From the NCBI GenBank assembly GCA_947626435.1, contig CANQSB010000003.1, positions 1 through 64,000 on the forward strand: DNA of 64,000 nt, written 5' to 3'. Source of the stretch: an uncultured Lachnospiraceae bacterium (lineage in GTDB: Bacteria; Bacillota; Clostridia; Lachnospirales; Lachnospiraceae). The position numbers and the translations under genes were made by a program. This document shows, piece by piece, positions 1-64,000 of the stretch; position 1 is the first letter of the stretch; each line of letters opens with the position of its first letter. Under the pieces are notes generated by a model. The model was not told the DNA's origin. It saw only the letters and a program-made list of their open reading frames with translations, and ran no database searches.

Positions 1-1
1 C

Positions 2-64
2 TTTCTGCATAATGCGCCGCTTGTGTATGCTAGTACGGCGGTGATGAAGCTTGTGGTGGAATAG
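2..64 (+). CDS. C-terminal end of an unidentified gene (partial)
   Basis: The window opens inside an open frame that ends at a TAG at 62-64. About 20 residues are visible, ending STAVMKLVVE. Too little remains to recognise a family. It lies 40 bases upstream of the yefM promoter. Confidence 0.35.
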   Translation, partial: FLHNAPLVYASTAVMKLVVE

Positions 65-104
65 GCGAAAGCGACGAAACTTTGTTTTGTATGTATATAT
101 TTTA

Positions 105-153
105 TTGACACATGGGAATACTTTGAATATAATAAAAGTACCTAAATAAGTAC
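105..153 (+). promoter_or_regulatory. yefM-yoeB promoter and operator
   Basis: A consensus sigma-A promoter is visible: TTGACA at 105-110, a 17-base spacer, and TATAAT at 128-133. Just downstream, two GTAC cores at 138-141 and 150-153 are spaced 12 bases centre to centre. The known E. coli YefM operator has TGTACA-type motifs at this spacing, so the site is probably the autoregulatory operator. Confidence 0.75.
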
Positions 154-187
154 CGTTTTCAGCATAAAAAGAAAGGAAGCGCAGATT

Positions 188-511
188 ATGATTGCTACAA
201 AACCGATTGATTTAAGGGCAAACTTAAAAAATTATCTTGATAATGCCTTTAATGGAGAGCCAGTCATTGTTTCACGCAAAAATAACAGAAATGTTGTTAT
301 TGTTTCCGAACGCGAGTATAACGACCTGCAGAAGGCAAAGCGGAATGCAGAATATCTCGCCATGATAAATGAAAGCGTCTCTCAGCTTGAACGAGGAGAA
401 ACAATTTCTTTAACGCTGGAAGAATTGCAGGCTATGGAAGCCGATGACTGGAAGCCGACAGAAAAAATTCTTGAATTTGAGAGAAAACACGGAGTACAGA
501 AGAAAGGCTGA
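188..511 (+). CDS. yefM: YefM/Phd-type antitoxin
   Basis: Antitoxin of a type II toxin-antitoxin pair; it binds and neutralises the YoeB RNase and represses its own promoter. The N-terminal half is the Phd/YefM DNA-binding and dimerisation fold, with the typical NRNVVIVSEREYNDL segment near residues 34-48. The C-terminal tail (about residues 70-107) is acidic, as expected of the toxin-binding tail, and is longer than in the 83-residue second copy at 39196. The start has an AAAGGAAG site about 8 bases upstream. The stop is 4 bases before the toxin start, so the two are one operon under the promoter at 105-133. Confidence 0.92.
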   Translation: MIATKPIDLRANLKNYLDNAFNGEPVIVSRKNNRNVVIVSEREYNDLQKAKRNAEYLAMINESVSQLERGETISLTLEELQAMEADDWKPTEKILEFERKHGVQKKG

Positions 512-515
512 GTCT

Positions 516-785
516 ATGGCAAATTTTACATTCACCGAGAAAGCGATGGAGCAATATATCTATTGGCAGACGCAAGACCGCAAAACACTAAAACGGATAA
601 ATAGTCTTATAACGGACATAAGCCGAAACGGAGCAATGCAAGGTATAGGGAAGCCAGAATTGCTGAAACATGGTAAATCCGGGTTATATAGCCGCCGCAT
701 AGATGAAACAAATCGCCTTGTATATGATATTGACGCAGAAAATAATATCAAAATTATCTCCTGCAAAGGACATTATGAAGATTAA
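516..785 (+). CDS. yoeB: YoeB/Txe-type ribosome-dependent mRNA endonuclease toxin
   Basis: A toxin of about 89 residues, the usual YoeB length. YoeB enters the ribosomal A site and cleaves mRNA. The family's catalytic Glu (in GIGKPE), Arg (in SRRIDETNRLVYD) and C-terminal His-Tyr (CKGHYED) are all present, so the toxin looks functional. The ATG at 516 was chosen because it gives the standard MANFTFTEKA N-terminus and follows the antitoxin stop by 4 bases; the longer in-frame start upstream would overlap the antitoxin. Compare the frameshifted second copy at 39444. Confidence 0.92.
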   Translation: MANFTFTEKAMEQYIYWQTQDRKTLKRINSLITDISRNGAMQGIGKPELLKHGKSGLYSRRIDETNRLVYDIDAENNIKIISCKGHYED

Positions 786-1182
786 GCAAAGTAATAAAAA
801 AATAGTTGTGGAAATAAATACCTTAAGTTATTATGGGAGCGCTCCGTAAAATCCACATAAGGGGTTTTTGTGCCCCAAATAGAGGTTATAAAAAATGAGA
901 CGCCTCCCGAGAAGGAATTTGGTTTAAAAAAAATCTTGGATTCTGGAGGGATCGTCTCCTCTTTGCTCATCATGAGGGAAAATCGGTATTAACCGACAGC
1001 CCCTTTGCGTTATAGACATTTACAACGTCAGCGCAGAAAGAGAAAGAACCAAATTGCAGAGATTGAAACGAATACGGGCAGTCTGCTAAGTGGCATTTTC
1101 CATAAATTGGTGATGCTGCTTTTTGGTTGCCAGAAAATAGAGTTGAGAGAGCGGGTAATGATTGAACGGAATAAAAGAATTT
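786..1182. other. Non-coding stretch with a long imperfect inverted repeat and an ORF remnant
   Basis: No convincing complete gene. An imperfect hairpin spans 897-958: GAGACG at 897-902 pairs with CGTCTC at 953-958, with further CTCC/GGAG and GAAT/ATTC steps inside. From about 1024 to 1184 an open frame rich in Arg and Lys runs to a TAA and ends VMIERNKRI; it has no recognisable start or family and is probably a remnant. Confidence 0.4.
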
Positions 1183-1256
1183 AAATAAACATTAAATAAA
1201 CATTAAGCAAATATTAATGGAATTGCAATTGAAAGCGTGATAAACTTACCTACAAT
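1183..1256 (+). promoter_or_regulatory. Three 11-bp direct repeats plus promoter before the VanZ-like gene
   Basis: AAATAAACATT occurs twice back to back (1183-1193, 1194-1204), followed by a third degenerate unit AAGCAAATATT (1205-1215). A likely promoter follows: TTGAAA at 1229-1234 and TACAAT at 1251-1256 with a 16-base spacer. Helically phased 11-bp tandem repeats upstream of the -35 are typical of OmpR/PhoB-class response-regulator sites, so this gene is probably activated by a two-component system not in the window. Confidence 0.6.
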
Positions 1257-1281
1257 ATTATGAAATTTGGGGTAGAAGAAA

Positions 1282-1923
1282 ATGATGCGTTTATTATCTA
1301 TTGGAATAGATTGTATTTCATCAATCATATTCGTTATTCCTGCTGTAATTATTTTGCAGTATGCAATATTAAGAAAACGTAATTTTAATCAAATTATTGC
1401 AATACTCATATTTGCATTATATTCAATAGCGGTTTTTTCGGTTGTGGGTGTTCCCACGGTTGGTACATTCAAAGTGGATTTTGGCTTTAACCTAATACCA
1501 CTGATAGACATTGTAAATAGTCCGCTTGATTACATCAAAAATACCATTTTAAATATTATTTTGTTTATACCATTGGGAATTTTAGTGCCTGCCATCTGGA
1601 AGAATTATCGTTCCATAAAAACTATGTTTTTCATGGGACTGGCATTATCGGTCAGTATTGAAATATTACAGATATTTACTTTTAGGCTTACAGATATTGA
1701 TGATCTGATTACAAATACGACAGGAGCGGTTATAGGCTATTATATAAGCAAATGCTTTTCTTTTAAATTACCTTTAAAATTAGCCGATAATGAAGAACAT
1801 CTGATATGGTATGAACCTTTCATTATTTTAGCAGTTATGCTTATGATTGGAGTTTTTTTGCAGCCGATTGTGTCAAATGGAATATGGGATATTGTATTAT
1901 CCAGTTCATGGTGGAAAAGATAA
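1282..1923 (+). CDS. VanZ-like family membrane protein
   Basis: A 213-residue integral membrane protein with about five or six hydrophobic segments. It carries the VanZ family signature: FNLIPLIDI near residues 70-78, then NIILFIPLGILVP near residues 91-103, a conserved Glu in SVSIEILQIF, and DIDDLITNTTGAVIGY near residues 139-154. VanZ proteins are linked to low-level teicoplanin resistance, but most homologues have no assigned role. The gene stands alone behind a repeat-type operator, suggesting envelope-stress or two-component control. The start is the first ATG of an ATGATG pair at 1281-1288; the second is equally possible. Confidence 0.8.
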   Translation: MMRLLSIGIDCISSIIFVIPAVIILQYAILRKRNFNQIIAILIFALYSIAVFSVVGVPTVGTFKVDFGFNLIPLIDIVNSPLDYIKNTILNIILFIPLGILVPAIWKNYRSIKTMFFMGLALSVSIEILQIFTFRLTDIDDLITNTTGAVIGYYISKCFSFKLPLKLADNEEHLIWYEPFIILAVMLMIGVFLQPIVSNGIWDIVLSSSWWKR

Positions 1924-1935
1924 AGTAATTTTTGA

Positions 1936-2136
1936 ATGAAAAAATATTGTTTATTTTTGGCAGAGATTTATCCTAACTCAGAATTTGTAGGTGAATTTAT
2001 TGAACTTCCCTTATTTTTCAAGGCTTTTAGGGCCCCATATAGTGAAATGATATGTATTTTCCTTTGTTTTTACCATTATGGGTATTTTACAAGGGAAAGT
2101 CTTTGTGACATTCATAAGAAAAAGGGAGCGAGATAA
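1936..2136 (+). CDS. Small ORF of unknown function, doubtful
   Basis: A 66-codon open frame begins 12 bases after the VanZ-like gene. It has hydrophobic and aromatic-rich composition and no recognisable domain. No good ribosome site is seen (upstream sequence is AT-rich and overlaps the previous stop). It could be a decayed gene; it is listed because it fills the gap before the next promoter. Confidence 0.2.
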   Translation: MKKYCLFLAEIYPNSEFVGEFIELPLFFKAFRAPYSEMICIFLCFYHYGYFTRESLCDIHKKKGAR

Positions 2137-2160
2137 TTCGTAAGATAATTTGAATTTTAA

Positions 2161-2206
2161 TTCCAACTTTATTCCCAATGTGTTATAATTAAAAAAATTG
2201 GGAATA
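2161..2206 (+). promoter_or_regulatory. Inverted-repeat operator enclosing a -10 box
   Basis: Perfect 10-base arms TATTCCCAAT (2170-2179) and ATTGGGAATA (2197-2206) enclose TATAAT at 2184-2189. The arms extend imperfectly outward (CCAACTT / AAGTTAGG). A repressor bound here would occlude RNA polymerase. The adjacent gene encodes a winged-helix protein of a family that often regulates itself, so autorepression is a reasonable inference. Confidence 0.65.
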
Positions 2207-2241
2207 AAAGTTAGGATAAAACAATATCAAGGAGAATGCCA

Positions 2242-3620
2242 ATGGATATAAAACAGGTTGTATTAGATTTATGTGCTATGAACGATGAGCAGGAATGGTT
2301 TGAATTCAAAGAAAATTGGTTTCAGCCGGAAGCGTTAGGTGAGTATGTTTCCGCATTATCCAATGCTGCGGCGTTCCATTATAAAAATATGCTTATTTTA
2401 TATGGGGAGTTGAAAATGAAAATCATAAAATAGTTGGAACGACATTCAACCAATATTGTGATTACAATAAAGAACCTTATCAGAATTATCTGGCACGAAA
2501 TCTTTCCCCAAGCCTAAATTTCTCTTTTGAAGAAACAAGGATTCAGCAAAAAAGAGTTGTCGTATTGGTAATACCTGCAGCTTTTGAAATACCTACGGCA
2601 TTTAAGGAAAAGCGGTATATAAGGATTGGGTCATCTAAATGCAATATCAAAGATTATCCTAAGAGGGAGATAGAACTTTTTAAGATACTTGATGGGAGAA
2701 CAGAAACCATTGAAACGATTCCGGCAAAATATCAGGAACTTACTTTTCAAAAATTGTTTGGATATTATGGGTCAAAAGGAATTGTTCTCAACGAAAAGAC
2801 TTTTATAAAAAATTTAAGTCTGCGAAATGAAGAAGGGCAATTCAATTTATTGGCGCAGTTGCTTTCGGATGATTCCCATTTTCCTCTTAGGGTATCTATT
2901 TTTGAGGGAAAAACAAAAGGAACAAATCTGTTTTCAGTTAGAGAGTTTGGAAATAATTGCCTTTTATACAGTTTGGACGAGTTATTACGATATGGTGATG
3001 TGCTGAATATCATACAGGCAGATGAAACTGACCGGGTTGTGGAAAGGAAAGAAGTGCCGCTGTTTGACAACAAGGCATTTCGGGAGGCAATCATCAATGC
3101 CGTCCTGCATAACAAATGGGTGGAAGGAAACGAGCCTATGATTTCTGTTTTTTCTGACAGGATAGAAATCCTGTCAAGAGGCTCTATACCACCAGCGCAG
3201 ACAATAGAAGGCTTTTATTTGGGAGAATCTGTACCTGTGAATGAAAAGCTGTCAGAGATATTTTTACAATTGCATATAAGTGAGAAATCGGGACGGGGAG
3301 TTCCTAAAATTACGGAAATTTATGGCAAAGAGGCATTTATATTTAGGGAAAATTCAATTGTGGTAACAATACCATTGAAAAAAATTAAGAAAATTGGGAA
3401 GAAAGCCCCCAATAAAATTGGTGATAAAAAGCCTTTAAATATAAGGAGAAAGAAAATTTTGGCAGAAATGAGGGATAATCCCAATATAACAGCCGCGGAG
3501 CTTCGCAAGATCTTGGGGATTAGTAAAACGGCGGTAGATAACAATATTTCATTTTTGCGTGAAAATGGTTATATTGAGAGAATTGGCTCAAAAAAAGCAG
3601 GGTACTGGAATGTATTATAG
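2242..3620 (+). pseudogene. AlbA_2 (Schlafen-type) ATP-binding winged-helix protein, frameshifted
   Basis: Family: AlbA_2/divergent AAA_4 domain, then a GHKL-like ATPase-type domain, then a C-terminal winged helix; mostly transcription regulators. The start at 2242 has AAGGAG at 2229-2234. The first frame encodes the AlbA_2 signature (WFEFKENWF, then ALGEYVSALSNAAAF) and stops at 2433. The rest of the protein continues in another frame from about 2403 (WGVENENHKIVGTTFNQ) to 3620. The two frames join cleanly if one base is missing near 2401-2403. Downstream the ATPase-like part (NAVLHNKW; ISEKSGRGVPKI) and the winged helix (NITAAELRKILGISKTAV) are intact. Either a one-base deletion inactivated it or there is a sequencing error in the run TATGGGG. 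It lies behind its own inverted-repeat operator. Confidence 0.8.
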
Positions 3621-3725
3621 AGCGCAGAGATAAAAATTCAAAGGAGAACATGGATTTATGGCAGCTAATGTTTCCCTTAAAATTCATCAAATCACAATCG
3701 GGAATTTATAAGTGAGGTGGCGGAA

Positions 3726-3966
3726 ATGAAAAAACAGGCTTTTTCATATTTTGCAAGAGTCGGTTTTCAAAAGATAATAGGTTTTTTACTGTATTGGATT
3801 ATCCCTGATTTTTCCCTATGTTAGTGTCTGGATATGTATGGCGATAACTGCTGTAATCATTATAATACGGACGGCATTAGAAGATAATATGCTTAAAGAC
3901 GGATTAGAGGGATATTTTGAATATACAAAGCAGACAAGGTACAGGCTGATTCCATTTATCTGGTAA
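3726..3966 (+). pseudogene. Remnant of an isoprenylcysteine methyltransferase-like membrane protein
   Basis: An ATG at 3726 behind a GAGGTGG site begins MKKQAFSYFARVGFQK and soon stops. In another frame the sequence resumes with a membrane segment and the family's C-terminal signature (RTALEDNMLKDGLEGY, then RYRLIPFIW), ending in TAA at 3964-3966. The total is about 80 codons against roughly 200 for intact relatives, so the middle has been deleted and the frame broken. Confidence 0.65.
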
Positions 3967-4037
3967 TACACTTAAAAATTCCCGATTGCCGAAATAACAG
4001 TATTTACAATCACAACTAAATCGCAACACGACATTAA

Positions 4038-4070
4038 AGCGTATAGAAATTAGTCTATGCGCTCTTTTTT
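4038..4070 (+). terminator. Rho-independent terminator
   Basis: AGCGTATAGA at 4038-4047 pairs with TCTATGCGCT at 4054-4063 (one G-T wobble), followed by six T from 4065. It separates the remnant genes from the AbrB promoter. Confidence 0.8.
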
Positions 4071-4079
4071 GTTATCTTA

Positions 4080-4128
4080 TTGACAGTTTTGGAAAAATGA
4101 AGTATGATATGTTATACAAATCATACTT
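4080..4128 (+). promoter_or_regulatory. Promoter and palindromic operator of the AbrB-UGT operon
   Basis: TTGACA at 4080-4085, 17-base spacer, TATGAT at 4103-4108. A perfect inverted repeat AAGTATGAT (4100-4108) / ATCATACTT (4120-4128) covers the -10 box and start site. The product downstream is an AbrB-fold DNA-binding protein, so autorepression is likely. Confidence 0.75.
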
Positions 4129-4144
4129 AGAGGAGCGAGGGAAA

Positions 4145-4363
4145 ATGAAAGAACTGGAGGGAAAATACGCTTGGACTGTGACTGTTGGGGAGAAAGGGCA
4201 GATTGTAATACCGAAGCAGGCTCGTGATGTCTTTGGTATTAAACCTGGAGATACGCTGCTGTTGCTTGGTGATGAGAAACGGGGGATAGCGATTCCACCG
4301 AAGGGAGCGTTTGCTGAATTATATGGTATAGCATATGGGGAAAAGGAAGGTAGCGCTGATTGA
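4145..4363 (+). CDS. AbrB/MazE/SpoVT-family transcriptional regulator
   Basis: A 72-residue swapped-hairpin DNA-binding protein. The core motif VTVGEKGQIVIPKQARD is followed by GIKPGDTLLLLGDEKRGIAI, the standard AbrB signature. The ATG at 4145 follows a GAGGAGCGAGGG ribosome site; the in-frame ATG at 4097 lies between the -35 and -10 boxes and cannot be the start of this transcript. The stop overlaps the start of the following glycosyltransferase, so the two are translationally coupled. Its likely target is the perfect palindrome at 4100-4128. Confidence 0.85.
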   Translation: MKELEGKYAWTVTVGEKGQIVIPKQARDVFGIKPGDTLLLLGDEKRGIAIPPKGAFAELYGIAYGEKEGSAD

Positions 4364-5544
4364 AAAAAATAGCTTTTTTCTGTATTCCCGCACACGGTCA
4401 CACAAATCCTATGCTGCCTGTTGCGGAAGAGCTGGTCGGGCGCGGGAATGTAGTCAGATTTTATTCGTTTAATGAATTTGAAAAGAAAATTACGGCGACT
4501 GGCGCGGAATTTGTGTCCTGCGATTCATATCTCCCGAAATTGACGAAACAGGAAGAACTCGGACTGAAAAATGTTTCGACGACGGAAATGACGATACAGG
4601 ATATTCGGATTACGCTGAATATGGAGGCTTTTCTTGATAAGGAATTTAAGGTTTTCTGTCCTGATGTTGTATATACAGATTCGGTTTGCTTTTGGGGCAA
4701 ATTAAACGCTTGGAAGCACAATGTGCCGATGGTGGTTTCTACCAGCACATTTGCTTTCAATCGGCAGTCTGCGCAATATATGAGAAATTCGCTGAAGGAA
4801 TTGGCGGATATAATTTTTGGACTTCCAAGGATATCGCGAGAATTAAAGAAGCTCAAGCCATATGGTTATCCTGTGGAGAGTGTCTTGTCTTTGATTCAAA
4901 GTGATAATAAAACAGACTCGGTGGTTTACGCCTCGCGGAGATTTCAGCCGTATGCGGAAAGCTTTTCCGAGCATTATATTTTTGTCGGACCTTCGGTATT
5001 TTCAAAAGCCAAACCGAATAAAGATAAGGCAAGACCGCTTGTGTATATTTCTATGGGAACAGTTATAAATGACAGAAGGGATTTTTATGGTAAGTGTATT
5101 GAGGCGCTGCGGGGTGAAAATGTTGATGTCATCATATCATGTGGAAATGCGGTGGATTGTGGAGCATTTGGCGCATTGCCGGAGAATGTTCAAATATATC
5201 CATATGTAAATCAACTTGATGCGCTTTCAAGAGCGGACGCTTTTATTACCCATTGCGGCATGAACAGCGTTTCTGAAAGCCTGTATATGGCGACACCGTT
5301 GCTTCTTTATCCGCAGACGGGCGAGCAGCGGGCTGTAGCGCGGAGAACGGTGGAAATGGGAGCGGGAGTTATGCTTACGGATGATTCTGTTGGTGGAATA
5401 CGCTCTGCTGTGCGGGAAATCCTGAATAATGATAAATATAGAACAGCTGCAGAGGAGTGTAGCGCAGATTTCCGCTCATGCCGCGGGGCAGCAGGGGCGG
5501 CGGAATTTATAGAAAATGCTCCTCATTTTGATGTCGATTTATGA
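4360..5544 (+). CDS. UGT/MGT-family glycosyltransferase (GT1, GT-B fold)
   Basis: 394 residues, the usual size for macrolide-type or YjiC-like glycosyltransferases that move a sugar from a nucleotide sugar to a small hydrophobic acceptor. The N-terminal motif AFFCIPAHGHTNPMLPVAEE contains the catalytic-type His. The C-terminal donor-binding region has VYISMGTV and then ITHCGMNSVSESLYMATPLL, the family's HCG...S.E signature. Translation probably begins at the TTG at 4360-4362, overlapping the stop of the AbrB gene, which suggests coupled expression. Acceptor unknown. Export or resistance to a xenobiotic, antibiotic or bile-type compound is possible but not shown. Confidence 0.85.
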   Translation: MKKIAFFCIPAHGHTNPMLPVAEELVGRGNVVRFYSFNEFEKKITATGAEFVSCDSYLPKLTKQEELGLKNVSTTEMTIQDIRITLNMEAFLDKEFKVFCPDVVYTDSVCFWGKLNAWKHNVPMVVSTSTFAFNRQSAQYMRNSLKELADIIFGLPRISRELKKLKPYGYPVESVLSLIQSDNKTDSVVYASRRFQPYAESFSEHYIFVGPSVFSKAKPNKDKARPLVYISMGTVINDRRDFYGKCIEALRGENVDVIISCGNAVDCGAFGALPENVQIYPYVNQLDALSRADAFITHCGMNSVSESLYMATPLLLYPQTGEQRAVARRTVEMGAGVMLTDDSVGGIRSAVREILNNDKYRTAAEECSADFRSCRGAAGAAEFIENAPHFDVDL

Positions 5545-5548
5545 AAAA

Positions 5549-5587
5549 CAAACGGACTGCACATAAAAGATATGTACGGTCCGTTTG
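5549..5587. terminator. Bidirectional hairpin between convergent genes
   Basis: CAAACGGAC at 5549-5557 pairs with GTCCGTTTG at 5579-5587, with partial pairing inside. It lies between the + strand glycosyltransferase and the - strand iorB and could terminate both. Confidence 0.6.
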
Positions 5588-5641
5588 CAATGTTTAAAAT
5601 AGCAGAGCTTAAAAGAAGATGATGTTCTTTATAGGAATATA

Positions 5642-6211
5642 TTAAATCGCATACCCGACTTCAAACGCCGCTTTGTTTATCTCAACAGTTTTGGGCGGCA
5701 CGGTGGCTTCTATGACTTCGAGCCACTGCGATTTGTCAAAGTCCATGCGCTTTGCGGCGACGCCGATTATGACGGTGTTGAAAACTTTGGTGTTTCCAAG
5801 CTTTCTTGCCTCGTCCATTGCGTCTACCGCTATTACATTGTGGTCTTTTTTCAGCGTTTCCAAAATATTTTCAGGATACTGCGCCGCGCCTGTCACGACT
5901 GTGATAGGATCGATGCGCTGGTCGTTTACTATTATCACTCCGTCTTTCTTTAAAAAGTGCGCATACCGCAGCGCCTCAAGACGCTCAAAAGCGATAAGCA
6001 CGTCTGCCTGTCCCTCCTCTACTATAGGTTCAGCCACAAAATCGCCATAACGTACAAAGGTGACGACACTGCCGCCGCGCTGTGCCATTCCGTGGACTTC
6101 CGAAAGCTTTACGTCGTAGCCTGTCTTGGTGGTTATGCCGCCCAGAATACGGCTTGTGAGGAGCGTGCCCTGACCGCCTACGCCGACAATCATTATATTT
6201 TTCGTATTCAT
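5642..6211 (-). CDS. iorB: Indolepyruvate ferredoxin oxidoreductase, beta subunit
   Basis: 189 residues, the usual length of the gamma-domain subunit of the 2-oxoacid:ferredoxin oxidoreductase family. With IorA it oxidatively decarboxylates aryl pyruvates (from Trp, Phe, Tyr) to aryl-acetyl-CoA with reduction of ferredoxin. The N-terminus IMIVGVGGQGTLLTSRILG is the characteristic glycine-rich start, followed by SEVHGMAQRGGSVVTFVR. It starts 12 bases after iorA ends, behind a GGGGGGATTACGA leader, so iorA-iorB are one operon on the - strand. Confidence 0.93.
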   Translation of the reverse strand: MNTKNIMIVGVGGQGTLLTSRILGGITTKTGYDVKLSEVHGMAQRGGSVVTFVRYGDFVAEPIVEEGQADVLIAFERLEALRYAHFLKKDGVIIVNDQRIDPITVVTGAAQYPENILETLKKDHNVIAVDAMDEARKLGNTKVFNTVIIGVAAKRMDFDKSQWLEVIEATVPPKTVEINKAAFEVGYAI

Positions 6212-6223
6212 TCGTAATCCCCC

Positions 6224-7960
6224 CTAATCAACTCTTTCAATGGCGTCGAATTTGCAGCGTTTCATGCATAAGCCGCAGCCATTGCACATGGTATCGTCAA
6301 TCTTTACAGTACCGTCTTCATTCTTGGTGAGCGCGGGACAGCCGGGAACAAGGCACATGCCGCATTTTTTGCATTTTTCAGGTACGGTTATGCACTTAGC
6401 CTTGGTCGCCTGTGATTTTAGAAGGGCGCAGGGTGCGCATACAATTATGACAGATGTGTCATCTCTTGCGGTTTCGCGTTTTACAAGTTCTTCAAGCTTA
6501 TCAACATCAAATGCGTCTACCTCATAAACGTGCTCCACGCCTATTGCCTTGCAGAGATGGTAGAGGCTGATTGCTTTTGTTTCCTTGCCGTTTAGCATTT
6601 TGCCAGTGGCGGCATGGTCCTGATGACCTGTCATGCCTGTGGTGGAATTGTCAAGGATAAGCACTGTGCCGCTTGACTGGTTGTATACCATATTCATAAG
6701 CGAGTTTACGCCTGTGTGCAGAAATGTAGAGTCGCCGATAAGCGCAACCCAGTTTTTGATATAGTCCTTGCCTTTTGCCTTTTCCATGCCATGCAGGGTG
6801 GAAATTGACGCGCCCATGCATACTGTGGTGTCGATCACGTCAAGCGGCGCGACTGCTCCGAGCGTGTAGCAGCCAATGTCTCCCGCTCCGTGGATCTTGA
6901 GCTTTTTAAGCACTGAGTAGGTGCTTCTGTGAGGGCAGCCCGGACATAGGATAGGCGGGCGTGCGGGAACTTTGGCGGGGGAGGCAATGTCAAGCTTTTC
7001 GCCAAGCACGCGCTCGCGGAGCATATTCGCGCTGTATTCGCCCTGCAGCGTGAACAGCTCTTTGCCAATGCACTTTATGCCCCATGATTTTACCTGTTCC
7101 TCGATTAGCGGTTCAAGCTCCTCGAAAATGTAGAGCGTTTCTACCTTTGAGGCAAATTCTTCTATCAGTCTGCGGGGCAGCGGGTGGATAAGACCGAGTT
7201 TAAGTACGCTTGCGTTCGGAAGCGCCTCGGCGACATATGTATATGGTATGCCGCTTGTGATTACGCCGATTTTTGTGTCTTTGTAGACTGCCTTGTTTAT
7301 TTCAAAGCTGCAGGCATCTTCCGCCATTTTTTTAAGTCGGTTTTCCACGTGGATATGGCGCGCCTTTGCCTGTGTGGGCATCATTACGTTTTTGGCGACA
7401 TTTCGCTCATAGGGCTTGTCGGGGATTTCCTCGCGCGGCTCTAAGGTGACGGGACCTTGTGAGTGGGCAAGGCGCGTCGTGGTGCGAATCATGACAGGAG
7501 TGTCATATTTTTCGCTGTATTCAAAGGCAAGCTTGGTAAAGTCCTTTGCCTCTTGAGAGTCTGACGGCTCCAGCACGGGAACCTGTGCCACGCGTGCGAC
7601 GCATCTTGAATCCTGCTCATTTTGTGATGAGTAAAGTCCCGGGTCGTCTGCGGCGACTATTACGAGACCGCCGTTTGCGCCGATATATGCCGCTGTGTAG
7701 AGCGGATCGCTTGCCACGTTTACGCCTACCATCTTCATGGAAGCCATGGCGCGCACTCCGCTGATGGACGCTCCGATTGCGACTTCCATTGCGACTTTTT
7801 CATTTGGCGCCCATTCGGCGTACACTTCGGGATATTTTACGATATTTTCGCTTATTTCTGTGCTGGGTGTGCCAGGATACGCGCTTGATACCTTGACGCC
7901 CGCCTCGTAAGCGCCGCGGGCAATCGCCTCGTTGCCCAGCATTATTTTCTTTTCGCTCAT
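6224..7960 (-). CDS. iorA: Indolepyruvate ferredoxin oxidoreductase, alpha subunit
   Basis: 578 residues, full length. The N-terminal pyrimidine-binding domain has AYPGTPSTEI. The central thiamine-diphosphate domain carries ILCPGCPHR, the GDIGCYTLG segment and the metal/TPP motif IGDSTFLHTGVNSL. The C-terminus is a two-[4Fe-4S] ferredoxin domain with CKKCGMCLVPGCP and CNGCGLCMKRC. The start ATG has a GAAAGGAA site about 9 bases upstream. An oxygen-sensitive enzyme of this kind indicates an anaerobic amino-acid fermenter. The aryl-CoA product could be cleaved for ATP by a CoA ligase; one acyl-CoA ligase lies at 19418 but is not linked. Confidence 0.95.
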   Translation of the reverse strand: MSEKKIMLGNEAIARGAYEAGVKVSSAYPGTPSTEISENIVKYPEVYAEWAPNEKVAMEVAIGASISGVRAMASMKMVGVNVASDPLYTAAYIGANGGLVIVAADDPGLYSSQNEQDSRCVARVAQVPVLEPSDSQEAKDFTKLAFEYSEKYDTPVMIRTTTRLAHSQGPVTLEPREEIPDKPYERNVAKNVMMPTQAKARHIHVENRLKKMAEDACSFEINKAVYKDTKIGVITSGIPYTYVAEALPNASVLKLGLIHPLPRRLIEEFASKVETLYIFEELEPLIEEQVKSWGIKCIGKELFTLQGEYSANMLRERVLGEKLDIASPAKVPARPPILCPGCPHRSTYSVLKKLKIHGAGDIGCYTLGAVAPLDVIDTTVCMGASISTLHGMEKAKGKDYIKNWVALIGDSTFLHTGVNSLMNMVYNQSSGTVLILDNSTTGMTGHQDHAATGKMLNGKETKAISLYHLCKAIGVEHVYEVDAFDVDKLEELVKRETARDDTSVIIVCAPCALLKSQATKAKCITVPEKCKKCGMCLVPGCPALTKNEDGTVKIDDTMCNGCGLCMKRCKFDAIERVD

Positions 7961-8067
7961 TTGAATATGTTCCTTTCTGAAATAGTGGAGTATTTTTTAT
8001 TGTATTTTTTGTGATGCTTATAGTTATATGATAGAGAAAAATGTCGGGGTAGTCAATCATAAAAATT

Positions 8068-9531
8068 TTAGGGATTATTTTCAAAATTTACAATCATATC
8101 AAGGTCGTAAAGGTAAAGGTTTTCTGAAGTTCTGGCTTTTTCTGTGATTTTGCCGTCAAAACCCGATTCAGAAAACAGCGCGTAGTAAAATTTTGCCTTT
8201 TCTTTTTGCGGCGCGAGTTTTGCCAATGTATCAAGATATTCGGAATAAGCAAATTGGCTGTGTTTGAATTTACATTCGCCTATCAGATATTTTTTTGCTT
8301 CTTTGTCGATAGCGAGCAAGTCTATTTCTGTTTCGGCGGTTCTTGCCCCGTTTTTTAAACTGTTATCACGCACGGTTGTTTTGCCAATCCAACGTCCCAT
8401 TTTGGCGTAACGGAATGGCAGCGCATTTTTTCTTTGCAATCCGCGCACAAACTCTTTGCAGACATCTTCAAATGCAAGGGAAGCAAATTCGTGCAATGAA
8501 GGTTTGATGAGGTACTCGTAAACGCCTTCGACATCACCGTCTTCAAGCTGTGAGAGATTGGCAAAGCAGAAGGTATACCAGAAACGGAAAAAATTATCGG
8601 TCAGTCGGTAAATGCCGCGGTTTGTATTCGCCCTTTCCTTAATTCCCACGTCAACGGAAAATTCGCGTTCAACAATGTCGAGTTCTATCAGGTTTTTGAG
8701 ATAGACGCTGGTTTTTGACGTGTCTTCTATGAGTGATTTCTGGCTGATGTCGTTTAGCCTTGTATTTCCGAGGGCTACGGCTTCAATAATGGAATTATAA
8801 ATCGGAGTTTCTCTTAGCTCCTGATGGAGTAAAAAGTCTGCCTCGCTGTACAGTATCGAGCCTTTGGAAAGAATGTTGCGCTTTATGTTTTCGGAAATGG
8901 AAATCTGCGGGTTAAACTGGCTAAGATAATGTGGAATCCCGCCAAGCACCGCATAAGCAAGTATCTTGTCTTCCGCTGAATAATTGGGAAAAAAGCGTGC
9001 GGCATCATAAAAGCCCATTTTGTTCATTTTGTAAATGCCTGTAGCTCTGCCGTACAGCGGATTTTTTTCCGCAAGAAGTTCCTTTTCGATAAAGCTCATC
9101 GCGCTGCCGCATAAAATAATCATCACATTGCTGTCTTTAAGTTCGGTATCCCAAAGGTTTTGCAGTATGGAGGGGATGCTTTTATTTCCTTTGCACATAT
9201 ATGGAAATTCGTCAATTACGACCAGCTTTTTGCCTGTTTTGTAAGGAAGCTCGAGAATTGCATGGAAAGCTTTTTCCCAGTCCGTAAATTCGGAGATATA
9301 TTGTCTGGCGGGTATGTTTTCGCGTAAAATCTGCTTTGAAAATCTTGCAAGCTGTACACGGTCAATGCTCTGTGTGCAGGAAAAAAAGACGTGCGGCTTA
9401 TCCTTGCAAAATTCCCGGAGTGTTTCGGTCTTCCCTACGCGCCTTCTTCCGTAGAGGACAATAAGCTGTCCTTTGTTTTCTTCGTATTTATCCTGTAAAA
9501 ATTGAAGCTCTGTTTCTCTGCCTATGAACAT
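8068..9531 (-). CDS. AAA ATPase of the archaeal-ATPase/DUF234 family
   Basis: 487 residues. Walker A is LYGRRRVGKTE near residues 26-36; Walker B is KLVVIDEFPYM near residues 106-116; sensor region IILCGSAMSF follows. A winged-helix middle part leads into the C-terminal DUF234 region, which has E-x-EIDLLAI then YLIGECKFK, an arrangement like the D/E-x-K core of PD-(D/E)XK nucleases. The role of these ATPases is not established; they are abundant in anaerobes and mobile regions. The start is supported by a GGAGG site 5 bases upstream. A decayed relative (C-terminal piece) lies at 18762-18940. Confidence 0.85.
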   Translation of the reverse strand: MFIGRETELQFLQDKYEENKGQLIVLYGRRRVGKTETLREFCKDKPHVFFSCTQSIDRVQLARFSKQILRENIPARQYISEFTDWEKAFHAILELPYKTGKKLVVIDEFPYMCKGNKSIPSILQNLWDTELKDSNVMIILCGSAMSFIEKELLAEKNPLYGRATGIYKMNKMGFYDAARFFPNYSAEDKILAYAVLGGIPHYLSQFNPQISISENIKRNILSKGSILYSEADFLLHQELRETPIYNSIIEAVALGNTRLNDISQKSLIEDTSKTSVYLKNLIELDIVEREFSVDVGIKERANTNRGIYRLTDNFFRFWYTFCFANLSQLEDGDVEGVYEYLIKPSLHEFASLAFEDVCKEFVRGLQRKNALPFRYAKMGRWIGKTTVRDNSLKNGARTAETEIDLLAIDKEAKKYLIGECKFKHSQFAYSEYLDTLAKLAPQKEKAKFYYALFSESGFDGKITEKARTSENLYLYDLDMIVNFENNP

Positions 9532-9686
9532 GGACGCCTCCTTAGATACAAAAACATCTAATCCTGATTTACTAAATCCTGATTTGATAATAGTATATCT
9601 GTAAATATGCGAAAAAGCAAGATGATTTTCTAATAAGGTTATGGTAAAATAGCATAAAAATAACGAATTATGGAGGTATATTTATC

Positions 9687-10337
9687 TTGAAAAGGAAGTA
9701 TTGTACATTGCCTGAATCCATGAAGGATATGCAAATGTATGGATTTCATTGGATGGAATTTGTGGTTCAGATACCGTCGCCGCTGCATATCATCACTTCA
9801 TACAAAAGCAACGGACTGACAAATGCCTGTATGCAGTCATGGACTACATTTACAGGCGGCAAGAACGGTTTTTATGCGATTGTCTCCGCAGTCAGCAAAA
9901 ACGGTCATTTATATCAAACACTTCACGAAACGAAAGAAGCCGTCATCAACTTTATGTCCGCCGATATTTACGATAAGTGTATGGAAACCATACGGCATAA
10001 TAAGTTTGATGATGATGAGATAGCGGCAGCGAGTTTAACCGCCGTAAAAGCCGATATGGTAAATGCGCCAATGATAGAGGAATGTTTTATCAATCTGGAA
10101 TGTAAGTTCAACTGGGAAAAGGAAATCGCCGAGGGAGACGATTATGTTTTAATGTGCCTTGAAATCATAAATGTGCATATTGATGAGCGCCATCTTGACG
10201 AAAATGATTTGGGGCGGACGGGTAAAACGGGAATTTTATATAACATCCACCATCCTATTAACCCTGAACAGTTCAATGGCACAGCCCACGACTATTTGGG
10301 CGTTATAGAGAAAATACGGGATTATGCCGAGTATTGA
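9687..10337 (+). CDS. Flavin reductase-like (split-barrel FMN-binding) protein
   Basis: 216 residues with the flavin reductase/flavoredoxin split-barrel pattern: an early SPLHIITSYKSNGLTNAC segment for flavin binding, a NGHLYQTLHETKEAVINF core, and PMIEECFINLECKF in the second half. These proteins bind FMN and act in electron transfer or flavin reduction in anaerobes. The start is probably the TTG at 9687, with GGAGG about 11 bases upstream. A broken relative occurs at 44431. Confidence 0.8.
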   Translation: MKRKYCTLPESMKDMQMYGFHWMEFVVQIPSPLHIITSYKSNGLTNACMQSWTTFTGGKNGFYAIVSAVSKNGHLYQTLHETKEAVINFMSADIYDKCMETIRHNKFDDDEIAAASLTAVKADMVNAPMIEECFINLECKFNWEKEIAEGDDYVLMCLEIINVHIDERHLDENDLGRTGKTGILYNIHHPINPEQFNGTAHDYLGVIEKIRDYAEY

Positions 10338-10428
10338 AAGATTTATTATACTTGCCGTAAATTAGGCGCCAGATGTTGTGTATTAGGCGGGATGAACTGC
10401 AGCGGCGGACTAGGTTTTTGGAATTTTT

Positions 10429-10474
10429 GAAATAATATTTTTGAAATAATTCCTGAAATAATTTTCGAAATAAT
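10429..10474 (+). repeat. Four GAAATAAT repeats upstream of the tracrRNA promoter
   Basis: GAAATAAT begins at 10429, 10443, 10455 and 10467, spaced 14, 12 and 12 bases, ending 12 bases before the tracrRNA -35 box. This intergenic stretch (10338-10486) has no gene. The repeats may be a regulator-binding array or simple AT-rich sequence. Confidence 0.5.
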
Positions 10475-10486
10475 ACGCGTAATCTA

Positions 10487-10515
10487 TTGATTTAATCAGT
10501 ACAATGGTATATAAT
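10487..10515 (+). promoter_or_regulatory. tracrRNA promoter
   Basis: TTGATT at 10487-10492, a 17-base spacer, and TATAAT at 10510-10515. Transcription should start at about 10522, just before the anti-repeat. Confidence 0.8.
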
Positions 10516-10521
10516 TTAATC

Positions 10522-10638
10522 AATTTAGTACCATACTAAATTTTACATCATAAGTTCAAATAAAAATTTATTCAAACCGCCATCTTAGATGGCTCACAGT
10601 GTGTGAAACAAGAGAAGTCTGCGAAAGCGGGCTTTTTT
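10522..10638 (+). ncRNA. tracrRNA of the type II-A CRISPR system
   Basis: The sequence is complementary to the CRISPR repeat in the order expected. AGTACCATAC at 10527-10536 pairs with the repeat's 3' half. TTTTACATCAT at 10541-10551 pairs with ATGATGTAAAA. AAG at 10552-10554 forms the bulge known from other II-A duplexes, and TTCAAAT at 10555-10561 pairs with the repeat's 5' end. A nexus-like hairpin GCCATC-TTA-GATGGC lies at 10579-10593, then a small CACA/TGTG hairpin, then a terminator: GTCTGC-GAAA-GCGGGC at 10617-10632 followed by six T. Length is about 117 nt. It sits upstream of cas9 on the same strand with its own promoter. It guides RNase III processing of pre-crRNA and is part of the Cas9 guide. 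Confidence 0.92.
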
Positions 10639-10683
10639 GTTTTGTATCACCAAGATACATTATAAATATATTTGGTGAAATGG

Positions 10684-10713
10684 TTGAAGATATAAGTGAA
10701 TATATGGTATAAT
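10684..10713 (+). promoter_or_regulatory. cas operon promoter
   Basis: TTGAAG at 10684-10689, an 18-base spacer, and TATAAT at 10708-10713 preceded by TGG, giving an extended -10. An inverted repeat TCACCAA (10647-10653) / TTGGTGA (10672-10678) lies just upstream and could be an operator. Confidence 0.65.
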
Positions 10714-10756
10714 TATGTTAAAAATTGCCATATAAAAATACAAATTGGAGGTAATT

Positions 10757-13700
10757 ATGCCAAAAGATTATTTTTTTGGATTGGATTTAGGCACTGGCTC
10801 GCTTGGCTGGGCAGTCACAGGTGAGGACTATGAGATTTTGCGCGGACACGGTAAGGCGCTTTGGGGCGTGAGATTATTTGAGAGCGCTAACACGGCTGAG
10901 GAGAGAAGAACATTCCGCACGTCAAGGCGCAGGCTTGACAGGCGAAATTGGAGAATAGACATTTTGCAGGAGATATTTTGTGATGAGATAAACAAGGTTG
11001 ATGACGGTTTTTATCTGCGGATGAAGGAAAGCCGATATACGCCAGAGGATAAGCGGGATAAGGACAACATCCGCCCTGCGCTCCCATATGCATTATTTGT
11101 GGATGCGGACTACACGGACAAGGATTATCATAGGCAGTTTCCGACTATTTATCATTTAAGGAAATGGCTTATGACGACAGACCAGACGCCTGATATAAGG
11201 CTGGTTTATCTGGCGCTGCACCATATAATGAAGCATAGGGGGCATTTTCTGTTTTCGGGAGATATAGATAATATCAAGGAATTTAAAGGAACATTTGAAC
11301 AGTTTATAAAGAGCCTTGCTGATGAAGAACTGGATTTCAACATAGAAATAGCTGATGGGCAGATTAATGAAGCTGAAAATATAATGAAAAATAAAAGTCT
11401 TGCAAAATCAGCCAAGGAGAGTGCGCTAAAAAAGCTGTTCGATGTAAAGAGCGCGTGCGAGAAGGCTGTAATAAAGCTGATTGTGGGCGGCAAAGTAAAT
11501 CTCAGCGATATTTTTTCCAACAGTGAGCTTGACAATTGCGAAAGACCTAAAATCTCATTTTCAGAAAGCGGTTATGACGACTATGTGAGCATAGTGGAGT
11601 CGGAGCTTGGCGAGCAGTTTGAGATTATAGCGCGTGCAAAGGCTGTCTATAACTGGGCAGTGCTTGTTGACATTTTGGGCGATTATCAGTCCATTTCTGA
11701 GGCAAAGACCGCTGTATATGAAAAGCATAAGACGGATTTGATGTATTTAAAAAAGCTGGTGCGGGATAATTTATCTAAAGAGGAATACAGGAATATTTTT
11801 GTTAAAACTGATGAGAAAACAGCCAATTATTGCGCATATATCGGAATGACAAAAAAGAACGGCAAAAAGCAGGACATGGAGGGAAAACTCTGCAGCAGGG
11901 AGGATTTTTACGGTTTCCTTAAAAAGTCAGTGATAGGCGCTATCGGTGATGATGAAAAGACAAAATATCTTCAGGACGAAATACAGAAGGAGACATTTCT
12001 GCCAAAGCAAGTCACAAAGGACAATGGGGTTATTCCGTACCAGGCGCATTTGTATGAGCTGCGGCAGATAATAAAAAATTTGAAGGACAGAATACCTCTT
12101 TTAAAGGAAAATGAGGATAAAATAATAAGCACTTTTACATTCAGAATACCGTACTATGTCGGACCGCTTAACGGCATAAAGAAGGGAGACTCTGCGACAA
12201 ACTGGGTAAAGCGCATCAGTACGGAAAAGATTTATCCGTGGAATTTTTCAAGTGTGGTAGATACAGAGGCAAGCGCAGAGCAGTTTATAAGGCGAATGAC
12301 CAGCAAATGTACATATCTGGCTGATAAAGACGTGCTGCCTAAAAATTCATTGCTTTACAGTAAATTTACCGTTTTAAATGAGTTAAACAATCTTTGCCTT
12401 GACGGAGAGCCTATTGACGTGGAGCTGAAACAGCGAATATATGAAGACCTGTTTATGCGCTATAGAAAGGTAACTCAGAAAAAATTAAGGGATTATCTGG
12501 TGAGGGAAGGCATAAAGGGCAAAACAGTTGACATTACGGGCATAGATGGCGATTTTAAGGGAACGCTTACCGCATACCATGATTTCAAGGAGAAACTTAC
12601 GGATTGCACGCTTAGCCAGGAAGACAAAGAGGAAATAATACTAAATATAACTTTGTTTGGCGAGGATAAAAAGCTGCTTGGCAAACGGCTTGAAAAGCTA
12701 TATCCTCAGCTTACAGAGAAACAGAGGAAGGGCTTATGTTCGCTTTCGTATTCGGGCTGGGGGCGTCTGTCAAAGGAGTTTTTGGAGGAAATCACCGCGC
12801 CCGATTTGGAAACAGGGGAAGCAAGAAGCATTATTCAGATGATGTGGTACACAAATGATAATCTGATGCAGATTTTGAGCGATAAATATTTATTTGCACA
12901 GGCAGTTGAAGACGCTAACAAAAAGGACGAGATTAAAGATATATCCTACAGTTTGGTGGAGCAGCTGTATGTGTCGCCAGCTGTAAAACGCCAGATATGG
13001 CAGACGCTTCAGATAGAAAAGGAAATCTGCAATGTGATGAAAAATCCGCCTAAACGCATATTTGTGGAGATGGCGCGGGAAAAGCAGGAGAGTAAGCGCA
13101 CAGAGTCACGCAAGAGACAGCTTATTGAGCTTTATAAGAAATGCAAAGATGAGGAAAGGGAATGGATTGACGAGCTTGACAAGACAGAGGAGCATCAGTT
13201 GAGGAGCGATAAGCTTTATCTGTATTATACGCAAAAGGGGCGCTGCATGTATTCGGGCGAGCAGATACAGCTTGAAGACTTGTGGGACAATAATAAATAT
13301 GACATAGACCATATTTATCCGCAGTCAAAAGTGATGGACGACAGCCTTGATAACCGAGTGCTTGTGAAAAAGGTTTACAACGCCGAAAAAACTGACGGCT
13401 ATCCCATACGCGCTGAGATAAGAAATAAAATGCAGCCATATTGGAAATCGCTGCTTATTGGAGGCTTTATTTCAAAGAAAAAATATGAGCGCCTTACCAG
13501 AAGCACAGGGTTTGATGATAATGAGCTTGCGGGATTTATAGAGCGCCAGCTAGTTGAAACAAGGCAGGGAACAAAAGCTGTCGCGTCTGTACTAAAACAG
13601 ATTTTTCCTGACACGGAGATAGTGTATGTAAAGGCAAAGCTGGCTGCGCAGTTCAGGCAGGATTTTGACTTGGTTAAGGTGCGTGAAATGAATGATCTGC

Positions 13701-14446
13701 ACCATGCGAAGGACGCATATTTGAATGTTGTGGTAGGTAATGTTTATCATACAAAGTTTACGAGCAGCGCGATAAGGTTTATAAAGGAAAGCAGCGGCAG
13801 AAGTTATAATCTAAAGAAACTGTTTACATCTAATGATATTGTGCAGAATAATAAGGTAGCATGGAAAGCTGGCAGCAGTGGCACGATATGTACGGTAAAA
13901 AAGGTGATGAGGAAAAATAATATTCTTGTCACCAGGCGCAGCTATGAAGTTAAGGGCGGGCTTTTTGACCAGCAGCTCATGAAGAAGGGCAAAGGTCAAG
14001 TGCCTGTAAAGAGCAGTGATGAAAGGCTGCTTGACATTGAAAAATACGGTGGGTACAACAAGGCGGCAGGAACTTATTTTATGCTGGCAGAGTCTGAGGA
14101 TAAAAAGGGTAATAAGATAAGGACTATTGAATATGTACCTTTGTATATGCATACTCAGATAGAGAGAAGCAAGGAAGATGCGATAAGATATTTGGAAAAT
14201 GACAGAGGACTGAAAAATCCGCGTATTTTGCTGAGCAAAATAAAAATAGATACGCTGTTTAAGGTTGATGGATTTTATATGTGGCTGTCGGGTAGAACGG
14301 GAAATCAGCTTATATTTAAAGGCGGTGTACAGCTGGTTTTAAATGAAGATAATGTTAGGTGTCTTAAAAAAGTGGGAAAATTTGTGCAACGCCAGAAAGA
14401 GAACAGAAATATAAAAGTAGTAGCACATGATGAAATATCGGAGTAG
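10757..14446 (+). CDS. cas9: Cas9 (type II-A), nuclease portion, ended by an in-frame amber codon
   Basis: RNA-guided DNA endonuclease. The ATG at 10757 is the start: GGAGG at 10747-10751 lies 5 bases before it, and an upstream TTG would overlap that site. Visible: RuvC-I FGLDLGTGSLGWAV with Asp10; arginine-rich bridge helix about residues 50-67; RuvC-II IFVEMAREK with Glu771; HNH DIDHIYPQS with His852 and Asn866; RuvC-III HHAKDAYLNV with His983 and Asp986. All catalytic residues are retained. After codon 1229 the frame meets TAG (14444-14446), inside the C-terminal PAM-interacting region. The same frame then continues open into the next feature, so a full-length product would be about 1338 residues, normal for II-A. 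As written, this product lacks the end that contacts the PAM. Confidence 0.93.
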   Translation: MPKDYFFGLDLGTGSLGWAVTGEDYEILRGHGKALWGVRLFESANTAEERRTFRTSRRRLDRRNWRIDILQEIFCDEINKVDDGFYLRMKESRYTPEDKRDKDNIRPALPYALFVDADYTDKDYHRQFPTIYHLRKWLMTTDQTPDIRLVYLALHHIMKHRGHFLFSGDIDNIKEFKGTFEQFIKSLADEELDFNIEIADGQINEAENIMKNKSLAKSAKESALKKLFDVKSACEKAVIKLIVGGKVNLSDIFSNSELDNCERPKISFSESGYDDYVSIVESELGEQFEIIARAKAVYNWAVLVDILGDYQSISEAKTAVYEKHKTDLMYLKKLVRDNLSKEEYRNIFVKTDEKTANYCAYIGMTKKNGKKQDMEGKLCSREDFYGFLKKSVIGAIGDDEKTKYLQDEIQKETFLPKQVTKDNGVIPYQAHLYELRQIIKNLKDRIPLLKENEDKIISTFTFRIPYYVGPLNGIKKGDSATNWVKRISTEKIYPWNFSSVVDTEASAEQFIRRMTSKCTYLADKDVLPKNSLLYSKFTVLNELNNLCLDGEPIDVELKQRIYEDLFMRYRKVTQKKLRDYLVREGIKGKTVDITGIDGDFKGTLTAYHDFKEKLTDCTLSQEDKEEIILNITLFGEDKKLLGKRLEKLYPQLTEKQRKGLCSLSYSGWGRLSKEFLEEITAPDLETGEARSIIQMMWYTNDNLMQILSDKYLFAQAVEDANKKDEIKDISYSLVEQLYVSPAVKRQIWQTLQIEKEICNVMKNPPKRIFVEMAREKQESKRTESRKRQLIELYKKCKDEEREWIDELDKTEEHQLRSDKLYLYYTQKGRCMYSGEQIQLEDLWDNNKYDIDHIYPQSKVMDDSLDNRVLVKKVYNAEKTDGYPIRAEIRNKMQPYWKSLLIGGFISKKKYERLTRSTGFDDNELAGFIERQLVETRQGTKAVASVLKQIFPDTEIVYVKAKLAAQFRQDFDLVKVREMNDLHHAKDAYLNVVVGNVYHTKFTSSAIRFIKESSGRSYNLKKLFTSNDIVQNNKVAWKAGSSGTICTVKKVMRKNNILVTRRSYEVKGGLFDQQLMKKGKGQVPVKSSDERLLDIEKYGGYNKAAGTYFMLAESEDKKGNKIRTIEYVPLYMHTQIERSKEDAIRYLENDRGLKNPRILLSKIKIDTLFKVDGFYMWLSGRTGNQLIFKGGVQLVLNEDNVRCLKKVGKFVQRQKENRNIKVVAHDEISE

Positions 14447-14452
14447 GAATTA

Positions 14453-14773
14453 TTGAATTTATATGATGAATTTTTAAATAAAATTAAAAATACAATATAT
14501 AATTCAAAGCTAGGCGCACAGGAGAAAACGTTGAGTGAAAAAAGAAACATTTTTATAGATTTAAGTGTAGAAGATAAATGTGTGGTTTTATCTGAAATAC
14601 TTCATATGTTTCAGTGTCAAAGCAGTTCCGCTAATTTAAAGTTAATTGATGGTCCAGCAAGTGCAGGGATAATAAAAATTGGCAATAATATAAGCAATAT
14701 AGGTCAAATTTCAATCATAAACCAATCTCCGACAGGAATATATGAACAGGAGATTTACTTGAAATCACTATGA
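14453..14773 (+). CDS. cas9: C-terminal piece of Cas9 (PAM-interacting domain end), after the amber codon
   Basis: About 106 residues in the same frame as cas9, directly after its amber codon. The end INQSPTGIYEQEIYLKSL matches the family's C-terminus (compare IHQSITGLYETRIDLSQL in S. pyogenes Cas9), and the preceding helix EKRNIFIDLSVEDKC with SEILHMFQ fits the II-A C-terminal domain. It could start at the TTG at 14453: GGAG at 14440-14443 lies 9 bases upstream, and TTG starts appear elsewhere in this window (csn2, the UGT, the flavin reductase, the subtilase). It ends by an ATGA overlap with cas1, so downstream coupling is preserved. It may be a separately made half of a split Cas9, or the untranslated tail of a mutated gene. 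Confidence 0.85.
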   Translation: MNLYDEFLNKIKNTIYNSKLGAQEKTLSEKRNIFIDLSVEDKCVVLSEILHMFQCQSSSANLKLIDGPASAGIIKIGNNISNIGQISIINQSPTGIYEQEIYLKSL

Positions 14774-15642
14774 GCTGGCGAATTGTTGTTATCTCCAAAC
14801 GGGCGAAGCTTGAATATAACTTAGGATATCTTGTAGTACGCAACGAGGAGATAACAAAAATTCATTTAAGCGAAATATCCACATTAATAGTAGAGTCCAC
14901 ATCAGTTTCGCTTACGACGAGCCTGCTTTCGGAGCTTGTAAAGAAGAAAATCAAAGTAATTTTCTGTGACGAAAAACGCAATCCTGTTTCAGAGCTTATT
15001 GGTTATTACGGTAGCCATGACACAAGCAATAAAGTACGGAAACAGATTCAATGGAGCAATGAAATCAAAGAGGCTGTATGGACACAGATTGTTGCGGAAA
15101 AGATACGAAAACAGAAAGAACTTTTGGAATATTTGGATAAGGAGGAAGCGAAGCTTTTAGCATCATATATAGAAGAAATTGACATAAATGATACATCAAA
15201 CCGCGAAGGTCATGCGGCAAAAGTATATTTCAATGCTCTATTTGGAATGAAATTTACGCGGAGCAGTGACAGTGTTATAAATGCGGCGTTGGATTATGGA
15301 TACTCTATAATATTATCAGCATTTTCAAGAGAAATCACGGCTAATGGTTATATAACACAGTTAGGACTTTTCCACGACAATATGTTTAACCAGTTCAATT
15401 TAGCGTCAGATTTGATGGAGCCATACAGAATACTTATTGACAGGGAAGTATATAATACGAAGTTTGAAAAGTTTGAACATGAGGAAAAAATGCAGATAGT
15501 CAATGTGTTGAATCAAGAGGTCAAAATCGATGATAAGAGGCAGTATGTAAATAATGCTGTAAAGATATATTGCAAAAGCGTATTTGATGCTTTAGATGAA
15601 AATGACATTTCAAAGCTTCGTTTTTACAGCTTTGAGCTATAG
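14770..15642 (+). CDS. cas1: Cas1 integrase (type II)
   Basis: 290 residues, full length for type II Cas1, the catalytic subunit of the Cas1-Cas2 spacer integrase. The beta N-terminal domain is followed by the helical catalytic domain with metal-binding residues Glu146 (NREGHAAKVYF), His202 (LGLFHDN) and Glu217 (SDLMEPYR). The ATG overlaps the stop of the cas9 tail by ATGA. The following cas2 begins 4 bases after the stop. Nothing suggests damage, so adaptation was probably active recently. Confidence 0.95.
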   Translation: MSWRIVVISKRAKLEYNLGYLVVRNEEITKIHLSEISTLIVESTSVSLTTSLLSELVKKKIKVIFCDEKRNPVSELIGYYGSHDTSNKVRKQIQWSNEIKEAVWTQIVAEKIRKQKELLEYLDKEEAKLLASYIEEIDINDTSNREGHAAKVYFNALFGMKFTRSSDSVINAALDYGYSIILSAFSREITANGYITQLGLFHDNMFNQFNLASDLMEPYRILIDREVYNTKFEKFEHEEKMQIVNVLNQEVKIDDKRQYVNNAVKIYCKSVFDALDENDISKLRFYSFEL

Positions 15643-15646
15643 GTTT

Positions 15647-15952
15647 ATGAGAGTATTAGTGTTTTTTGATTTGCCTGTCGTTACTGGAGAGCAAAGGAAA
15701 GAATATACGCGATTTAGAAAATTTCTTCTAAGAAGCGGATTTATGATGCTTCAGGAGTCTGTCTACTGTAAGCTGGCACTGAATGGCACGGCTGTACAGG
15801 GAATTGTTGACAGTGTGCATAAAAATAAGCCCAAGGAAGGACTTGTGCAGCTGCTGACAATAACTGAAAAACAATATTCTAAAATGGACATAATTGTGGG
15901 AACAGTTAAAAGCGAAATCCTTGACAGTGATGAGAGGCTGGTGATACTTTGA
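15647..15952 (+). CDS. cas2: Cas2
   Basis: 101 residues; the ferredoxin-fold structural partner of Cas1. The N-terminus MRVLVFFDLPVVTGEQRK has the conserved Asp8 after the first strand, and RSGFMMLQESVYCKLA follows, as in other II-A Cas2 proteins. The ATG at 15647 is preferred over a longer in-frame start that would overlap cas1. The stop overlaps the TTG start of csn2. Confidence 0.95.
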   Translation: MRVLVFFDLPVVTGEQRKEYTRFRKFLLRSGFMMLQESVYCKLALNGTAVQGIVDSVHKNKPKEGLVQLLTITEKQYSKMDIIVGTVKSEILDSDERLVIL

Positions 15953-16620
15953 AGCTTGTGCATAAGGATTTGGAAAGGCAGATTGTTTTTAAAGAGCCGT
16001 TTGGATGCTGTGAATGGATAATAGAGTCGCCGCAGCTTTTTTCAAAATATCTGTATGAATTATATGCTCAGACGGAAGGCAGGGAAGGCTGCTTTGTATT
16101 ATCAAATGATGATAAAACGCTTGAAATATCAAAATGTTCAGAGCTTATACTGCAGCCATTATCCGTCAATATAAATGATAAGAAAATACTAAATAAGCTT
16201 TATGGGGAATTGGAAAAGCTTGCTTTCAATGAAGACATGTTTTTGCTGACGCAGGAAATGCGCGGAAAACTTCAAGAATATTTTTTCAATCTGGAACAAA
16301 GGTGTACATATCCATTGTCTATAGAAGATGATATAGATATCATGTCCATATTTAAGGCTGTTGGAATAAAATGCGAGAAATATTCAGATGATATTTTTGA
16401 AAATCTGATAGAATACATCAAAATAGTATCGCATCTGCTTAATAAAAAGCTGTTTATTTTTGCGAACATAAGAAGCTACATTTGTGATGAACAGTTGAAG
16501 CAGCTATTAAAAGAAACAGCTTATACGGAAGTTAATATACTTCTTATCGAAAACAAAAAAAGAAGTTGCCTGTATGATGTAGCAGAGTATATAATAGATT
16601 GTGATAATTGCGAAATATGA
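15949..16620 (+). CDS. csn2: Csn2, type II-A adaptation protein
   Basis: 223 residues. Csn2 forms a tetrameric ring that holds DNA ends during spacer acquisition and defines subtype II-A. The start MKLVHKDLERQIVFKEPF and the mid-region ELILQPLSVNINDKKILNKL are family-like; near the C-terminus HLLNKKLFIFANIRSYI and TEVNILLIENKK match the conserved end. Start is the TTG at 15949 overlapping the cas2 stop. It ends 53 bases before the first repeat. Confidence 0.9.
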   Translation: MKLVHKDLERQIVFKEPFGCCEWIIESPQLFSKYLYELYAQTEGREGCFVLSNDDKTLEISKCSELILQPLSVNINDKKILNKLYGELEKLAFNEDMFLLTQEMRGKLQEYFFNLEQRCTYPLSIEDDIDIMSIFKAVGIKCEKYSDDIFENLIEYIKIVSHLLNKKLFIFANIRSYICDEQLKQLLKETAYTEVNILLIENKKRSCLYDVAEYIIDCDNCEI

Positions 16621-16673
16621 TTGTTTGAGTACCGATTTATGCTTAATGATGGCATATCATTTTTGAATTTGAG
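16621..16673 (+). promoter_or_regulatory. CRISPR leader with leader-anchoring sequence
   Basis: 53 bases between csn2 and the first repeat. It ends in ATTTGAG at 16667-16673, identical to the leader-anchoring sequence that directs Cas1-Cas2 integration at the leader end in studied II-A systems. New spacers therefore enter at the csn2 side. It also has an inverted repeat AATGAT/ATCATT (16645-16650, 16656-16661) and GTTTGAGTACC at 16623-16633, the exact complement of the last 11 bases of the repeat. Confidence 0.75.
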
Positions 16674-18091
16674 GTTTGAGAATGATGTAAAAATGTATGG
16701 TACTCAAACAAAAACTCTGGCATAGACATTAAGACAATGGTTTGAGAATGATGTAAAAATGTATGGTACTCAAACGCCTTTAAAGTAATGCCTGTATATA
16801 TAACTGTTTGAGAATGATGTAAAAATGTATGGTACTCAAACTACAGATGTTTACTTGACTAACCACCGCCCGTTTGAGAATGATGTAAAAATGTATGGTA
16901 CTCAAACTACCTTCTCTTGTAGCAAGATTGATAGCATGTTTGAGAATGATGTAAAAATGTATGGTACTCAAACTTAACTCTGATGTGAAACTTCCATAAC
17001 AAGTTTGAGAATGATGTAAAAATGTATGGTACTCAAACGGAGCGTTTAGAGGGAACACAAGACACATTGTTTGAGAATGATGTAAAAATGTATGGTACTC
17101 AAACAAAAATGCCCTTTATCGCCTTGAAAGCCTTGTTTGAGAATGATGTAAAAATGTATGGTACTCAAACTATTTTAAAGTCGCTTGTATTTTGAGTATT
17201 GTTTGAGAATGATGTAAAAATGTATGGTACTCAAACGTTTTTAATGTATTGCGGTGTAGTCATTATGTTTGAGAATGATGTAAAAATGTATGGTACTCAA
17301 ACTTGTGCATCTCCACATAAAAACAGATTGCAGTTTGAGAATGATGTAAAAATGTATGGTACTCAAACATATTATACGCTTGACGGGGAGCTAATAAGTT
17401 TGAGAATGATGTAAAAATGTATGGTACTCAAACGTTTCCGACGGCGGCAAATTTGCAATAACGGTTTGAGAATGATGTAAAAATGTATGGTACTCAAACT
17501 ATGATATTTTATATCGCGGATAATATTTCGTTTGAGAATGATGTAAAAATGTATGGTACTCAAACGCGCCCTCTGTCGGTATGTCAACCGATTCGGTTTG
17601 CGAATGATGTAAAAATGTATGGTACTCAAACCGTGGGGCGGTGGTAAAATATACTTAGGGGGTTTGAGAATGATGTAAAAATGTATGGTACTCAAACAAA
17701 GAATATGGTTGTCATAATCTCTATTATGTTTGAGAATGATGTAAAAATGTATGGTACTCAAACTGGTCGGCATACTGAGTTATTACGGCAAGTGTTTGAG
17801 AATGATGTAAAAATGTATGGTACTCAAACTTTTACGGACAATCATACTTTCAGGCGTGTGTTTGAGAATGATGTAAAAATGTATGGTACTCAAACTGCCC
17901 AACAAAATCATCAAAGGAACTAGGGTTTGCGAATGATGTAAAAATGTATGGTACTCAAACTGCCCAACAAAATCATCAAAGGAACTAGGGTTTGCGAATG
18001 ATGTAAAAATGTATGGTACTCAAACCGTTATTATTACTACTAAGTTTGGCTCTATGTTTGAGAATGATGTAAAAATGTATGGTACTCAAAC
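16674..18091 (+). CRISPR. CRISPR array: 22 repeats of 36 bp, 21 spacers of 29-30 bp
   Basis: Repeats begin at 16674, 16740, 16806, 16872, 16938, 17003, 17069, 17135, 17201, 17267, 17333, 17398, 17464, 17530, 17596, 17662, 17728, 17794, 17860, 17925, 17990 and 18056. Each starts GTTTGAG and ends ACTCAAAC, so the ends are inverted repeats, with a central ATGATGTAAAAATGTATGG. Three repeats (17596, 17925, 17990) read GTTTGCG instead. Spacers 19 (17896-17924) and 20 (17961-17989) are identical, a duplication of one spacer-repeat unit. The last repeat is not degenerate. The spacers could not be compared with phage or plasmid sequences here. Confidence 0.98.
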
Positions 18092-18093
18092 TT

Positions 18094-18138
18094 ATGATAT
18101 GGATAAAAAAGGGTCTCGTCAGTTTTTTAACATATCAT
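18094..18138 (+). terminator. Possible terminator after the CRISPR array
   Basis: ATGATATG at 18094-18101 pairs with CATATCAT at 18131-18138, with an inner AAAAAA/TTTTTT step. It lies 2 bases after the last repeat and would end the pre-crRNA. Confidence 0.45.
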
Positions 18139-18204
18139 TGGAAATTACCGAATGAACAATTTAGAGTATGACTTGAATAAAATTAAAGTAAAGGATGTAG
18201 TTGA

Positions 18205-18447
18205 ATGACGTTTTTAAAATCCGAGCTGCAAGAAGCAATAAATGAATTAGATTCCGATTTAATAGTAGTAGGGTGTGGACAATGGGATAGAAAAAATTTA
18301 ATAGTAGTTGCTTCCACTGAAATTGGCACTTACGACTGTTCTTATTTTTTATACAATATAAAGAAAAAAGTAGTTTCAGAAATTAATCCGTTTAAGCATA
18401 TGACTAAATTCACATATGCCAACCGTAATGTAGTAAAACTTGTATAG
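18205..18447 (+). CDS. Small hypothetical protein next to the CRISPR array
   Basis: 80 residues, no recognised family. It looks like a small globular mixed alpha/beta protein: ELDSDLIVVGCGQWDRKN, a short central strand pair, and a basic C-terminus ending NRNVVKLV. AAAGGATG lies about 8 bases before the ATG. A tiny frame (18152-18208, starting MNNLEYDLNK) overlaps its start by ATGA and could be the last piece of a longer upstream gene removed by insertion of the array region. A role with CRISPR is not supported beyond adjacency. Confidence 0.5.
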   Translation: MTFLKSELQEAINELDSDLIVVGCGQWDRKNLIVVASTEIGTYDCSYFLYNIKKKVVSEINPFKHMTKFTYANRNVVKLV

Positions 18448-18761
18448 AGACAAAATATCAATGTTATTTAAATGGTTTAAAAATACAGTTAGCGCGTTTA
18501 TTGGAATACTGTATGTCCTCTTTTACAGTTCTTGTAGATACCGTACACAGGCGACGTGCAGATAAAACAGGAATGTCAACGCATAAAATGCTTTCCATAA
18601 AAATCGGCTTCCTTTTTGCAAATGCTTTTTCATACTGCCTGAATCAGCCGTGACTGTATTATAGCGCACCGAACATAAATTTGAAAAAACGGTGATATGC
18701 GGATTAAGCTGCAAATATGCCATTTATACATTTTAATTAAGGCTTTTACAAAAATCAGCTT
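18448..18761. other. Non-coding or decayed stretch
   Basis: No gene recognised. A 66-codon - strand open frame (18523-18723) has no family resemblance, no clear ribosome site and lies in a region of gene remnants; it is probably chance or decay. Confidence 0.35.
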
Positions 18762-18940
18762 TTAAAACAGGCTATCGTCAAGCAGAAAGTCGATTTTCGC
18801 TGGTTTTTCCATAGCGTAGGCAGACTGAATATATACCTTTTTTCCGCCTCTGGACGCAACAAAGTCAATCTCGCGGGCTGTTCTTATCTGCTTTCCCTTT
18901 TTATCCCTGCCGTTTGAGACGCATATCTTGTATTATACTA
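18762..18940 (-). pseudogene. C-terminal remnant of a DUF4143/DUF234-type ATPase
   Basis: On the - strand an open frame of about 58 codons ends at 18762 and reads KICVSNGRDKKGKQIRTARE then IDFVASRGGKKVYIQSAYAM, ending IDFLLDDSLF. The ReIDFV...KKVYIQ pattern is the nuclease-like C-terminal end of the widespread ATPase plus DUF4143 family. The ATPase part is absent, so this is a fragment. Confidence 0.7.
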
Positions 18941-19214
18941 GCCATTGCTACGGGGCATTATGTACCTTTAGATGATGTTGCACCTGATTTGGCTGAATTT
19001 GAGCCAGAAAAAATATTTATGTCTGCAACTATCTGGAATTAAGCTCAGCCCGCAATTGTCGCCAATTGAATGGGAGGAAAATTCCTATATTACTGATTTT
19101 GATATTGTAAAAATACCGTTTAAAATCTGTAAGTATATGATTGTCACAGCTGAATGTGGAATGGGTAAGTCGATGTATCTGATTATAAGAAACGCACTTT
19201 GTTTCTTATAATAT
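18938..19214 (+). pseudogene. Unidentified gene fragments
   Basis: An open piece ends YVPLDDVAPDLAEFEPEK and then IFMSATIWN with TAA at 19040-19042. A second frame then runs to 19211 with SPIEWEENSYITDFDIVKI and a P-loop-like ECGMGKSM. Neither has a convincing start. They look like protein-coding remnants rather than working genes. Confidence 0.35.
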
Positions 19215-19417
19215 GCCTACATAATATTTTGGAAGTTATATAAATATATTATAATAATAGTCAACAAAAGGTTTAAGATAAAAATAGGACAATGAAAATA
19301 ATTCCCAACCCCCCTTTACTTCCCACATTTAAAGTGGCATACTATAAATATTGAAATAATACTAAATTAGCTGCTGTTTAGCAGCAAATACATCACACGA
19401 AAGGAAACCATATTAAA

Positions 19418-21052
19418 ATGCCAATAACCGACATATTAGAACGAAACTGCAAACTCTACCCCAACGACATCTGCCTAGTTGAGATAAACCCCGAAATCAA
19501 GGAAACCAGACGCGTCACATGGAAAGAATACGAACTTATGGAGCCCAATCCAACCACTCACTACAGGCGCGAAATCACTTGGAGCGTATTTAACGAAAAG
19601 GCAAACCGTTTTGCCAATCTTCTCATAGAACGAGGCATAAAAAAGGACGACAAGGTAGCAATCCTCCTAATGAACTGCCTCGAATGGCTCCCGATTTACT
19701 TTGGCATATTAAAAACGGGCGCGATAGCAGTACCCCTGAATTTCCGCTACGCTCCTGACGAAATAGAATACTGTCTCAATATTGCCGAGGTAGACATACT
19801 CGTATTCGGCCCCGAATTTATCGGGCGCGTCGAGGAAATTGCGGACAATATCAGCAAAAACCGCCTGCTGTTTTTCGTGGGCGATAACTGTCCCAGCTTT
19901 GCCGAGGACTATACGAAATTGACGGCAAACTGCTCAAGCCAGACGCCCATGATTCCATTGACCGACAAGGACAACGCGGCAATCTATTTTTCATCAGGCA
20001 CGACAGGCTTTCCCAAGGCGATACTCCACAATCACGAAAGCCTAATGCACTCCTGCAAAGTAGAACAGAACCATCACGGACAGACAAAAGACGACGTATT
20101 TCTCTGCATACCTCCGCTTTATCATACAGGCGCGAAAATGCACTGGTTTGGCAGCTTTCTCGAGGGCGGAAAGGCTGTCCTGTTGAAAGGCACAAAGCCC
20201 GAATTTATACTGGATGCCGTTTCAAAGGAAAAATGTACGATTGTCTGGCTGCTCGTGCCATGGGCGCAGGATATTCTCGACGCGATAGACCGCGGCGATG
20301 TGAAGCTTGAAGACTACGAGCTTTCACAGTGGCGTCTTATGCACATAGGCGCGCAGCCCGTGCCGCAGAGCTTAATCCAGCGGTGGAAAAAAGTATTTCC
20401 GCACCACCAGTACGACACCAACTATGGACTCAGTGAGTCAATCGGACCAGGCTGCGTACATCTCGGCGTGGAAAACATACATAAAGTCGGCGCAATCGGC
20501 AAAGCAGGCTACGGCTGGCAGGTAAAGATAGTTGACGAAAACGGCGAAACCGTAAAACGCGGCGAAGTAGGCGAGCTTGCAGTCAAAGGTCCCGGCGTCA
20601 TGACCTGCTACTATAACGACGAGGCGGCGACAAAAGAAGTGCTCCGCGACGGCTGGCTCTTTACGGGCGATATGGCGCAGGAGGACGAAGACGGCTTTAT
20701 CTTCCTTGTAGACCGCAAAAAAGACGTTGTCATAAGCGGCGGCGAGAACATTTACCCCGTACAGATAGAGGATTTCCTGCGCGCATACAACAAAATCAAA
20801 GACGTGGCGGTCATCGGTATTCCTGACAAGCGCCTTGGCGAGATTACAGCAGCGGTTATAGAGGTGAAGGAAGGCTTTGAATGCAGCGAAGACGAGATAA
20901 ACGAATTCTGCAAAAAACTGCCCAGATACAAGCGCCCGCACTGCATAATCTTTGCAGACATACCGCGCAATCCGACAGGCAAAATCGAAAAGCCGAAGCT
21001 TAGAAAAATGTACGGCGGAGAAAGCCTTGTCGCCGCGCAGAATTTGGGTTAG
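19418..21052 (+). CDS. AMP-forming acyl-CoA synthetase/ligase
   Basis: 544 residues. ANL-superfamily enzyme that activates a carboxylic acid as acyl-AMP and transfers it to CoA. The P-loop-like A3 motif IYFSSGTTGFPKAI lies near residues 190-203; NYGLSESIGP follows; A7 is GWLFTGDMA; A8 is DRKKDVVISGGENIYPVQIE; the catalytic A10 lysine is in NPTGKIEKPKL. All key motifs are intact. It belongs to the long-chain or aryl branch, but the substrate cannot be told. A CGAAAGGAAACC site precedes the ATG. The coding strand is unusually C-rich, like rarA downstream and unlike cas9. Confidence 0.9.
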   Translation: MPITDILERNCKLYPNDICLVEINPEIKETRRVTWKEYELMEPNPTTHYRREITWSVFNEKANRFANLLIERGIKKDDKVAILLMNCLEWLPIYFGILKTGAIAVPLNFRYAPDEIEYCLNIAEVDILVFGPEFIGRVEEIADNISKNRLLFFVGDNCPSFAEDYTKLTANCSSQTPMIPLTDKDNAAIYFSSGTTGFPKAILHNHESLMHSCKVEQNHHGQTKDDVFLCIPPLYHTGAKMHWFGSFLEGGKAVLLKGTKPEFILDAVSKEKCTIVWLLVPWAQDILDAIDRGDVKLEDYELSQWRLMHIGAQPVPQSLIQRWKKVFPHHQYDTNYGLSESIGPGCVHLGVENIHKVGAIGKAGYGWQVKIVDENGETVKRGEVGELAVKGPGVMTCYYNDEAATKEVLRDGWLFTGDMAQEDEDGFIFLVDRKKDVVISGGENIYPVQIEDFLRAYNKIKDVAVIGIPDKRLGEITAAVIEVKEGFECSEDEINEFCKKLPRYKRPHCIIFADIPRNPTGKIEKPKLRKMYGGESLVAAQNLG

Positions 21053-21262
21053 TAAAAAACTGAGGAACTCCAAAACAGCCTATGATGCCAACGGTTTCCT
21101 AAATGCATAGGAAAAAACAGGTGTCAGAGTTTTTCGTAAATGATTTATGTGCCTGCTGATGCGTGAATATGAAAATATTGAGAAATTCTAAGGCAGCTAA
21201 GGACTTCATAAATGCTTGGTAAAAGCATAGTGGCAGTGTTTTTCGTGAATGATTTGTATAAA
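21053..21262 (+). repeat. Two degenerate tandem copies of an ~85-bp unit
   Basis: The stretch beginning TGAGGAACTCCAAAACAGC at about 21060 and ending GTTTTTCGTAAATGATTTATG near 21152 is repeated imperfectly from about 21178 (TGAGAAATTCTAAGGCAGC) to 21262 (GTTTTTCGTGAATGATTTGT). A related GGCAGTTTTTCGTGAA occurs upstream of prfA near 29856. No gene is present here. Confidence 0.5.
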
Positions 21263-21295
21263 TGTTATAGCAAATAAAGGGGGAGTGGAAAAACC

Positions 21296-22621
21296 ATGGA
21301 CTTATTTGAATATATGAGAAACACAGCAAAAGAAAAGGAATCCCCCCTCGCCGCAAGGCTCCGCCCTACGACACTTGACGAGGTAGTAGGTCAGTCGCAT
21401 ATAATAGGCAAGGACAAGCTCCTGTACCGCGCGATAAAGGCGGATAAAATAAGCTCGATAATATTTTACGGACCGCCCGGCACAGGCAAAACCACGCTTG
21501 CGCGCGTCATAGCCAACACCACAAGCTCTGAATTCACACAGATAAACGCGACAGCGGCAGGCAAGAAGGACATGGGGGAAGTCATAAGCAAAGCAAAAGA
21601 CACGCTTGCCATGTACGCCAGACGCACAATTCTTTTTATTGACGAGATACATCGTTTCAACAAAGGGCAGCAGGATTATCTCCTCCCATTTGTCGAAGAC
21701 GGCACCATCATACTCATAGGCGCAACCACGGAAAACCCGTATTTCGAGGTAAACGGCGCGCTTATCTCACGCTCAATAATTTTTGAACTAAAGCCGCTTA
21801 GCCGCGAGGACATAAAAGAACTCATACACAGGGCAGTCTACGACAAGGAAAAAGGAATGGGCAGCTTTGACGCGGAAATAGACGACGATGCGGCAGAATT
21901 TCTCGCAGAGCTCTCAGGCGGAGACGCAAGGCACGCCCTAAACGCAGTCGAGCTCGGCGTCATGACCACAGACAGAAGCGACGACGGCAAAATCCACATA
22001 ACCCTTGAAGTAGCCGAAGAATGCATACAAAAACGACGCATTTTATACGATAAAACCGGCGATAACCATTACGACACGATATCAGCTTTCATCAAAAGCA
22101 TGCGCGGCTCAGATCCCGACGCAGCAGTCTACTATCTGGCCAAAATGCTCTATGCAGGCGAAGAACCCGCCTTTGTCGCAAGGCGCATCATGATTTGCGC
22201 CTCCGAAGACGTAGGCAACGCCGACCCCATGGCGCTCACAGTCGCCGTAAACGCCTCCCTCGCCGTAGAAAGAGTAGGCATGCCCGAAGCGCAGATAATC
22301 CTATCCCAGGCAGCAACATACGTAGCCTGCGCTCCCAAAAGCAACGCCGCCGTAAACGCCATATCCGGCGCCACAGACGAAGTAAAACGCAGCGGCAACC
22401 TCCCAATCCCCCCGCACCTTCAGGACGCGCACTACAAAGGCGCACAAAAACTAGGCCGCGGCACAGGCTACAAATACGCCCACGATTACCCCAACCACTA
22501 CGTAGAACAACAATACCTCCCCTACGAACTCACAGGCAAAACCTTCTACGAACCCTCCTGGAACGGTTACGAAGCCAAAATACGCGAACACATGAAAAAA
22601 ATAAAAGAACAGAAAGACTAA
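21296..22621 (+). CDS. rarA: Replication-associated recombination protein RarA (MgsA)
   Basis: 441 residues, full length for this AAA+ clamp-loader-like ATPase that acts at stalled forks. The N-terminus PLAARLRPTTLDEVVGQSH is typical; Walker A is FYGPPGTGKTTLA near residues 58-70; Walker B is ILFIDEIHRFNK near 112-123; sensor 1 is IGATTENPYFEVN. The C-terminal tetramerisation part contains NPMALTVAV-like and LPYELTGKTFYEPSWNGYE segments. GGGGGAG lies 10 bases before the ATG. It converges with the gene at 23124. Confidence 0.94.
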   Translation: MDLFEYMRNTAKEKESPLAARLRPTTLDEVVGQSHIIGKDKLLYRAIKADKISSIIFYGPPGTGKTTLARVIANTTSSEFTQINATAAGKKDMGEVISKAKDTLAMYARRTILFIDEIHRFNKGQQDYLLPFVEDGTIILIGATTENPYFEVNGALISRSIIFELKPLSREDIKELIHRAVYDKEKGMGSFDAEIDDDAAEFLAELSGGDARHALNAVELGVMTTDRSDDGKIHITLEVAEECIQKRRILYDKTGDNHYDTISAFIKSMRGSDPDAAVYYLAKMLYAGEEPAFVARRIMICASEDVGNADPMALTVAVNASLAVERVGMPEAQIILSQAATYVACAPKSNAAVNAISGATDEVKRSGNLPIPPHLQDAHYKGAQKLGRGTGYKYAHDYPNHYVEQQYLPYELTGKTFYEPSWNGYEAKIREHMKKIKEQKD

Positions 22622-22910
22622 ATTTACAGACATACACCCCAAATTTCCCATAAGTCATAATTGAATGTCTAAAAATCCAATATATGTATATATAAAGTAT
22701 AGAAGAAAAAGATTAAGCATAAAAAACTCATTGTCTGAACATTCTGCAAGTCATTATGGAACGACGGCAAAGTCAATATGCACAAAATTAGAAAAATAAA
22801 GAAACAAAAATATAAGCCTACCACGAGAAGGCATAAATAAAACTAAGAGGAAAAAACTAAGTAGTGGATTAGAAAAACTCAAAAGAACGTAAATTTTAGC
22901 CAATACACTA

Positions 22911-23077
22911 GCCCGAACGGGGGTATATATCCCATGAAGACCATTGGGAAGCGTCGGCACTTAGCGAAATAAGCTGTAAAAGCGTAGCTCCTTTTACAGC
23001 GCCATTGAGCTTAGTGTCCGCTACGCTTCACACTGAGCGAGAGCGAGTCTGAATGGGATATATACCCCCGTTCGGGC
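22911..23077. repeat. 167-bp element with perfect 24-bp inverted ends and an inner hairpin
   Basis: Positions 22911-22934 (starting GCCCGAACGGGGG) are the exact reverse complement of 23054-23077. Inside, GCTGTAAAAG at 22973-22982 pairs with CTTTTACAGC at 22991-23000, and GAAGCGT pairs with ACGCTTC between them and the ends. It lies between convergent genes rarA and the DUF4364 gene, with about 290 bases of AT-rich non-coding DNA (22622-22910) to its left that holds nothing recognised. It may be a structured RNA, a transcription barrier or a MITE-like repeat. Confidence 0.75.
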
Positions 23078-23123
23078 GACCTCTAATCAAAAACAAAACA
23101 AAAAAAGCATATAAACTATTCAT

Positions 23124-23639
23124 CTAAAAAAGCTCCCCCACAAGATATTTATATATTCCCCCATTCTTTTTATACCAGTTATCACAAACCTCCTCCGCCA
23201 CTTCCTCCGCCGGCACAGAAAGCTTTATATTCACCAACTCCGTCTCCTTCTCCTTAGCAACAAGCTCCACCTCATACCCCCCGCCAGTCGCCCTATAATA
23301 TTCCGCAGTCACCGATGACTCATTCCTCAACTCAAGCTTCTTCTCCGCCAGAAACCCATCAATCTCCTCAATTATAGCCTCCCCAATACGATTCCCAAAA
23401 TAAGACAGCGTCTTCCGCCCCTCCTCAGTAATCGAAAAATAAGTCCGGTTCATAAGCGTATCCGCCTTGATAAGCTCCGCCTCCTGCAAATCAGAAAACA
23501 CCTGCTGCAGCGTCATAAAATTAGTATATTCCTTTTCAAGTATAAATCCGCTAAGCTGCGAGCGAGTCATTTTAAAGTTCACCCTGTCAAGTATATACAA
23601 GACAATCAGCTTGTACAAAGTCAATGGATCCTGCACCAT
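23124..23639 (-). CDS. DUF4364 family winged-helix protein
   Basis: 171 residues, start at the ATG giving MVQDPLTLYKLIVLYILDRV; a longer open frame upstream lacks support. The N-terminal half is a winged helix (FKMTRSQLSGFILEKEYTN, then FSDLQEAELIKAD) and the C-terminal half a beta-rich domain ending GGIYKYLVGELF. DUF4364 is a conserved Clostridia family resembling a transcription regulator, with no known target. It is followed by the inverted-repeat element and lies next to the radical SAM gene on the same strand. Confidence 0.8.
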   Translation of the reverse strand: MVQDPLTLYKLIVLYILDRVNFKMTRSQLSGFILEKEYTNFMTLQQVFSDLQEAELIKADTLMNRTYFSITEEGRKTLSYFGNRIGEAIIEEIDGFLAEKKLELRNESSVTAEYYRATGGGYEVELVAKEKETELVNIKLSVPAEEVAEEVCDNWYKKNGGIYKYLVGELF

Positions 23640-23719
23640 CAAAAATCCGCCTTTCGATAAAACACTATTATTTACACAATATATCCTGTAATCTCCGCAT
23701 ATGCAGGCATGCAAATCTA

Positions 23720-24652
23720 CTACACACGCGGGTACATTATCCCCTGAAAAGTCCCGCGCCTTTTCATCTCTCCATGAAGCGTATTCAAAACCCGCCTTTT
23801 GTCCGTACTCCACAATGGCGCGATAAGCAGCTTCCGCGCGCCGTCGCCCGTAACCCTGTGTATCACAGTATCAGGCGGAAGAATTTCAAGACATGAAATC
23901 ACAATATCAATATATTCATCAAAACCAAGCGTTTCAAAAGCCCCGCGCTCATACAATTCCGCAAGCGGCGTATTTTTCAACACATGCAGAAGCTGCAGCT
24001 TTACGCCGTCGATTCGCATATCCGCCAGATATTGGCAGGTCGCAAGCATATCCGCCCTTGTTTCAGACGGCAGCCCCAAAATCACATGCGCAATAATCGG
24101 TATGCCAATGCCTTTAAGTGATTTAACGGCGCCGTCAAACACGCCAAGCTTATACCCGCGCCGTATGAGCAGGGCGGCAGCCTCATTTGTCGTCTGCAGC
24201 CCAAGCTCTATCCAGATGAATTTGCCAGCGTACTCGGCTTTAAGCCGTTCAAGCAGCGCAAGCACCTCATCACCAAGACAGTCAGGGCGCGTAGCAATTG
24301 AGATGCCTGCGACATTTTCCACATCAAGCGCATCCCTGTAAAGCGCCTCAAGCCTGTCCACAGGAGCATATGTATTTGTAAATGCCTGAAAATAAGCTAT
24401 AAAAAGCCGCCCGACATTTTTTCCGCGGAAAAAAGTCTTGCCGCGTTCAAGCTGTTCTCGCACACTCTCACCGCGCGCGGCAAAATCACCGCTGCCGCCC
24501 TCGCTGCAGAAAATACAGCCGCCGACGCCAAGCGTACCGTCTCTGTTCGGGCAGGTCATGCCCGCGTTTACGGAAAGCTTGTACACCTTTTCGCCATATT
24601 GCTTTTTCATCTCATAGTCAAGCGAGTGGTAGGGCTTATCATTCCAAAGCAT
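23720..24652 (-). CDS. TIGR01212-family radical SAM protein (YhcC-like)
   Basis: 310 residues. The [4Fe-4S] cluster motif is in the segment CPNRDGTLGVGGCIFC, the family's widely spaced Cys set, followed by SEGGSGDFA. Also visible are FIAYFQAFTNTYAP, ISIATRPDCLGDEVL, IWIELGLQT and HVILGLPSETRADM, all family hallmarks. The function is unknown, though relatives are suggested to act on RNA or proteins. It ends about 80 bases before the start of the DUF4364 gene and begins 21 bases after the malic enzyme ends, so the three genes may be one - strand operon. Confidence 0.9.
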   Translation of the reverse strand: MLWNDKPYHSLDYEMKKQYGEKVYKLSVNAGMTCPNRDGTLGVGGCIFCSEGGSGDFAARGESVREQLERGKTFFRGKNVGRLFIAYFQAFTNTYAPVDRLEALYRDALDVENVAGISIATRPDCLGDEVLALLERLKAEYAGKFIWIELGLQTTNEAAALLIRRGYKLGVFDGAVKSLKGIGIPIIAHVILGLPSETRADMLATCQYLADMRIDGVKLQLLHVLKNTPLAELYERGAFETLGFDEYIDIVISCLEILPPDTVIHRVTGDGARKLLIAPLWSTDKRRVLNTLHGEMKRRGTFQGIMYPRV

Positions 24653-24673
24653 GATTCACCGTCTGCTGCGCGA

Positions 24674-25828
24674 CTACCGCACGATATGGGACTTTACAGC
24701 CTCCGCGACAAGCTCGGCAACCTTTGGATTAAACGCCTCGGGCATAATGTTGTCCTCGTTCAGCTCATCATCAGGCACAAGTCCAGCGATAGCGTTTGCC
24801 GCCGCAAGCTTCATCTCCTCGGTAATCTGTGTCGCCCGCCCCTCAAGCGCGCCCTTGAAAATGCCGGGGAAAGCCACCACGTTATTTACCTGATTTGGGA
24901 AGTCGCTGCGCCCTGTGCCGACGACGCGCGCGCCAGCCGCCTTTGCCACGTCGGGCATAATCTCAGGCACGGGGTTAGCCATTGCAAATAAAATAGAGTC
25001 TTTTGCCATTGATGACACCATTTCAGCAGTCACTATGTTGGGAGCGGACACTCCTACGAAAATATCAGCGCCCCTCAAAGCATCGGCAAGCGTGCCTGTC
25101 TCATTGTTTGGGTTTGTGACCTGCGCCATTTTTTCCTGCATCCAGTTAAGCCCCTCGGTTGAGGTTGAGATAATGCCGACTTTATCGCACATAATGACAT
25201 TTTTAAAGCCATATGTGAGCAGCAGCTTTGTAATCGCAACACCCGCGCTGCCCGCGCCGTTTACAACCACCTTGCAGTTTTCCTTCTGCTTTCCGACTAC
25301 TTTCAAAGCGTTTATAATACCCGCAAGCACCACGATTGCCGTACCATGCTGATCGTCGTGGAAAACGGGTATGTCAAGAGTCGCCTTTAAGCGTTCCTCA
25401 ATCTCAAAGCAGCGAGGTGCGCTTATGTCCTCCAGATTTATGCCGCCGTATGCGGGCGCAAGCCATGTGACAGCCTTTATTATTTCCTCAGTGTCCTGTG
25501 TGTCAAGGCAGATAGGCACAGCGTTTACGCCGCCAAATTCCTTAAACAGCACAGCCTTTCCCTCCATGACAGGCATAGCGGCATAAGGACCTATATTTCC
25601 CAGACCAAGCACCGCGCTTCCGTCCGATACGACGGCGACGGTGTTTGCCTTCATAGTGTATTGATAAGCCGCTTCCTTGTCTTTGGCGATAACCTTGCAG
25701 GGCTCTGCCACTCCCGGCGTGTATGCAAGCGATAACGCTTCCCTTGATTTTACGGGCGTCTTTGATACGGTTTCAAGCTTGCCGTTCCATTCTTTGTGCA
25801 GCTCAAGCGCTTTTTCCTGAATCGTCAT
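24674..25828 (-). CDS. NAD(P)-dependent malic enzyme
   Basis: 384 residues, the short bacterial malic enzyme form. It oxidatively decarboxylates malate to pyruvate. Visible: SLAYTPGVAEPCKVI near the N-terminus, VVSDGSAVLGLGNIGPYAAM, the substrate/metal region LEDISAPRCFEIE and PVFHDDQHGTAIVVLAGI, and the dinucleotide fold VVNGAGSAGVAI. The start at 25828 (MTIQEKALELH) has GGAGG 7 bases upstream; an upstream in-frame extension is not convincing. Confidence 0.93.
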   Translation of the reverse strand: MTIQEKALELHKEWNGKLETVSKTPVKSREALSLAYTPGVAEPCKVIAKDKEAAYQYTMKANTVAVVSDGSAVLGLGNIGPYAAMPVMEGKAVLFKEFGGVNAVPICLDTQDTEEIIKAVTWLAPAYGGINLEDISAPRCFEIEERLKATLDIPVFHDDQHGTAIVVLAGIINALKVVGKQKENCKVVVNGAGSAGVAITKLLLTYGFKNVIMCDKVGIISTSTEGLNWMQEKMAQVTNPNNETGTLADALRGADIFVGVSAPNIVTAEMVSSMAKDSILFAMANPVPEIMPDVAKAAGARVVGTGRSDFPNQVNNVVAFPGIFKGALEGRATQITEEMKLAAANAIAGLVPDDELNEDNIMPEAFNPKVAELVAEAVKSHIVR

Positions 25829-26092
25829 AATGATACCTCCGCTCCGCCGCCTTTTGGCAGCAGAAAAAATTAAATAAAAAATTAAATTTTTTTCATAAAA
25901 CCACTTGAAAAAAAGTGTACTATACCATATTATAATATTTGTTTTCAATTATCAATAAATTCTTCTCTCTATTTTGGAAAAAATGAGTTAGTTTATTGTC
26001 AGGTGCTTAATCCCTATATAATTTTAGTTTAATAAATTGATTATTATAAGGCGAACTTATTAATATAATTATTATGATAAATGGAGGAATGT

Positions 26093-27448
26093 ATGAGAGA
26101 AAAGTATGAATCGCTTCCGCTTGCGGAGTTGAAAGCGGTAGCAAAAGCGCGCGGGCTGAAAGGCATCACAGGGCTTAAAAAGGCGGATTTGGTGGAGCTT
26201 ATGCTTGCCGAGGACGAAAAGGACAAGGCAGCAGGGAAGAACATAGCGCCAAAGCCCGTAATCAGAGTCGCTAAGGAGCAGAAAGAGGAAAAGCTTGAAG
26301 AAAAATATCCCGCGGAGCTTGACAGCGGCGTTACGGCAAACGGAATTTTGGAGGTTATGCCTGACGGCTTTGGTTTTATCCGCTGCGAAAATTTTCTCCC
26401 GGGCGACAATGATGTGTATGTCGCGCCAAGCCAGATAAGGCGTTTCGGACTAAAGACAGGAGACATCATAGAAGGAAATACAAGAATTAAAACTCAAAAT
26501 GAAAAATTCAGCGCACTGCTTTATGTAAAATATATAAACGGAATGCCGCCGGAGGTTGCGGCGCGCAGGTGCAATTTTGAGGATATGACGCCGATTTTTC
26601 CCGACAAGCGCATAAAGCTTGAGACTAAGGGATCCAGCGTGGCGATGAGGATTATGGACTTAATCAGCCCTGTGGGAAAAGGTCAGAGAGGCATGATAGT
26701 TTCACCTCCAAAAGCAGGCAAGACTACATTATTAAAAGAGGTGGCAAAATCAGTGCTGAAAAATGTGCCCGACATGCACATGATTATTCTGCTTATTGAC
26801 GAGCGCCCGGAAGAAGTCACTGACATAAGGGAATCGATAGAGGGACCGAATGTGGAAGTGATTTACTCGACCTTTGACGAGACTCCGGAGCATCACAAGC
26901 GCGTTTCCGAGATGGTTATTGAGAGGGCGAAGCGTTTAGTAGAGCACAAAAAGGATGTCTGCATACTCTTGGACAGCATTACGCGCCTTACGCGTGCATA
27001 TAACCTTACGGTGACTCCGAGCGGCAGGACGCTTTCAGGCGGTCTCGACCCCGCGGCGCTTCATATGCCTAAGCGTTTCTTTGGCGCGGCAAGAAATATG
27101 CGCGAGGGCGGAAGTCTTACCATACTTGCCACAGCTCTGGTGGAAACGGGCTCAAAGATGGATGATGTCGTGTATGAGGAATTCAAGGGTACGGGCAATA
27201 TGGAGATGGTGCTCGACAGGAAGCTTTCTGAAAAAAGGGTATTCCCGGCGATAGACATTCCAAAATCAGGGACAAGACGCGAGGATTTACTGCTTACCGC
27301 TGACGAACTGGAGGCGATAAACATTATGCGCAAAGCGCTAAACGGAATGAAGGCTGACGAGGCTGTGGACAAGATAATAGACATATTTTCACGCACAAAG
27401 GATAACGCGGAATTTGTCAACACCGTAAAGAAAATGAAGTTTATTTAA
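26093..27448 (+). CDS. rho: Transcription termination factor Rho
   Basis: 451 residues. Hexameric RNA helicase that ends transcription. The N-terminal helix bundle (LPLAELKAVAKARGLKGITG) is followed by the RNA-binding cold-shock fold with DGFGFIR, Walker A SPPKAGKTTLL, Walker B CILLDSITRLTRAYN, and the Q/R-loop region SGRTLSGGLDP. The ATG at 26093 lies 5 bases after GGAGG; the ATG at 26081 overlaps that ribosome site. rpmE follows, as is common in Clostridia. Confidence 0.96.
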   Translation: MREKYESLPLAELKAVAKARGLKGITGLKKADLVELMLAEDEKDKAAGKNIAPKPVIRVAKEQKEEKLEEKYPAELDSGVTANGILEVMPDGFGFIRCENFLPGDNDVYVAPSQIRRFGLKTGDIIEGNTRIKTQNEKFSALLYVKYINGMPPEVAARRCNFEDMTPIFPDKRIKLETKGSSVAMRIMDLISPVGKGQRGMIVSPPKAGKTTLLKEVAKSVLKNVPDMHMIILLIDERPEEVTDIRESIEGPNVEVIYSTFDETPEHHKRVSEMVIERAKRLVEHKKDVCILLDSITRLTRAYNLTVTPSGRTLSGGLDPAALHMPKRFFGAARNMREGGSLTILATALVETGSKMDDVVYEEFKGTGNMEMVLDRKLSEKRVFPAIDIPKSGTRREDLLLTADELEAINIMRKALNGMKADEAVDKIIDIFSRTKDNAEFVNTVKKMKFI

Positions 27449-27557
27449 AAAAAGCTTGCACATATCAGAATCATATGATATACTAAGTAAGCTGTTTATG
27501 TAAAGCAATTATATGATTTTATTATTATAATTATTTCGGTATAAAGAGGTGAAAACG

Positions 27558-27764
27558 ATGAAAGAAGGAATCCATCCAAATTACTATCAGGCGACTGTTA
27601 CCTGCAACTGCGGCAATACATTCGTTACAGGCTCTACAAAGCCTGAGATTCATGTGGAAATTTGTTCAAAGTGCCATCCGTTCTACACAGGTCAGCAGAA
27701 GACAGCGGCAGCCCGCGGACGTATTGATAAGTTCAATAAGAAATATGGCGTAGAAAGCAAATAA
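27558..27764 (+). CDS. rpmE: 50S ribosomal protein L31, zinc-binding form
   Basis: 68 residues starting [20 protein letters not shown]. Four Cys in the C-x-C and C-x-x-C pattern (TCNCGN and EICSKCHPF) mark the zinc-containing C+ form. AAAGAGGTG precedes the start. A terminator follows at 27778. Confidence 0.96.
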
Positions 27765-27777
27765 GCAGTGTTAAAAG

Positions 27778-27810
27778 GGTTGAGGTAAGCATTTATCTCA
27801 ACCTATTTTT
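27778..27810 (+). terminator. Rho-independent terminator after rpmE
   Basis: GGTTGAGGTAA at 27778-27788 pairs with TTATCTCAACC at 27793-27803 (one wobble), followed by T-rich sequence at 27806-27810. Confidence 0.85.
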
Positions 27811-27841
27811 AAATCGGTTGATGATAATCAGATAAACAGAA

Positions 27842-28936
27842 ATGGTGAGAAAGATGTCTAAAAATAAAAGTACGGTATACTCAGGCATTGGCGGGCAGGC
27901 AGTATTGGAAGGCGTGATGATGAAGAATAAGGACCGCTACGCTGTGGCAGTCAGGAAGCCTGACGGAGATATAGACGTGCAGGTTGAGGAGTACAAGGGG
28001 ATAGGCGGTGACGCGGGCATAAAGAAGCTTCCCTTTATAAGGGGCGTTTTTGCGTTTATAGATTCTCTTGTGCTTGGCATGAGGGTGACGATGCATTCCG
28101 CTTCGTTTTATGAGGAGGACGAGGAGGAGCAGGAAGATAAGCTCACAAAGGTTTTCGGCAGCAAGGCTGATGACATCATGATGACGTTTACGGTCGTGCT
28201 TTCCGTTATTATCGCGGTGTCGCTTTTTATGCTTCTTCCGTTTTTTGTGTCTGACCTGCTTGGAAAATATATCAGGAACGCGAGCGTCATTGCCATTTTG
28301 GAGGGGGTTATCAGGATTGCCATTTTTGTGGCATATATAGTGGCTATTTCACTTATGAAGGATATAAGGCGTCTGTATATGTATCATGGCGCGGAGCACA
28401 AGTGCATAAACTGCATTGAAAAAGGCAGAGAGCTAAATGTCAAAAACGTCATGAGGAGTTCGCGTAAGCACAAACGCTGCGGCACCAGCTTTCTTCTGTT
28501 TGTAGTGCTTGTGAGCGTGGTTGTCTTCTTTTTCATACGCGTTGACAATATGGCGCTGAAGCTTTTGATAAGGCTTGCGCTGGTGCCTGTGATTGCGGGC
28601 ATTTCGTATGAAATAATACGCCTTGCGGGACGCTGCGACAATATACTCGTGCGCATTATTTCCGCGCCCGGCATGTATATGCAGCGGCTTACCACAAAGG
28701 AGCCAGACGCCGATATGGTGGAGGTCGCGATTGCGTCGGTGGAGGCGGTATTTGACTGGCGGGCATATTTAAAGGAAAATTTCGGACGCAGTTTTGACGA
28801 TGATGCGGAGGAAGCCGTTGAAGGGCAGGAAGACTGTGCGGATGAGGAAACGGAAATTGCCGCTGATAAGCAGGGCGAGAGTGCGGATAATGAGAATGAG
28901 GAAAATGATACAAATAAGGCAGGAGACGGATTATGA
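27842..28936 (+). CDS. DUF1385 family membrane protein
   Basis: 364 residues. DUF1385 proteins (B. subtilis YqhQ type) are conserved, multi-pass membrane proteins of unknown function. Visible: GIGGQAVLEGVMMKN at the start, VFAFIDSLVLGM, three to four membrane segments, and the signature LYMYHGAEHKCINC with KHKRCGTSFL. The C-terminal tail from about residue 315 is very acidic (DDDAEEAVEGQEDCADEE). A second ATG at 27854 is an alternative start. The stop overlaps the prmC start by ATGA. Confidence 0.88.
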   Translation: MVRKMSKNKSTVYSGIGGQAVLEGVMMKNKDRYAVAVRKPDGDIDVQVEEYKGIGGDAGIKKLPFIRGVFAFIDSLVLGMRVTMHSASFYEEDEEEQEDKLTKVFGSKADDIMMTFTVVLSVIIAVSLFMLLPFFVSDLLGKYIRNASVIAILEGVIRIAIFVAYIVAISLMKDIRRLYMYHGAEHKCINCIEKGRELNVKNVMRSSRKHKRCGTSFLLFVVLVSVVVFFFIRVDNMALKLLIRLALVPVIAGISYEIIRLAGRCDNILVRIISAPGMYMQRLTTKEPDADMVEVAIASVEAVFDWRAYLKENFGRSFDDDAEEAVEGQEDCADEETEIAADKQGESADNENEENDTNKAGDGL

Positions 28937-29802
28937 CGTACAAAGAGCTGTATGAGTACGGGGTGGGACGGCTTGCCGGTGCCGATATAGCGGAAGCCCG
29001 TCTTGACGCGAGGCTTTTGCTTGAGTATATCTGCCATACGGACAGAAACGCTCTTCTTGTTCATGGCGAGAGGGTTATCAGCAGCCTTGAGGAAGAATTT
29101 TACCGCACTGTCATTGAAAGGCGCGCCGCACATATGCCGCTGCAGTACATTACGGGCGAGCAGGAATTCATGGGGCTTGACTTTCGTGTGAACGAGCATA
29201 CGCTTATACCGCGGCAGGATACGGAGATACTTGTCGAGGAGGTAATGCGTTATATGGGCGACGGTATGCGTATCCTTGACCTTTGTACGGGTTCGGGCTG
29301 TATTCTGTTGAGCCTTTTGAAATACAGCAACGAATGTGAAGGCATAGGTACGGATATTTCGGGAGATGCTCTTGAGATAGCGCGTGAAAACGCCGTCACG
29401 CTTGGCATTGACGCGGTATTTTTAGAGGGAAGCCTGTATGAGCCGCTTGCTGGTTATAAGTCGGCGCGCACGAATGACGCGCTGTTTGACATAGTGGTTT
29501 CCAACCCGCCTTATATAGAGAGTACTCAGATAAAGGAACTTATGCCGGAAGTGCGTGATTTTGAGCCCGGGATTGCGCTTGATGGCGGTATTGACGGCTT
29601 GGATTTTTACAGGCGGATTATTGAGGCTGCCCCTGCATATATGCGCAAGGGGGCTATGATTTTTTTTGAAATAGGCTATAATCAGGCGTCCGCGGTAAGC
29701 AGGCTTTTGGAAGACAGGGGTTTTGCAGGGATACAAATAGTTAAGGATTATTCGGGAAATGACAGGGTAGCGCTTGCGGTATGGAGCAATGCGCCGGGTT
29801 GA
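28933..29802 (+). CDS. prmC: Peptide chain release factor N5-glutamine methyltransferase
   Basis: 289 residues. Methylates the Gln of the GGQ motif in release factors; its substrate PrfA is encoded next door. Visible: N-terminal helical domain with ARLLLEYI; ITGEQEFMGLDFRVNEHTLI; SAM motif ILDLCTGSGCILLSLL; and the catalytic NPPY in VVSNPPYIES. Overlaps the preceding gene and is in operon with prfA 85 bases on. Confidence 0.95.
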   Translation: MTYKELYEYGVGRLAGADIAEARLDARLLLEYICHTDRNALLVHGERVISSLEEEFYRTVIERRAAHMPLQYITGEQEFMGLDFRVNEHTLIPRQDTEILVEEVMRYMGDGMRILDLCTGSGCILLSLLKYSNECEGIGTDISGDALEIARENAVTLGIDAVFLEGSLYEPLAGYKSARTNDALFDIVVSNPPYIESTQIKELMPEVRDFEPGIALDGGIDGLDFYRRIIEAAPAYMRKGAMIFFEIGYNQASAVSRLLEDRGFAGIQIVKDYSGNDRVALAVWSNAPG

Positions 29803-29887
29803 TGGCGGAGTGTTCGGGCTTGTCGCAAGGTTAGTGACTTGTTTTATGGTGAATGGCAGTTTTTCGTGAAAATGGAGGTTGTTTTAG

Positions 29888-30964
29888 ATGTTTGACAAAT
29901 TGGAGGATTTGCTCGCTCGCTTTGAGGAGATTATGAACGAGCTAAATGAGCCGGGCGTGGCTGAAAATCAAAAGCGTTTCAAACAGCTTATGAAAGAGCA
30001 GAGCGATTTGACGCCTATAGTCGAGGCGTATAGGGAATATAAAAAATGCAGCGAGACGGTTGAAGACTCAATTGCCATGCTGGAAACGGAAAGCGACGAG
30101 GAAATGCGGGAGATGCTCAAGGATGAGCTTAATGACGCCAAAAAGCGCATAGAGGAGCTTGAAAACGAACTGAAAATCCTGCTGCTGCCCAAAGACCCCA
30201 ACGACGACAAGAACGTTATCGTGGAGATACGCGCGGGTGCGGGCGGCGATGAGGCGGCGCTGTTTGCGGCTGAAATATACCGTATGTATGTGCATTATGC
30301 TGAGAGCAGGCGCTGGAAGGTCGAGACGATAGAGGCGGAGGAAATCGGCATAGGCGGCATGAAAAGCGTCACGTTTATGATAACGGGACAGGGCGCGTAT
30401 TCGATAATGAAGTATGAATCCGGCGTACACCGCGTACAGCGCGTGCCGGAGACAGAATCGGGCGGACGCATACACACTTCGACAATTACGGTAGCTGTGA
30501 TGCCGGAGGCGGAGGAAGTTGACGTGCAGATAGACGAAAAAGACATCCGCATTGACGTGATGAGAGCGTCGGGAAACGGCGGACAGTGCGTAAATACTAC
30601 GGATTCGGCGGTGCGCCTTACGCATTATCCTACAGGAATAGTAGTTTACAGCCAGACGGAAAAATCGCAGCTCCAAAACAAGGCAAAGGCATTTGCGCTG
30701 CTGCGTGCAAAACTCTATGACATAGAGTGCCAGAAGGCTCACGACGCGGAGGCGGAGGCGCGCCGCAGTCAGATAGGTTCAGGCGACAGGAGCGAGAAGA
30801 TAAGGACATACAATTTCCCACAGGGGCGCGTGACGGACCACCGCATAAACCTTACGCTTTACAAGCTTGACAAAGTAATGGACGGCGATATTCAGGAGAT
30901 TATAGACGCGTGCATAGCGGCAGACCAGGCGGCAAAGCTCAGCCGCATGCAGAATGCGGGATAA
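29888..30964 (+). CDS. prfA: Peptide chain release factor 1
   Basis: 358 residues. RF1 reads UAA and UAG. Visible: the codon-recognition region [18 protein letters not shown] (PET in place of the usual P-x-T), and the GGQ loop in [20 protein letters not shown]. The length and motifs show a normal RF1. Because RF1 decodes UAG, it bears on the amber codon inside cas9: this organism should read it as a stop, and several genes here (for example the one ending at 21052) use TAG normally. Confidence 0.96.
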
Positions 30965-31151
30965 AATAAGCCTTACAAAGCGGATTTTGGCATATGCCGG
31001 AGTCCGTTTTTTTGTTTGTCATGCGGACAATAAAAATTGCACAAATCATTCAATAAAATATTTGGAAAATTATATAAAACGTGCTATAATATTTTTAATA
31101 ATTTTTTTATCCCAGAACAAGCTATCACGAAAAGAAGGTGTGGTCTTTAAT

Positions 31152-32516
31152 ATGCAGGAAAAAGAGAAAAATGCAATCAGGCTAATCAGGCAGGAAATGA
31201 GCGAAAAGGATTTTGAATTGTATATGTATTCGCTCAAAAAGATGGCGGAAAACAATATTGACCAAAACCTTAGCTTTATGACGGAGCTTTATAATATTCG
31301 GGCGTTTCAGTTTAAGGCTGCGGAGGAGATGCTTGAGAATCCGGAGCTCAAATTTGCCATGATTGTTTTGGATTTTGCCAATTTCAGCACGATAAACGAA
31401 TTTTGTGGCAGAAAGACGGGCGACGATTTGCTAAAGCATACGGCAAACAGCATGCGCACGCTTCAGAGGGAGCATGTGGTGCTTTCGCATTTCCGCGCGG
31501 ATACGTTTGGAATATTTACGCCGTTTAATGACAAGGAGGAGCTGATAGACATTGCGGTGAAGCTTGATGAAATGATAGCCGAGTTCAAGATACCGTACAA
31601 GGTGCTGCCTGCGTTTGGCATCTGCATAGCGGACAGCCCTACTATGTCGATAAGCATTATGCGTGATTATGCGGTAATGGCGCTTGATTCCATAAAGGGC
31701 AAGTTTTATGCAAAATATGCATTTTTTGATGAGAAAATGCGCAGCCGGATGATTATGAACAAAATGATTGAGAATGATATCGTTGACGCTCTGGCAAACG
31801 AGCACATACTTCTCTATGTGCAGCCCAAGGTAAACATGAGGACGGGAGAGGTAGATGGCGGGGAGGCGCTTGTGCGCTGGGCGCATCCTGAGCGCGGTAT
31901 TGTTATGCCCTGCCATTTTATACCTGTGCTTGAGCGCAACGGGCTTATCATAGATGTGGATATATGCGTATGGCGGCAGGTATTTCGGCTGCTCGGCAGG
32001 AGGCTTGCGGAGGGCAAGAAGGTAGTGCCCATATCAATAAATATTTCCAGACAGCATGTGTTTGACGACAGCTTCAAGGATAAGCTTATAGATATGTCAA
32101 AGGAATACAACGTGCCGCCGGAGCTTGTGCCTCTTGAGCTTACGGAGAGCGGCTTCCTCGAAAATCAGGGAATGATGTACGAGCGCATGCACTATTTAAA
32201 GGAATATGGCTTTAAGCTTTCGATGGACGATTTCGGCTCCGGATATTCAAACATCACAATGCTCAAAAATGAGGCTATGGACGAGATAAAGATTGACAAG
32301 GGCTTTGTGGACGACATAGCTACGCCCAAGGGACGGCGCATTTTGAAGCATGTTATAGAAATGATTAAGGACCTTGGGCTGAACATCATTGTAGAGGGCG
32401 TGGAGGAAGCGCGGCAGCGGGACTTTCTGCTTGAATGCGGCTGTACCAATGCGCAGGGCTTTTATTATTATAAGCCAATGCCGACAGATGACTTCGAGGC
32501 GCTTTTGGACAAATAG
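31152..32516 (+). CDS. EAL-domain c-di-GMP phosphodiesterase with degenerate GGDEF
   Basis: 454 residues, soluble. An N-terminal helical part leads to a degenerate GGDEF domain in which the active loop reads RADTFGIF (no GGDEF), so it should not make c-di-GMP. The EAL domain keeps its catalytic set: EALVRW, SINISRQ (Asn), LELTESGF (Glu), SMDDFGSGYS (Asp-Asp), EIKIDKGFV (Lys), VEGVEE (Glu) and QGFYYYKP (Gln). It probably hydrolyses c-di-GMP. The ATG at 31152 is about 13 bases after AAGAAGG; upstream in-frame codons belong to the 3' part of prfA and are not used. It is followed 18 bases on by a membrane EAL protein. Confidence 0.9.
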   Translation: MQEKEKNAIRLIRQEMSEKDFELYMYSLKKMAENNIDQNLSFMTELYNIRAFQFKAAEEMLENPELKFAMIVLDFANFSTINEFCGRKTGDDLLKHTANSMRTLQREHVVLSHFRADTFGIFTPFNDKEELIDIAVKLDEMIAEFKIPYKVLPAFGICIADSPTMSISIMRDYAVMALDSIKGKFYAKYAFFDEKMRSRMIMNKMIENDIVDALANEHILLYVQPKVNMRTGEVDGGEALVRWAHPERGIVMPCHFIPVLERNGLIIDVDICVWRQVFRLLGRRLAEGKKVVPISINISRQHVFDDSFKDKLIDMSKEYNVPPELVPLELTESGFLENQGMMYERMHYLKEYGFKLSMDDFGSGYSNITMLKNEAMDEIKIDKGFVDDIATPKGRRILKHVIEMIKDLGLNIIVEGVEEARQRDFLLECGCTNAQGFYYYKPMPTDDFEALLDK

Positions 32517-32534
32517 GAAAGGACGCATAAAGGA

Positions 32535-34436
32535 ATGAACATACAAATGCAGGTCGGCGGTTTGCTGATTTTATTTTTAGTGCTTTTTTATTATAAAAGG
32601 CATGGCACTGTGGGGCTGTATGCTGAAAAGCTTTTTAGGCGGGCGTTATATGTCACCATAGTGTGCCTTATATTGGACATAACGTCAATAGTGCTTATCA
32701 CATATATGGACAGGCTTCCGAGGTGGCTTGTCGAGTTTGAGTGCAAGGCATATCTGATTTCGCTGGTGTGGAACGGATATATGGCGCTTTCTTACGCGAG
32801 CGCGGATACGCATTATATGCTGCGGATGAATCAGCTTGTGCAGCGTTTTTGTGCCGCGGTCGTCATTGCAAGCATGGTGATATTCCTGCTTCCGATAAAT
32901 ATTTATTGCGAGGGAAATGTCGTATATACTTACGGTCCCGCTTGCATGGCGACATACGGCACCGCGCTTGTGACGATAATTTTCACCATATATACAGTTA
33001 TGACGCAGCGCAAAGAGATAAACCCGAAGCGTGCGAAAGCCATAATGACATGGATGGTAATATGGATAGTGCTTTCTGTCACGCAGTTTATTTTCAGCCA
33101 GTTTCTGCTTGTGGGATTTGCGAGCGTGCTGGGTATGCTTATATTGTTTTTTGAACTTGAAAATCCTGAGGCGAACATTGACAGGAGGACGGGTTTCTTC
33201 AATAATTATATCTTTGTCGATTATTTAAAGCAGAAGTACAAGGAAAAAGCGTTTATGTGCGGTATGCTCGTGTCGTTTGAGGACATACACGCCAGGGACA
33301 TTCCGTCTGAGCAGCTTGACGAGGCGTTTGCCGAGATAGCTGATTTTTTTCGTCAGGTGCCGGACGCGACGCTTTTTAGGACTGAGGACGGGGAATTTAC
33401 GCTTGTGTTCGACAATCATGATGCGCTTGAAAATGCGTACCGTATGATTTCGGAGCGTTTCAAAAAGGGGTGGCTTGAAAAGCGTTTCAGCAGCGTGCCG
33501 CTTTACCTGGAACCGCGTTACATTATGATGCCTGCGGCAAGCGTGGCAAAAAGCGCGGACGAGCTGATAGGTTTTTTGAAGTATTTCAGGGCTCATGTTT
33601 CGAAAACGCCTGACAACGGGGTGATGGTCATTGACGAGGCGATGATGGCAAGAAAGCGCGCGAGGGAAGAAATGATGGGCACGCTTATAAGCGCCATGAA
33701 TGACGGCAGGGTGGAGGTATTTTTCCAGCCTATTTATTCGACTAAGGAAAAGCGCTTTGTGTCTGCCGAGGCGTTGGTGAGGCTGAGACGCTCTGACGGC
33801 ACGATTATTCCGCCGGGGATGTTTATACCGATTGCGGAGGAGACGGGGGTTGTGGCGCAACTTGGGGAGGTTGTGTTTGACAGGACCTGCCGCTTTATAA
33901 AGGAGCATGATGTCACGCAGTATGGCATTAGATATATCGAGGTGAATTTGTCTGTGGTTCAGTGTGAGGATACGGAGATGGCGAGGGGATATATTGATGT
34001 GATGGAAAAGTACGGCGTTAATCCGTCGCTTATTAATTTGGAGATTACGGAGTCTGCTTCGACAATGATGAAAAAGACGCTGCTTAAGAATATGCAGGAG
34101 CTTATTGATTATGGGGTGAGGTTTTCACTGGATGATTTTGGAAATGGGCAGTCGAATTTGAATTATATTGTGGATATGCCTGTAAAAATCGTGAAATTTG
34201 ACCGGGATATGACGCAGGCGTACTTTAAGAATGAGAAGGCGCGGTTTGTGCTGCAGGCGGCTATGAATATGGTGCATGATATGCATTTGGAGGTCGTGGC
34301 TGAGGGCGTGGAGACGCAGGAGCAGTTTGAGGTGTTGGAGAAGATGGGGGTTGATTATATTCAGGGGTATTATTTTTCGAAGCCTGTGGAGGGGAGATTG
34401 TTTGTTGAGTTTTTGAAGACGCATAATGAGGGGTGA
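32535..34436 (+). CDS. Membrane-bound degenerate GGDEF-EAL protein
   Basis: 633 residues. About six membrane segments occupy residues 1-210, then a degenerate GGDEF domain with loop RTEDGEFTLVF, then an EAL domain with EALVRLRR, EVNLSVVQ (Asn), LEITESAS, SLDDFGNGQS, VKFDRD (Lys retained), VAEGVETQ and QGYYFSKP. It is likely a sensor-type phosphodiesterase. It follows the soluble EAL protein after 18 bases, so both are co-transcribed; two EAL enzymes in tandem suggest local lowering of c-di-GMP. Toward the 3' end, codon usage shifts to GGG, TTG and GTG, a trend that carries on into aroA. Confidence 0.88.
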   Translation: MNIQMQVGGLLILFLVLFYYKRHGTVGLYAEKLFRRALYVTIVCLILDITSIVLITYMDRLPRWLVEFECKAYLISLVWNGYMALSYASADTHYMLRMNQLVQRFCAAVVIASMVIFLLPINIYCEGNVVYTYGPACMATYGTALVTIIFTIYTVMTQRKEINPKRAKAIMTWMVIWIVLSVTQFIFSQFLLVGFASVLGMLILFFELENPEANIDRRTGFFNNYIFVDYLKQKYKEKAFMCGMLVSFEDIHARDIPSEQLDEAFAEIADFFRQVPDATLFRTEDGEFTLVFDNHDALENAYRMISERFKKGWLEKRFSSVPLYLEPRYIMMPAASVAKSADELIGFLKYFRAHVSKTPDNGVMVIDEAMMARKRAREEMMGTLISAMNDGRVEVFFQPIYSTKEKRFVSAEALVRLRRSDGTIIPPGMFIPIAEETGVVAQLGEVVFDRTCRFIKEHDVTQYGIRYIEVNLSVVQCEDTEMARGYIDVMEKYGVNPSLINLEITESASTMMKKTLLKNMQELIDYGVRFSLDDFGNGQSNLNYIVDMPVKIVKFDRDMTQAYFKNEKARFVLQAAMNMVHDMHLEVVAEGVETQEQFEVLEKMGVDYIQGYYFSKPVEGRLFVEFLKTHNEG

Positions 34437-34455
34437 GGTTTTTTTAAGGGAAGGA

Positions 34456-34489
34456 AAAAGGTGCTTTGGTGGGAGAAAGTGCCTTTTTT
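34456..34489 (+). terminator. Rho-independent terminator after the EAL pair
   Basis: GGTGCTTT at 34460-34467 pairs with AAAGTGCC at 34476-34483 with two wobbles, followed by six T. Confidence 0.7.
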
Positions 34490-34547
34490 GGTGTAGAGAT
34501 GTGTTACTGTTTGGTGATTAAGTATATAAATGGAATGAGGGATTGGT

Positions 34548-35879
34548 ATGGGTGAGAATTATAGGGTGACGAGGCTTTCGGGACCTGTGGATTGGGTTGT
34601 AGAGGTGCCGGGGTCTAAGAGTATGACGAACAGGGCGTTGCTGATGGCGGCGTTGGGTGATGGGAGGACTGTGCTGGAGGGGGTGCTTTTCAGTGATGAT
34701 TCGAGGTATTTTATTGGGGCTTTGAAGTCGCTGGGGTTTGAGGTGGATGTGGATGAGGTTAGTAAGCGTGTTGTCGTGAATGGATTGAGTGGGTGTATTC
34801 CTGTGGACAGGGGCGAGATTTATGTGGGGAGCGCGGGGACGGCGGCGCGTTTTCTTACGGCTATGTTGGGATTTTCCGGGGGGATATATACTATTCAGGC
34901 GTCGGAGCAGATGAAGCGCAGACCGATGCTGCCGCTGTTTGAGCTTCTTATGGATGCGGGGGTTAAGATTACCTATTTGGAGAAGGAGGGTTTTTTGCCT
35001 GTGCGTATTGTGGGAGCGGCGTATCGTACTGAATCGCAGAGAGCGGAGGATGAGAAATCGGGGAATGAGAGACTGGCAATGGATTTAGAGCTTGACATAA
35101 GCCGGAGTACGCAGTTTTTGAGTGCGTTGTTGCTTATTTCGCCTATGATAAAGCAGGGGCTTCATATAAGCATAACGAGTCAGAGGAAGGACGGTTCATA
35201 TATACGAATAACGCGTAAAATGATGGAGCAGTTTGGTGTGTGTGCGCGGTTTGACGGGGAGTGTTATGATGTTGGGAAGGACTGTGCGTATCGGGCGGGG
35301 ACTTATCAGATAGAGCCTGATGTTTCGGCGGCGTGTTATTTTTATGCGGCGGCGGCGCTTACGGGCGGCAGGGCTTTGGTTAGGAATGTCACTTGGGATT
35401 GTATGCAGGGCGATTTGCAGTTTTTGAGGGTGCTTGAAAAAATGGGATGTACGCTCAATGAAACGGCGGATGGGATAGAGGTGCGTGGCGCTGGAAACGG
35501 GAGGCTTAGCGGGATTACTGTCGATATGAAGGAATTTTCCGACCAGACAATGACGCTTGCGGCGATAGCGCCTTTTGCGGATGGGACTGTGCGCATTGAA
35601 AATGTGGGGCATATAAGGGGGCAGGAATCGGACAGGTTGAGCGCTATTTATACGGAGCTTACGCGGCTTGGCGTGAATTGCGTCGAGGAGGAGGAAGCGG
35701 TCACGATAGAGCCGTCTGTGCCGCACGCAGGCGTAGTGCAGACTTACGACGACCATAGGATGGCTATGGCGTTTGCGCTGATTGGGCTTAGGGTAGACGG
35801 GATAGAGATTGCTAATCCGCAGTGCTGCCGTAAGACATTTGAAAATTATTTTGAGCTTCTTGATGAGCTTACTAAATAA
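34548..35879 (+). CDS. aroA: 3-phosphoshikimate 1-carboxyvinyltransferase (EPSP synthase)
   Basis: 443 residues. Sixth step of the shikimate pathway: joins phosphoenolpyruvate to shikimate-3-phosphate. Visible: VEVPGSKSMTNRALLMAAL near residues 18-36 with the substrate-binding Lys and Arg; VGSAGTAARFLTAML; KRRPMLPL; SSTQFLSALLL-like SRSTQFLSALLL; and the C-terminal TYDDHRMAMAFAL. The VGSAGTAARF loop has Ser where many class I enzymes have Asn. The first third is G- and T-rich in its codons compared with the rest of the window. Confidence 0.95.
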   Translation: MGENYRVTRLSGPVDWVVEVPGSKSMTNRALLMAALGDGRTVLEGVLFSDDSRYFIGALKSLGFEVDVDEVSKRVVVNGLSGCIPVDRGEIYVGSAGTAARFLTAMLGFSGGIYTIQASEQMKRRPMLPLFELLMDAGVKITYLEKEGFLPVRIVGAAYRTESQRAEDEKSGNERLAMDLELDISRSTQFLSALLLISPMIKQGLHISITSQRKDGSYIRITRKMMEQFGVCARFDGECYDVGKDCAYRAGTYQIEPDVSAACYFYAAAALTGGRALVRNVTWDCMQGDLQFLRVLEKMGCTLNETADGIEVRGAGNGRLSGITVDMKEFSDQTMTLAAIAPFADGTVRIENVGHIRGQESDRLSAIYTELTRLGVNCVEEEEAVTIEPSVPHAGVVQTYDDHRMAMAFALIGLRVDGIEIANPQCCRKTFENYFELLDELTK

Positions 35880-35926
35880 ATGTGTAGCTTTGCGGATGTG
35901 GGAAGTCGTATATGGGAGATTAAATT

Positions 35927-36622
35927 ATGAGTGTATACAAGGTGGCTGTGATATCTGATACGCATGGCATTTTAAAGCCCGAAGTACTTGAAATTATCGG
36001 CACAGCGGACTTGGTGCTGCATGGAGGGGACATTGCCGACCAAAAGACGCTTGACAGGCTTAATGAAATCGCCAAGGTAGTTGCGGTGAGAGGAAACTGT
36101 GACGGCGAATGGGCGCGGGATATTTCAAATGAAGCGTTTTTTGAGGTGTGCGGCAGAAAGATTTATATGGTGCACAATAAAAAGAAGGCGTCGGATAAGG
36201 CGGAGGATGCCGATATCATAATTTACGGGCATTCGCATAAATACGAGGAAAAGGAAGCAGGCGGAAAGCTTTGGCTCAATCCGGGAAGCTGCGGAGCGGG
36301 GCGTTTCGGAATGCCGCTGACAATGGCTGTATTGGAGTTTGATGCTGAGAACGGGGATTTTTCGGTAAAGAGGATAGATTTATCGGCTAAAGGACAGCAC
36401 GATATATCAGGCAGCGACAGCCCGAAGTTTGGTGATGGCGATTTGCAGGAAACTGTCGCTATGGTAGTCGGTGACTTAAAAAGAGGAAAGTCCGTTGAAA
36501 ACATCGTAAAAGCACGCAAGCTTGAACGCGCGCTGACAGAGCAGATATGTCAGATTTATTTTACTCATCAGGGCATTGATGTGCAGGGAGTGCTTGACAG
36601 GATGGAGATTGCGGGGAAGTAA
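35927..36622 (+). CDS. YfcE/MJ0936-type metallophosphoesterase with C-terminal extension
   Basis: 231 residues. The first 150 form the calcineurin-like phosphodiesterase fold: VISDTHG, LVLHGGDIAD, VRGNCDG, and IIIYGHSHK followed by WLNPGSCG, supplying the metal ligands. The last 75 residues (after about KGQHDISGS) are a helical extension not seen in the minimal family. Physiological substrate unknown. A strong inverted repeat follows at 36654. Confidence 0.88.
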   Translation: MSVYKVAVISDTHGILKPEVLEIIGTADLVLHGGDIADQKTLDRLNEIAKVVAVRGNCDGEWARDISNEAFFEVCGRKIYMVHNKKKASDKAEDADIIIYGHSHKYEEKEAGGKLWLNPGSCGAGRFGMPLTMAVLEFDAENGDFSVKRIDLSAKGQHDISGSDSPKFGDGDLQETVAMVVGDLKRGKSVENIVKARKLERALTEQICQIYFTHQGIDVQGVLDRMEIAGK

Positions 36623-36653
36623 AACTTCAAAGATAACGACAATATAAAAAGAA

Positions 36654-36685
36654 AGCGGGCACTTTACTCCGCTAAAGTGCCCGCT
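36654..36685. terminator. Perfect 12-bp hairpin
   Basis: AGCGGGCACTTT at 36654-36665 and AAAGTGCCCGCT at 36674-36685 pair perfectly with an 8-base loop. There is no T-run, so it may act as a Rho-dependent stop, an RNA-stabilising hairpin or an operator instead. Confidence 0.55.
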
Positions 36686-36876
36686 ACTCGAACTTAACAA
36701 TATCATTGTATCACAAACAAAAATACAAGTCTAGTATTATTTCCCAAAAAGTTTATACTATATATGTAATGTAACTATTCACAATATGCAACCCTGTCAA
36801 GCCGGCGGCGGGAAGTGCATATGCAAATCAAGTGCGGCGCGAGCCTGCATTTGGTAAAGAAAGGTATGGTATAATT

Positions 36877-38961
36877 ATGGCGGAGAATAAGCAAATCAAA
36901 AGAGATGACGAGTGGCAGGCGGAAAAGAAGCATTTGGATGAGTGCAGAAAGCTTATAGCCTCAAACATTGAAGAGTATAAGCGGCAGTATGAAAAAATGC
37001 GTAAGGAGACCAAGGCGCTGTTTAATGAGGTGCAGGGCGGTAATGTGGAGCTTTACGACCAATTGCTTACATCGAGAAGCTTGGAGGAACACAGCCTTAA
37101 CCGGTTGAATAATAATAGGGCAGCGTATGATAAGCCGTTTTTTGGGAGGATTGATTACAGGAATTTAAGTGAAAAGCTTTTTGAGACGGTTTATATCGGA
37201 AAACATGGCGTAATGAGGGACAAGGTGAATGTCGAGATTGTGGACTGGCGCGCGCCTGTTTCGACGGTATATTATGAGAACGAGCTTGGGGCGGGCAGCT
37301 ACAGCACTCCTGAAAGCAGCTATGACATTGATTTGAAGCTGAAGCGCACATTTGATATTGAAGACGGCGCTCTGCAAGGGTATTATGACAGTGATGTGGC
37401 GGCGAACGACGAGCTGCTTGTGAAATATTTGAGCAAAAATCGCGACGCGGTACTTGGGGATATAATAGCCACTATACAGAAAGAGCAGAATGAAATCATA
37501 CGCGAAAGCCCGTTTCGCAATATCATAGTGCAGGGCGTGGCGGGCAGCGGCAAGACGACTGTGGCTATGCACCGTATTTCGTACATCATGTATAATTACA
37601 AAGAGCGTTTTACTTCAAATGAGTTTTGCATTGTGGGCGGCAGCGACCTTTTGATTGATTATATTACGGGCGGGCTTCCTGAGCTTGAGGTATACGATGT
37701 GAAGCATATGCGCATGGACGGGCTGCTTACATATCTTCTGAAAAAGGAGTGGAAAAAGAAATATAAGCTTGTGCCGCCGCAGCCTGATTTGGCATGGAAA
37801 AGCAAGATGCTGTTTGCGGAGGAGCTTGAAAATTATCTGTGGCGTATGAGGCGCAAGCTTTTGGACGGATGCGAGGTTTCGGATGATGAAATTGGAATGC
37901 TGCTTTCGCGGAATAATAATGAAACATTTATTGCGGATAATCCTGATTATTCAATAAACAGGCTGCTTACTGTTCTTGATGAAAGGCTTAAAAGCAGGAT
38001 AAAGCTTCAATGCGTCGGGCGCGAGGAGGTTGACATTTATAAAAGGAAGCTTGCGCAGTATAGGAATTATTTCAAGGCGTATTGCTATAAGGGCGATGTT
38101 GTAAGTATATATCTTAAATTCCTGCAAAGCTATGGCGCGGCTCATGATATAGATGTGACACGAGTGTCAGAAAACATTTCCGGCGGCTGTTTTGACATAT
38201 ATGATGTGGCGGCGATGCTGATTATATATTACAGGGTGCTGCAGAAAAAGCCCGATGAGGAGTTTGGGCAGATGTTCATAGATGAGGCGCAGGATTTTGG
38301 GGCGGCAGTGTATTATGCGCTGAGGACGGTGCTGCCTGAATGTTTTTTTACTGTTATGGGTGATGTTTCGCAGAATGTGAATTATGAGTGTGGCATGAAT
38401 GACTGGGACGACATGCGGGAGAAAGTTTTTTGCGGCGAAAAGGATTGCTTTAAGCTGCTTGCAAAGAGCTATAGAAATACGATTGAGATTTCCGAGTTTG
38501 CGGGCAAGGTGCTGGAAAGCGCGTCAAAGGGGGCGTATAAAATCGAGCCTGTTATACGACATGGGGAGCCTGTGCATTTTATAGACAGTATATCGTTGGA
38601 GGAGACGGCAGGAATTTGCGCGGAAACGATAGAAAGTATGCTGAAAAAGGGATATGAAACTATCGCTGTGATTTGCTTTGATGATGTGCAGAAGGCGGAG
38701 GCGGAAAAAAGAATTGGCAGGCTGCTTGCAGACAGTGGACAAACAAAGATAAAGTTTGCGGAAACGGATAAGGATAGCTTTGGAAAAGGCGTGACTGTGC
38801 TGACTGTGCCTGAGACTAAAGGATTGGAATTTGATTGTGTGGTACTGTGGAGGGCGGACTTTGAGGAGTGCAGGGAAAATCCGAAAGCGGCGAAGCTGAT
38901 GTATGTCGCTGTGACTAGGGCTTTGCATGAGCTGTTTGCTGTGGGAAGTGATAAGGCATAG
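36877..38961 (+). CDS. HelD-like UvrD/Rep-family ATPase
   Basis: 694 residues. HelD proteins are SF1-type ATPases that release RNA polymerase from DNA. The N-terminal coiled coil (about residues 1-75, DDEWQAEKKHLDECRKLI) is the secondary-channel arm of that family. Walker A is VQGVAGSGKTTVAMHRISY; Walker B is QMFIDEAQDFGAAVYY; motif IV region LAKSYRNTIEISEFA; and a C-terminal VPETKGLEFDCVVLW and LMYVAVTRALHELF. A TGGTATAAT string at 36866 just before the ATG is too close to act as its promoter. Start ATG 36877 chosen for the normal N-terminus. Confidence 0.88.
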   Translation: MAENKQIKRDDEWQAEKKHLDECRKLIASNIEEYKRQYEKMRKETKALFNEVQGGNVELYDQLLTSRSLEEHSLNRLNNNRAAYDKPFFGRIDYRNLSEKLFETVYIGKHGVMRDKVNVEIVDWRAPVSTVYYENELGAGSYSTPESSYDIDLKLKRTFDIEDGALQGYYDSDVAANDELLVKYLSKNRDAVLGDIIATIQKEQNEIIRESPFRNIIVQGVAGSGKTTVAMHRISYIMYNYKERFTSNEFCIVGGSDLLIDYITGGLPELEVYDVKHMRMDGLLTYLLKKEWKKKYKLVPPQPDLAWKSKMLFAEELENYLWRMRRKLLDGCEVSDDEIGMLLSRNNNETFIADNPDYSINRLLTVLDERLKSRIKLQCVGREEVDIYKRKLAQYRNYFKAYCYKGDVVSIYLKFLQSYGAAHDIDVTRVSENISGGCFDIYDVAAMLIIYYRVLQKKPDEEFGQMFIDEAQDFGAAVYYALRTVLPECFFTVMGDVSQNVNYECGMNDWDDMREKVFCGEKDCFKLLAKSYRNTIEISEFAGKVLESASKGAYKIEPVIRHGEPVHFIDSISLEETAGICAETIESMLKKGYETIAVICFDDVQKAEAEKRIGRLLADSGQTKIKFAETDKDSFGKGVTVLTVPETKGLEFDCVVLWRADFEECRENPKAAKLMYVAVTRALHELFAVGSDKA

Positions 38962-39040
38962 AGGAAAGATTTATAGTGCGGACTTTCGTGCCGGAAAGAA
39001 AATTTGTAAAGGTGTGTATTGGCTTTTTGATTTGGCAGAG

Positions 39041-39069
39041 TTGACACTTAGGTATATGTTGAATATAAT
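39041..39069 (+). promoter_or_regulatory. Promoter of the second yefM
   Basis: TTGACA at 39041-39046, 17-base spacer, TATAAT at 39064-39069, followed by degraded GTAC-type operator sequence (ATACTTAAATATGTAC near 39076). It resembles the promoter at 105-133 closely, including the AATATAATAAAA after the -10, indicating a common origin. Confidence 0.75.
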
Positions 39070-39195
39070 AAAAATACTTAAATATGTACTGTTTTAAGTA
39101 TATTAGGTAATTGCGAAATGTATTCTAAATTTTATGTTGTTGAATAGAGTTCCGTAAATGCTTATTAAGTACGGAAAAGAAAGGAAGTGTGAAGT

Positions 39196-39447
39196 ATGAT
39201 TGCCACTAAGCCGATTGATTTAAGAGCTAATCTGAAAAGTTACCTTGATGACGCTTTTAACGGAGAGCCTGTAATTGTTTCAAGGAAAAATAATAGAAAT
39301 GTTGTTATCGTGTCTGAGCGTGAGTATAATGATTTGATTAAAGCGAAGCGAAACGCCGAGTATCTGAAAAAACTGCAGCGAGGCATTTCTGCCCTTAATG
39401 ACGGCAAAGGTACAGAACATGAAATAATTGAGGACTATGACGAATGA
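39196..39447 (+). CDS. yefM: YefM/Phd-type antitoxin, second copy
   Basis: 83 residues, the standard YefM length. The first 48 residues are nearly identical to the copy at 188, including NRNVVIVSEREYNDL, then the tails diverge. A GAAAGGAAG site precedes the ATG. It overlaps the toxin gene by ATGA. The antitoxin looks intact while its toxin does not, so it may now act alone or cross-bind the toxin at 516. Confidence 0.9.
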   Translation: MIATKPIDLRANLKSYLDDAFNGEPVIVSRKNNRNVVIVSEREYNDLIKAKRNAEYLKKLQRGISALNDGKGTEHEIIEDYDE

Positions 39448-39725
39448 AAAAGATATGGTTTGATGAAGCATGGGAAGAATATCTTTACTGGCAGACACAG
39501 GATAAGAAAACCATAAAGCGGATAAATATGCTTTTAAAGGATATAGAACGGGCGAATTTTGAAGGAATAGGCAAGCCCGAACCGTTAAAAGGAGATTATT
39601 CGGGATTTTGGAGTCGTCGCATTGATGAGAGTAACCGTTTGATATATCGTATTAATGCGGAATACTTGAAATTTTGTCATGTAAAGGGCATTATGAGGAT
39701 TAACACAACACGAATTACTTATTGA
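39444..39725 (+). pseudogene. yoeB: YoeB-type toxin, second copy, frameshifted at the C-terminus
   Basis: The first 72 or so residues are YoeB-like (EEYLYWQTQDKKTIKRIN, GIGKPEPLKG, SRRIDESNRLIYRINAE). After that the frame reads KFCHVKGIMRINTTRITY instead of the conserved end. The expected end LEILSCKGHYED with a TAA is present in another frame at 39665-39703. One missing base near 39663-39666 explains this. The catalytic C-terminal His-Tyr is lost from the product, so toxin activity is probably gone. Confidence 0.85.
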
Positions 39726-39748
39726 TGGATAGGAAAGGATGTAAATAA

Positions 39749-40924
39749 ATGAAATACAGACTTGACAGATACGGCAATCAAATTTCACAGCTTGGCTATG
39801 GCTGCATGCGGTTTACCAAAAAAGGAAATGCAATCGATTACGAAAAGGCGGAGAAAGAGGTGCTGCTTGCCATTGAAGGCGGCGTCAATTATTTTGATAC
39901 CGCGTATATTTATCCGGGCAGCGAGGAATGTCTGGGGCGTATTTTGGATGAAAACAAGTGCCGCGATAAAGTCTATATCGCGACGAAGCTTCCGCAGTAC
40001 ATTATGCGTTCGTCCGCGGCAATTGACAAAACCTTTAACGAGGAGCTTTCGCGCCTGCGCACTGACTATATCGATTATTATTTGATGCATATGTTTACGG
40101 ACTATGCGGAGTGGGAGCATTTAAAGACATTAGGCATTGAGGATTGGATTGAGAAAAATAAGGCGGCAGGGCGTATCCGCAATATCGGTTTTTCTTACCA
40201 TGGCGATACGGATATGTTTTTGAAAATTTTGGACGCATATGACTGGGATTTCTGCCAGATTCAGTATAATTATCTGGACGAGCATACGCAGGCGGGGAGA
40301 AAAGGTCTGCAGGCGGCAGCAGCCAAGGGCATACCTGTGATTATTATGGAGCCTTTGCGCGGCGGCAAGCTTGTCAATCTGCCCGATAAGGCAAAACAGG
40401 CGCTGGCTTCGGACAGCAAAGGCTATACTCCCGCGGAGCTGGGGCTTCGTTGGCTTTGGAACCAGCCCGAGGTGAGCTGTGTGCTTTCGGGCATGAATTC
40501 CGAGGATATGGTAAAGGAAAACATCCGCATTGCGTCCGAGGCGGAGGCGGGGGATTTTACTGAGGAAGACATGGAGATAGTGGAGCAGATAAAGAAGATT
40601 ATCCGCGAGCGCGAAAAGGTAGGATGTACGGGCTGTCGCTATTGTATGCCATGTCCGAAGGGCGTTGACATCCCGGGCAATTTCTACTATTACAACCTGA
40701 TGTATATGGAGAAAAAATCGTCCGCCCGCTTTGAATTTGCACAGAACATGGGAATGCGCAAGGAGCCGGGCTTTGCTTCACAGTGCGTTGGCTGCGGCAA
40801 ATGCGAAAAACATTGTCCGCAGCATATAAATATTCGTGAAAAATTAAAGGAAGCCGACAAAGAGCTTAGACCGCTGCCTTATAAGCTTGGTATCAATGCG
40901 GCGCGAAAGTTTATAATTAAGTAG
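39749..40924 (+). CDS. Aldo/keto reductase with C-terminal [4Fe-4S] ferredoxin domain
   Basis: 391 residues. The first 290 form the aldo/keto reductase barrel: GYGCMRF, NYFDTAYIYPGSEECLG with the catalytic-type Asp and Tyr, ATKLPQYI, and YYLMHMFTD. The C-terminal region carries CTGCRYCMPCPKGVDIP and CVGCGKCEKHCPQHINI, two [4Fe-4S] sites. Such fused proteins are common in Clostridia and are thought to move electrons between ferredoxin-type carriers and an unknown carbonyl substrate. It starts 23 bases after the frameshifted yoeB. Confidence 0.92.
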   Translation: MKYRLDRYGNQISQLGYGCMRFTKKGNAIDYEKAEKEVLLAIEGGVNYFDTAYIYPGSEECLGRILDENKCRDKVYIATKLPQYIMRSSAAIDKTFNEELSRLRTDYIDYYLMHMFTDYAEWEHLKTLGIEDWIEKNKAAGRIRNIGFSYHGDTDMFLKILDAYDWDFCQIQYNYLDEHTQAGRKGLQAAAAKGIPVIIMEPLRGGKLVNLPDKAKQALASDSKGYTPAELGLRWLWNQPEVSCVLSGMNSEDMVKENIRIASEAEAGDFTEEDMEIVEQIKKIIREREKVGCTGCRYCMPCPKGVDIPGNFYYYNLMYMEKKSSARFEFAQNMGMRKEPGFASQCVGCGKCEKHCPQHINIREKLKEADKELRPLPYKLGINAARKFIIK

Positions 40925-41071
40925 TGTAATGGCGAGCGATTAAAAGGTGTGCAATGATTTTGCTGAAAAGCGTAGAGGCATGCGAATTTGTACAGTTTGC
41001 CTAATAAATGTAAGACATGATTTTGTGCAAAAATGCCTTTGACTTTTGGGATTGTTGTAAATAAAATAATA

Positions 41072-41127
41072 ATAAACGTGTAGCAGGACTGCGTAAATCC
41101 AGTTATCTGTCACACGTTTATTTTTTT
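41072..41127 (+). terminator. Long terminator hairpin
   Basis: ATAAACGTGT at 41072-41081 pairs with ACACGTTTAT at 41112-41121, with further partial pairing inside the 30-base loop, followed by T from 41121. It separates the aldo/keto reductase from the MATE gene. The inner pairing leaves room for a regulatory RNA, but no known riboswitch was recognised. Confidence 0.65.
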
Positions 41128-41217
41128 GTAAAAAGATAAAGCACTGCCGTAGGGCGGTGTTATACCGATTTGAGTCTGCATTTAATTATGCGGGCGTGCA
41201 GGAAAGGGAGGATTAAG

Positions 41218-42636
41218 ATGGAAACAAATCAATTTTTGGGAACGGAGCACATCGGGCGGCTTATGGGAAAATATGCCGTGCCCTGCATTATCTCGCTTTT
41301 AGTGGGTGCGCTCTACAATATCGTGGATCAGATATTCATTGCAAATGCCGCGTATCTTGGTTCATACGGAAACGCCGCCAATACGGTGGTATTTCCGCTG
41401 ACGGTAATCGCGCTTGCCATAGCTGTGATGGCGGGCGACGGTTGCTGTGCGTTTGTGAGCCTGTGTCTTGGCAAAGGCGAGCCTGAAAAAGCGAGGAAAA
41501 GCGTGGGAAACGCCGTAGTGTTTATAATTGTGACAAGTTTGATTTTGTCTGTTGTGTATCTGTTGTTTAGCGACGGCATCATTGCGATGTTCGGTGGTAC
41601 GGTAAATGCGGAAACCTTTAAATACTCAAAGGAATATTTTTTCTATATTTCACTGGGCATTCCTTTTTATATGTTCGGGCAGGCGATGAACCCTATTATC
41701 AGGGCAGACGGCAATCCGAGGTTTGCAATGGTTTCCACGCTTGCGGGCGCGGTTTTAAACATTATTCTCGACCCGATATTTATATTTTCGTTCAAATGGG
41801 GAATGATGGGCGCGGCAGTCGCTACTGTAGCGGGGCAGATTGTTACGGCGGTTTTGGCAGTGTGGTATCTGTTGAATATGAAGACGGTAAAGCCTGTGAA
41901 GTCAGATTACCTTATAAATCTGAGCATTTCAAAGAAGACGCTGACGCTTGGCATATGCAGTTTTTTGTCGCAGATTTCGCTTGTCGCGGCGATGGCGGCT
42001 ATCAACAATATGATACGCAAATACGGCGCGCTTGACGAGATTTTCGGGCAGGAGCAGTTTGCGCAGATACCGATGGCGGTAGTGGGAATTGTAATGAAGT
42101 TTTTCCAGATTGTTATTTCAATAGTGGTAGGCATGGCGGCAGGCTGTATTCCCATTGTGGGCTATAATATGGGAGCGGGATTGAAGCGGCGGGTAAAAGA
42201 ACTGTTTACGAGGCTGCTTGTCGCCGAGGCGTGCGTTGGCACTGTGGCGTTGGTAACTGTTGAATTTTTCCCGAGGCAGCTTATTGCGATTTTCGGCGCG
42301 GCGAATGAGAGTGTGTATTATACTGATTTTGCAGTTAGGGCGTTTCGCATTTATTTGTGTATGATAATTTTTGCGTGCGTCAACAAGGCGTGCTTTATAT
42401 TTTTGCAGGCTATGGGTAAGGCGGCTGCGTCAACGCTGCTTTCTATGGTGAGGGAGATTGTGTTTGGCGTGGGATTTGCGCTGCTGCTGCCTATAAAATT
42501 CGGGCTTGACGGAGTTTTGTATTCTATGCCTGTGTCGGATATGCTGACATTTGTGATTGCGGCGGTGCTTATTTGGCATACATATAGGGAGCTTGATGTG
42601 GGGGAGGAGAGTTGTAGGGAAAAGTTGGCGGCGTAA
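41218..42636 (+). CDS. MATE family efflux transporter
   Basis: 472 residues with about 12 membrane segments. MATE proteins export drugs or metabolites using a sodium or proton gradient. Visible: LLVGALYNIVDQIFIANAA near the N-terminus, GDGCCAFVSLCLGKGEPEKA, IIRADGNPRFAM, LNIILDPIFIFSFKWGMMGA and a second-half repeat with PIVGYNMGAG. The ATG at 41218 follows AAGGGAGGA. Pieces of a close copy lie downstream in both orientations (44608 and 44690). Confidence 0.93.
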   Translation: METNQFLGTEHIGRLMGKYAVPCIISLLVGALYNIVDQIFIANAAYLGSYGNAANTVVFPLTVIALAIAVMAGDGCCAFVSLCLGKGEPEKARKSVGNAVVFIIVTSLILSVVYLLFSDGIIAMFGGTVNAETFKYSKEYFFYISLGIPFYMFGQAMNPIIRADGNPRFAMVSTLAGAVLNIILDPIFIFSFKWGMMGAAVATVAGQIVTAVLAVWYLLNMKTVKPVKSDYLINLSISKKTLTLGICSFLSQISLVAAMAAINNMIRKYGALDEIFGQEQFAQIPMAVVGIVMKFFQIVISIVVGMAAGCIPIVGYNMGAGLKRRVKELFTRLLVAEACVGTVALVTVEFFPRQLIAIFGAANESVYYTDFAVRAFRIYLCMIIFACVNKACFIFLQAMGKAAASTLLSMVREIVFGVGFALLLPIKFGLDGVLYSMPVSDMLTFVIAAVLIWHTYRELDVGEESCREKLAA

Positions 42637-42661
42637 GGGCAGCAATGTGTTGGCAAGCGGC

Positions 42662-42711
42662 GAAGTCAGCCGACTATGTCCGCGCGCGTGCGGACATAGT
42701 CGGCTGACTTC
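42662..42711. repeat. Perfect 22-bp inverted repeat (strong hairpin)
   Basis: Positions 42662-42683 (starting GAAGTCAGCCGAC) are the exact reverse complement of 42690-42711, with a 6-base loop. It lies 26 bases after the MATE gene. It may serve as a terminator, but the run after it (TTTGGTTG) is weak, and its GC content and length are more like a repetitive extragenic palindrome. Confidence 0.7.
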
Positions 42712-42764
42712 TTTGGTTGTTGGCGGGGACTGGGTGTTGTGGGACAAGAGGTTTATAATATGCG

Positions 42765-42790
42765 ATTTCCATTGAAAAATCAATGGAAAT
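42765..42790. repeat. Perfect 11-bp hairpin upstream of the XRE regulator
   Basis: ATTTCCATTGA at 42765-42775 pairs with TCAATGGAAAT at 42780-42790 around an AAAA loop. It overlaps a 19-base sequence (42786-42804) repeated exactly at 45125-45143. Confidence 0.6.
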
Positions 42791-42906
42791 TATGCGAAAT
42801 TAAGAATAATAAAATGTATGAAACGCAAAGTTGACAAAACGAAACTGTAGATTTGTTGTCTTTTGAGTGCGGTTGATGATAAAATGTCTGCAGGAGGTGG
42901 ATGGAA

Positions 42907-43827
42907 ATGACGCTGGGGCAGAAATTAAAGGCGCTTTTGAAGGACAATAATATGACGCAGGAGGATTTGGCGGAGAGGCTTGATGTATCGCGGCAGGCAG
43001 TGGGGAAGTGGGTGAATGACAAGGGAATACCTGAAGTGGGGAAGCTTGTGCAGATTAGCAGGCTGTTCGGGGTATCGACAGACTATCTGCTGAAAGAGGA
43101 GTGCGAGGAAAAGAGCGCGTTAATGGAAAAGGCGATGGAAGAAAATGGCGCATCTGAAAGCGGATTTTATGTCAGCCAGGAGATGCTGAATGGATATTTG
43201 CTGTATTGCAGACGGAATGTGAGACGGATTGCGGGGGGAATTAGCCTTTTTATATTGTCAAATATTTTTGATTGCTTTGGCAGTGACAGCATAATGATGT
43301 CATTGTTCTATTGGCTTACAATGATGGCGGGGATAGCCATTGTTCTTCTGCAGTTTTTTCAGATTGGGCAGTATCAGAAAATCAAAAATGGACATCTTAT
43401 ATTTGACGATAAGGTGTATGAGGATTTTAAGAAACAGCGGGAAAGCAGAAGAAAAAAATACGCTTTTGCAGTTATTGCAGGAGTAGCTGTCCTTATGGCG
43501 AGCTCTGAAATGCAAGGCGTGCTGACGGTATATCTGGGGCAGGCGGTTTGCGAGGTTTTGGAATGGGCGGCGGATACGGTGTGGATAGCGCTTATCATAT
43601 GGGCAGGAATGTCTATGCATGCTGACAGTATTGTTGTAAAAAACACTGAGCATTTCCCACAAAGCGGCAATATGAAAAGGTATCGCTGGGTATATATGGC
43701 GTTACCTGTCACAGCCGCGGCTGTCTGGATTGGGATAGTGACAAATGCATGGAGTCCGTATGCGCCTATCATAATTCTGTTCTGCTGTTTACTGGTGACG
43801 ACATGCAAATTGCTTATAGAAAAGTGA
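42907..43827 (+). CDS. XRE-family HTH regulator with membrane domain
   Basis: 306 residues. The first 65 are a Cro/C1-type helix-turn-helix: LGQKLKALLKDNNMTQEDLA and VSRQAVGKWVNDKGIPEVGK. The rest has four or five membrane segments (for example GISLFILSNIFDCFG, YWLTMMAGIAIVLLQ and MALPVTAAAVWIGIV). Membrane-tethered XRE regulators of this shape are common in Firmicutes and may sense envelope stress. The ATG at 42907 is 9 bases after AGGAGG; the ATG at 42901 is only 3 bases after it. Confidence 0.85.
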   Translation: MTLGQKLKALLKDNNMTQEDLAERLDVSRQAVGKWVNDKGIPEVGKLVQISRLFGVSTDYLLKEECEEKSALMEKAMEENGASESGFYVSQEMLNGYLLYCRRNVRRIAGGISLFILSNIFDCFGSDSIMMSLFYWLTMMAGIAIVLLQFFQIGQYQKIKNGHLIFDDKVYEDFKKQRESRRKKYAFAVIAGVAVLMASSEMQGVLTVYLGQAVCEVLEWAADTVWIALIIWAGMSMHADSIVVKNTEHFPQSGNMKRYRWVYMALPVTAAAVWIGIVTNAWSPYAPIIILFCCLLVTTCKLLIEK

Positions 43828-43868
43828 TTAGATTTGTTTAAAGTATCAGATGAAATGAGGGTTAAATT

Positions 43869-44363
43869 ATGAATAAGAAGGGCTGTATTAAAACAGGCAT
43901 TATTCTTTTGTTTGTACTATACATATGCACAGGGTGTTCAAATCGGCAGGAGGAAAAATACACTGTTGAGGATTTGGGTGGACTGGCTGAGATAAGAATA
44001 TTTTCAGCAGAGGACAATGAGCTTATAAAAACGGTAAGTGATGAGGAGCAGCTGTACCAGTATAATCAGCGCCTTAATTTTGACGCGTCAGATATAGAGG
44101 AGCGTCAAAGCAAATTAAAAAAGAGTTTAAAAGGCGCAAATGAGCAGTATCGTTTTGTTGCATATAAGCGTCCCGTCGCGCGTTTTGGCGATGGTGAGCC
44201 GGAGGAAAATTTCACTATTACATTATATGAGGACACAAATATTATAAAAATGACAGTGTCTGAGGAAAGCATTAAAGCTTTTTCTGTTCCAGAGGAATTT
44301 TTGGCTTTTTACTTTGAAATTTCTGATGAGGAAATGGATTTTTTAACTTCTTTAGCTGAATGA
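43869..44363 (+). CDS. Putative lipoprotein
   Basis: 164 residues with a lipoprotein signal peptide: basic MNKKGCIKTG, a hydrophobic stretch, and the lipobox YICTGC with Cys23. The remainder is hydrophilic and acidic with no recognised domain, ending EISDEEMDFLTSLAE. It lies 41 bases after the XRE membrane regulator and may be in the same operon. Confidence 0.75.
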   Translation: MNKKGCIKTGIILLFVLYICTGCSNRQEEKYTVEDLGGLAEIRIFSAEDNELIKTVSDEEQLYQYNQRLNFDASDIEERQSKLKKSLKGANEQYRFVAYKRPVARFGDGEPEENFTITLYEDTNIIKMTVSEESIKAFSVPEEFLAFYFEISDEEMDFLTSLAE

Positions 44364-44430
44364 TAATGAGCCGTTAAAGCGGCATAGGAAGTTATTATTA
44401 GAAAAAAATTATGGAAAAGAGGTCTTATTT

Positions 44431-44655
44431 ATGAGAAAGAAATTGAATATCACATAGGAAATTTTTCCCATGCCAGTGCTGATGATTGCCACCTGCAACG
44501 AAGACGGCAGCGTGAATGTCATGAACGCAGCATGGGGTACAATGCAGGAGCGTGACACTAATCAACGAATTTCCGCTCTGTCTTGAATGTAAATTCATTG
44601 AATGCCAAGAATTTGTTTACAAAGCTTCTGCCCGCTGAAGCGTGCGCAGGCATCA
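44431..44655 (+). pseudogene. Broken flavin reductase-like gene
   Basis: The ATG at 44431 begins MRKKLNIT and is cut at codon 9 by TAG, then continues in frame as EIFPMPVLMIATCNEDGSVN and VMNAAWGTMQERD, a flavin reductase family start. In another frame INEFPLCLECKFIECQEF, a later segment of the same family, follows directly. So there is a nonsense mutation plus an internal deletion. The second piece overlaps the MATE fragment at 44608. Confidence 0.7.
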
Positions 44656-44732
44656 TGGCGTTTATAATCGTTGAATTTTTCCAAGGCAACTCATCACAAT
44701 TTTTGGTGAGGGAGATTGTGTTCGGCATAGAG
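44608..44732 (+). pseudogene. MATE transporter fragment, + strand
   Basis: The reading FTKLLPAEACAGIMAFIIVE and then FFQGN aligns with FTRLLVAEACVGTVALVTVE of the intact MATE gene, followed after a deletion by LVREIVFGIEY, which matches a site much later in that gene. A piece of a decayed paralogue. Confidence 0.7.
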
Positions 44733-45120
44733 TACAAAAACCCCATCAAGCCCAAAAACCAAAGGAAGCAACAGCGCAAATCCCACACCAAACACAATCT
44801 CCCTCACCATGGAAAGCAGCGTTGAGGCCGCCGCCTTTCCCATAGCCTGCAGGAATATAAAGCACGCCTTGTTGACACAAGCAAAAATTATCATGCATAA
44901 ATAAACGCGAAACGCCTTGACCGCAAAATCAGTATAATACACACTCTCATTCGCCGCGCCCATCATTCCCCATTTGAATGAAAATATAAATATCGGATCC
45001 AATATAATATTTAAAATCGCGCCCGCAAGTGTGGAAATCATCGCAAACCTCGGATTACCGTCTGCCCTGATAATAGGATTCATCGCCTGACCGAACATAT
45101 AAAACTTTTCAGGCTCGCCT
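44690..45120 (-). pseudogene. MATE transporter fragment, inverted, with internal deletions
   Basis: On the - strand the frame reads MFGQAMNPIIRADGNPRFAM, LNIILDPIFIFSFKWGMMGA and then jumps straight to ANESVYYTDFAVKAFRVYLC and AMGKAAASTLLSMVREIVFG, skipping about 150 residues present in the intact gene at 41218. The join is at a short GGCGCGGC-like shared sequence. It overlaps the + strand fragment through the shared VREIVFG segment, giving an inverted repeat. The 5' edge at 45120 abuts the 19-base direct repeat at 45125. Confidence 0.8.
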
Positions 45121-45254
45121 AAACGAAATTATGCGAAATTAAGGATATATATTTTAAGCAGCTAAAGCGGTATAGGGGGCTTGCTATTTTTCGCTTGTCA
45201 GTTATAATTATATTTGAAAGCAAAATGCTGTTAAAATAATCCGGGGAGGCATAA

Positions 45255-46097
45255 ATGGAAACAACGGCACAGCCATCAGAACAGAATACAGGTAAAATAA
45301 CGGAAACGGCAGAACAAAATTTGAATAAAGCAACAGAGCCCGCAGGACAAAACGCGGACAAGATATTGGAGCGCGCGCTTGACATAGGTGAGGCAATGCT
45401 GCGCTCGGGTGCGGAGATACTTCGCATTGAGGACACGATAATCCGCATATGCAATGCCTACGGTGACGGCATTGTTGATGTTTTTACGATACTTTCGCTT
45501 ATAATAGTGAGCTGGAAGACTCCGGACGGCAGGAGTATCACGCAGACGCGGCGCATTTACTCATATTCTACGGATTTGGAGCGCTTGGAGGAGCTGAACG
45601 CGCTTTCAAGGTACATATGCGCGAACAGGCCGCCGGCTGACGAAATCGAGGAGCGCGTGAACGCGATAATGTGCGATGAGGACAAAAACAGCAAATATTT
45701 TAAGCTTGCGGGATATGTGCTTACGGCGGCCGCGTTTGCAGTATTTTTTGGAGGGAACATCAGGGACGGCATAGCGGCGGGGCTTGTCGGCATTATACTG
45801 TATGCATGGGATTTTGTCTTTGCGTCGCACAGCAAAAACAGAGTAGTATACAGCTTAATGAGTTCGATTGTTGCGGGCATAGCATGTATATTTACCGTCA
45901 ATGTGCATATCGGAGTAAACATCGACAGCGTTATGATAGGAAGCATAATGATTTTGATTCCGGGAATAGGTATAGTAAACTCGCTGAGGGATATGATGAG
46001 GGGAGACATTATTACAGGAATATTGCGGCTTGCGGAGGCGCTTATGATAGCTGTGGCGATAGCCGTCGGCTTTGGTATTGCGCTTGTGCTTATCTAA
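45255..46097 (+). CDS. Threonine/serine exporter family protein, ThrE N-terminal type
   Basis: 280 residues. The cytoplasmic start (residues 1-40) is Thr/Gln/Asn/Ala-rich and possibly disordered. Then the ThrE domain: ALDIGEAMLRSGAEILRIED, ICNAYGDGIVDVFTI, and five membrane segments including SIMILIPGIGIVNSLRDMMR and GDIITGILRLAEA. With the next gene it forms a split exporter of the ThrE/YjjP-YjjB type. The ATG follows GGGGAGGC. Confidence 0.88.
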   Translation: METTAQPSEQNTGKITETAEQNLNKATEPAGQNADKILERALDIGEAMLRSGAEILRIEDTIIRICNAYGDGIVDVFTILSLIIVSWKTPDGRSITQTRRIYSYSTDLERLEELNALSRYICANRPPADEIEERVNAIMCDEDKNSKYFKLAGYVLTAAAFAVFFGGNIRDGIAAGLVGIILYAWDFVFASHSKNRVVYSLMSSIVAGIACIFTVNVHIGVNIDSVMIGSIMILIPGIGIVNSLRDMMRGDIITGILRLAEALMIAVAIAVGFGIALVLI

Positions 46098-46128
46098 GCA
46101 GGCATTAAAAATCAGGAGGTTAGCGAAA

Positions 46129-46617
46129 GTGACAGCAAAAATAGCAGAATTTATGAATGATTACCTTGCGGTACTTGTGTCAGCTCTTATCGGTACGCTT
46201 GGCTACTGCCTTTTGTTCAATGTAAAGAAAAGCCGCATAATTTATTGCTGCATAGGGGGCACATTGACAACGCTTATATATTTTATCTGCGCAGAGAGCG
46301 GATTCTCGCTGCTTATGCAGAATATGATTCCGGCGGCGATAGCGACATTTTATGCGGAGCTGATGGCGAGAATTGTAAAGGCTCCCGCTACGGTTTTCCT
46401 TATTCCGTCCATAATACCGCTTGTGCCGGGCGGAAGGCTTTATTATACAATGAGCGCGATGATAGACGGGAATAAGCTGAAGGCGGACATGCTTGGCGGA
46501 CAGACGGTTCTGATTGCAATCGGGCTCGCCGTAGGCGTGGTGCTCGTTTCCGTTTGCTTTTACCAGATTGCGAGCCGTCCTCGCTACAATATAAGGTTTG
46601 AACGCGGCAAAAGATAA
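46129..46617 (+). CDS. Threonine/serine exporter family protein, ThrE C-terminal (YjjB) type
   Basis: 162 residues, four to five membrane segments. Visible: FYAELMARIVKAPATVFLIP and SIIPLVPGGRLYYTMSAMID, the ThrE_2 signature. GTG start at 46129 with CAGGAGG 8 bases upstream. It follows the ThrE_1 gene by 31 bases; the two are expected to form one complex. Confidence 0.88.
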   Translation: MTAKIAEFMNDYLAVLVSALIGTLGYCLLFNVKKSRIIYCCIGGTLTTLIYFICAESGFSLLMQNMIPAAIATFYAELMARIVKAPATVFLIPSIIPLVPGGRLYYTMSAMIDGNKLKADMLGGQTVLIAIGLAVGVVLVSVCFYQIASRPRYNIRFERGKR

Positions 46618-46721
46618 AAACAAAAAATAAAAAAAGAATTTCAAGGTTTGACAAAGTATGCAATGAGAGGTCTGTCGGCGCATATAATTAGTAGCAACAG
46701 TCATATGTAAGAGGTATCAGC

Positions 46722-48440
46722 TTGACCTGTAAGGAACGGATTTTGTCAAATGACTATAGTGATTGGATTATAGACTTTATTTCGGATGATAAGCGACCAA
46801 GAAATTTATGGGACGATTACTGCTACCATATAGTAAACGATGACCTTGCAATCGTGTATATAGACAGGACGACGGCACTAAACAGCAGTACGGACTTCAG
46901 GAGGTCGTTTTATTCCTTCCTGCCTAAATGCTATGGACTTATGGAAAGTCCGCCAAACCTTTCGGCGCAGAGACTGAACACGCTGAGCCTTTCCGCGTCG
47001 GGTATTTTGGAGGTACAAAGACCGCCCTTAAGCCTTACGGGAAAAGGCGTGGTTATTGGCTTCATTGATACAGGCATACGCTATCAGGAGCCTGTATTCA
47101 GAGATTTTGCGGGCAGGAGCCGTATTTTGAGCATATGGGACCAGACCATCCAGACGGGGACGCCGCCGGAAGGTTTTGAGTATGGCAGCGAGTACACAAA
47201 TGTGATGATAAACGAGGCGCTTGAAAGCAGCGCCCCTTTTTCAATAGTGCCGAGTACTGATGTAAACGGCCATGGAAGCGCGATGGCAAGTCTGGCGGCG
47301 GGAAGCACCATAGGAAACGGAAGCTTTACGGGCGCGGCGCCTGATAGCGATATAGTGGTCGTGAAGCTTAAAGAGGCAAAGCCGTATCTTCGCGATTACT
47401 ATAAAATCCCGGCGGGAGTGCCCTGCTACAGCGAGACGGACATAATCCAGGCGGTTCAGTATCTGCAGAAATATGTCGAGGTTCTAAGCCGCCCGCTTGT
47501 AGTTTGCCTTGGCATAGGTACAAGCACCGGTGACCATATGGGGCTTGGGATGCTTGGCAATTATATAGGCTATTTAAGCAGGCAGAAAAGCCGCGTGTTC
47601 GTAGTGGCGGTTGGCAATGAGGGCAACGCGGCGCACCATTTTCAAGGCATGATAAGTATGCGCGAGACATATAGGGATGTTGAGCTTAGGGTGGGCGAAA
47701 ATGAAAATGGGTTTGTGATGGACTTGTGGGGTGACGCGCCCTATTTTTATAACGCCACGATACGCACTCCCGGCGGTGAAAGCATAAGGTGGAACAATCC
47801 GAGAGGATATACGCCGCAGGAGTTTAACTTTGTATATGAAAAAACGCGGATAATAGTGGACTATCTTCTTGTGGAGCAGGCTTCGGGAGCGGAGCTTATC
47901 CGTTTCAGGTTTACCGACCCGACGGCAGGAGTGTGGAATATAAGGGTAAACTCCGAGGGAATGATTGTCGGCGGCGGTTTCGACATATGGCTTCCGATTA
48001 CGCAGTTTTTGTCCTCGGAAACATATTTTTTAGAGCCTAGTCCGTATGTTACAATCACTGAGCCGGGATATGCATACGGCGTTGTTACGGTGGCGAATTA
48101 TGGTATTTCAAATAATGGCATATATCCTTCGTCCGGAAGGGGCTACGCGCGTGACAATTTCATAGCGCCCGATATCGCGGCGCCGGGCGTGAATGTGTCT
48201 ACGCCGTTTGGCGAGCGCACAGGTTCAAGCATTTCCGCGGCGATAACGGCGGGCGGCTGCGCCCAGCTCATGCAGTGGGCAGTGGTGGAGGACAATGATT
48301 TTCTTGTCAATTCGATAAACATAAAAAATTATCTGATACGCGGTGCGCAGAGAGATGATTTCCTTGAATATCCAAACCGCGAATGGGGCTACGGGCGTCT
48401 AAACATCGCGGGCGTGTTTAATTTTTTGGCGGGACTTTGA
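46722..48440 (+). CDS. S8 family (Csp-like) serine protease
   Basis: 572 residues, subtilase. The catalytic triad regions are visible: Asp in VVIGFIDTGIRY, His in DVNGHGSAMASLAAG, and Ser in GERTGSSISAAITAGG (GSS in place of the usual GTS). A long insert between the His and Ser regions (about residues 330-470) matches the jellyroll of Clostridia Csp proteases, some of which act in spore germination. There is no signal peptide. Start is a TTG at 46722 with AAGAGG 7 bases upstream. A CATATAAT string at 46680 could be a sporulation-sigma -10, which is weak evidence. Confidence 0.88.
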   Translation: MTCKERILSNDYSDWIIDFISDDKRPRNLWDDYCYHIVNDDLAIVYIDRTTALNSSTDFRRSFYSFLPKCYGLMESPPNLSAQRLNTLSLSASGILEVQRPPLSLTGKGVVIGFIDTGIRYQEPVFRDFAGRSRILSIWDQTIQTGTPPEGFEYGSEYTNVMINEALESSAPFSIVPSTDVNGHGSAMASLAAGSTIGNGSFTGAAPDSDIVVVKLKEAKPYLRDYYKIPAGVPCYSETDIIQAVQYLQKYVEVLSRPLVVCLGIGTSTGDHMGLGMLGNYIGYLSRQKSRVFVVAVGNEGNAAHHFQGMISMRETYRDVELRVGENENGFVMDLWGDAPYFYNATIRTPGGESIRWNNPRGYTPQEFNFVYEKTRIIVDYLLVEQASGAELIRFRFTDPTAGVWNIRVNSEGMIVGGGFDIWLPITQFLSSETYFLEPSPYVTITEPGYAYGVVTVANYGISNNGIYPSSGRGYARDNFIAPDIAAPGVNVSTPFGERTGSSISAAITAGGCAQLMQWAVVEDNDFLVNSINIKNYLIRGAQRDDFLEYPNREWGYGRLNIAGVFNFLAGL

Positions 48441-48546
48441 AAAAAATAAAAAAATGAATAATTTCCTCAAATAACGGCAAAATAAAATAAGCCCGATGTG
48501 GCATTATAAAACGCGGATAAACGCGCATTTATGATTGGAGGAAATT

Positions 48547-49524
48547 ATGAAGAAGAATTTGAAAGCAAAAAAATTGAACCGCAAGGCTGTTTTCGCGGCA
48601 GCAGTTATGACGCTTGCGTTTGGAGTAACGGCGTGCGGCAGCGGCAAAGTAAATGAAAATAAAGACCCGCTTACAGGCGAGGATATGTCACAACAGGAAA
48701 GCCAAAGCAGCGAAAACGCCGGCAGCGAGGGCTCGTCTGAGGACGGTTCGGGTGAGAGCGCAGGCGACCTAAGCGCGTTTGATGAGATGCTTAAGGATGA
48801 ACGCAATGATGCCAACAGCATTATAGACTATATCAATACGAATATAGTGGGAGCAGGCGCGGATGAGGTAAAAAAGCTTGTTTCGGGACTTTTAAGCTTT
48901 GGCGATGATATACGGAATATTGACTTTACGAGGCTTGATGACAGCAGGCAGTATATGCCGGAGGATATGGTAGCGTTTATGGATTTGATGAAGCTTGAGG
49001 CTGATACGCCGTCAATGGTTATGTCCGACGAGGAAAACCGCAGGGTAATCAATATGACGCTTTCGGAGATGCTTGAAAGAGCGCGTCTGTTTGAGCAGCA
49101 TATTGAAAAGTATCCCGATGCCGTTACTACGGAGGCGGCTGAGCGTATGTATGAGGAAATAGCCACAAATGCCATCTCGGGCGGCTATAATAAGGCGGAG
49201 GGCATATCCCACTATTACAAGGGTGACGATGAAAATGTCATTGATCAGGAAGCCTTGAAATATTACCGGCAGTTTGCCGAGGCAAATCCCGACAGTAATC
49301 TGGGAAAAATAGTACAGGAATATATCGGGCTTTTGCAGTCAAATAACTTTCAGATAGACGACAAAATGAATGACTACTACATGAGCCTGCACCAGAAGCT
49401 TGAACTGTCAAACATCCAAAACGCTTCACAGAACAAAGACGGCAGCGCGGACGATAATGGCGGTAACGCGGGCACAGAAGCAGGCAGCGCTGAAAGTATG
49501 GGCAGTGCAAAAGCCGCAGGCTGA
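48547..49524 (+). CDS. Putative lipoprotein of unknown function
   Basis: 325 residues. A lipoprotein signal ends with the lipobox FGVTAC. Then a low-complexity Ser/Glu/Gly linker (SQSSENAGSEGSSEDGSG), a helical body with regularly spaced acidic segments, and a second Gly/Ala/Ser-rich tail. No known domain. GGAGG precedes the ATG at 48547 by 5 bases. A terminator follows at 49585, so it stands alone. Confidence 0.75.
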   Translation: MKKNLKAKKLNRKAVFAAAVMTLAFGVTACGSGKVNENKDPLTGEDMSQQESQSSENAGSEGSSEDGSGESAGDLSAFDEMLKDERNDANSIIDYINTNIVGAGADEVKKLVSGLLSFGDDIRNIDFTRLDDSRQYMPEDMVAFMDLMKLEADTPSMVMSDEENRRVINMTLSEMLERARLFEQHIEKYPDAVTTEAAERMYEEIATNAISGGYNKAEGISHYYKGDDENVIDQEALKYYRQFAEANPDSNLGKIVQEYIGLLQSNNFQIDDKMNDYYMSLHQKLELSNIQNASQNKDGSADDNGGNAGTEAGSAESMGSAKAAG

Positions 49525-49584
49525 CATGGCAGCTGAAAGCACAGATTTAAGATAATATTAACTAACATTAACCATACCATAAAT

Positions 49585-49636
49585 AAAAGCCCCACAGATT
49601 AAGCGCTTATATGGCTCTTAACTTTGCGGGGCTTTT
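49585..49636. terminator. Bidirectional terminator between convergent genes
   Basis: AAAAGCCCC at 49585-49593 pairs with GGGGCTTTT at 49628-49636, with partial pairing inside. T and A runs flank it on both strands. Confidence 0.8.
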
Positions 49637-49662
49637 CTGCGGAAAAGTTTTTGGAATTATGC

Positions 49663-50595
49663 TTATGCGGTGATAACGGTGCCTATTTTTTCGTCAATCG
49701 CGTCATGCGTCTTGCTAAGCGATGTGATGACGGCTCTGCCGGACGGTACGGCCTCAAGGTATGCGATAGCCGCCATGATTTTTGGAAGCATATCGGTCTC
49801 GCCGAATTGTCCCTCGGCAATATATTCCTTCGCCTTTGCGACATTCATAGCTTTAATAGGTTCTTGATTTTCGCTGCCGTAATTCAAATATACATAGTCC
49901 ACGCTTGTAAGTATCAAAAGTTCGTCTGCCTTCAAATCCGCAGCGAGCTTGCCGGCGATGCTGTCCTTTTCTATAACCGCCGACGCGCCTTTCAAAATAT
50001 GCTTCTGCTCAATGACGGGAATACCGCCGCCGCCGCATGCTATCACAATCTGCCCTGCATCCACAAGCGTCTTTATCGCCTCAATCTCTACGATATCTAT
50101 AGGCTTTGGCGCGGCGACAATCCTGCGGTAGCCGTCCTTTGTCTGCACGACATAATTGCCCTTATTTACTTCAATATCGGCGTCCTCCTTTGACATATAT
50201 CGGCCGATAGCTTTTTTGGGTTCATAAAATGCCTCGTCATACGGGTCAACCGTCACCTGCGTGAGAATAGTGCTAACAGGCACCGAAATGCCGCGGCTTA
50301 GAAGCTCTGACTTCAGGGAATTTTGGATATCGTAGCCGACATAGCCCTGGCTCATTGCGGAACAGACGCACATAGGGGCGGGAGTATAATCTATGTAAAT
50401 GCGCCTAAGCTCAGTCATAGCCTTGTGAATCATGCTGACCTGGGAGCCGTTGCTGTGCGTGATTGTGAGCTGATAATCGGCCTCCGCCAAATCAGCTAGC
50501 GCCCTTGCGGTTTTTTTGACGGCGCCGAGCTGTGCCTGAATAGTAGAGCCAAGCGCCTCATGTCCCAATGCGACAACTACCTTTTTTTTGCTCAT
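49663..50595 (-). CDS. arcC: Carbamate kinase
   Basis: 310 residues. Makes ATP from carbamoyl phosphate, usually at the end of arginine, agmatine or purine/allantoin breakdown. Visible: VVVALGHEALG at the start, ITHSNGSQVSMI, EPKKAIGRYM, IVIACGGGGIPVI, and KLAADLKADELLILTSVDYVY. The start ATG at 50595 has GAGG upstream; an earlier in-frame ATG overlaps that site. The family's VITHGNGPQVG loop reads ITHSNGSQVS here, a noticeable substitution. No arginine deiminase or carbamoyltransferase gene is near. A structured leader lies upstream. Confidence 0.9.
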   Translation of the reverse strand: MSKKKVVVALGHEALGSTIQAQLGAVKKTARALADLAEADYQLTITHSNGSQVSMIHKAMTELRRIYIDYTPAPMCVCSAMSQGYVGYDIQNSLKSELLSRGISVPVSTILTQVTVDPYDEAFYEPKKAIGRYMSKEDADIEVNKGNYVVQTKDGYRRIVAAPKPIDIVEIEAIKTLVDAGQIVIACGGGGIPVIEQKHILKGASAVIEKDSIAGKLAADLKADELLILTSVDYVYLNYGSENQEPIKAMNVAKAKEYIAEGQFGETDMLPKIMAAIAYLEAVPSGRAVITSLSKTHDAIDEKIGTVITA

Positions 50596-50643
50596 GTTTA
50601 ACCTCATTTCTGCACTGCGTTCTGCACCAATTTTTTATATTTG

Positions 50644-50716
50644 TGCTGCGTGGGGTGTGCGTAATGCAAAAGCCTGTGTCGCAGTGCAGCCACGAGGCTT
50701 CATGCACACCGCAGCA
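50644..50716 (-). promoter_or_regulatory. Structured leader RNA candidate upstream of carbamate kinase
   Basis: Nested pairings: TGCTGC (50644-50649) with GCAGCA (50711-50716), GGTGTGC (50654-50660) with GCACACC (50704-50710), and AAGCCT (50670-50675) with AGGCTT (50695-50700). Together they form a three-step stem with internal loops and a large apical loop. The element would lie in the 5' leader of arcC transcribed from the promoter at 50747-50775. It is not a riboswitch class I recognise. Confidence 0.5.
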
Positions 50717-50746
50717 TATCTTAGCCGCTAAAAAATGTGATAATTA

Positions 50747-50775
50747 AGTATATCAAATTGCGCGGCATTTGTACA
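50747..50775 (-). promoter_or_regulatory. Promoter for carbamate kinase
   Basis: On the - strand TGTACA (50775-50770), a 17-base spacer and TATACT (50752-50747). Transcription should start near 50741, giving a leader of about 145 nt that contains the structured element. Confidence 0.5.
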
Positions 50776-51022
50776 CCGAAACATAAAAAATATTCATTTT
50801 TTTGATATCATAACACTTGCTTTTGGTTGACAAAAGGCGATCCTTAATAATATAATGAATGTGTAAACAAGTGATTATTGTGAATAATCATAAGTTGTGA
50901 AAACGCCGATGAAGCGTTTTGAGGGGGAAAATCAGATATAAGCGCAGAAGGTGTCTTTTGGGCTTGCAGGACTTTGTGTAAAGGAGTTTATGTGTGATTG
51001 GCATGTAAAGGGGGAAGTGGAT

Positions 51023-52111
51023 ATGATGACGAGCAGAGAGGCGCAGATTTACCAGTGGATTACTGAGGAGCCTATGATTTCTCAGGAGGAGCTTGCGGAG
51101 AAAGCGGGAATAAAGCGCTCGTCCGCGGCAGTCCATATTTCAAATTTGATGAAGAAAGGATATATTCTCGGCAAAGGATATATCACAAACGGTCCGAATT
51201 ATTGTACTGTGATAGGCGGGGTAAATATTGACTTAGGCGGTATGCCGTTTTATGAGCTGCCTGAAAAAAACGCGAGCGAGGGCAGGGTAGTGGTGTCGCT
51301 TGGCGGTGTGGGCAGAAACATTGCGCACAACATGAGCCTGCTGGGCATGAATGTGAAGCTCATTACGGCGTTGGGTGAGGATTTATACGGGCACAGGATA
51401 ATTGAAAAGTGCGAGGCTCTCGGCATAGACCTGTCGGAGTCGCTGCGCTCCGCGGATGAGAAGACCTCCACCTACATATATATAGTGGGCGAGGACAAAA
51501 AGATGCGTCTGGGTGTGTCCGACATGCAGATATATGAGAAAATCACGCCCGAGTTTATCAGCGCCAAGATGGATTTGATTAATCATGGCAGAATAGCCGT
51601 AATAGATACGAACATTCCCGAGGACACCATAAAATATATCGCTGAAAACTGCAAAGTGCCCCTGTTTGCGGAGACTGTTTCGGGACAGAAAGGCAGGAAG
51701 CTTCTGGGCGTGCTTGATAAGCTTCACACAATTACGCCGAGCAGGATTGAGGCGCAGGAGCTGAGTGGAGTGGAGATTAAGGATTCAGCGTCCTTGAAGC
51801 ATGCGGCGGATGTGATTTTGTCAAAGGGAGTGCAGAATGTATTTATCACGCTTGGCGAGCATGGGGTATTTTATTCAAACGGTATAGAATCGGATTACAT
51901 ACAGACAAAGAAGTGCAACATCGCAAACGGCAACGGCGCGGATGACGCTTTTATGGCGGGACTTGCCTTTTCACACATAAGGCATCTACCTATAAGGGAG
52001 ACAGCCATCGTAGGCAACGCGGCATCATGCATTACCGCGGAGACGGAGGAAACGATAAGCAGCAAGATATCAATAGCGGAGCTTGCGCGCGTGTCGGGCT
52101 TGGATTTGTAA
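51023..52111 (+). CDS. PfkB-family carbohydrate kinase with N-terminal HTH domain
   Basis: 362 residues. Residues 1-55 form a winged helix (PMISQEELAEKAGIKRSSAA, HISNLMKKGYI). The rest is a ribokinase-fold kinase with GGVNIDLGGMP, SLGGVGRNIAHNMSLLG and the C-terminal catalytic loop NGNGADDAFMAGLA. The usual anion-hole GAGD reads GADD, with the catalytic Asp kept. This HTH-kinase architecture resembles pseudouridine kinase-type proteins. GGGGGAAG precedes the ATG at 51023. It is divergent from carbamate kinase across a 427-base gap that holds only the leader and promoters. Confidence 0.88.
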   Translation: MMTSREAQIYQWITEEPMISQEELAEKAGIKRSSAAVHISNLMKKGYILGKGYITNGPNYCTVIGGVNIDLGGMPFYELPEKNASEGRVVVSLGGVGRNIAHNMSLLGMNVKLITALGEDLYGHRIIEKCEALGIDLSESLRSADEKTSTYIYIVGEDKKMRLGVSDMQIYEKITPEFISAKMDLINHGRIAVIDTNIPEDTIKYIAENCKVPLFAETVSGQKGRKLLGVLDKLHTITPSRIEAQELSGVEIKDSASLKHAADVILSKGVQNVFITLGEHGVFYSNGIESDYIQTKKCNIANGNGADDAFMAGLAFSHIRHLPIRETAIVGNAASCITAETEETISSKISIAELARVSGLDL

Positions 52112-52145
52112 AATATATAAAGTAAATAATCAAAAGTAAATAATC

Positions 52146-52189
52146 AAAACGAAAAACGCAGACCTTTTAAAGCCTGCGTTTTTCGTTTT
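52146..52189. terminator. Strong terminator after the PfkB kinase
   Basis: AAAACGAAAAACGCAG at 52146-52161 pairs perfectly with CTGCGTTTTTCGTTTT at 52174-52189. A-rich and T-rich flanks would also let it serve the convergent htrA gene. Confidence 0.88.
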
Positions 52190-52247
52190 ACAAAAGGGGA
52201 TATGAGAAAAAGTAAACAAAAAATTGATATAAGCTGTTTAAATTCGG

Positions 52248-53753
52248 TTATGGCATTGACCAGAAGCTGTCGAAGCCGGGGAAGCTGAAGCCGTTATAAT
52301 TATTCTGCTCGTCATTTTCTTTTTTACTGTTGTCGGGAGCGTCATCGCCGAGCACCTTGCTGTCGCCGAGAGTGAGAGAATAGCTCTGCTCCACATATCC
52401 GTTGTTGCTTTGCACCATAGCGACTATATCTACCGTTTCGCCTGATTTGTAGTAGGCAAGCAGTGACTTCAAATCGCTCATCGATTTTACAGTCTGACCG
52501 TCAAATTTTGTTATGATGCTTCCCTTTGAAAGACCTGCCTTTTCAGCGGGTGAGTCTTCATATACAGTATTGACAAAAATACCTACAGGTATACCATATG
52601 TCTGTGAAATTTCGCTTGTCACATCTGTGCCGCCTATGCCGATATAGCCTTGAGAGTCCTCATCTACGACATCTCTTGTTTCCTTGAGCATAAGCTCCTC
52701 GATTATCGACTGCACATCTGAAATAGGTATGGCGTAGCCCATGCCCTCGACAGAGCTTGATGCGACCTTTACTGAATTTATTCCGATAAGCTCGCCGTTC
52801 ATGTTGAGGAGTGCGCCGCCTGAATTGCCGGGATTTATTGCCGCGTCTGTCTGTATAAGCTTATTTGTGATGCTGCCGCCGTTGTCGTCCGAAACGGTCA
52901 CTTCGCGGTTCAGCGCGCTTATATAGCCTACTGTTACGGATTGTCCATAGCCGAGGGCGTTTCCTATAGCCACTACTTCCTGACCAAGTGCAAGATTTGA
53001 TGAGTCGCCGATAGTGGCAATTTTTATCTGTGAACGCATATCGTCAGTGACATCATCGAGCGATACGGAGATTACGGCTAAATCCTTGTCAGCGTCAAAG
53101 CCCTTGATTTTAGCGCTTACAAGCGAAGGATTGTCGCTGTCCTCATCATAGCTGAAAATTACGCTGAGTTCATTGCTGCCTGAAATTACATGGTAATTTG
53201 TGACAATCAAAAGCTCTGTGTCATTCTGTCCTATTATAATGCCTGAGCCGCTTCCTTCTGTGTCCTGCAGATATGTGCCGAACATTGTACGCACCTCAGT
53301 TACGCCCTTGTTTGTGATTGATACGACGCTTGGCAGGCAGTTCTTTGCGATATCAGCTACTGTGCTGTTTGAGGCTGCCGTATTGTCAAAATTAACATTT
53401 GACGATGAAAGAGAGCCTGATGTAGTAGAGAGCGCGGGTGTGCCGGCGTTGTTGTTATTCTGTGAATTTTGCTGCATTTGCTCCAGCTGCGTCTGTGTCT
53501 GGCGCATTTCGCGCGTCGTCAGATAAGCCGGTACGCTGAAAGCCGCTCCCGCCGCAAGCCCGAAAAGCACTCCGCAGCATGTAAACGCTACGGCTTTTTT
53601 GAGAAAAGGTCTTTTCTTCTTTACTTTAGTGCCAGTCGGATTTTGAGGCTGGTTATAGCCGTTGTTTGCGCCCGCTGTGTAATAGTATTCGCGATAGGGA
53701 TTTTGCTGCGAACTGTTTTCATTGTTTAAATTGCTGCCATTGTTTTCATACAT
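52248..53753 (-). CDS. HtrA/DegP-like serine protease with PDZ domain
   Basis: 501 residues. An N-terminal Asn/Gln-rich cytoplasmic part, one membrane anchor (KAVAFTCCGVLFGLAAGAAF, about residues 50-75), a Ser/Asn-rich linker, then a trypsin-like protease with His in VTNYHVISG, Asp in DKDLAVISV and Ser in INPGNSGGALLN, and a C-terminal PDZ domain (GIFVNTVYEDSPAEKAGLSK). It acts in quality control at the outer face of the membrane. The ATG at 53753 has GGAGG upstream. The last 30 residues are Asn/Asp-rich, ending FDSFWSMP. Confidence 0.93.
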   Translation of the reverse strand: MYENNGSNLNNENSSQQNPYREYYYTAGANNGYNQPQNPTGTKVKKKRPFLKKAVAFTCCGVLFGLAAGAAFSVPAYLTTREMRQTQTQLEQMQQNSQNNNNAGTPALSTTSGSLSSSNVNFDNTAASNSTVADIAKNCLPSVVSITNKGVTEVRTMFGTYLQDTEGSGSGIIIGQNDTELLIVTNYHVISGSNELSVIFSYDEDSDNPSLVSAKIKGFDADKDLAVISVSLDDVTDDMRSQIKIATIGDSSNLALGQEVVAIGNALGYGQSVTVGYISALNREVTVSDDNGGSITNKLIQTDAAINPGNSGGALLNMNGELIGINSVKVASSSVEGMGYAIPISDVQSIIEELMLKETRDVVDEDSQGYIGIGGTDVTSEISQTYGIPVGIFVNTVYEDSPAEKAGLSKGSIITKFDGQTVKSMSDLKSLLAYYKSGETVDIVAMVQSNNGYVEQSYSLTLGDSKVLGDDAPDNSKKENDEQNNYNGFSFPGFDSFWSMP

Positions 53754-53987
53754 AATATATACCTCCATTTTTAATAGAAATCATAACCTGTTTGCCTTTA
53801 ACAATTTATAATTTAAAACCAAATTGTGTTTTAAATGTTATGCAAATGTGTATAATTTGTGAAAAAATGCGGAGGTATTATTTATTTACTATTAGAATTA
53901 AAAAAACTATTTCATTTTTATTAATATTGTGATAAAATAAAAAATCATAACATATTATATGTATAGTTTGCATGAGAAAGGAATCAC

Positions 53988-56546
53988 ATGAGAAAGCAAG
54001 GAAAGCTGTCAGCATTGGGAATTGTGCAGAAATTATATAAGGTTCATGATGATATCAGACAGAGCATAAACAATAAAGCTGCTGTTTACGCCATGCAGCT
54101 TTTGTCTGACTGCCAGCAGAGCGCCATCGAGCTTGGCAGCCTAATCGAGCAGACAGAAGGCGAAGGCTTTGTCACTGTAAAATATATAGAAGATTATTGC
54201 GAGCTTTTGTATAATAATTATCAGGCGCTTGACAATGCGGAAGAGGTTAATTCTAACAAGGTCTATAAGGTTCTTCGCAAATATCTTGTGCAAATCGAGA
54301 ACAGTATAAGGAATGATATTTCAGTAAAGCTGGAGGCTGTATTTTTGCCGTATAAGGCTTCAATGTGGGATTCACTTGAGAGCATATGGAAGGCGGCGGA
54401 CGCAGATTCTGATTGTGACGCATATGTAGTTCCTATTCCATATTATGATAAAAATCCGGACGGTAGCTATAAAAAGGAGCATTATGAGGGAGGTTTATAC
54501 CCTGATTATGTGCCGATTACGAGATTTGATGAATATGATATTGCTAAAAGGCATCCCGATGTTATTTTCATACATAATCCTTATGATAATAATAATTTGG
54601 TTACAAGTGTACATCCTGATTTTTTTTCGGATAGGCTGAAGCCATATACAGATTTGCTGGTGTATGTGCCATATTATTCAACAACAGGAGGCATGAGCGA
54701 GGGGCAAAGAAGTTGTCCTGCGTACTATAATGCGGATTATATTATCATACAGGCGGAGAAGTACAGAAGCTTTTTTGACGCGGCGTTGCCTCAGGACAAG
54801 CTTTTGGCGCTTGGCTCTCCTAAATTTGACAGAGTTATAAATATATGTAAGAATCCGCCCGAACCGCCTGCCGATTGGAAAGAGAAAATGGCGGGAAAAA
54901 AGGTCTATTTTTACAATACAAGCATAGGTGGTATACTTGGAAATACTGAAAAATTTTTGAAAAAGATGAGGTATGTGTTCAAATGCTTTGAAGGAAGAAA
55001 CGACGCATGCCTGATATGGCGTCCTCATCCACTTTTAGAGTCAACGCTGGATTCAATGAGGATGATATATAAGGAAGAATTTCTTAGAATCAAGGAGCAG
55101 TTTATAAACAGCGAAACAGGTATATATGACGAGACGCCAGATATTACGAATACCGTAGCGCTCTGTGACGCATACGTCGGAGATTCGGGGACAAGCGTGA
55201 CATCGCTGTTTGGTATTGCGGGCAAGCCGTTGTTTATATTGAATAATAACATTGATACCGCACCAGCAGAGAACGACTGGCGTGGGCAGATTACTAGCGG
55301 ATTTTCCGCTGTGGGAAGCCATAAGTGGCTGATAGTGTCGGGGACAAGACTTTATTACTCGCCTGATGACAACTATAAGTATGAATATTATTGCGATTTG
55401 TCAAAGTATTCAGGCGGATATTATTATTCGCAGGTGATAGAGATAAACGGTAAGAATTATGTCTGCCCTGCCAATGCGAATGATATCTTAGTAGTTGATG
55501 ATAGGAAAATTGTAAAACGTATCAGTCTGCCTGTGCAGCTTAAGGAGCAGGGGGCATTTTACGGTGCGTTAAGAAGCGGTGATTACCTGATTCTGCTGCC
55601 CAATAAATATCCCGTGATAGTGCGCTATAATACTGTTACTGAGAAGCTTGATTATCTGAATAAAAATACAGACATTATTTTGGCTGTTGTGAACGGTGAA
55701 AGACGTTTCGGCGGCGCATGTGAGAAGGACGGGCACATATATATAGGTTCGCCTGTAAGTCCAAAGGCAGTTGATATTGAAGTTGTGACAGGCAAAGAGA
55801 CGGTGCTGGAGATAAAATCCGCAAATTATGGCGGCTGCATGATAATGCAGTGCGACGGTGAAAAAATGTGGATTATGCCATATACTGGAAATACGATCAT
55901 ATGTTGGAATCCTGCCGACGGCAGTACCATGGAATATGCCTGTCAGGTCAAAGGATTTGAGTGTTTCAATCCGATTTTAGGGTATAAGTGCGGCGACAGA
56001 CCCTTTGGATGCTGTGCTTTCTATAACGATTATGTATACGTTACGCCCTATTGGGGAAACGAGTATATCAGGATTAACAGACAAAACGGCGAAATCGTGA
56101 AATGGTGTCCTCCGTTTGAGAGGACAAGGAAGGCTGTCAACGGATATTTCTTTGCGGGGGCAGAGAGCACATTCATTTATTCAGTTGACGGAAAAAGCAC
56201 AGGCAGCGTATGGCGGCTGTTCTCAATATATGACAGAAAGCTGTACGACATAAATCTTGAAGCTAATGATTATAAGGAAATACCAGTTAAATTTGACTTA
56301 GAGGAATTAAAGGAAAAGGTGAACGGATTTAGCGAATATTCGGAATGGTTGATGTATGCCTGTATGGAGGATGCGTTTAATTCTCTGCCTGACTTTTTGG
56401 ATGGTAATATTACGGGAAATCAGTTCAATATAGACAGACAGCTTAAGGCTTACAGCCCAATCGCGGCAAATTATGATGGCACATGCGGCGCGAAGGTATA
56501 TGATTTTATGCGCGGAAAGCTTAAGCAGGGCGCAGGTAACACGTAA
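53988..56546 (+). CDS. CDP-glycerol glycerophosphotransferase-like protein with C-terminal beta-propeller-like domain
   Basis: 852 residues. Residues 1-125 are helical, possibly coiled coil. Residues about 125-430 resemble the TagF/CDP-glycerol glycerophosphotransferase GT-B fold: IFIHNPYDNNN, LLALGSPKFDRV, ACLIWRPHPLLEST and ALCDAYVGDSGTSVTSLFGI. Such enzymes add glycerol- or ribitol-phosphate to teichoic acids or capsules. Residues about 440-760 are beta-rich with repeating segments such as YYYSQVIEINGKNYVCPANA, GACEKDGHIYIGSPVS and CCAFYNDYVYVTPYWG, which looks like a propeller. I do not know this combination from standard TagF proteins. It heads a run of surface-polymer genes, 17 bases before the next. 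Confidence 0.75.
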   Translation: MRKQGKLSALGIVQKLYKVHDDIRQSINNKAAVYAMQLLSDCQQSAIELGSLIEQTEGEGFVTVKYIEDYCELLYNNYQALDNAEEVNSNKVYKVLRKYLVQIENSIRNDISVKLEAVFLPYKASMWDSLESIWKAADADSDCDAYVVPIPYYDKNPDGSYKKEHYEGGLYPDYVPITRFDEYDIAKRHPDVIFIHNPYDNNNLVTSVHPDFFSDRLKPYTDLLVYVPYYSTTGGMSEGQRSCPAYYNADYIIIQAEKYRSFFDAALPQDKLLALGSPKFDRVINICKNPPEPPADWKEKMAGKKVYFYNTSIGGILGNTEKFLKKMRYVFKCFEGRNDACLIWRPHPLLESTLDSMRMIYKEEFLRIKEQFINSETGIYDETPDITNTVALCDAYVGDSGTSVTSLFGIAGKPLFILNNNIDTAPAENDWRGQITSGFSAVGSHKWLIVSGTRLYYSPDDNYKYEYYCDLSKYSGGYYYSQVIEINGKNYVCPANANDILVVDDRKIVKRISLPVQLKEQGAFYGALRSGDYLILLPNKYPVIVRYNTVTEKLDYLNKNTDIILAVVNGERRFGGACEKDGHIYIGSPVSPKAVDIEVVTGKETVLEIKSANYGGCMIMQCDGEKMWIMPYTGNTIICWNPADGSTMEYACQVKGFECFNPILGYKCGDRPFGCCAFYNDYVYVTPYWGNEYIRINRQNGEIVKWCPPFERTRKAVNGYFFAGAESTFIYSVDGKSTGSVWRLFSIYDRKLYDINLEANDYKEIPVKFDLEELKEKVNGFSEYSEWLMYACMEDAFNSLPDFLDGNITGNQFNIDRQLKAYSPIAANYDGTCGAKVYDFMRGKLKQGAGNT

Positions 56547-56563
56547 AACAGGAGGCGGCAGTC

Positions 56564-57922
56564 ATGGTAAAAGTAATTACATACGGTACGTTTGACTTGT
56601 TTCATGAAGGGCATTACAGGCTGCTGCAGAGGGCAAAACAACTGGGAGATTATTTGATAGTAGGCGTCACGACAGAGGAGTACGACCAGACAAGAGGTAA
56701 GCTAAATGTAATCGACTCGCTTGTGACAAGGATTGAAAATGTCAAAAAGACAGGATTTGCGGATGAAGTAATTGTAGAAGAAGCTGCAGGTCAGAAGTTT
56801 CAGGATATAAAGAAATATCATATAGATATTTTCACTGTAGGTTCAGATTGGATTGGAAAATTTGATTATCTAAAGGATTATTGCAAGGTTGTATACCTTG
56901 AAAGGACAAAGAATATCTCAAGCACAATGCTGCGTGAAAGGAATAAACGCATACAGCGGATAGGGATTATAGGCACGGGCAGAATAGCGAAAAGATTTAT
57001 GCCCGAGGCGGCATGCGTCAGTGGGATAAGTGTTCAGGGGGTTTACAATCCTCATATTGGCAGCGCGGAGAGCTTTGCAAAAAATCACGATATAGATTGT
57101 TATGAAACATTAGATGATTTTTTTTCGGCAGTGGATGCTGTTTACATTGCGTCGCCGCATCAGACACACTATGAATATGCTAAAGCAGCGCTTGAGCATG
57201 GAAAGCACGTATTATGTGAGAAGCCGATGACGCTTGATAGGCGCCATGCAGAACAGCTCTTTAATATGGCAAAAGAACGTAATCTGATACTGTTCGAGGG
57301 AATAAAGACAGCATATTGCCCGGGATTTATCAAGCTTATGGGCATAGCCTGCAGCGGCGCGATAGGGAGTATTAAAAGTGTTGAGGCGTGTTTTACGAAA
57401 CTTGAAGATGAGGACAGCAGGGAGCTTACCGATTTGAAGTATGGCGGGAGTATGTTGGAGCTTGGAAGCTATTGCCTGCTGCCGATAATAAAAATCCTTG
57501 GGGCTGATTATGAAAGGTTAAGCTTTGATACGGTCAAGGGAGATAACAACCTTGATATATTGACAAAGGCATATTTTAAATATCCTAATGCTGTAGCGAC
57601 TGCGACATGCGGACTTGGTGTAAAGTCGGAAGGGCAGCTTATCATATCTGGAACTAAAGGTTATATATTGGCAGAGGCGCCTTGGTGGAAAACGAATTAT
57701 TTTGAGGTGCGCCATGAAAATCCCGATGATGTGGAGAAATTCTCGGCAAGATTTTTGGGCGACGGGCTTAGATATGAGATAAGCGATTTCCTGTCTATGA
57801 TAAACGGAAGCGCAAAGAGCGAATTTAAGTTGACACGAAGCGAATCGGTCGCATTTGCCGATATAATGGGAAAGTTTTTGGAAACGGAAAAGAGGAATTT
57901 AGATGAAAATCTGGGCGCATAG
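56564..57922 (+). CDS. Fusion: glycerol-3-phosphate-type cytidylyltransferase plus Gfo/Idh/MocA oxidoreductase
   Basis: 452 residues. Residues 1-130 are a TagD-like cytidylyltransferase: TYGTFDLFHEGHYRLLQRAK with the HxGH-type motif and YLERTKNISSTMLRE with the RTxxISST motif, making CDP-glycerol or a similar CDP-alcohol. Residues about 132-452 are a Gfo/Idh/MocA NAD(P)-dependent oxidoreductase: IGIIGTGRIAKRF, AVYIASPHQTHYEYAKAAL and HVLCEKPMTLD. One protein thus could make the activated alcohol and reduce or oxidise a sugar-like substrate. AGGAGGCGG precedes the ATG. It overlaps the next gene by 20 bases. Confidence 0.88.
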   Translation: MVKVITYGTFDLFHEGHYRLLQRAKQLGDYLIVGVTTEEYDQTRGKLNVIDSLVTRIENVKKTGFADEVIVEEAAGQKFQDIKKYHIDIFTVGSDWIGKFDYLKDYCKVVYLERTKNISSTMLRERNKRIQRIGIIGTGRIAKRFMPEAACVSGISVQGVYNPHIGSAESFAKNHDIDCYETLDDFFSAVDAVYIASPHQTHYEYAKAALEHGKHVLCEKPMTLDRRHAEQLFNMAKERNLILFEGIKTAYCPGFIKLMGIACSGAIGSIKSVEACFTKLEDEDSRELTDLKYGGSMLELGSYCLLPIIKILGADYERLSFDTVKGDNNLDILTKAYFKYPNAVATATCGLGVKSEGQLIISGTKGYILAEAPWWKTNYFEVRHENPDDVEKFSARFLGDGLRYEISDFLSMINGSAKSEFKLTRSESVAFADIMGKFLETEKRNLDENLGA

Positions 57923-58631
57923 AGGGTGCAGTCAGAATTATCCGGAAAATACGCTGACATCATTTGAGAAAGCTATTCAAATCAAAGGGCTGACAGGAAT
58001 AGAGCTTGACATACAGCTTACAAAAGACGGGCATATGGTGGTTATCCATGATGAAAAAGTGGACAGGACTACGGACGGCAGGGGTGAAGTGCAAAATTAC
58101 ACACTGTCTGAATTAAAGAAGTTGAAGATTAATGCGGGTGAAGGCAGATTTGAACAGGTACCCACAATAGATGAAGTATTTGATTTGCTGGAGAAAAGCC
58201 TTAAAAGCGGGTTGAAACTAAATATAGAATTGAAGAACAGCATATTTTCATATGCGGGAATGGAGAAGCAGATAATAGATTTGGTATATAAAAGAGGTTT
58301 GCAGGACAGCATAGTGTATTCGTCGTTTAGCGCTTTGTCGATAGAACGCATAAGGCAGATAGATTCAAGCGCGGAAACGGGAATACTGGACAGCAAAGTG
58401 TCAGATTGCCTTTATAAGCTAAAGGGCGGCTGTGGGGCGGATGCGCTGCATCCGTTTTGGAGAGGGATTGACTTGCCAAAGGAAAAACTGGAAGGATATA
58501 CGGTGAGGGCATGGCTTACAGGGCATTTATATCCCGAAAAGCCGACAGGGACGGTGCTTGATTTGAAAGCGTTGGAGAATATCGGCATTACGGATGTGTT
58601 TTTGAATGAGCCTGAGGCTTATTTGAAATAG
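57903..58631 (+). CDS. Glycerophosphodiester phosphodiesterase
   Basis: 242 residues, the GDPD TIM-barrel. The catalytic start IWAHRGCSQNYPENTLTSFE with both the His and Arg, then ELDIQLTKDGHMVVIHDEKV with metal ligands and second His, and LNIELKNSI are all present. There is no signal peptide, so it is cytoplasmic. It hydrolyses glycerophosphodiesters to glycerol-3-phosphate, which could feed the cytidylyltransferase encoded upstream. Its start overlaps the end of that gene. Confidence 0.92.
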   Translation: MKIWAHRGCSQNYPENTLTSFEKAIQIKGLTGIELDIQLTKDGHMVVIHDEKVDRTTDGRGEVQNYTLSELKKLKINAGEGRFEQVPTIDEVFDLLEKSLKSGLKLNIELKNSIFSYAGMEKQIIDLVYKRGLQDSIVYSSFSALSIERIRQIDSSAETGILDSKVSDCLYKLKGGCGADALHPFWRGIDLPKEKLEGYTVRAWLTGHLYPEKPTGTVLDLKALENIGITDVFLNEPEAYLK

Positions 58632-58649
58632 ATTAAAATGCACTTTGAC

Positions 58650-58679
58650 AATTTCATACTTTATATGAGGATTTGTTTG
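58650..58679 (+). repeat. Left inverted repeat flanking the Uma2 gene
   Basis: A 30-base sequence, 27 of 30 positions identical to the reverse complement of 59303-59332. Its core is TTTCATACTTTATAT, with AGGATTT following. It lies 19 bases after the GDPD gene and upstream of the Uma2 promoter. Confidence 0.75.
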
Positions 58680-58705
58680 CCATAGCGATTTCGTTTTGGT
58701 ATAAT
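58677..58705 (+). promoter_or_regulatory. Promoter of the Uma2 gene
   Basis: TTGCCA at 58677-58682, a 17-base spacer and TATAAT at 58700-58705 preceded by TGG, an extended -10. The gene therefore carries its own promoter inside the inverted-repeat pair. Confidence 0.7.
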
Positions 58706-58728
58706 AATGGCAGAATGGAGGGATGCGT

Positions 58729-59274
58729 ATGGCATTGGTACAGAGGGACAGGATAAGGGACGAGAAAATTAACGGTGTGATTTTTGATATGTCGCCGTCA
58801 CCACGACATGAGCATAGTATTATCAATGGGAATCTTTACGCAATAATCAAGGCAGGACTGAAAGACAGTATCTGCAAAGTGTTTTATGGGGACATAGATT
58901 ACGTATACAATCCGAACTCTGATGATTATCTGGAGCCTGACATTATAATATGCTGTGATAAGAATCAGATAAGGGGAAATTCGTATTATGGCACGCCTAA
59001 ATTTGTTGCGGAAATCATAAGCCCGTCAACTGCGAAAAGGGATAAGACCATAAAGAAAGACATTTATGAAAATGCTGGAGTTGATGAATACTGGATTATA
59101 TCACCTATTGAAAGGGCATTGGAGATTTATCATCTTAAAAGTGGAAGATATGAGCTTGTTGATATGTATGTAGTGGAAGATGATGAAAAAAGCGAGCATT
59201 ACAATCTAAAAACAGAAGTAACGCTCAGGTGCTTTCCGATAACCATGACGCTGGAAGAGATATTTGCAATATAA
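58729..59274 (+). CDS. Uma2 family endonuclease-fold protein
   Basis: 181 residues. Uma2/DUF820 proteins have the PD-(D/E)XK restriction-endonuclease fold; most have no known function. Visible: VIFDMSPSPRHEHSIINGNL, YLEPDIIICCDKN with the catalytic Asp, PKFVAEIISPSTAKRDKTIK with Glu and following Lys, and VDEYWIISPIERALEIY. The ATG at 58729 is 6 bases after GGAGGG; an earlier ATG abuts that site. It lies between inverted repeats within a surface-polymer cluster to which it appears unrelated. Confidence 0.88.
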   Translation: MALVQRDRIRDEKINGVIFDMSPSPRHEHSIINGNLYAIIKAGLKDSICKVFYGDIDYVYNPNSDDYLEPDIIICCDKNQIRGNSYYGTPKFVAEIISPSTAKRDKTIKKDIYENAGVDEYWIISPIERALEIYHLKSGRYELVDMYVVEDDEKSEHYNLKTEVTLRCFPITMTLEEIFAI

Positions 59275-59302
59275 GGGAAAATATTAAGTAAAAAATATAG
59301 AG

Positions 59303-59332
59303 AAAATAAATCCTGATATAAAGTATGAAATT
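59303..59332 (-). repeat. Right inverted repeat flanking the Uma2 gene
   Basis: Reverse complement of 58650-58679 with three differences. It overlaps the left arm of the terminator at 59308. Confidence 0.75.
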
Positions 59333-59356
59333 TTTAGGTGCTTTATATCGGGATTT
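59308..59356 (+). terminator. Terminator after the Uma2 gene
   Basis: AAATCCTGATATAAAG at 59308-59323 pairs with 59341-59356 over 16 positions (one wobble), then Ts. The ATG at 59325 in its loop is therefore not a gene start. Confidence 0.85.
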
Positions 59357-59390
59357 TTTATATTTTAAAATATCATATGAAAGGGTAAGA

Positions 59391-60203
59391 ATGATACAGC
59401 TTGATGACAGGACGCTGCGGCAGGTTCAACTGATACAGCTTGAAATGCTTACGGAGGTTGACAGGATATGCAGGAAATGCGGAATTAAATACAATATAAT
59501 AGCAGGTACGCTGCTCGGTGCAGTGCGCCACGGAGGGTATATACCATGGGATGATGATGCGGATGTAGCACTGCTGCGTCCCGAATACGAAAAATTTCGT
59601 AAGGCATGCAGGACGGAGCTTGATAAAACGCGGTTTGTTTTTCAAGACCATAGAAATACAAAAGGCTACCGTTGGGGATATGGGAAAATCCGGAGGAAAG
59701 ATACGCTGTTTTTGCGTGAGAATCAAGAGCATATGCCGTATATGCAGGGGATATTCATTGATGTATTTCCGCTTGATGGGGTGCCTGACAACTATATGCT
59801 GAGGAGCATGAAGAACTTTGAATGTTTCTGCATACGCAAGCTTTTATGGGCAAGAGTCGGGAAATACGCAGAAAAAAATCTGCTTAAGCGGAAGATATAC
59901 AGGCTTTTGGACAAAGTGCCTGAAAAAATGATTTTTAGCTATTATCATATGATGATAAGCAGGGCGAACAGCAAGCGGACAAGAATGGTTAGAATACTTA
60001 CTTTCCCGACGCCGAATAATGAGTACGGGTATTACAGGTGCTGGTATGAGAACAGCACAGACACAGTATTTGAGGAGAAAGTATTTCAAGGGATTAAGGA
60101 TTATGACAGCTATCTGAGCTTTAAATTTGGCGATTATATGGAGCTGCCGCCGATGGAAAAAAGGAAGGTGCATCCGGTGAGCAGGATAAAATTGCTTGAG
60201 TGA
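59391..60203 (+). CDS. licD: LicD family phosphotransferase
   Basis: 270 residues. LicD proteins transfer phosphocholine or related phospho-groups from a CDP-linked donor onto teichoic acids, capsules or glycans. Visible: IQLEMLTEVDRICRKCGIKY, IIAGTLLGAVRHGGYIPWDD followed by DADVALLRPEYEKF with the catalytic Asp-rich motif, and GIFIDVFPLDGVPDN. The ATG at 59391 follows AAAGGG by about 5 bases. Together with the cytidylyltransferase fusion upstream it fits a phospho-decoration pathway. Confidence 0.92.
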   Translation: MIQLDDRTLRQVQLIQLEMLTEVDRICRKCGIKYNIIAGTLLGAVRHGGYIPWDDDADVALLRPEYEKFRKACRTELDKTRFVFQDHRNTKGYRWGYGKIRRKDTLFLRENQEHMPYMQGIFIDVFPLDGVPDNYMLRSMKNFECFCIRKLLWARVGKYAEKNLLKRKIYRLLDKVPEKMIFSYYHMMISRANSKRTRMVRILTFPTPNNEYGYYRCWYENSTDTVFEEKVFQGIKDYDSYLSFKFGDYMELPPMEKRKVHPVSRIKLLE

Positions 60204-60222
60204 CGTTAATGGTATCAATTGT

Positions 60223-60250
60223 ACATTGACAACTTCATACTTAAACGGTG
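60223..60250 (+). repeat. Left repeat flanking the Rpn gene
   Basis: Contains TTGACAACTTCATACTTA and then AACGG. The TTGACAAyTTCATACTT part is shared with the stretch at 58645-58661, and TTCATACTTA-AACGG is matched, with a one-base gap, by the reverse complement of about 61385-61400. Confidence 0.6.
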
Positions 60251-60337
60251 AAAAGTGAAAAATTTTTATATAGCTATTGACGAACGAATGTTTTTAATAT
60301 AAGATAAATACAAACATACATTCGATAAGGAGGCTAT

Positions 60338-61342
60338 ATGGACAATATCAGAGGAAGTATGGAAGCGTTAAATTCATTTCAACTGACAGAAGACATGCAG
60401 GGTTTGGATAATCAAAGCAAGCTGCTTCTGCACAGCAAGGAAGTCCTGGCAGTCATACTGCAGGGCGCGGTAAATGAATACAAGGGCTATTCAAAGCAGG
60501 AAATCATGGGCTTCATAGAGGCTGACTCGCTCAGTGAAGACACGGAGGTATCCCCGGGCAGGACAAACACGGTTATAACAGGCGGCAGCACAGAATTCAT
60601 GCAGCTCAATGAAAAGACGTCAATCTTCGACATTGCATTTAAGGCGTTGAATCCTCTTTTGACAAAAGGAGTTATTGCGGTGAACCTGCATATTGATATG
60701 GAGCCGCAGAAAAATTATGCGCTGCCGTATCCCGTTGAGAAAAGGGGTATGTATTACCTTGCAAGGAGGCTATCATCACAGCTTTCGATAGTGACGGAAC
60801 AGACCGATTATGGACAGCTTGAGAAATGCTATAGCATATGGATATGCAGGGACAACATTCCGAAAGACGAGCAGTACAGCGTATCAGTCTACGAGACGGT
60901 AAATACCCAAAATACAAGTCGGAAAGAAACGCCAAAAGAAAATTATGATTTGATGACATTGGTGGTTATCAAACTGGGCAATATGGTGTATAATGGAGAA
61001 AAAGGGGAAGAAAACTACGATTTGCTGCATTTCCTTAATACAGTGATGTATCCCCATAAGTCTGACTTTATTGAAACTGTATCGGAATATATTGACTTCT
61101 CTGAAACAGAGGAGCTGTGGAAGGAGGCGTCGGAAGTGACAGGGCTTGGGCAGTGTGTTTATAATGACGGTGTGGAGGTCGGAATAGAGAAAGGCATAGA
61201 GAAGGGAATACGCGTTTTGGTGCTTGACAGCATTGCGGAGCAGGTATCAAAAGAACGCAGCATTGACAAGCTGCAGAAATATTTCAAGCTTACTAAAGAG
61301 AAGGCGGAGCAGTATTACGATATGTTTGCCAGCGAAGCTTAA
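60338..61342 (+). CDS. Rpn family recombination-promoting nuclease / PD-(D/E)XK transposase-like protein
   Basis: 334 residues. Rpn proteins are PD-(D/E)XK nucleases linked to recombination and, recently, to phage defence. Visible: IFDIAFKALNPLLTKG, AVNLHIDMEPQKNYALPYP with the D...E-x-Q nuclease core, KRGMYYLARRLSSQL and YGQLEKCYSIWICRDNIP. The C-terminus has an imperfect GIEKGIEKGIRV repeat typical of the family tail. GGAGG lies 6 bases before the ATG. It sits between inverted repeats and a terminator, like the Uma2 gene. Confidence 0.88.
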   Translation: MDNIRGSMEALNSFQLTEDMQGLDNQSKLLLHSKEVLAVILQGAVNEYKGYSKQEIMGFIEADSLSEDTEVSPGRTNTVITGGSTEFMQLNEKTSIFDIAFKALNPLLTKGVIAVNLHIDMEPQKNYALPYPVEKRGMYYLARRLSSQLSIVTEQTDYGQLEKCYSIWICRDNIPKDEQYSVSVYETVNTQNTSRKETPKENYDLMTLVVIKLGNMVYNGEKGEENYDLLHFLNTVMYPHKSDFIETVSEYIDFSETEELWKEASEVTGLGQCVYNDGVEVGIEKGIEKGIRVLVLDSIAEQVSKERSIDKLQKYFKLTKEKAEQYYDMFASEA

Positions 61343-61380
61343 AGGCGCAACAATAACTGAATAATAAGAAAGAATAAGGA

Positions 61381-61434
61381 AAATCCCGTTATAAGTATGA
61401 AATGGTTCATTTTATGTTATAGCGGGATTTTTTT
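61381..61434 (+). terminator. Terminator after the Rpn gene
   Basis: AAATCCCGTTATAA at 61381-61394 pairs with 61417-61430 (one wobble), followed by Ts to 61434. Its left arm and loop include the complement of the TTCATACTTATAACGG repeat. Confidence 0.85.
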
Positions 61435-61467
61435 GTGTTTTGGATATAAATTAGGGTGGTTTCGAAA

Positions 61468-63621
61468 ATGGCAGACAACGGAAAGACAAAATTTGATTAC
61501 GAAATAGAGGAATTTGAACAGGCTTTTGATGATAAGCGGGATAAAAGGATAGCCATATACGGTACAGGGCGAATGACCGCTACGCTGCTTGGCAGGATAA
61601 AGGGTTTCAACATAGTAGGCTTGTTGGACAGGGAAGAAGCTCTTATAGGCAGCAGACAATATGGTGTTGAAATAATAAGCAGGGAAGCTGCTGAAAGAAA
61701 TGCTGACATGATAATCATAAACACGGCAGAAAATTACTGGAGGACAATATATAACCGTATCAAGGACTGGAATATTCCAATATATTTCAGAAATGGCAGG
61801 TTAGCGGCGCAGAGTGGAAAAGAAAACAGGGCGGCAGATGAATATTTCAACAAATCATATGATGAATTAAGGCAGAAAGCTGAGAAGTATGACGTTATAT
61901 CATTTGATGTTTTTGATACATTAATAATGAGAAAAATATATCTTCCGTCAGACATATTTGGATTAGTTGATAAAAAAATAAAAGGATTTACCGACACAGA
62001 CATTAATTTTGCGGAGATACGCAGAAAAGCCGCAGCATTATCAGACAATCCAAACATAGATGAAATATATTCCAAAATACGGGAGATGACAGGCTGGGAT
62101 GTTTCATTGACGGAAAAAGTAAAGCAATGTGAATTGGAAACGGATTTTAAGCTTATTTCCGCAAGAAATGTTATGACAAAGCTGTGCAGGGAACTGATGC
62201 AGGAAAAAGAAGTGTGGCTTGTAAGCGATATGTATTATACGGCAGATTATATAAAAAAGATACTTCATTATAATGGTTTGGAGATAGACAGCAGCAGGAT
62301 TATCGTGTCATGTGACTGCAAAAGAAGCAAAGAAGACGGAAGCCTGTGGGAATTTTACAGGCAGAACATGGTTAAAGGGAGAAGTGCCCTGCATATAGGT
62401 GATAATGAAAAAAGTGACTGTATGCGTCCAAAAGAATACGGCATAGACACATACTATATCAGAAGTGCCGGTGAAATGATGGCAAATTCATCTTTGAAGG
62501 AGATTCTGCCGCAGGTCAACAGCTTATATGCTTCGTTGGCTACAGGGATGACTGCTGTAAAAATCTTTAATAATCCCTTCGCAGATACTGGAGGAGGGAT
62601 AAAATTTCATGATGAGAAAGAAGCCGGGTATTGTCTTCTGGGAAGCTTATGCTATTCATTTATGTACTGGCTGATGCAAAACTCTGTTTCGGATGAGGTT
62701 AAGGAGATAGTATTTTTTGCCCGTGAAGGCTACCTGCTTATTGAACAATACAGATATATGTGTTCTCTTTTGAAAGGGAGTAAATTCCCCAAAGCCGTAT
62801 ATATGGAAATTTCCAGAAAGGCAGTAATAAATGCCGCCATTGAAGTGAAAGATGATATATATGAAGCAGCGATGTTTCCATACACAGGCAATCTGTCAGA
62901 ATTTCTGCATGACAGGTTCAGGGTGGAAAGTGAAGATAAAGAAACGCTTACAACAGCGGTTATTGACATACAAAAAGACAGGGACACACTGGAAAAAGTA
63001 TTAGACAAGTATGCGGACGAGATATACCGTAAGGCATTGGAAGAAAGGGCAGGGTATCTGAAATACATATACAAGCTTGGACTGATGCCGAAAATAGGAG
63101 TGGTTGATTCACTGCTGTATGGCAACACGCAATATTATCTGGGAAAAATAATGAAACAAAAAATGAACGGATATTATTTCTGTGCATGCCTGGACAATGA
63201 TAATAAATGCTGCCGCCATCAAAACATGAAAGGATGCTTCCAAAACAAAGAAGACACGACAGGAAAGCAGTCTAAAGTATGGAAAAATTCAAATTTCATA
63301 GAAGCTTTTTTTACAAGTCCGAATGGGATGCTGATTTTTATGGATCAAGATGCCAATGCAAAATATGCCGCGCCGATGTCAAACCAGAAGGCTTTTGACA
63401 TAAGGCTGGAAATGCAGGAGGGCATATTTGAGTTTATGCGTGAAATAGTGGATATACAGGAGAAAATAGCTTTTGATGACTTATGCAATGATACAGGCTT
63501 TGCGGAGGATTTGTTTGGCTGTTTTATGGACGGAGGCTTTGAGCCGTCGGATAAAATGAAAAAAAGTTTTTATTATGATAATGGCATACTGAATAATAAG
63601 GAAGTGCCTATATGGGAGTGA
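61468..63621 (+). CDS. HAD-superfamily hydrolase with N-terminal nucleotide-binding-like module (COG5610-type)
   Basis: 717 residues. Residues about 25-115 look like a small Rossmann-type module (KRIAIYGTGRMTATLLGRIK, VGLLDREEALIGSRQYGVEI). A HAD hydrolase domain follows with the nucleophile loop VISFDVFDTLIMRK, VWLVSDMYYTADYIKKIL and HIGDNEKSDCMRPKEYGI. The C-terminal third (VFFAREGYLLIEQYRYMCSL and onward) matches the long extension of the COG5610 predicted hydrolases found in polysaccharide clusters. It probably dephosphorylates a glycan intermediate. Start ATG at 61468; AGGGTGG lies upstream. Confidence 0.82.
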   Translation: MADNGKTKFDYEIEEFEQAFDDKRDKRIAIYGTGRMTATLLGRIKGFNIVGLLDREEALIGSRQYGVEIISREAAERNADMIIINTAENYWRTIYNRIKDWNIPIYFRNGRLAAQSGKENRAADEYFNKSYDELRQKAEKYDVISFDVFDTLIMRKIYLPSDIFGLVDKKIKGFTDTDINFAEIRRKAAALSDNPNIDEIYSKIREMTGWDVSLTEKVKQCELETDFKLISARNVMTKLCRELMQEKEVWLVSDMYYTADYIKKILHYNGLEIDSSRIIVSCDCKRSKEDGSLWEFYRQNMVKGRSALHIGDNEKSDCMRPKEYGIDTYYIRSAGEMMANSSLKEILPQVNSLYASLATGMTAVKIFNNPFADTGGGIKFHDEKEAGYCLLGSLCYSFMYWLMQNSVSDEVKEIVFFAREGYLLIEQYRYMCSLLKGSKFPKAVYMEISRKAVINAAIEVKDDIYEAAMFPYTGNLSEFLHDRFRVESEDKETLTTAVIDIQKDRDTLEKVLDKYADEIYRKALEERAGYLKYIYKLGLMPKIGVVDSLLYGNTQYYLGKIMKQKMNGYYFCACLDNDNKCCRHQNMKGCFQNKEDTTGKQSKVWKNSNFIEAFFTSPNGMLIFMDQDANAKYAAPMSNQKAFDIRLEMQEGIFEFMREIVDIQEKIAFDDLCNDTGFAEDLFGCFMDGGFEPSDKMKKSFYYDNGILNNKEVPIWE

Positions 63622-63623
63622 AG

Positions 63624-64000
63624 ATGCAGACTGTACAGGAATTAGAAGAATTATTTGAAAAGTATTGGGAAAATGAAAATGGATATATAGTAATGCCGTA
63701 CACAATCCGTGCAAGGGCTTATCTTGCAGTAATAGCGGATGATATACATATTGAAGCCGTATTGGATAATAATGATGCACTGGACAATACATACTTTGGA
63801 AGCATTCAGATAAAAGATGTTTCAAAGTTCCTGAAAGAAAATATATCACGAAATGGCGTAAAAAAGAAGATCCTAGTATCGGCTCATTACAGTGAGATAG
63901 CAGAACAGTTAAAAAATGCCGGGTATGTGGAAAACATAGACTTTATTGATATGCATATGTTTGTTTCCATGTACTACTGGCGCAAAAAGGGAGAAATACA
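63624..64000 (+). CDS. Surface-polysaccharide cluster gene, N-terminal part (runs off the window)
   Basis: 125 codons are visible. The ATG at 63624 lies 6 bases after GGGAG; a second ATG at 63612 overlaps the previous gene. The visible part resembles the small Rossmann-like module at the start of the preceding HAD protein: VLDNNDALDNTYFGSIQIKD against LLDREEALIGSRQYGVEIIS. The rest, and therefore the enzyme type, lies outside the window. Confidence 0.65.
   Translation, partial: MQTVQELEELFEKYWENENGYIVMPYTIRARAYLAVIADDIHIEAVLDNNDALDNTYFGSIQIKDVSKFLKENISRNGVKKKILVSAHYSEIAEQLKNAGYVENIDFIDMHMFVSMYYWRKKGEI

What the first reader, a model, noticed from the sequence alone, without database searches (positions are those of the whole stretch)
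14440..14773. cas9 interrupted by one in-frame amber codon; the C-terminal piece is positioned to be translated separately (possible natural split Cas9)
Seen: the frame of cas9 meets TAG at 14444-14446 (codon 1230) and continues open in the same frame to 14773, ending in the canonical II-A Cas9 C-terminus and overlapping cas1 by ATGA. All RuvC and HNH residues are upstream of the amber; the PAM-contacting end is downstream. GGAG at 14440-14443 precedes a TTG at 14453 by 9 bases, and other genes here use TTG. Known: Cas9 needs its C-terminal domain to read the PAM. Inference: the two pieces may reassemble, occasional readthrough may give low-level full-length Cas9, or the first piece may act as a PAM-blind binder or regulator. 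The other cas genes, tracrRNA and array show no decay, which fits either a very recent mutation or a retained two-part effector.
Basis: partly seen in the sequence, partly recalled or inferred. Interest (0 to 1): 0.88.

Follow-up and report, generated by a model that had tools for sequence, protein, structure and literature searches.

The report
Cas9 gene cut by stop codon
A bacterium's Cas9 gene has picked up a single stop codon that removes the end of the protein that reads the DNA landing mark; this looks like a recent loss of function of a kind already seen in other bacteria, rather than a new two-part enzyme.

Summary
A type II-A locus (tracrRNA, cas9, cas1, cas2, csn2, 22 repeats) has an in-frame TAG at 14444-14446, codon 1230 of cas9. 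It cuts the PAM-interacting domain in two; the remaining 108 codons are open and undecayed. The nearest relative (98% protein identity, same genus) is uninterrupted. Of 54 related loci matched on both sides, none has a stop at the junction. In family, order and class samples, none of 72 other genomes with a Cas9_PI match has a stop inside it (8 matches are partial). TAG is an ordinary stop here; no amber-suppressor tRNA was found. The GGAG and TTG offered as a start site also occur in the uninterrupted relative, so they are inherited codons. Broken cas9 genes are common: 10 of 74 related loci. Published Mycoplasma gallisepticum isolates carry Cas9 lacking 79 or 120 C-terminal residues. A natural two-frame cas9 is reported from Ligilactobacillus salivarius, with weak cell-free activity. 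The genome also has a type I-C system. Best reading: a recent nonsense mutation giving a truncated, probably PAM-blind Cas9. A reassembling two-part Cas9 is possible, since SpCas9 split inside the same domain can reassemble, but nothing here favours it.

The parts
10525..10652 (+). tracrRNA region: anti-repeat at 10524-10560 followed by hairpins and a U-run
   Evidence: Local alignment of the reverse-complemented repeat; RNA fold z-score -3.83; exact ends inferred
10757..14446 (+). cas9 first piece, 1229 aa then TAG: bridge helix, REC, RuvC, HNH and the first part of the PAM-interacting domain
   Evidence: TIGR01865 E 8.4e-275
14444..14446 (+). in-frame amber codon (codon 1230)
   Evidence: absent from L001
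14440..14455 (+).
   Evidence: same letters in L001; GGAG not at that place in 15 other relatives
14447..14773 (+). open remainder of cas9, 108 codons and TGA: last part of the PAM-interacting domain
   Evidence: (PF16595 167-265, E 1.4e-29)
14770..15642 (+). cas1, type II
   Evidence: TIGR03639 E 2.4e-93
15647..15952 (+). cas2
   Evidence: TIGR01573 E 1.2e-19
15949..16620 (+). csn2, type II-A, TTG start
   Evidence: TIGR01866 E 6.8e-56
16674..18091 (+). CRISPR array: 22 repeats of 36 nt, 21 spacers (20 distinct)

Best explanation
A recent single nonsense mutation in an otherwise intact type II-A cas9. Shown: the stop; its absence from the nearest relative and from the other relatives examined; the undecayed remainder; a second CRISPR-Cas system (type I-C, gene set complete) elsewhere in the same genome. 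Inferred: the product is a 1229-residue Cas9 with RuvC, HNH and guide-binding parts but without the last 108 residues of the PAM-interacting domain. It can probably still hold crRNA:tracrRNA but cannot read a PAM, so DNA targeting by this locus is lost or nearly so. If the truncated protein persists, spacer choice by Cas1-Cas2-Csn2 would lose its PAM filter.
For: L001, in the same genus (as L076 in genome G034), is 98% identical over 1229 aa, 99% over the last 108, and has no stop. Both pieces matched in 54 of 74 loci; 51 of the 54 are in frame with no stop across the junction and as far as the second match reaches. None of 72 other PI-bearing genomes sampled has a stop inside its PI match, 8 of these matches being partial. 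The remainder differs from L001 by 5 synonymous and 1 non-synonymous codons, so decay has not begun. That one change puts Y where 31 of 48 relatives have D and none has Y. TAG is a normal stop. The start-like letters are inherited. Broken cas9 is common: 10 of 74 loci. The same kind of lesion is published in M. gallisepticum (PMC11893278, passages). A type I-C system makes loss tolerable.
Against: No reads were available, so an assembly error or minority allele is not excluded. Only one very close relative (about 95% DNA identity) bounds the age. The remainder is clean enough to fit a retained second piece as well. Engineered SpCas9 split inside the same domain can reassemble, so loss of function is a prediction, not a result.
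Confidence: 0.72

Rival explanations
1. Natural two-part Cas9: ribosomes that end at TAG restart at TTG 14453, and the about 12 kDa piece docks onto the truncated Cas9 and restores PAM reading.
For: GGAG and TTG are suitably spaced. The remainder is undecayed. SpCas9 pieces split inside the PI domain keep activity without inteins, reduced in the cleavage test (PMC5063958). A natural two-frame cas9 of L. salivarius showed some activity in a cell-free test (PMC11288051).
Against: No relative seen shares the split. The start-like letters are also in uninterrupted L001, and GGAG is not at that place in 15 other relatives. Promoter-like sites around the junction are not clearly above chance (6 on both strands against 3.4, sd 1.7, in shuffles). 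In the L. salivarius work, the two genes on separate plasmids gave no apparent repression.
Confidence: 0.06
2. Assembly error or a minority allele in the sequenced material; the organism mostly has an uninterrupted cas9.
For: One-codon difference; no reads available here; the nearest relative is uninterrupted.
Against: A scan for same-frame open stretches of at least 90 codons on both sides of one stop gave 15 pairs in the 64 kb. Besides cas9, two were translated and are ordinary neighbouring genes, each with its own ATG. The other 12, not translated, lie on the minus strand opposite plus-strand ORFs. Genome estimated 95.77% complete, 0.27% contaminated.
Confidence: 0.14
3. Amber readthrough or suppression gives low-level full-length Cas9.
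For: The frame downstream is open and conserved.
Against: TAG closes ordinary genes in the window. A tRNA-shaped pattern with a CUA anticodon gave only two hits in the genome, and both lie in tRNA genes with other anticodons, Arg and Glu; a suppressor with an unusual T arm could be missed.
Confidence: 0.04
4. Cas9 was inactivated under selection to escape a self-targeting spacer.
For: Spacer 14 (17566-17595) matches the cell's own htpG at 26 of 30 positions. Self-targeting is a published companion of split cas genes (PMC11288051).
Against: No spacer has a full match in the held assembly. Two of spacer 14's four mismatches lie 4 and 5 bases from the PAM side, and it fits sites in two other genus members better (3 mismatches).
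Confidence: 0.04

Closest known systems
Mycoplasma gallisepticum Cas9 truncated forms V1 and V3 (PMC11893278, passages seen)
   Same: A point mutation to a stop removes 79 C-terminal residues (V1), or a frameshift removes the last 120 within the PI domain (V3); read there as loss of CRISPR function
   Different: Different organism; isolates over years available there, none here
Ligilactobacillus salivarius NCK 1355 type II-A split cas9 (PMC11288051, sections 7 and 9 and passages seen)
   Same: Natural type II-A cas9 in two coding sequences with tracrRNA, cas1, cas2 and csn2 kept
   Different: Split by a frame change within the first of its two cas9 genes, not by one nonsense codon; its type II-A array has a self-targeting spacer; tested in a cell-free system with weak activity
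Engineered SpCas9/dCas9 split at residue 1,153 inside the PI domain (PMC5063958, passages seen; one sentence of the paper prints 1,135)
   Same: Break falls inside the PAM-interacting domain; pieces work without inteins, with reduced cleavage activity, and as dCas9 almost like the intact protein
   Different: Engineered, expressed in human cells; the break here is later in the domain
Cas9 of PDB 9jwk/9jwn, 1372 aa
   Same: Closest solved structure by sequence for both pieces (E 5.2e-265 and 1.8e-9)
   Different: One uninterrupted chain; the break here falls between its residues 1241 and 1264 by alignment

Membership tests
Type II-A CRISPR-Cas locus | cas9, cas1, cas2 and csn2 together | tested here: met
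Type II-A CRISPR-Cas locus | tracrRNA with anti-repeat matching the array repeat | tested here: met
Functional Cas9 effector | one chain with a complete PAM-interacting domain | tested here: not met
   PF16595 divided between two stretches of one frame by TAG
Natural two-part Cas9 | split kept in related genomes | tested here: not met
   stop at this codon seen only in this genome; other strains of the same species were not available
Natural two-part Cas9 | own translation start for the second piece | tested here: inconclusive
   GGAG and TTG present but also in the uninterrupted gene of L001
Natural two-part Cas9 | both pieces made and assembled into an active nuclease | not testable with these tools
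   Needs proteomics and interference assays
Nonsense-truncated (inactivated) Cas9 | premature stop against uninterrupted close relatives, no shared split | tested here: met
Nonsense-truncated (inactivated) Cas9 | loss of targeting activity | not testable with these tools
   Needs an interference assay
Recoded amber codon | TAG read as an amino acid elsewhere, suppressor tRNA present | tested here: not met
   TAG ends window genes; no CUA tRNA by pattern

The most novel reading that the evidence does not exclude
The amber codon has made a working two-chain Cas9: the 1229-residue chain holds the guide and the nuclease, and a separately started C-terminal piece of about 106 residues supplies PAM reading, so that targeting depends on the dose of a small partner. 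L014 carries its own nonsense codon further down the same domain, followed directly by an ATG, which would make this a repeated route.
Probability: 0.05. Interest if true: 0.6.

Novelty: new member of a known kind. Interest (0 to 1): 0.2.

Why it matters
As a loss of function it adds one more natural case in which a cell keeps tracrRNA, acquisition genes and array while Cas9 loses PAM reading, and it sits beside a type I-C system. It is a natural substrate for asking what an acquisition complex does with a Cas9 that cannot read a PAM. If the two pieces did reassemble, it would be a natural dose-controlled Cas9.

Tried and rejected
Amber recoding: two other long TAG-separated frame pairs in the window (5642-7996 minus, 30918-34436 plus) looked at first like further in-frame ambers. 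Translation shows ordinary neighbours, each with its own ATG.

Suppressor tRNA: both pattern hits lie in normal tRNA genes.

Self-targeting as the cause: no full match in the own genome. BLAST to E 10 gave 26 matches, one being the array itself; I compared 5 of the other 25 places with every spacer over full length, and one, in htpG, reached 26 of 30.

Protospacers: no match in plasmids, one weak match in phages (E 0.4), none in viral contigs for the last 23-24 bases, matched exactly, of 3 spacers out of 20 distinct. So no PAM could be derived, and whether the newest spacers lack one was not tested.

Second copies of this junction in viral contigs: none.

Enrichment of lesions in the C-terminal part: 3 of 10 broken loci against 8% of the length, P 0.041, the window itself left out. 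Post hoc and small, so not used as evidence.

Relaxed selection on the first piece: 10 amino-acid changes on the window side, 7 on the L001 side, 7 unclear; no clear difference.

A structure model of the PI domain was asked for five times and never ran because the machine was busy.

Full report
What is there. The window holds a type II-A CRISPR-Cas locus on the plus strand. A tracrRNA region lies upstream (anti-repeat 10524-10560; fold z-score -3.83). It is followed by cas9, cas1, cas2 and csn2 and an array of 22 repeats with 21 spacers, 20 of them distinct. The cas9 frame meets TAG at 14444-14446, codon 1230 from the ATG at 10757, and is open again to TGA 14771-14773, overlapping the cas1 ATG. 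Pfam's Cas9_PI model is divided: positions 1-153 on the first piece, 167-265 on the second.

Is the stop shared? The genome-contig scan gave 74 loci. The closest, L001, is 98% identical over the first piece and 99% over the last 108 residues, and has a sense codon. By its contig position it is the same place as the hit in G034, a member of the window's genus; 3 of 38 genus genomes, the own one included, have this Cas9. Both pieces matched in 54 of the 74 loci. Of these, 51 run in one frame with no stop from 20 codons before the end of the first match to the end of the second. In a few the second match covers only part of the remainder, for instance L008 residues 1-53 and L049 residues 5-41. 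L014 has its own nonsense codon about 50 codons further on. L066 and L069 are out of frame; L066 carries an insertion with a transposase-like reading frame, a name from my reading and not from a search. The 20 other loci gave no usable match to both pieces in that search. Independently, Cas9_PI was sought in samples of 397 family, 392 order and 391 class genomes, the own genome in each. Counting each genome once, 72 others have a match (31, 22 and 19 new per call; 2 are below the family's cut-off), and none has a stop inside it; 8 of the 72 matches cover only part of the domain. The 14 control genomes of that search gave no match.

Is the remainder decaying? Against L001 the last 108 codons differ by 5 synonymous and 1 non-synonymous codons, the first 1229 by 71 and 24. 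Few non-synonymous changes mean that most of the divergence happened under constraint: P of at most 1 of 6 at a neutral 0.75 is 0.005. That is rough, since part of the divergence belongs to L001's own, constrained lineage. The one change, at residue 104 of the second piece, puts Y where 31 of 48 relatives have D and none has Y. This fits a young stop and cannot by itself tell loss from retention. On the first piece, 10 changes fall on the window side, 7 on the L001 side and 7 are unclear.

Could the second piece be translated? GGAG and TTG are spaced like a start site, but the same letters stand in L001, where the frame runs on. GGAG is missing from the 12 bases before the remainder in the 15 other relatives printed, though 3 of these have another Shine-Dalgarno-like tetramer there. 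They are coding letters that happen to suit. Restart after TAG remains possible. Promoter-like sites over 14000-14900 number 6 on both strands, against 3.4 (sd 1.7) in shuffles. Readthrough is not favoured: TAG ends ordinary neighbouring genes in the window, and a genome-wide tRNA-shaped pattern for a CUA anticodon hit only tRNA-Arg and tRNA-Glu genes. The pattern assumes a standard T arm.

How ordinary is a broken cas9? Of the 74 loci, 10 have a lesion that is not a contig end: L005, L014, L045, L049, L051, L066, L067, L069, L072 and L074. Some may be assembly errors. Seven more that merely run off their contigs (L008, L019, L024, L050, L054, L065, L070) were not counted as broken. In the PI survey I fetched 10 of the 12 other genomes whose open frame around the match was under 1,200 aa. 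Five lie at contig ends (G675, G638, G684, G885, G764). G521 has a frame change, G696 an internal stop, G1014 lacks a match to the first part, G988 shows only the last part of the domain as a short frame of 107 aa, and G268 matches only distantly. In print, M. gallisepticum isolates lost Cas9 function repeatedly by point mutations and frameshifts, including forms lacking 79 or 120 C-terminal residues (PMC11893278, passages). L. salivarius NCK 1355 has a two-frame cas9 with no clear crRNA maturation in the cell and some activity in a cell-free test; its two genes on separate plasmids showed no apparent repression (PMC11288051, sections 7 and 9 and passages). In the listings (titles and starts of abstracts) of my searches for natural split Cas9 and for broken cas9 genes I recognised only the L. 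salivarius paper as such a case; the M. gallisepticum paper came from a search on spacer acquisition.

Why might loss be tolerated? The genome has a second system: cas3, cas5c, cas8c, cas7, cas4, cas1c, cas2 and an array of 8 repeats, type I-C; that it works was not tested. Self-targeting was tested as a driver. One spacer matches the cell's own htpG at 26 of 30 positions, with two mismatches 4 and 5 bases from the PAM side, and fits sites in two other genus members slightly better (only the own-genome site was checked as htpG). This is not a working self-target by the usual seed rule (recalled, not tested).

Likely consequence. Residues that read the PAM lie near the end of the PI domain in SpCas9 (recalled: R1333 and R1335; the SpCas9 PI domain was not matched by the sequence profile here, so this was not mapped). 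Without the last 108 residues the protein should keep guide binding and both nuclease domains but lose PAM reading. [quoted passage not shown] Against a firm verdict of loss stands the finding that SpCas9 split at residue 1,153, inside the PI domain, works without inteins, with reduced cleavage activity (PMC5063958, passages).

Verdict. Observation confirmed. Most likely a recent loss-of-function mutation of a known kind; the two-part reading is possible but has no positive support in related genomes.

Noticed in passing
L014:9865-9870: A related Lachnospiraceae Cas9 (49% identical) has its own nonsense codon (9865-9867) inside the PAM-interacting domain, about 50 codons after the window's position, followed directly by an in-frame ATG, with the rest of the frame intact.
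   Followed up: partly
17566-17595: Spacer 14 nearly matches htpG, a chromosomal chaperone gene: 26 of 30 in the own genome (G000:C26), and 27 of 30 at sites in two other genus members.
   Followed up: partly
17860-17989: Two neighbouring spacers are identical, and three repeats (17596, 17925, 17990) carry the same one-base variant, which suggests repeat-spacer duplication.
   Followed up: no
L153:3960-12673 (G000:C39): A type I-C CRISPR-Cas gene set with an 8-repeat array in the same genome.
   Followed up: yes
L066:3125-5580: In another relative a stretch of about 2.4 kb with a transposase-like frame (name from reading, not searched) interrupts cas9 inside the same domain.
   Followed up: partly
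L147:1016-1210 (G988:C261): A short open frame of 107 aa carries only the last part of a Cas9 PAM-interacting domain; no match to the first piece of the window's Cas9 was found in the 6 kb taken.
   Followed up: no
16674-18091 and L001:11918-12546: By reading the two lists, the window's array shares no spacer with the 10 repeats readable in L001, although the loci are about 95% identical in DNA.
   Followed up: no
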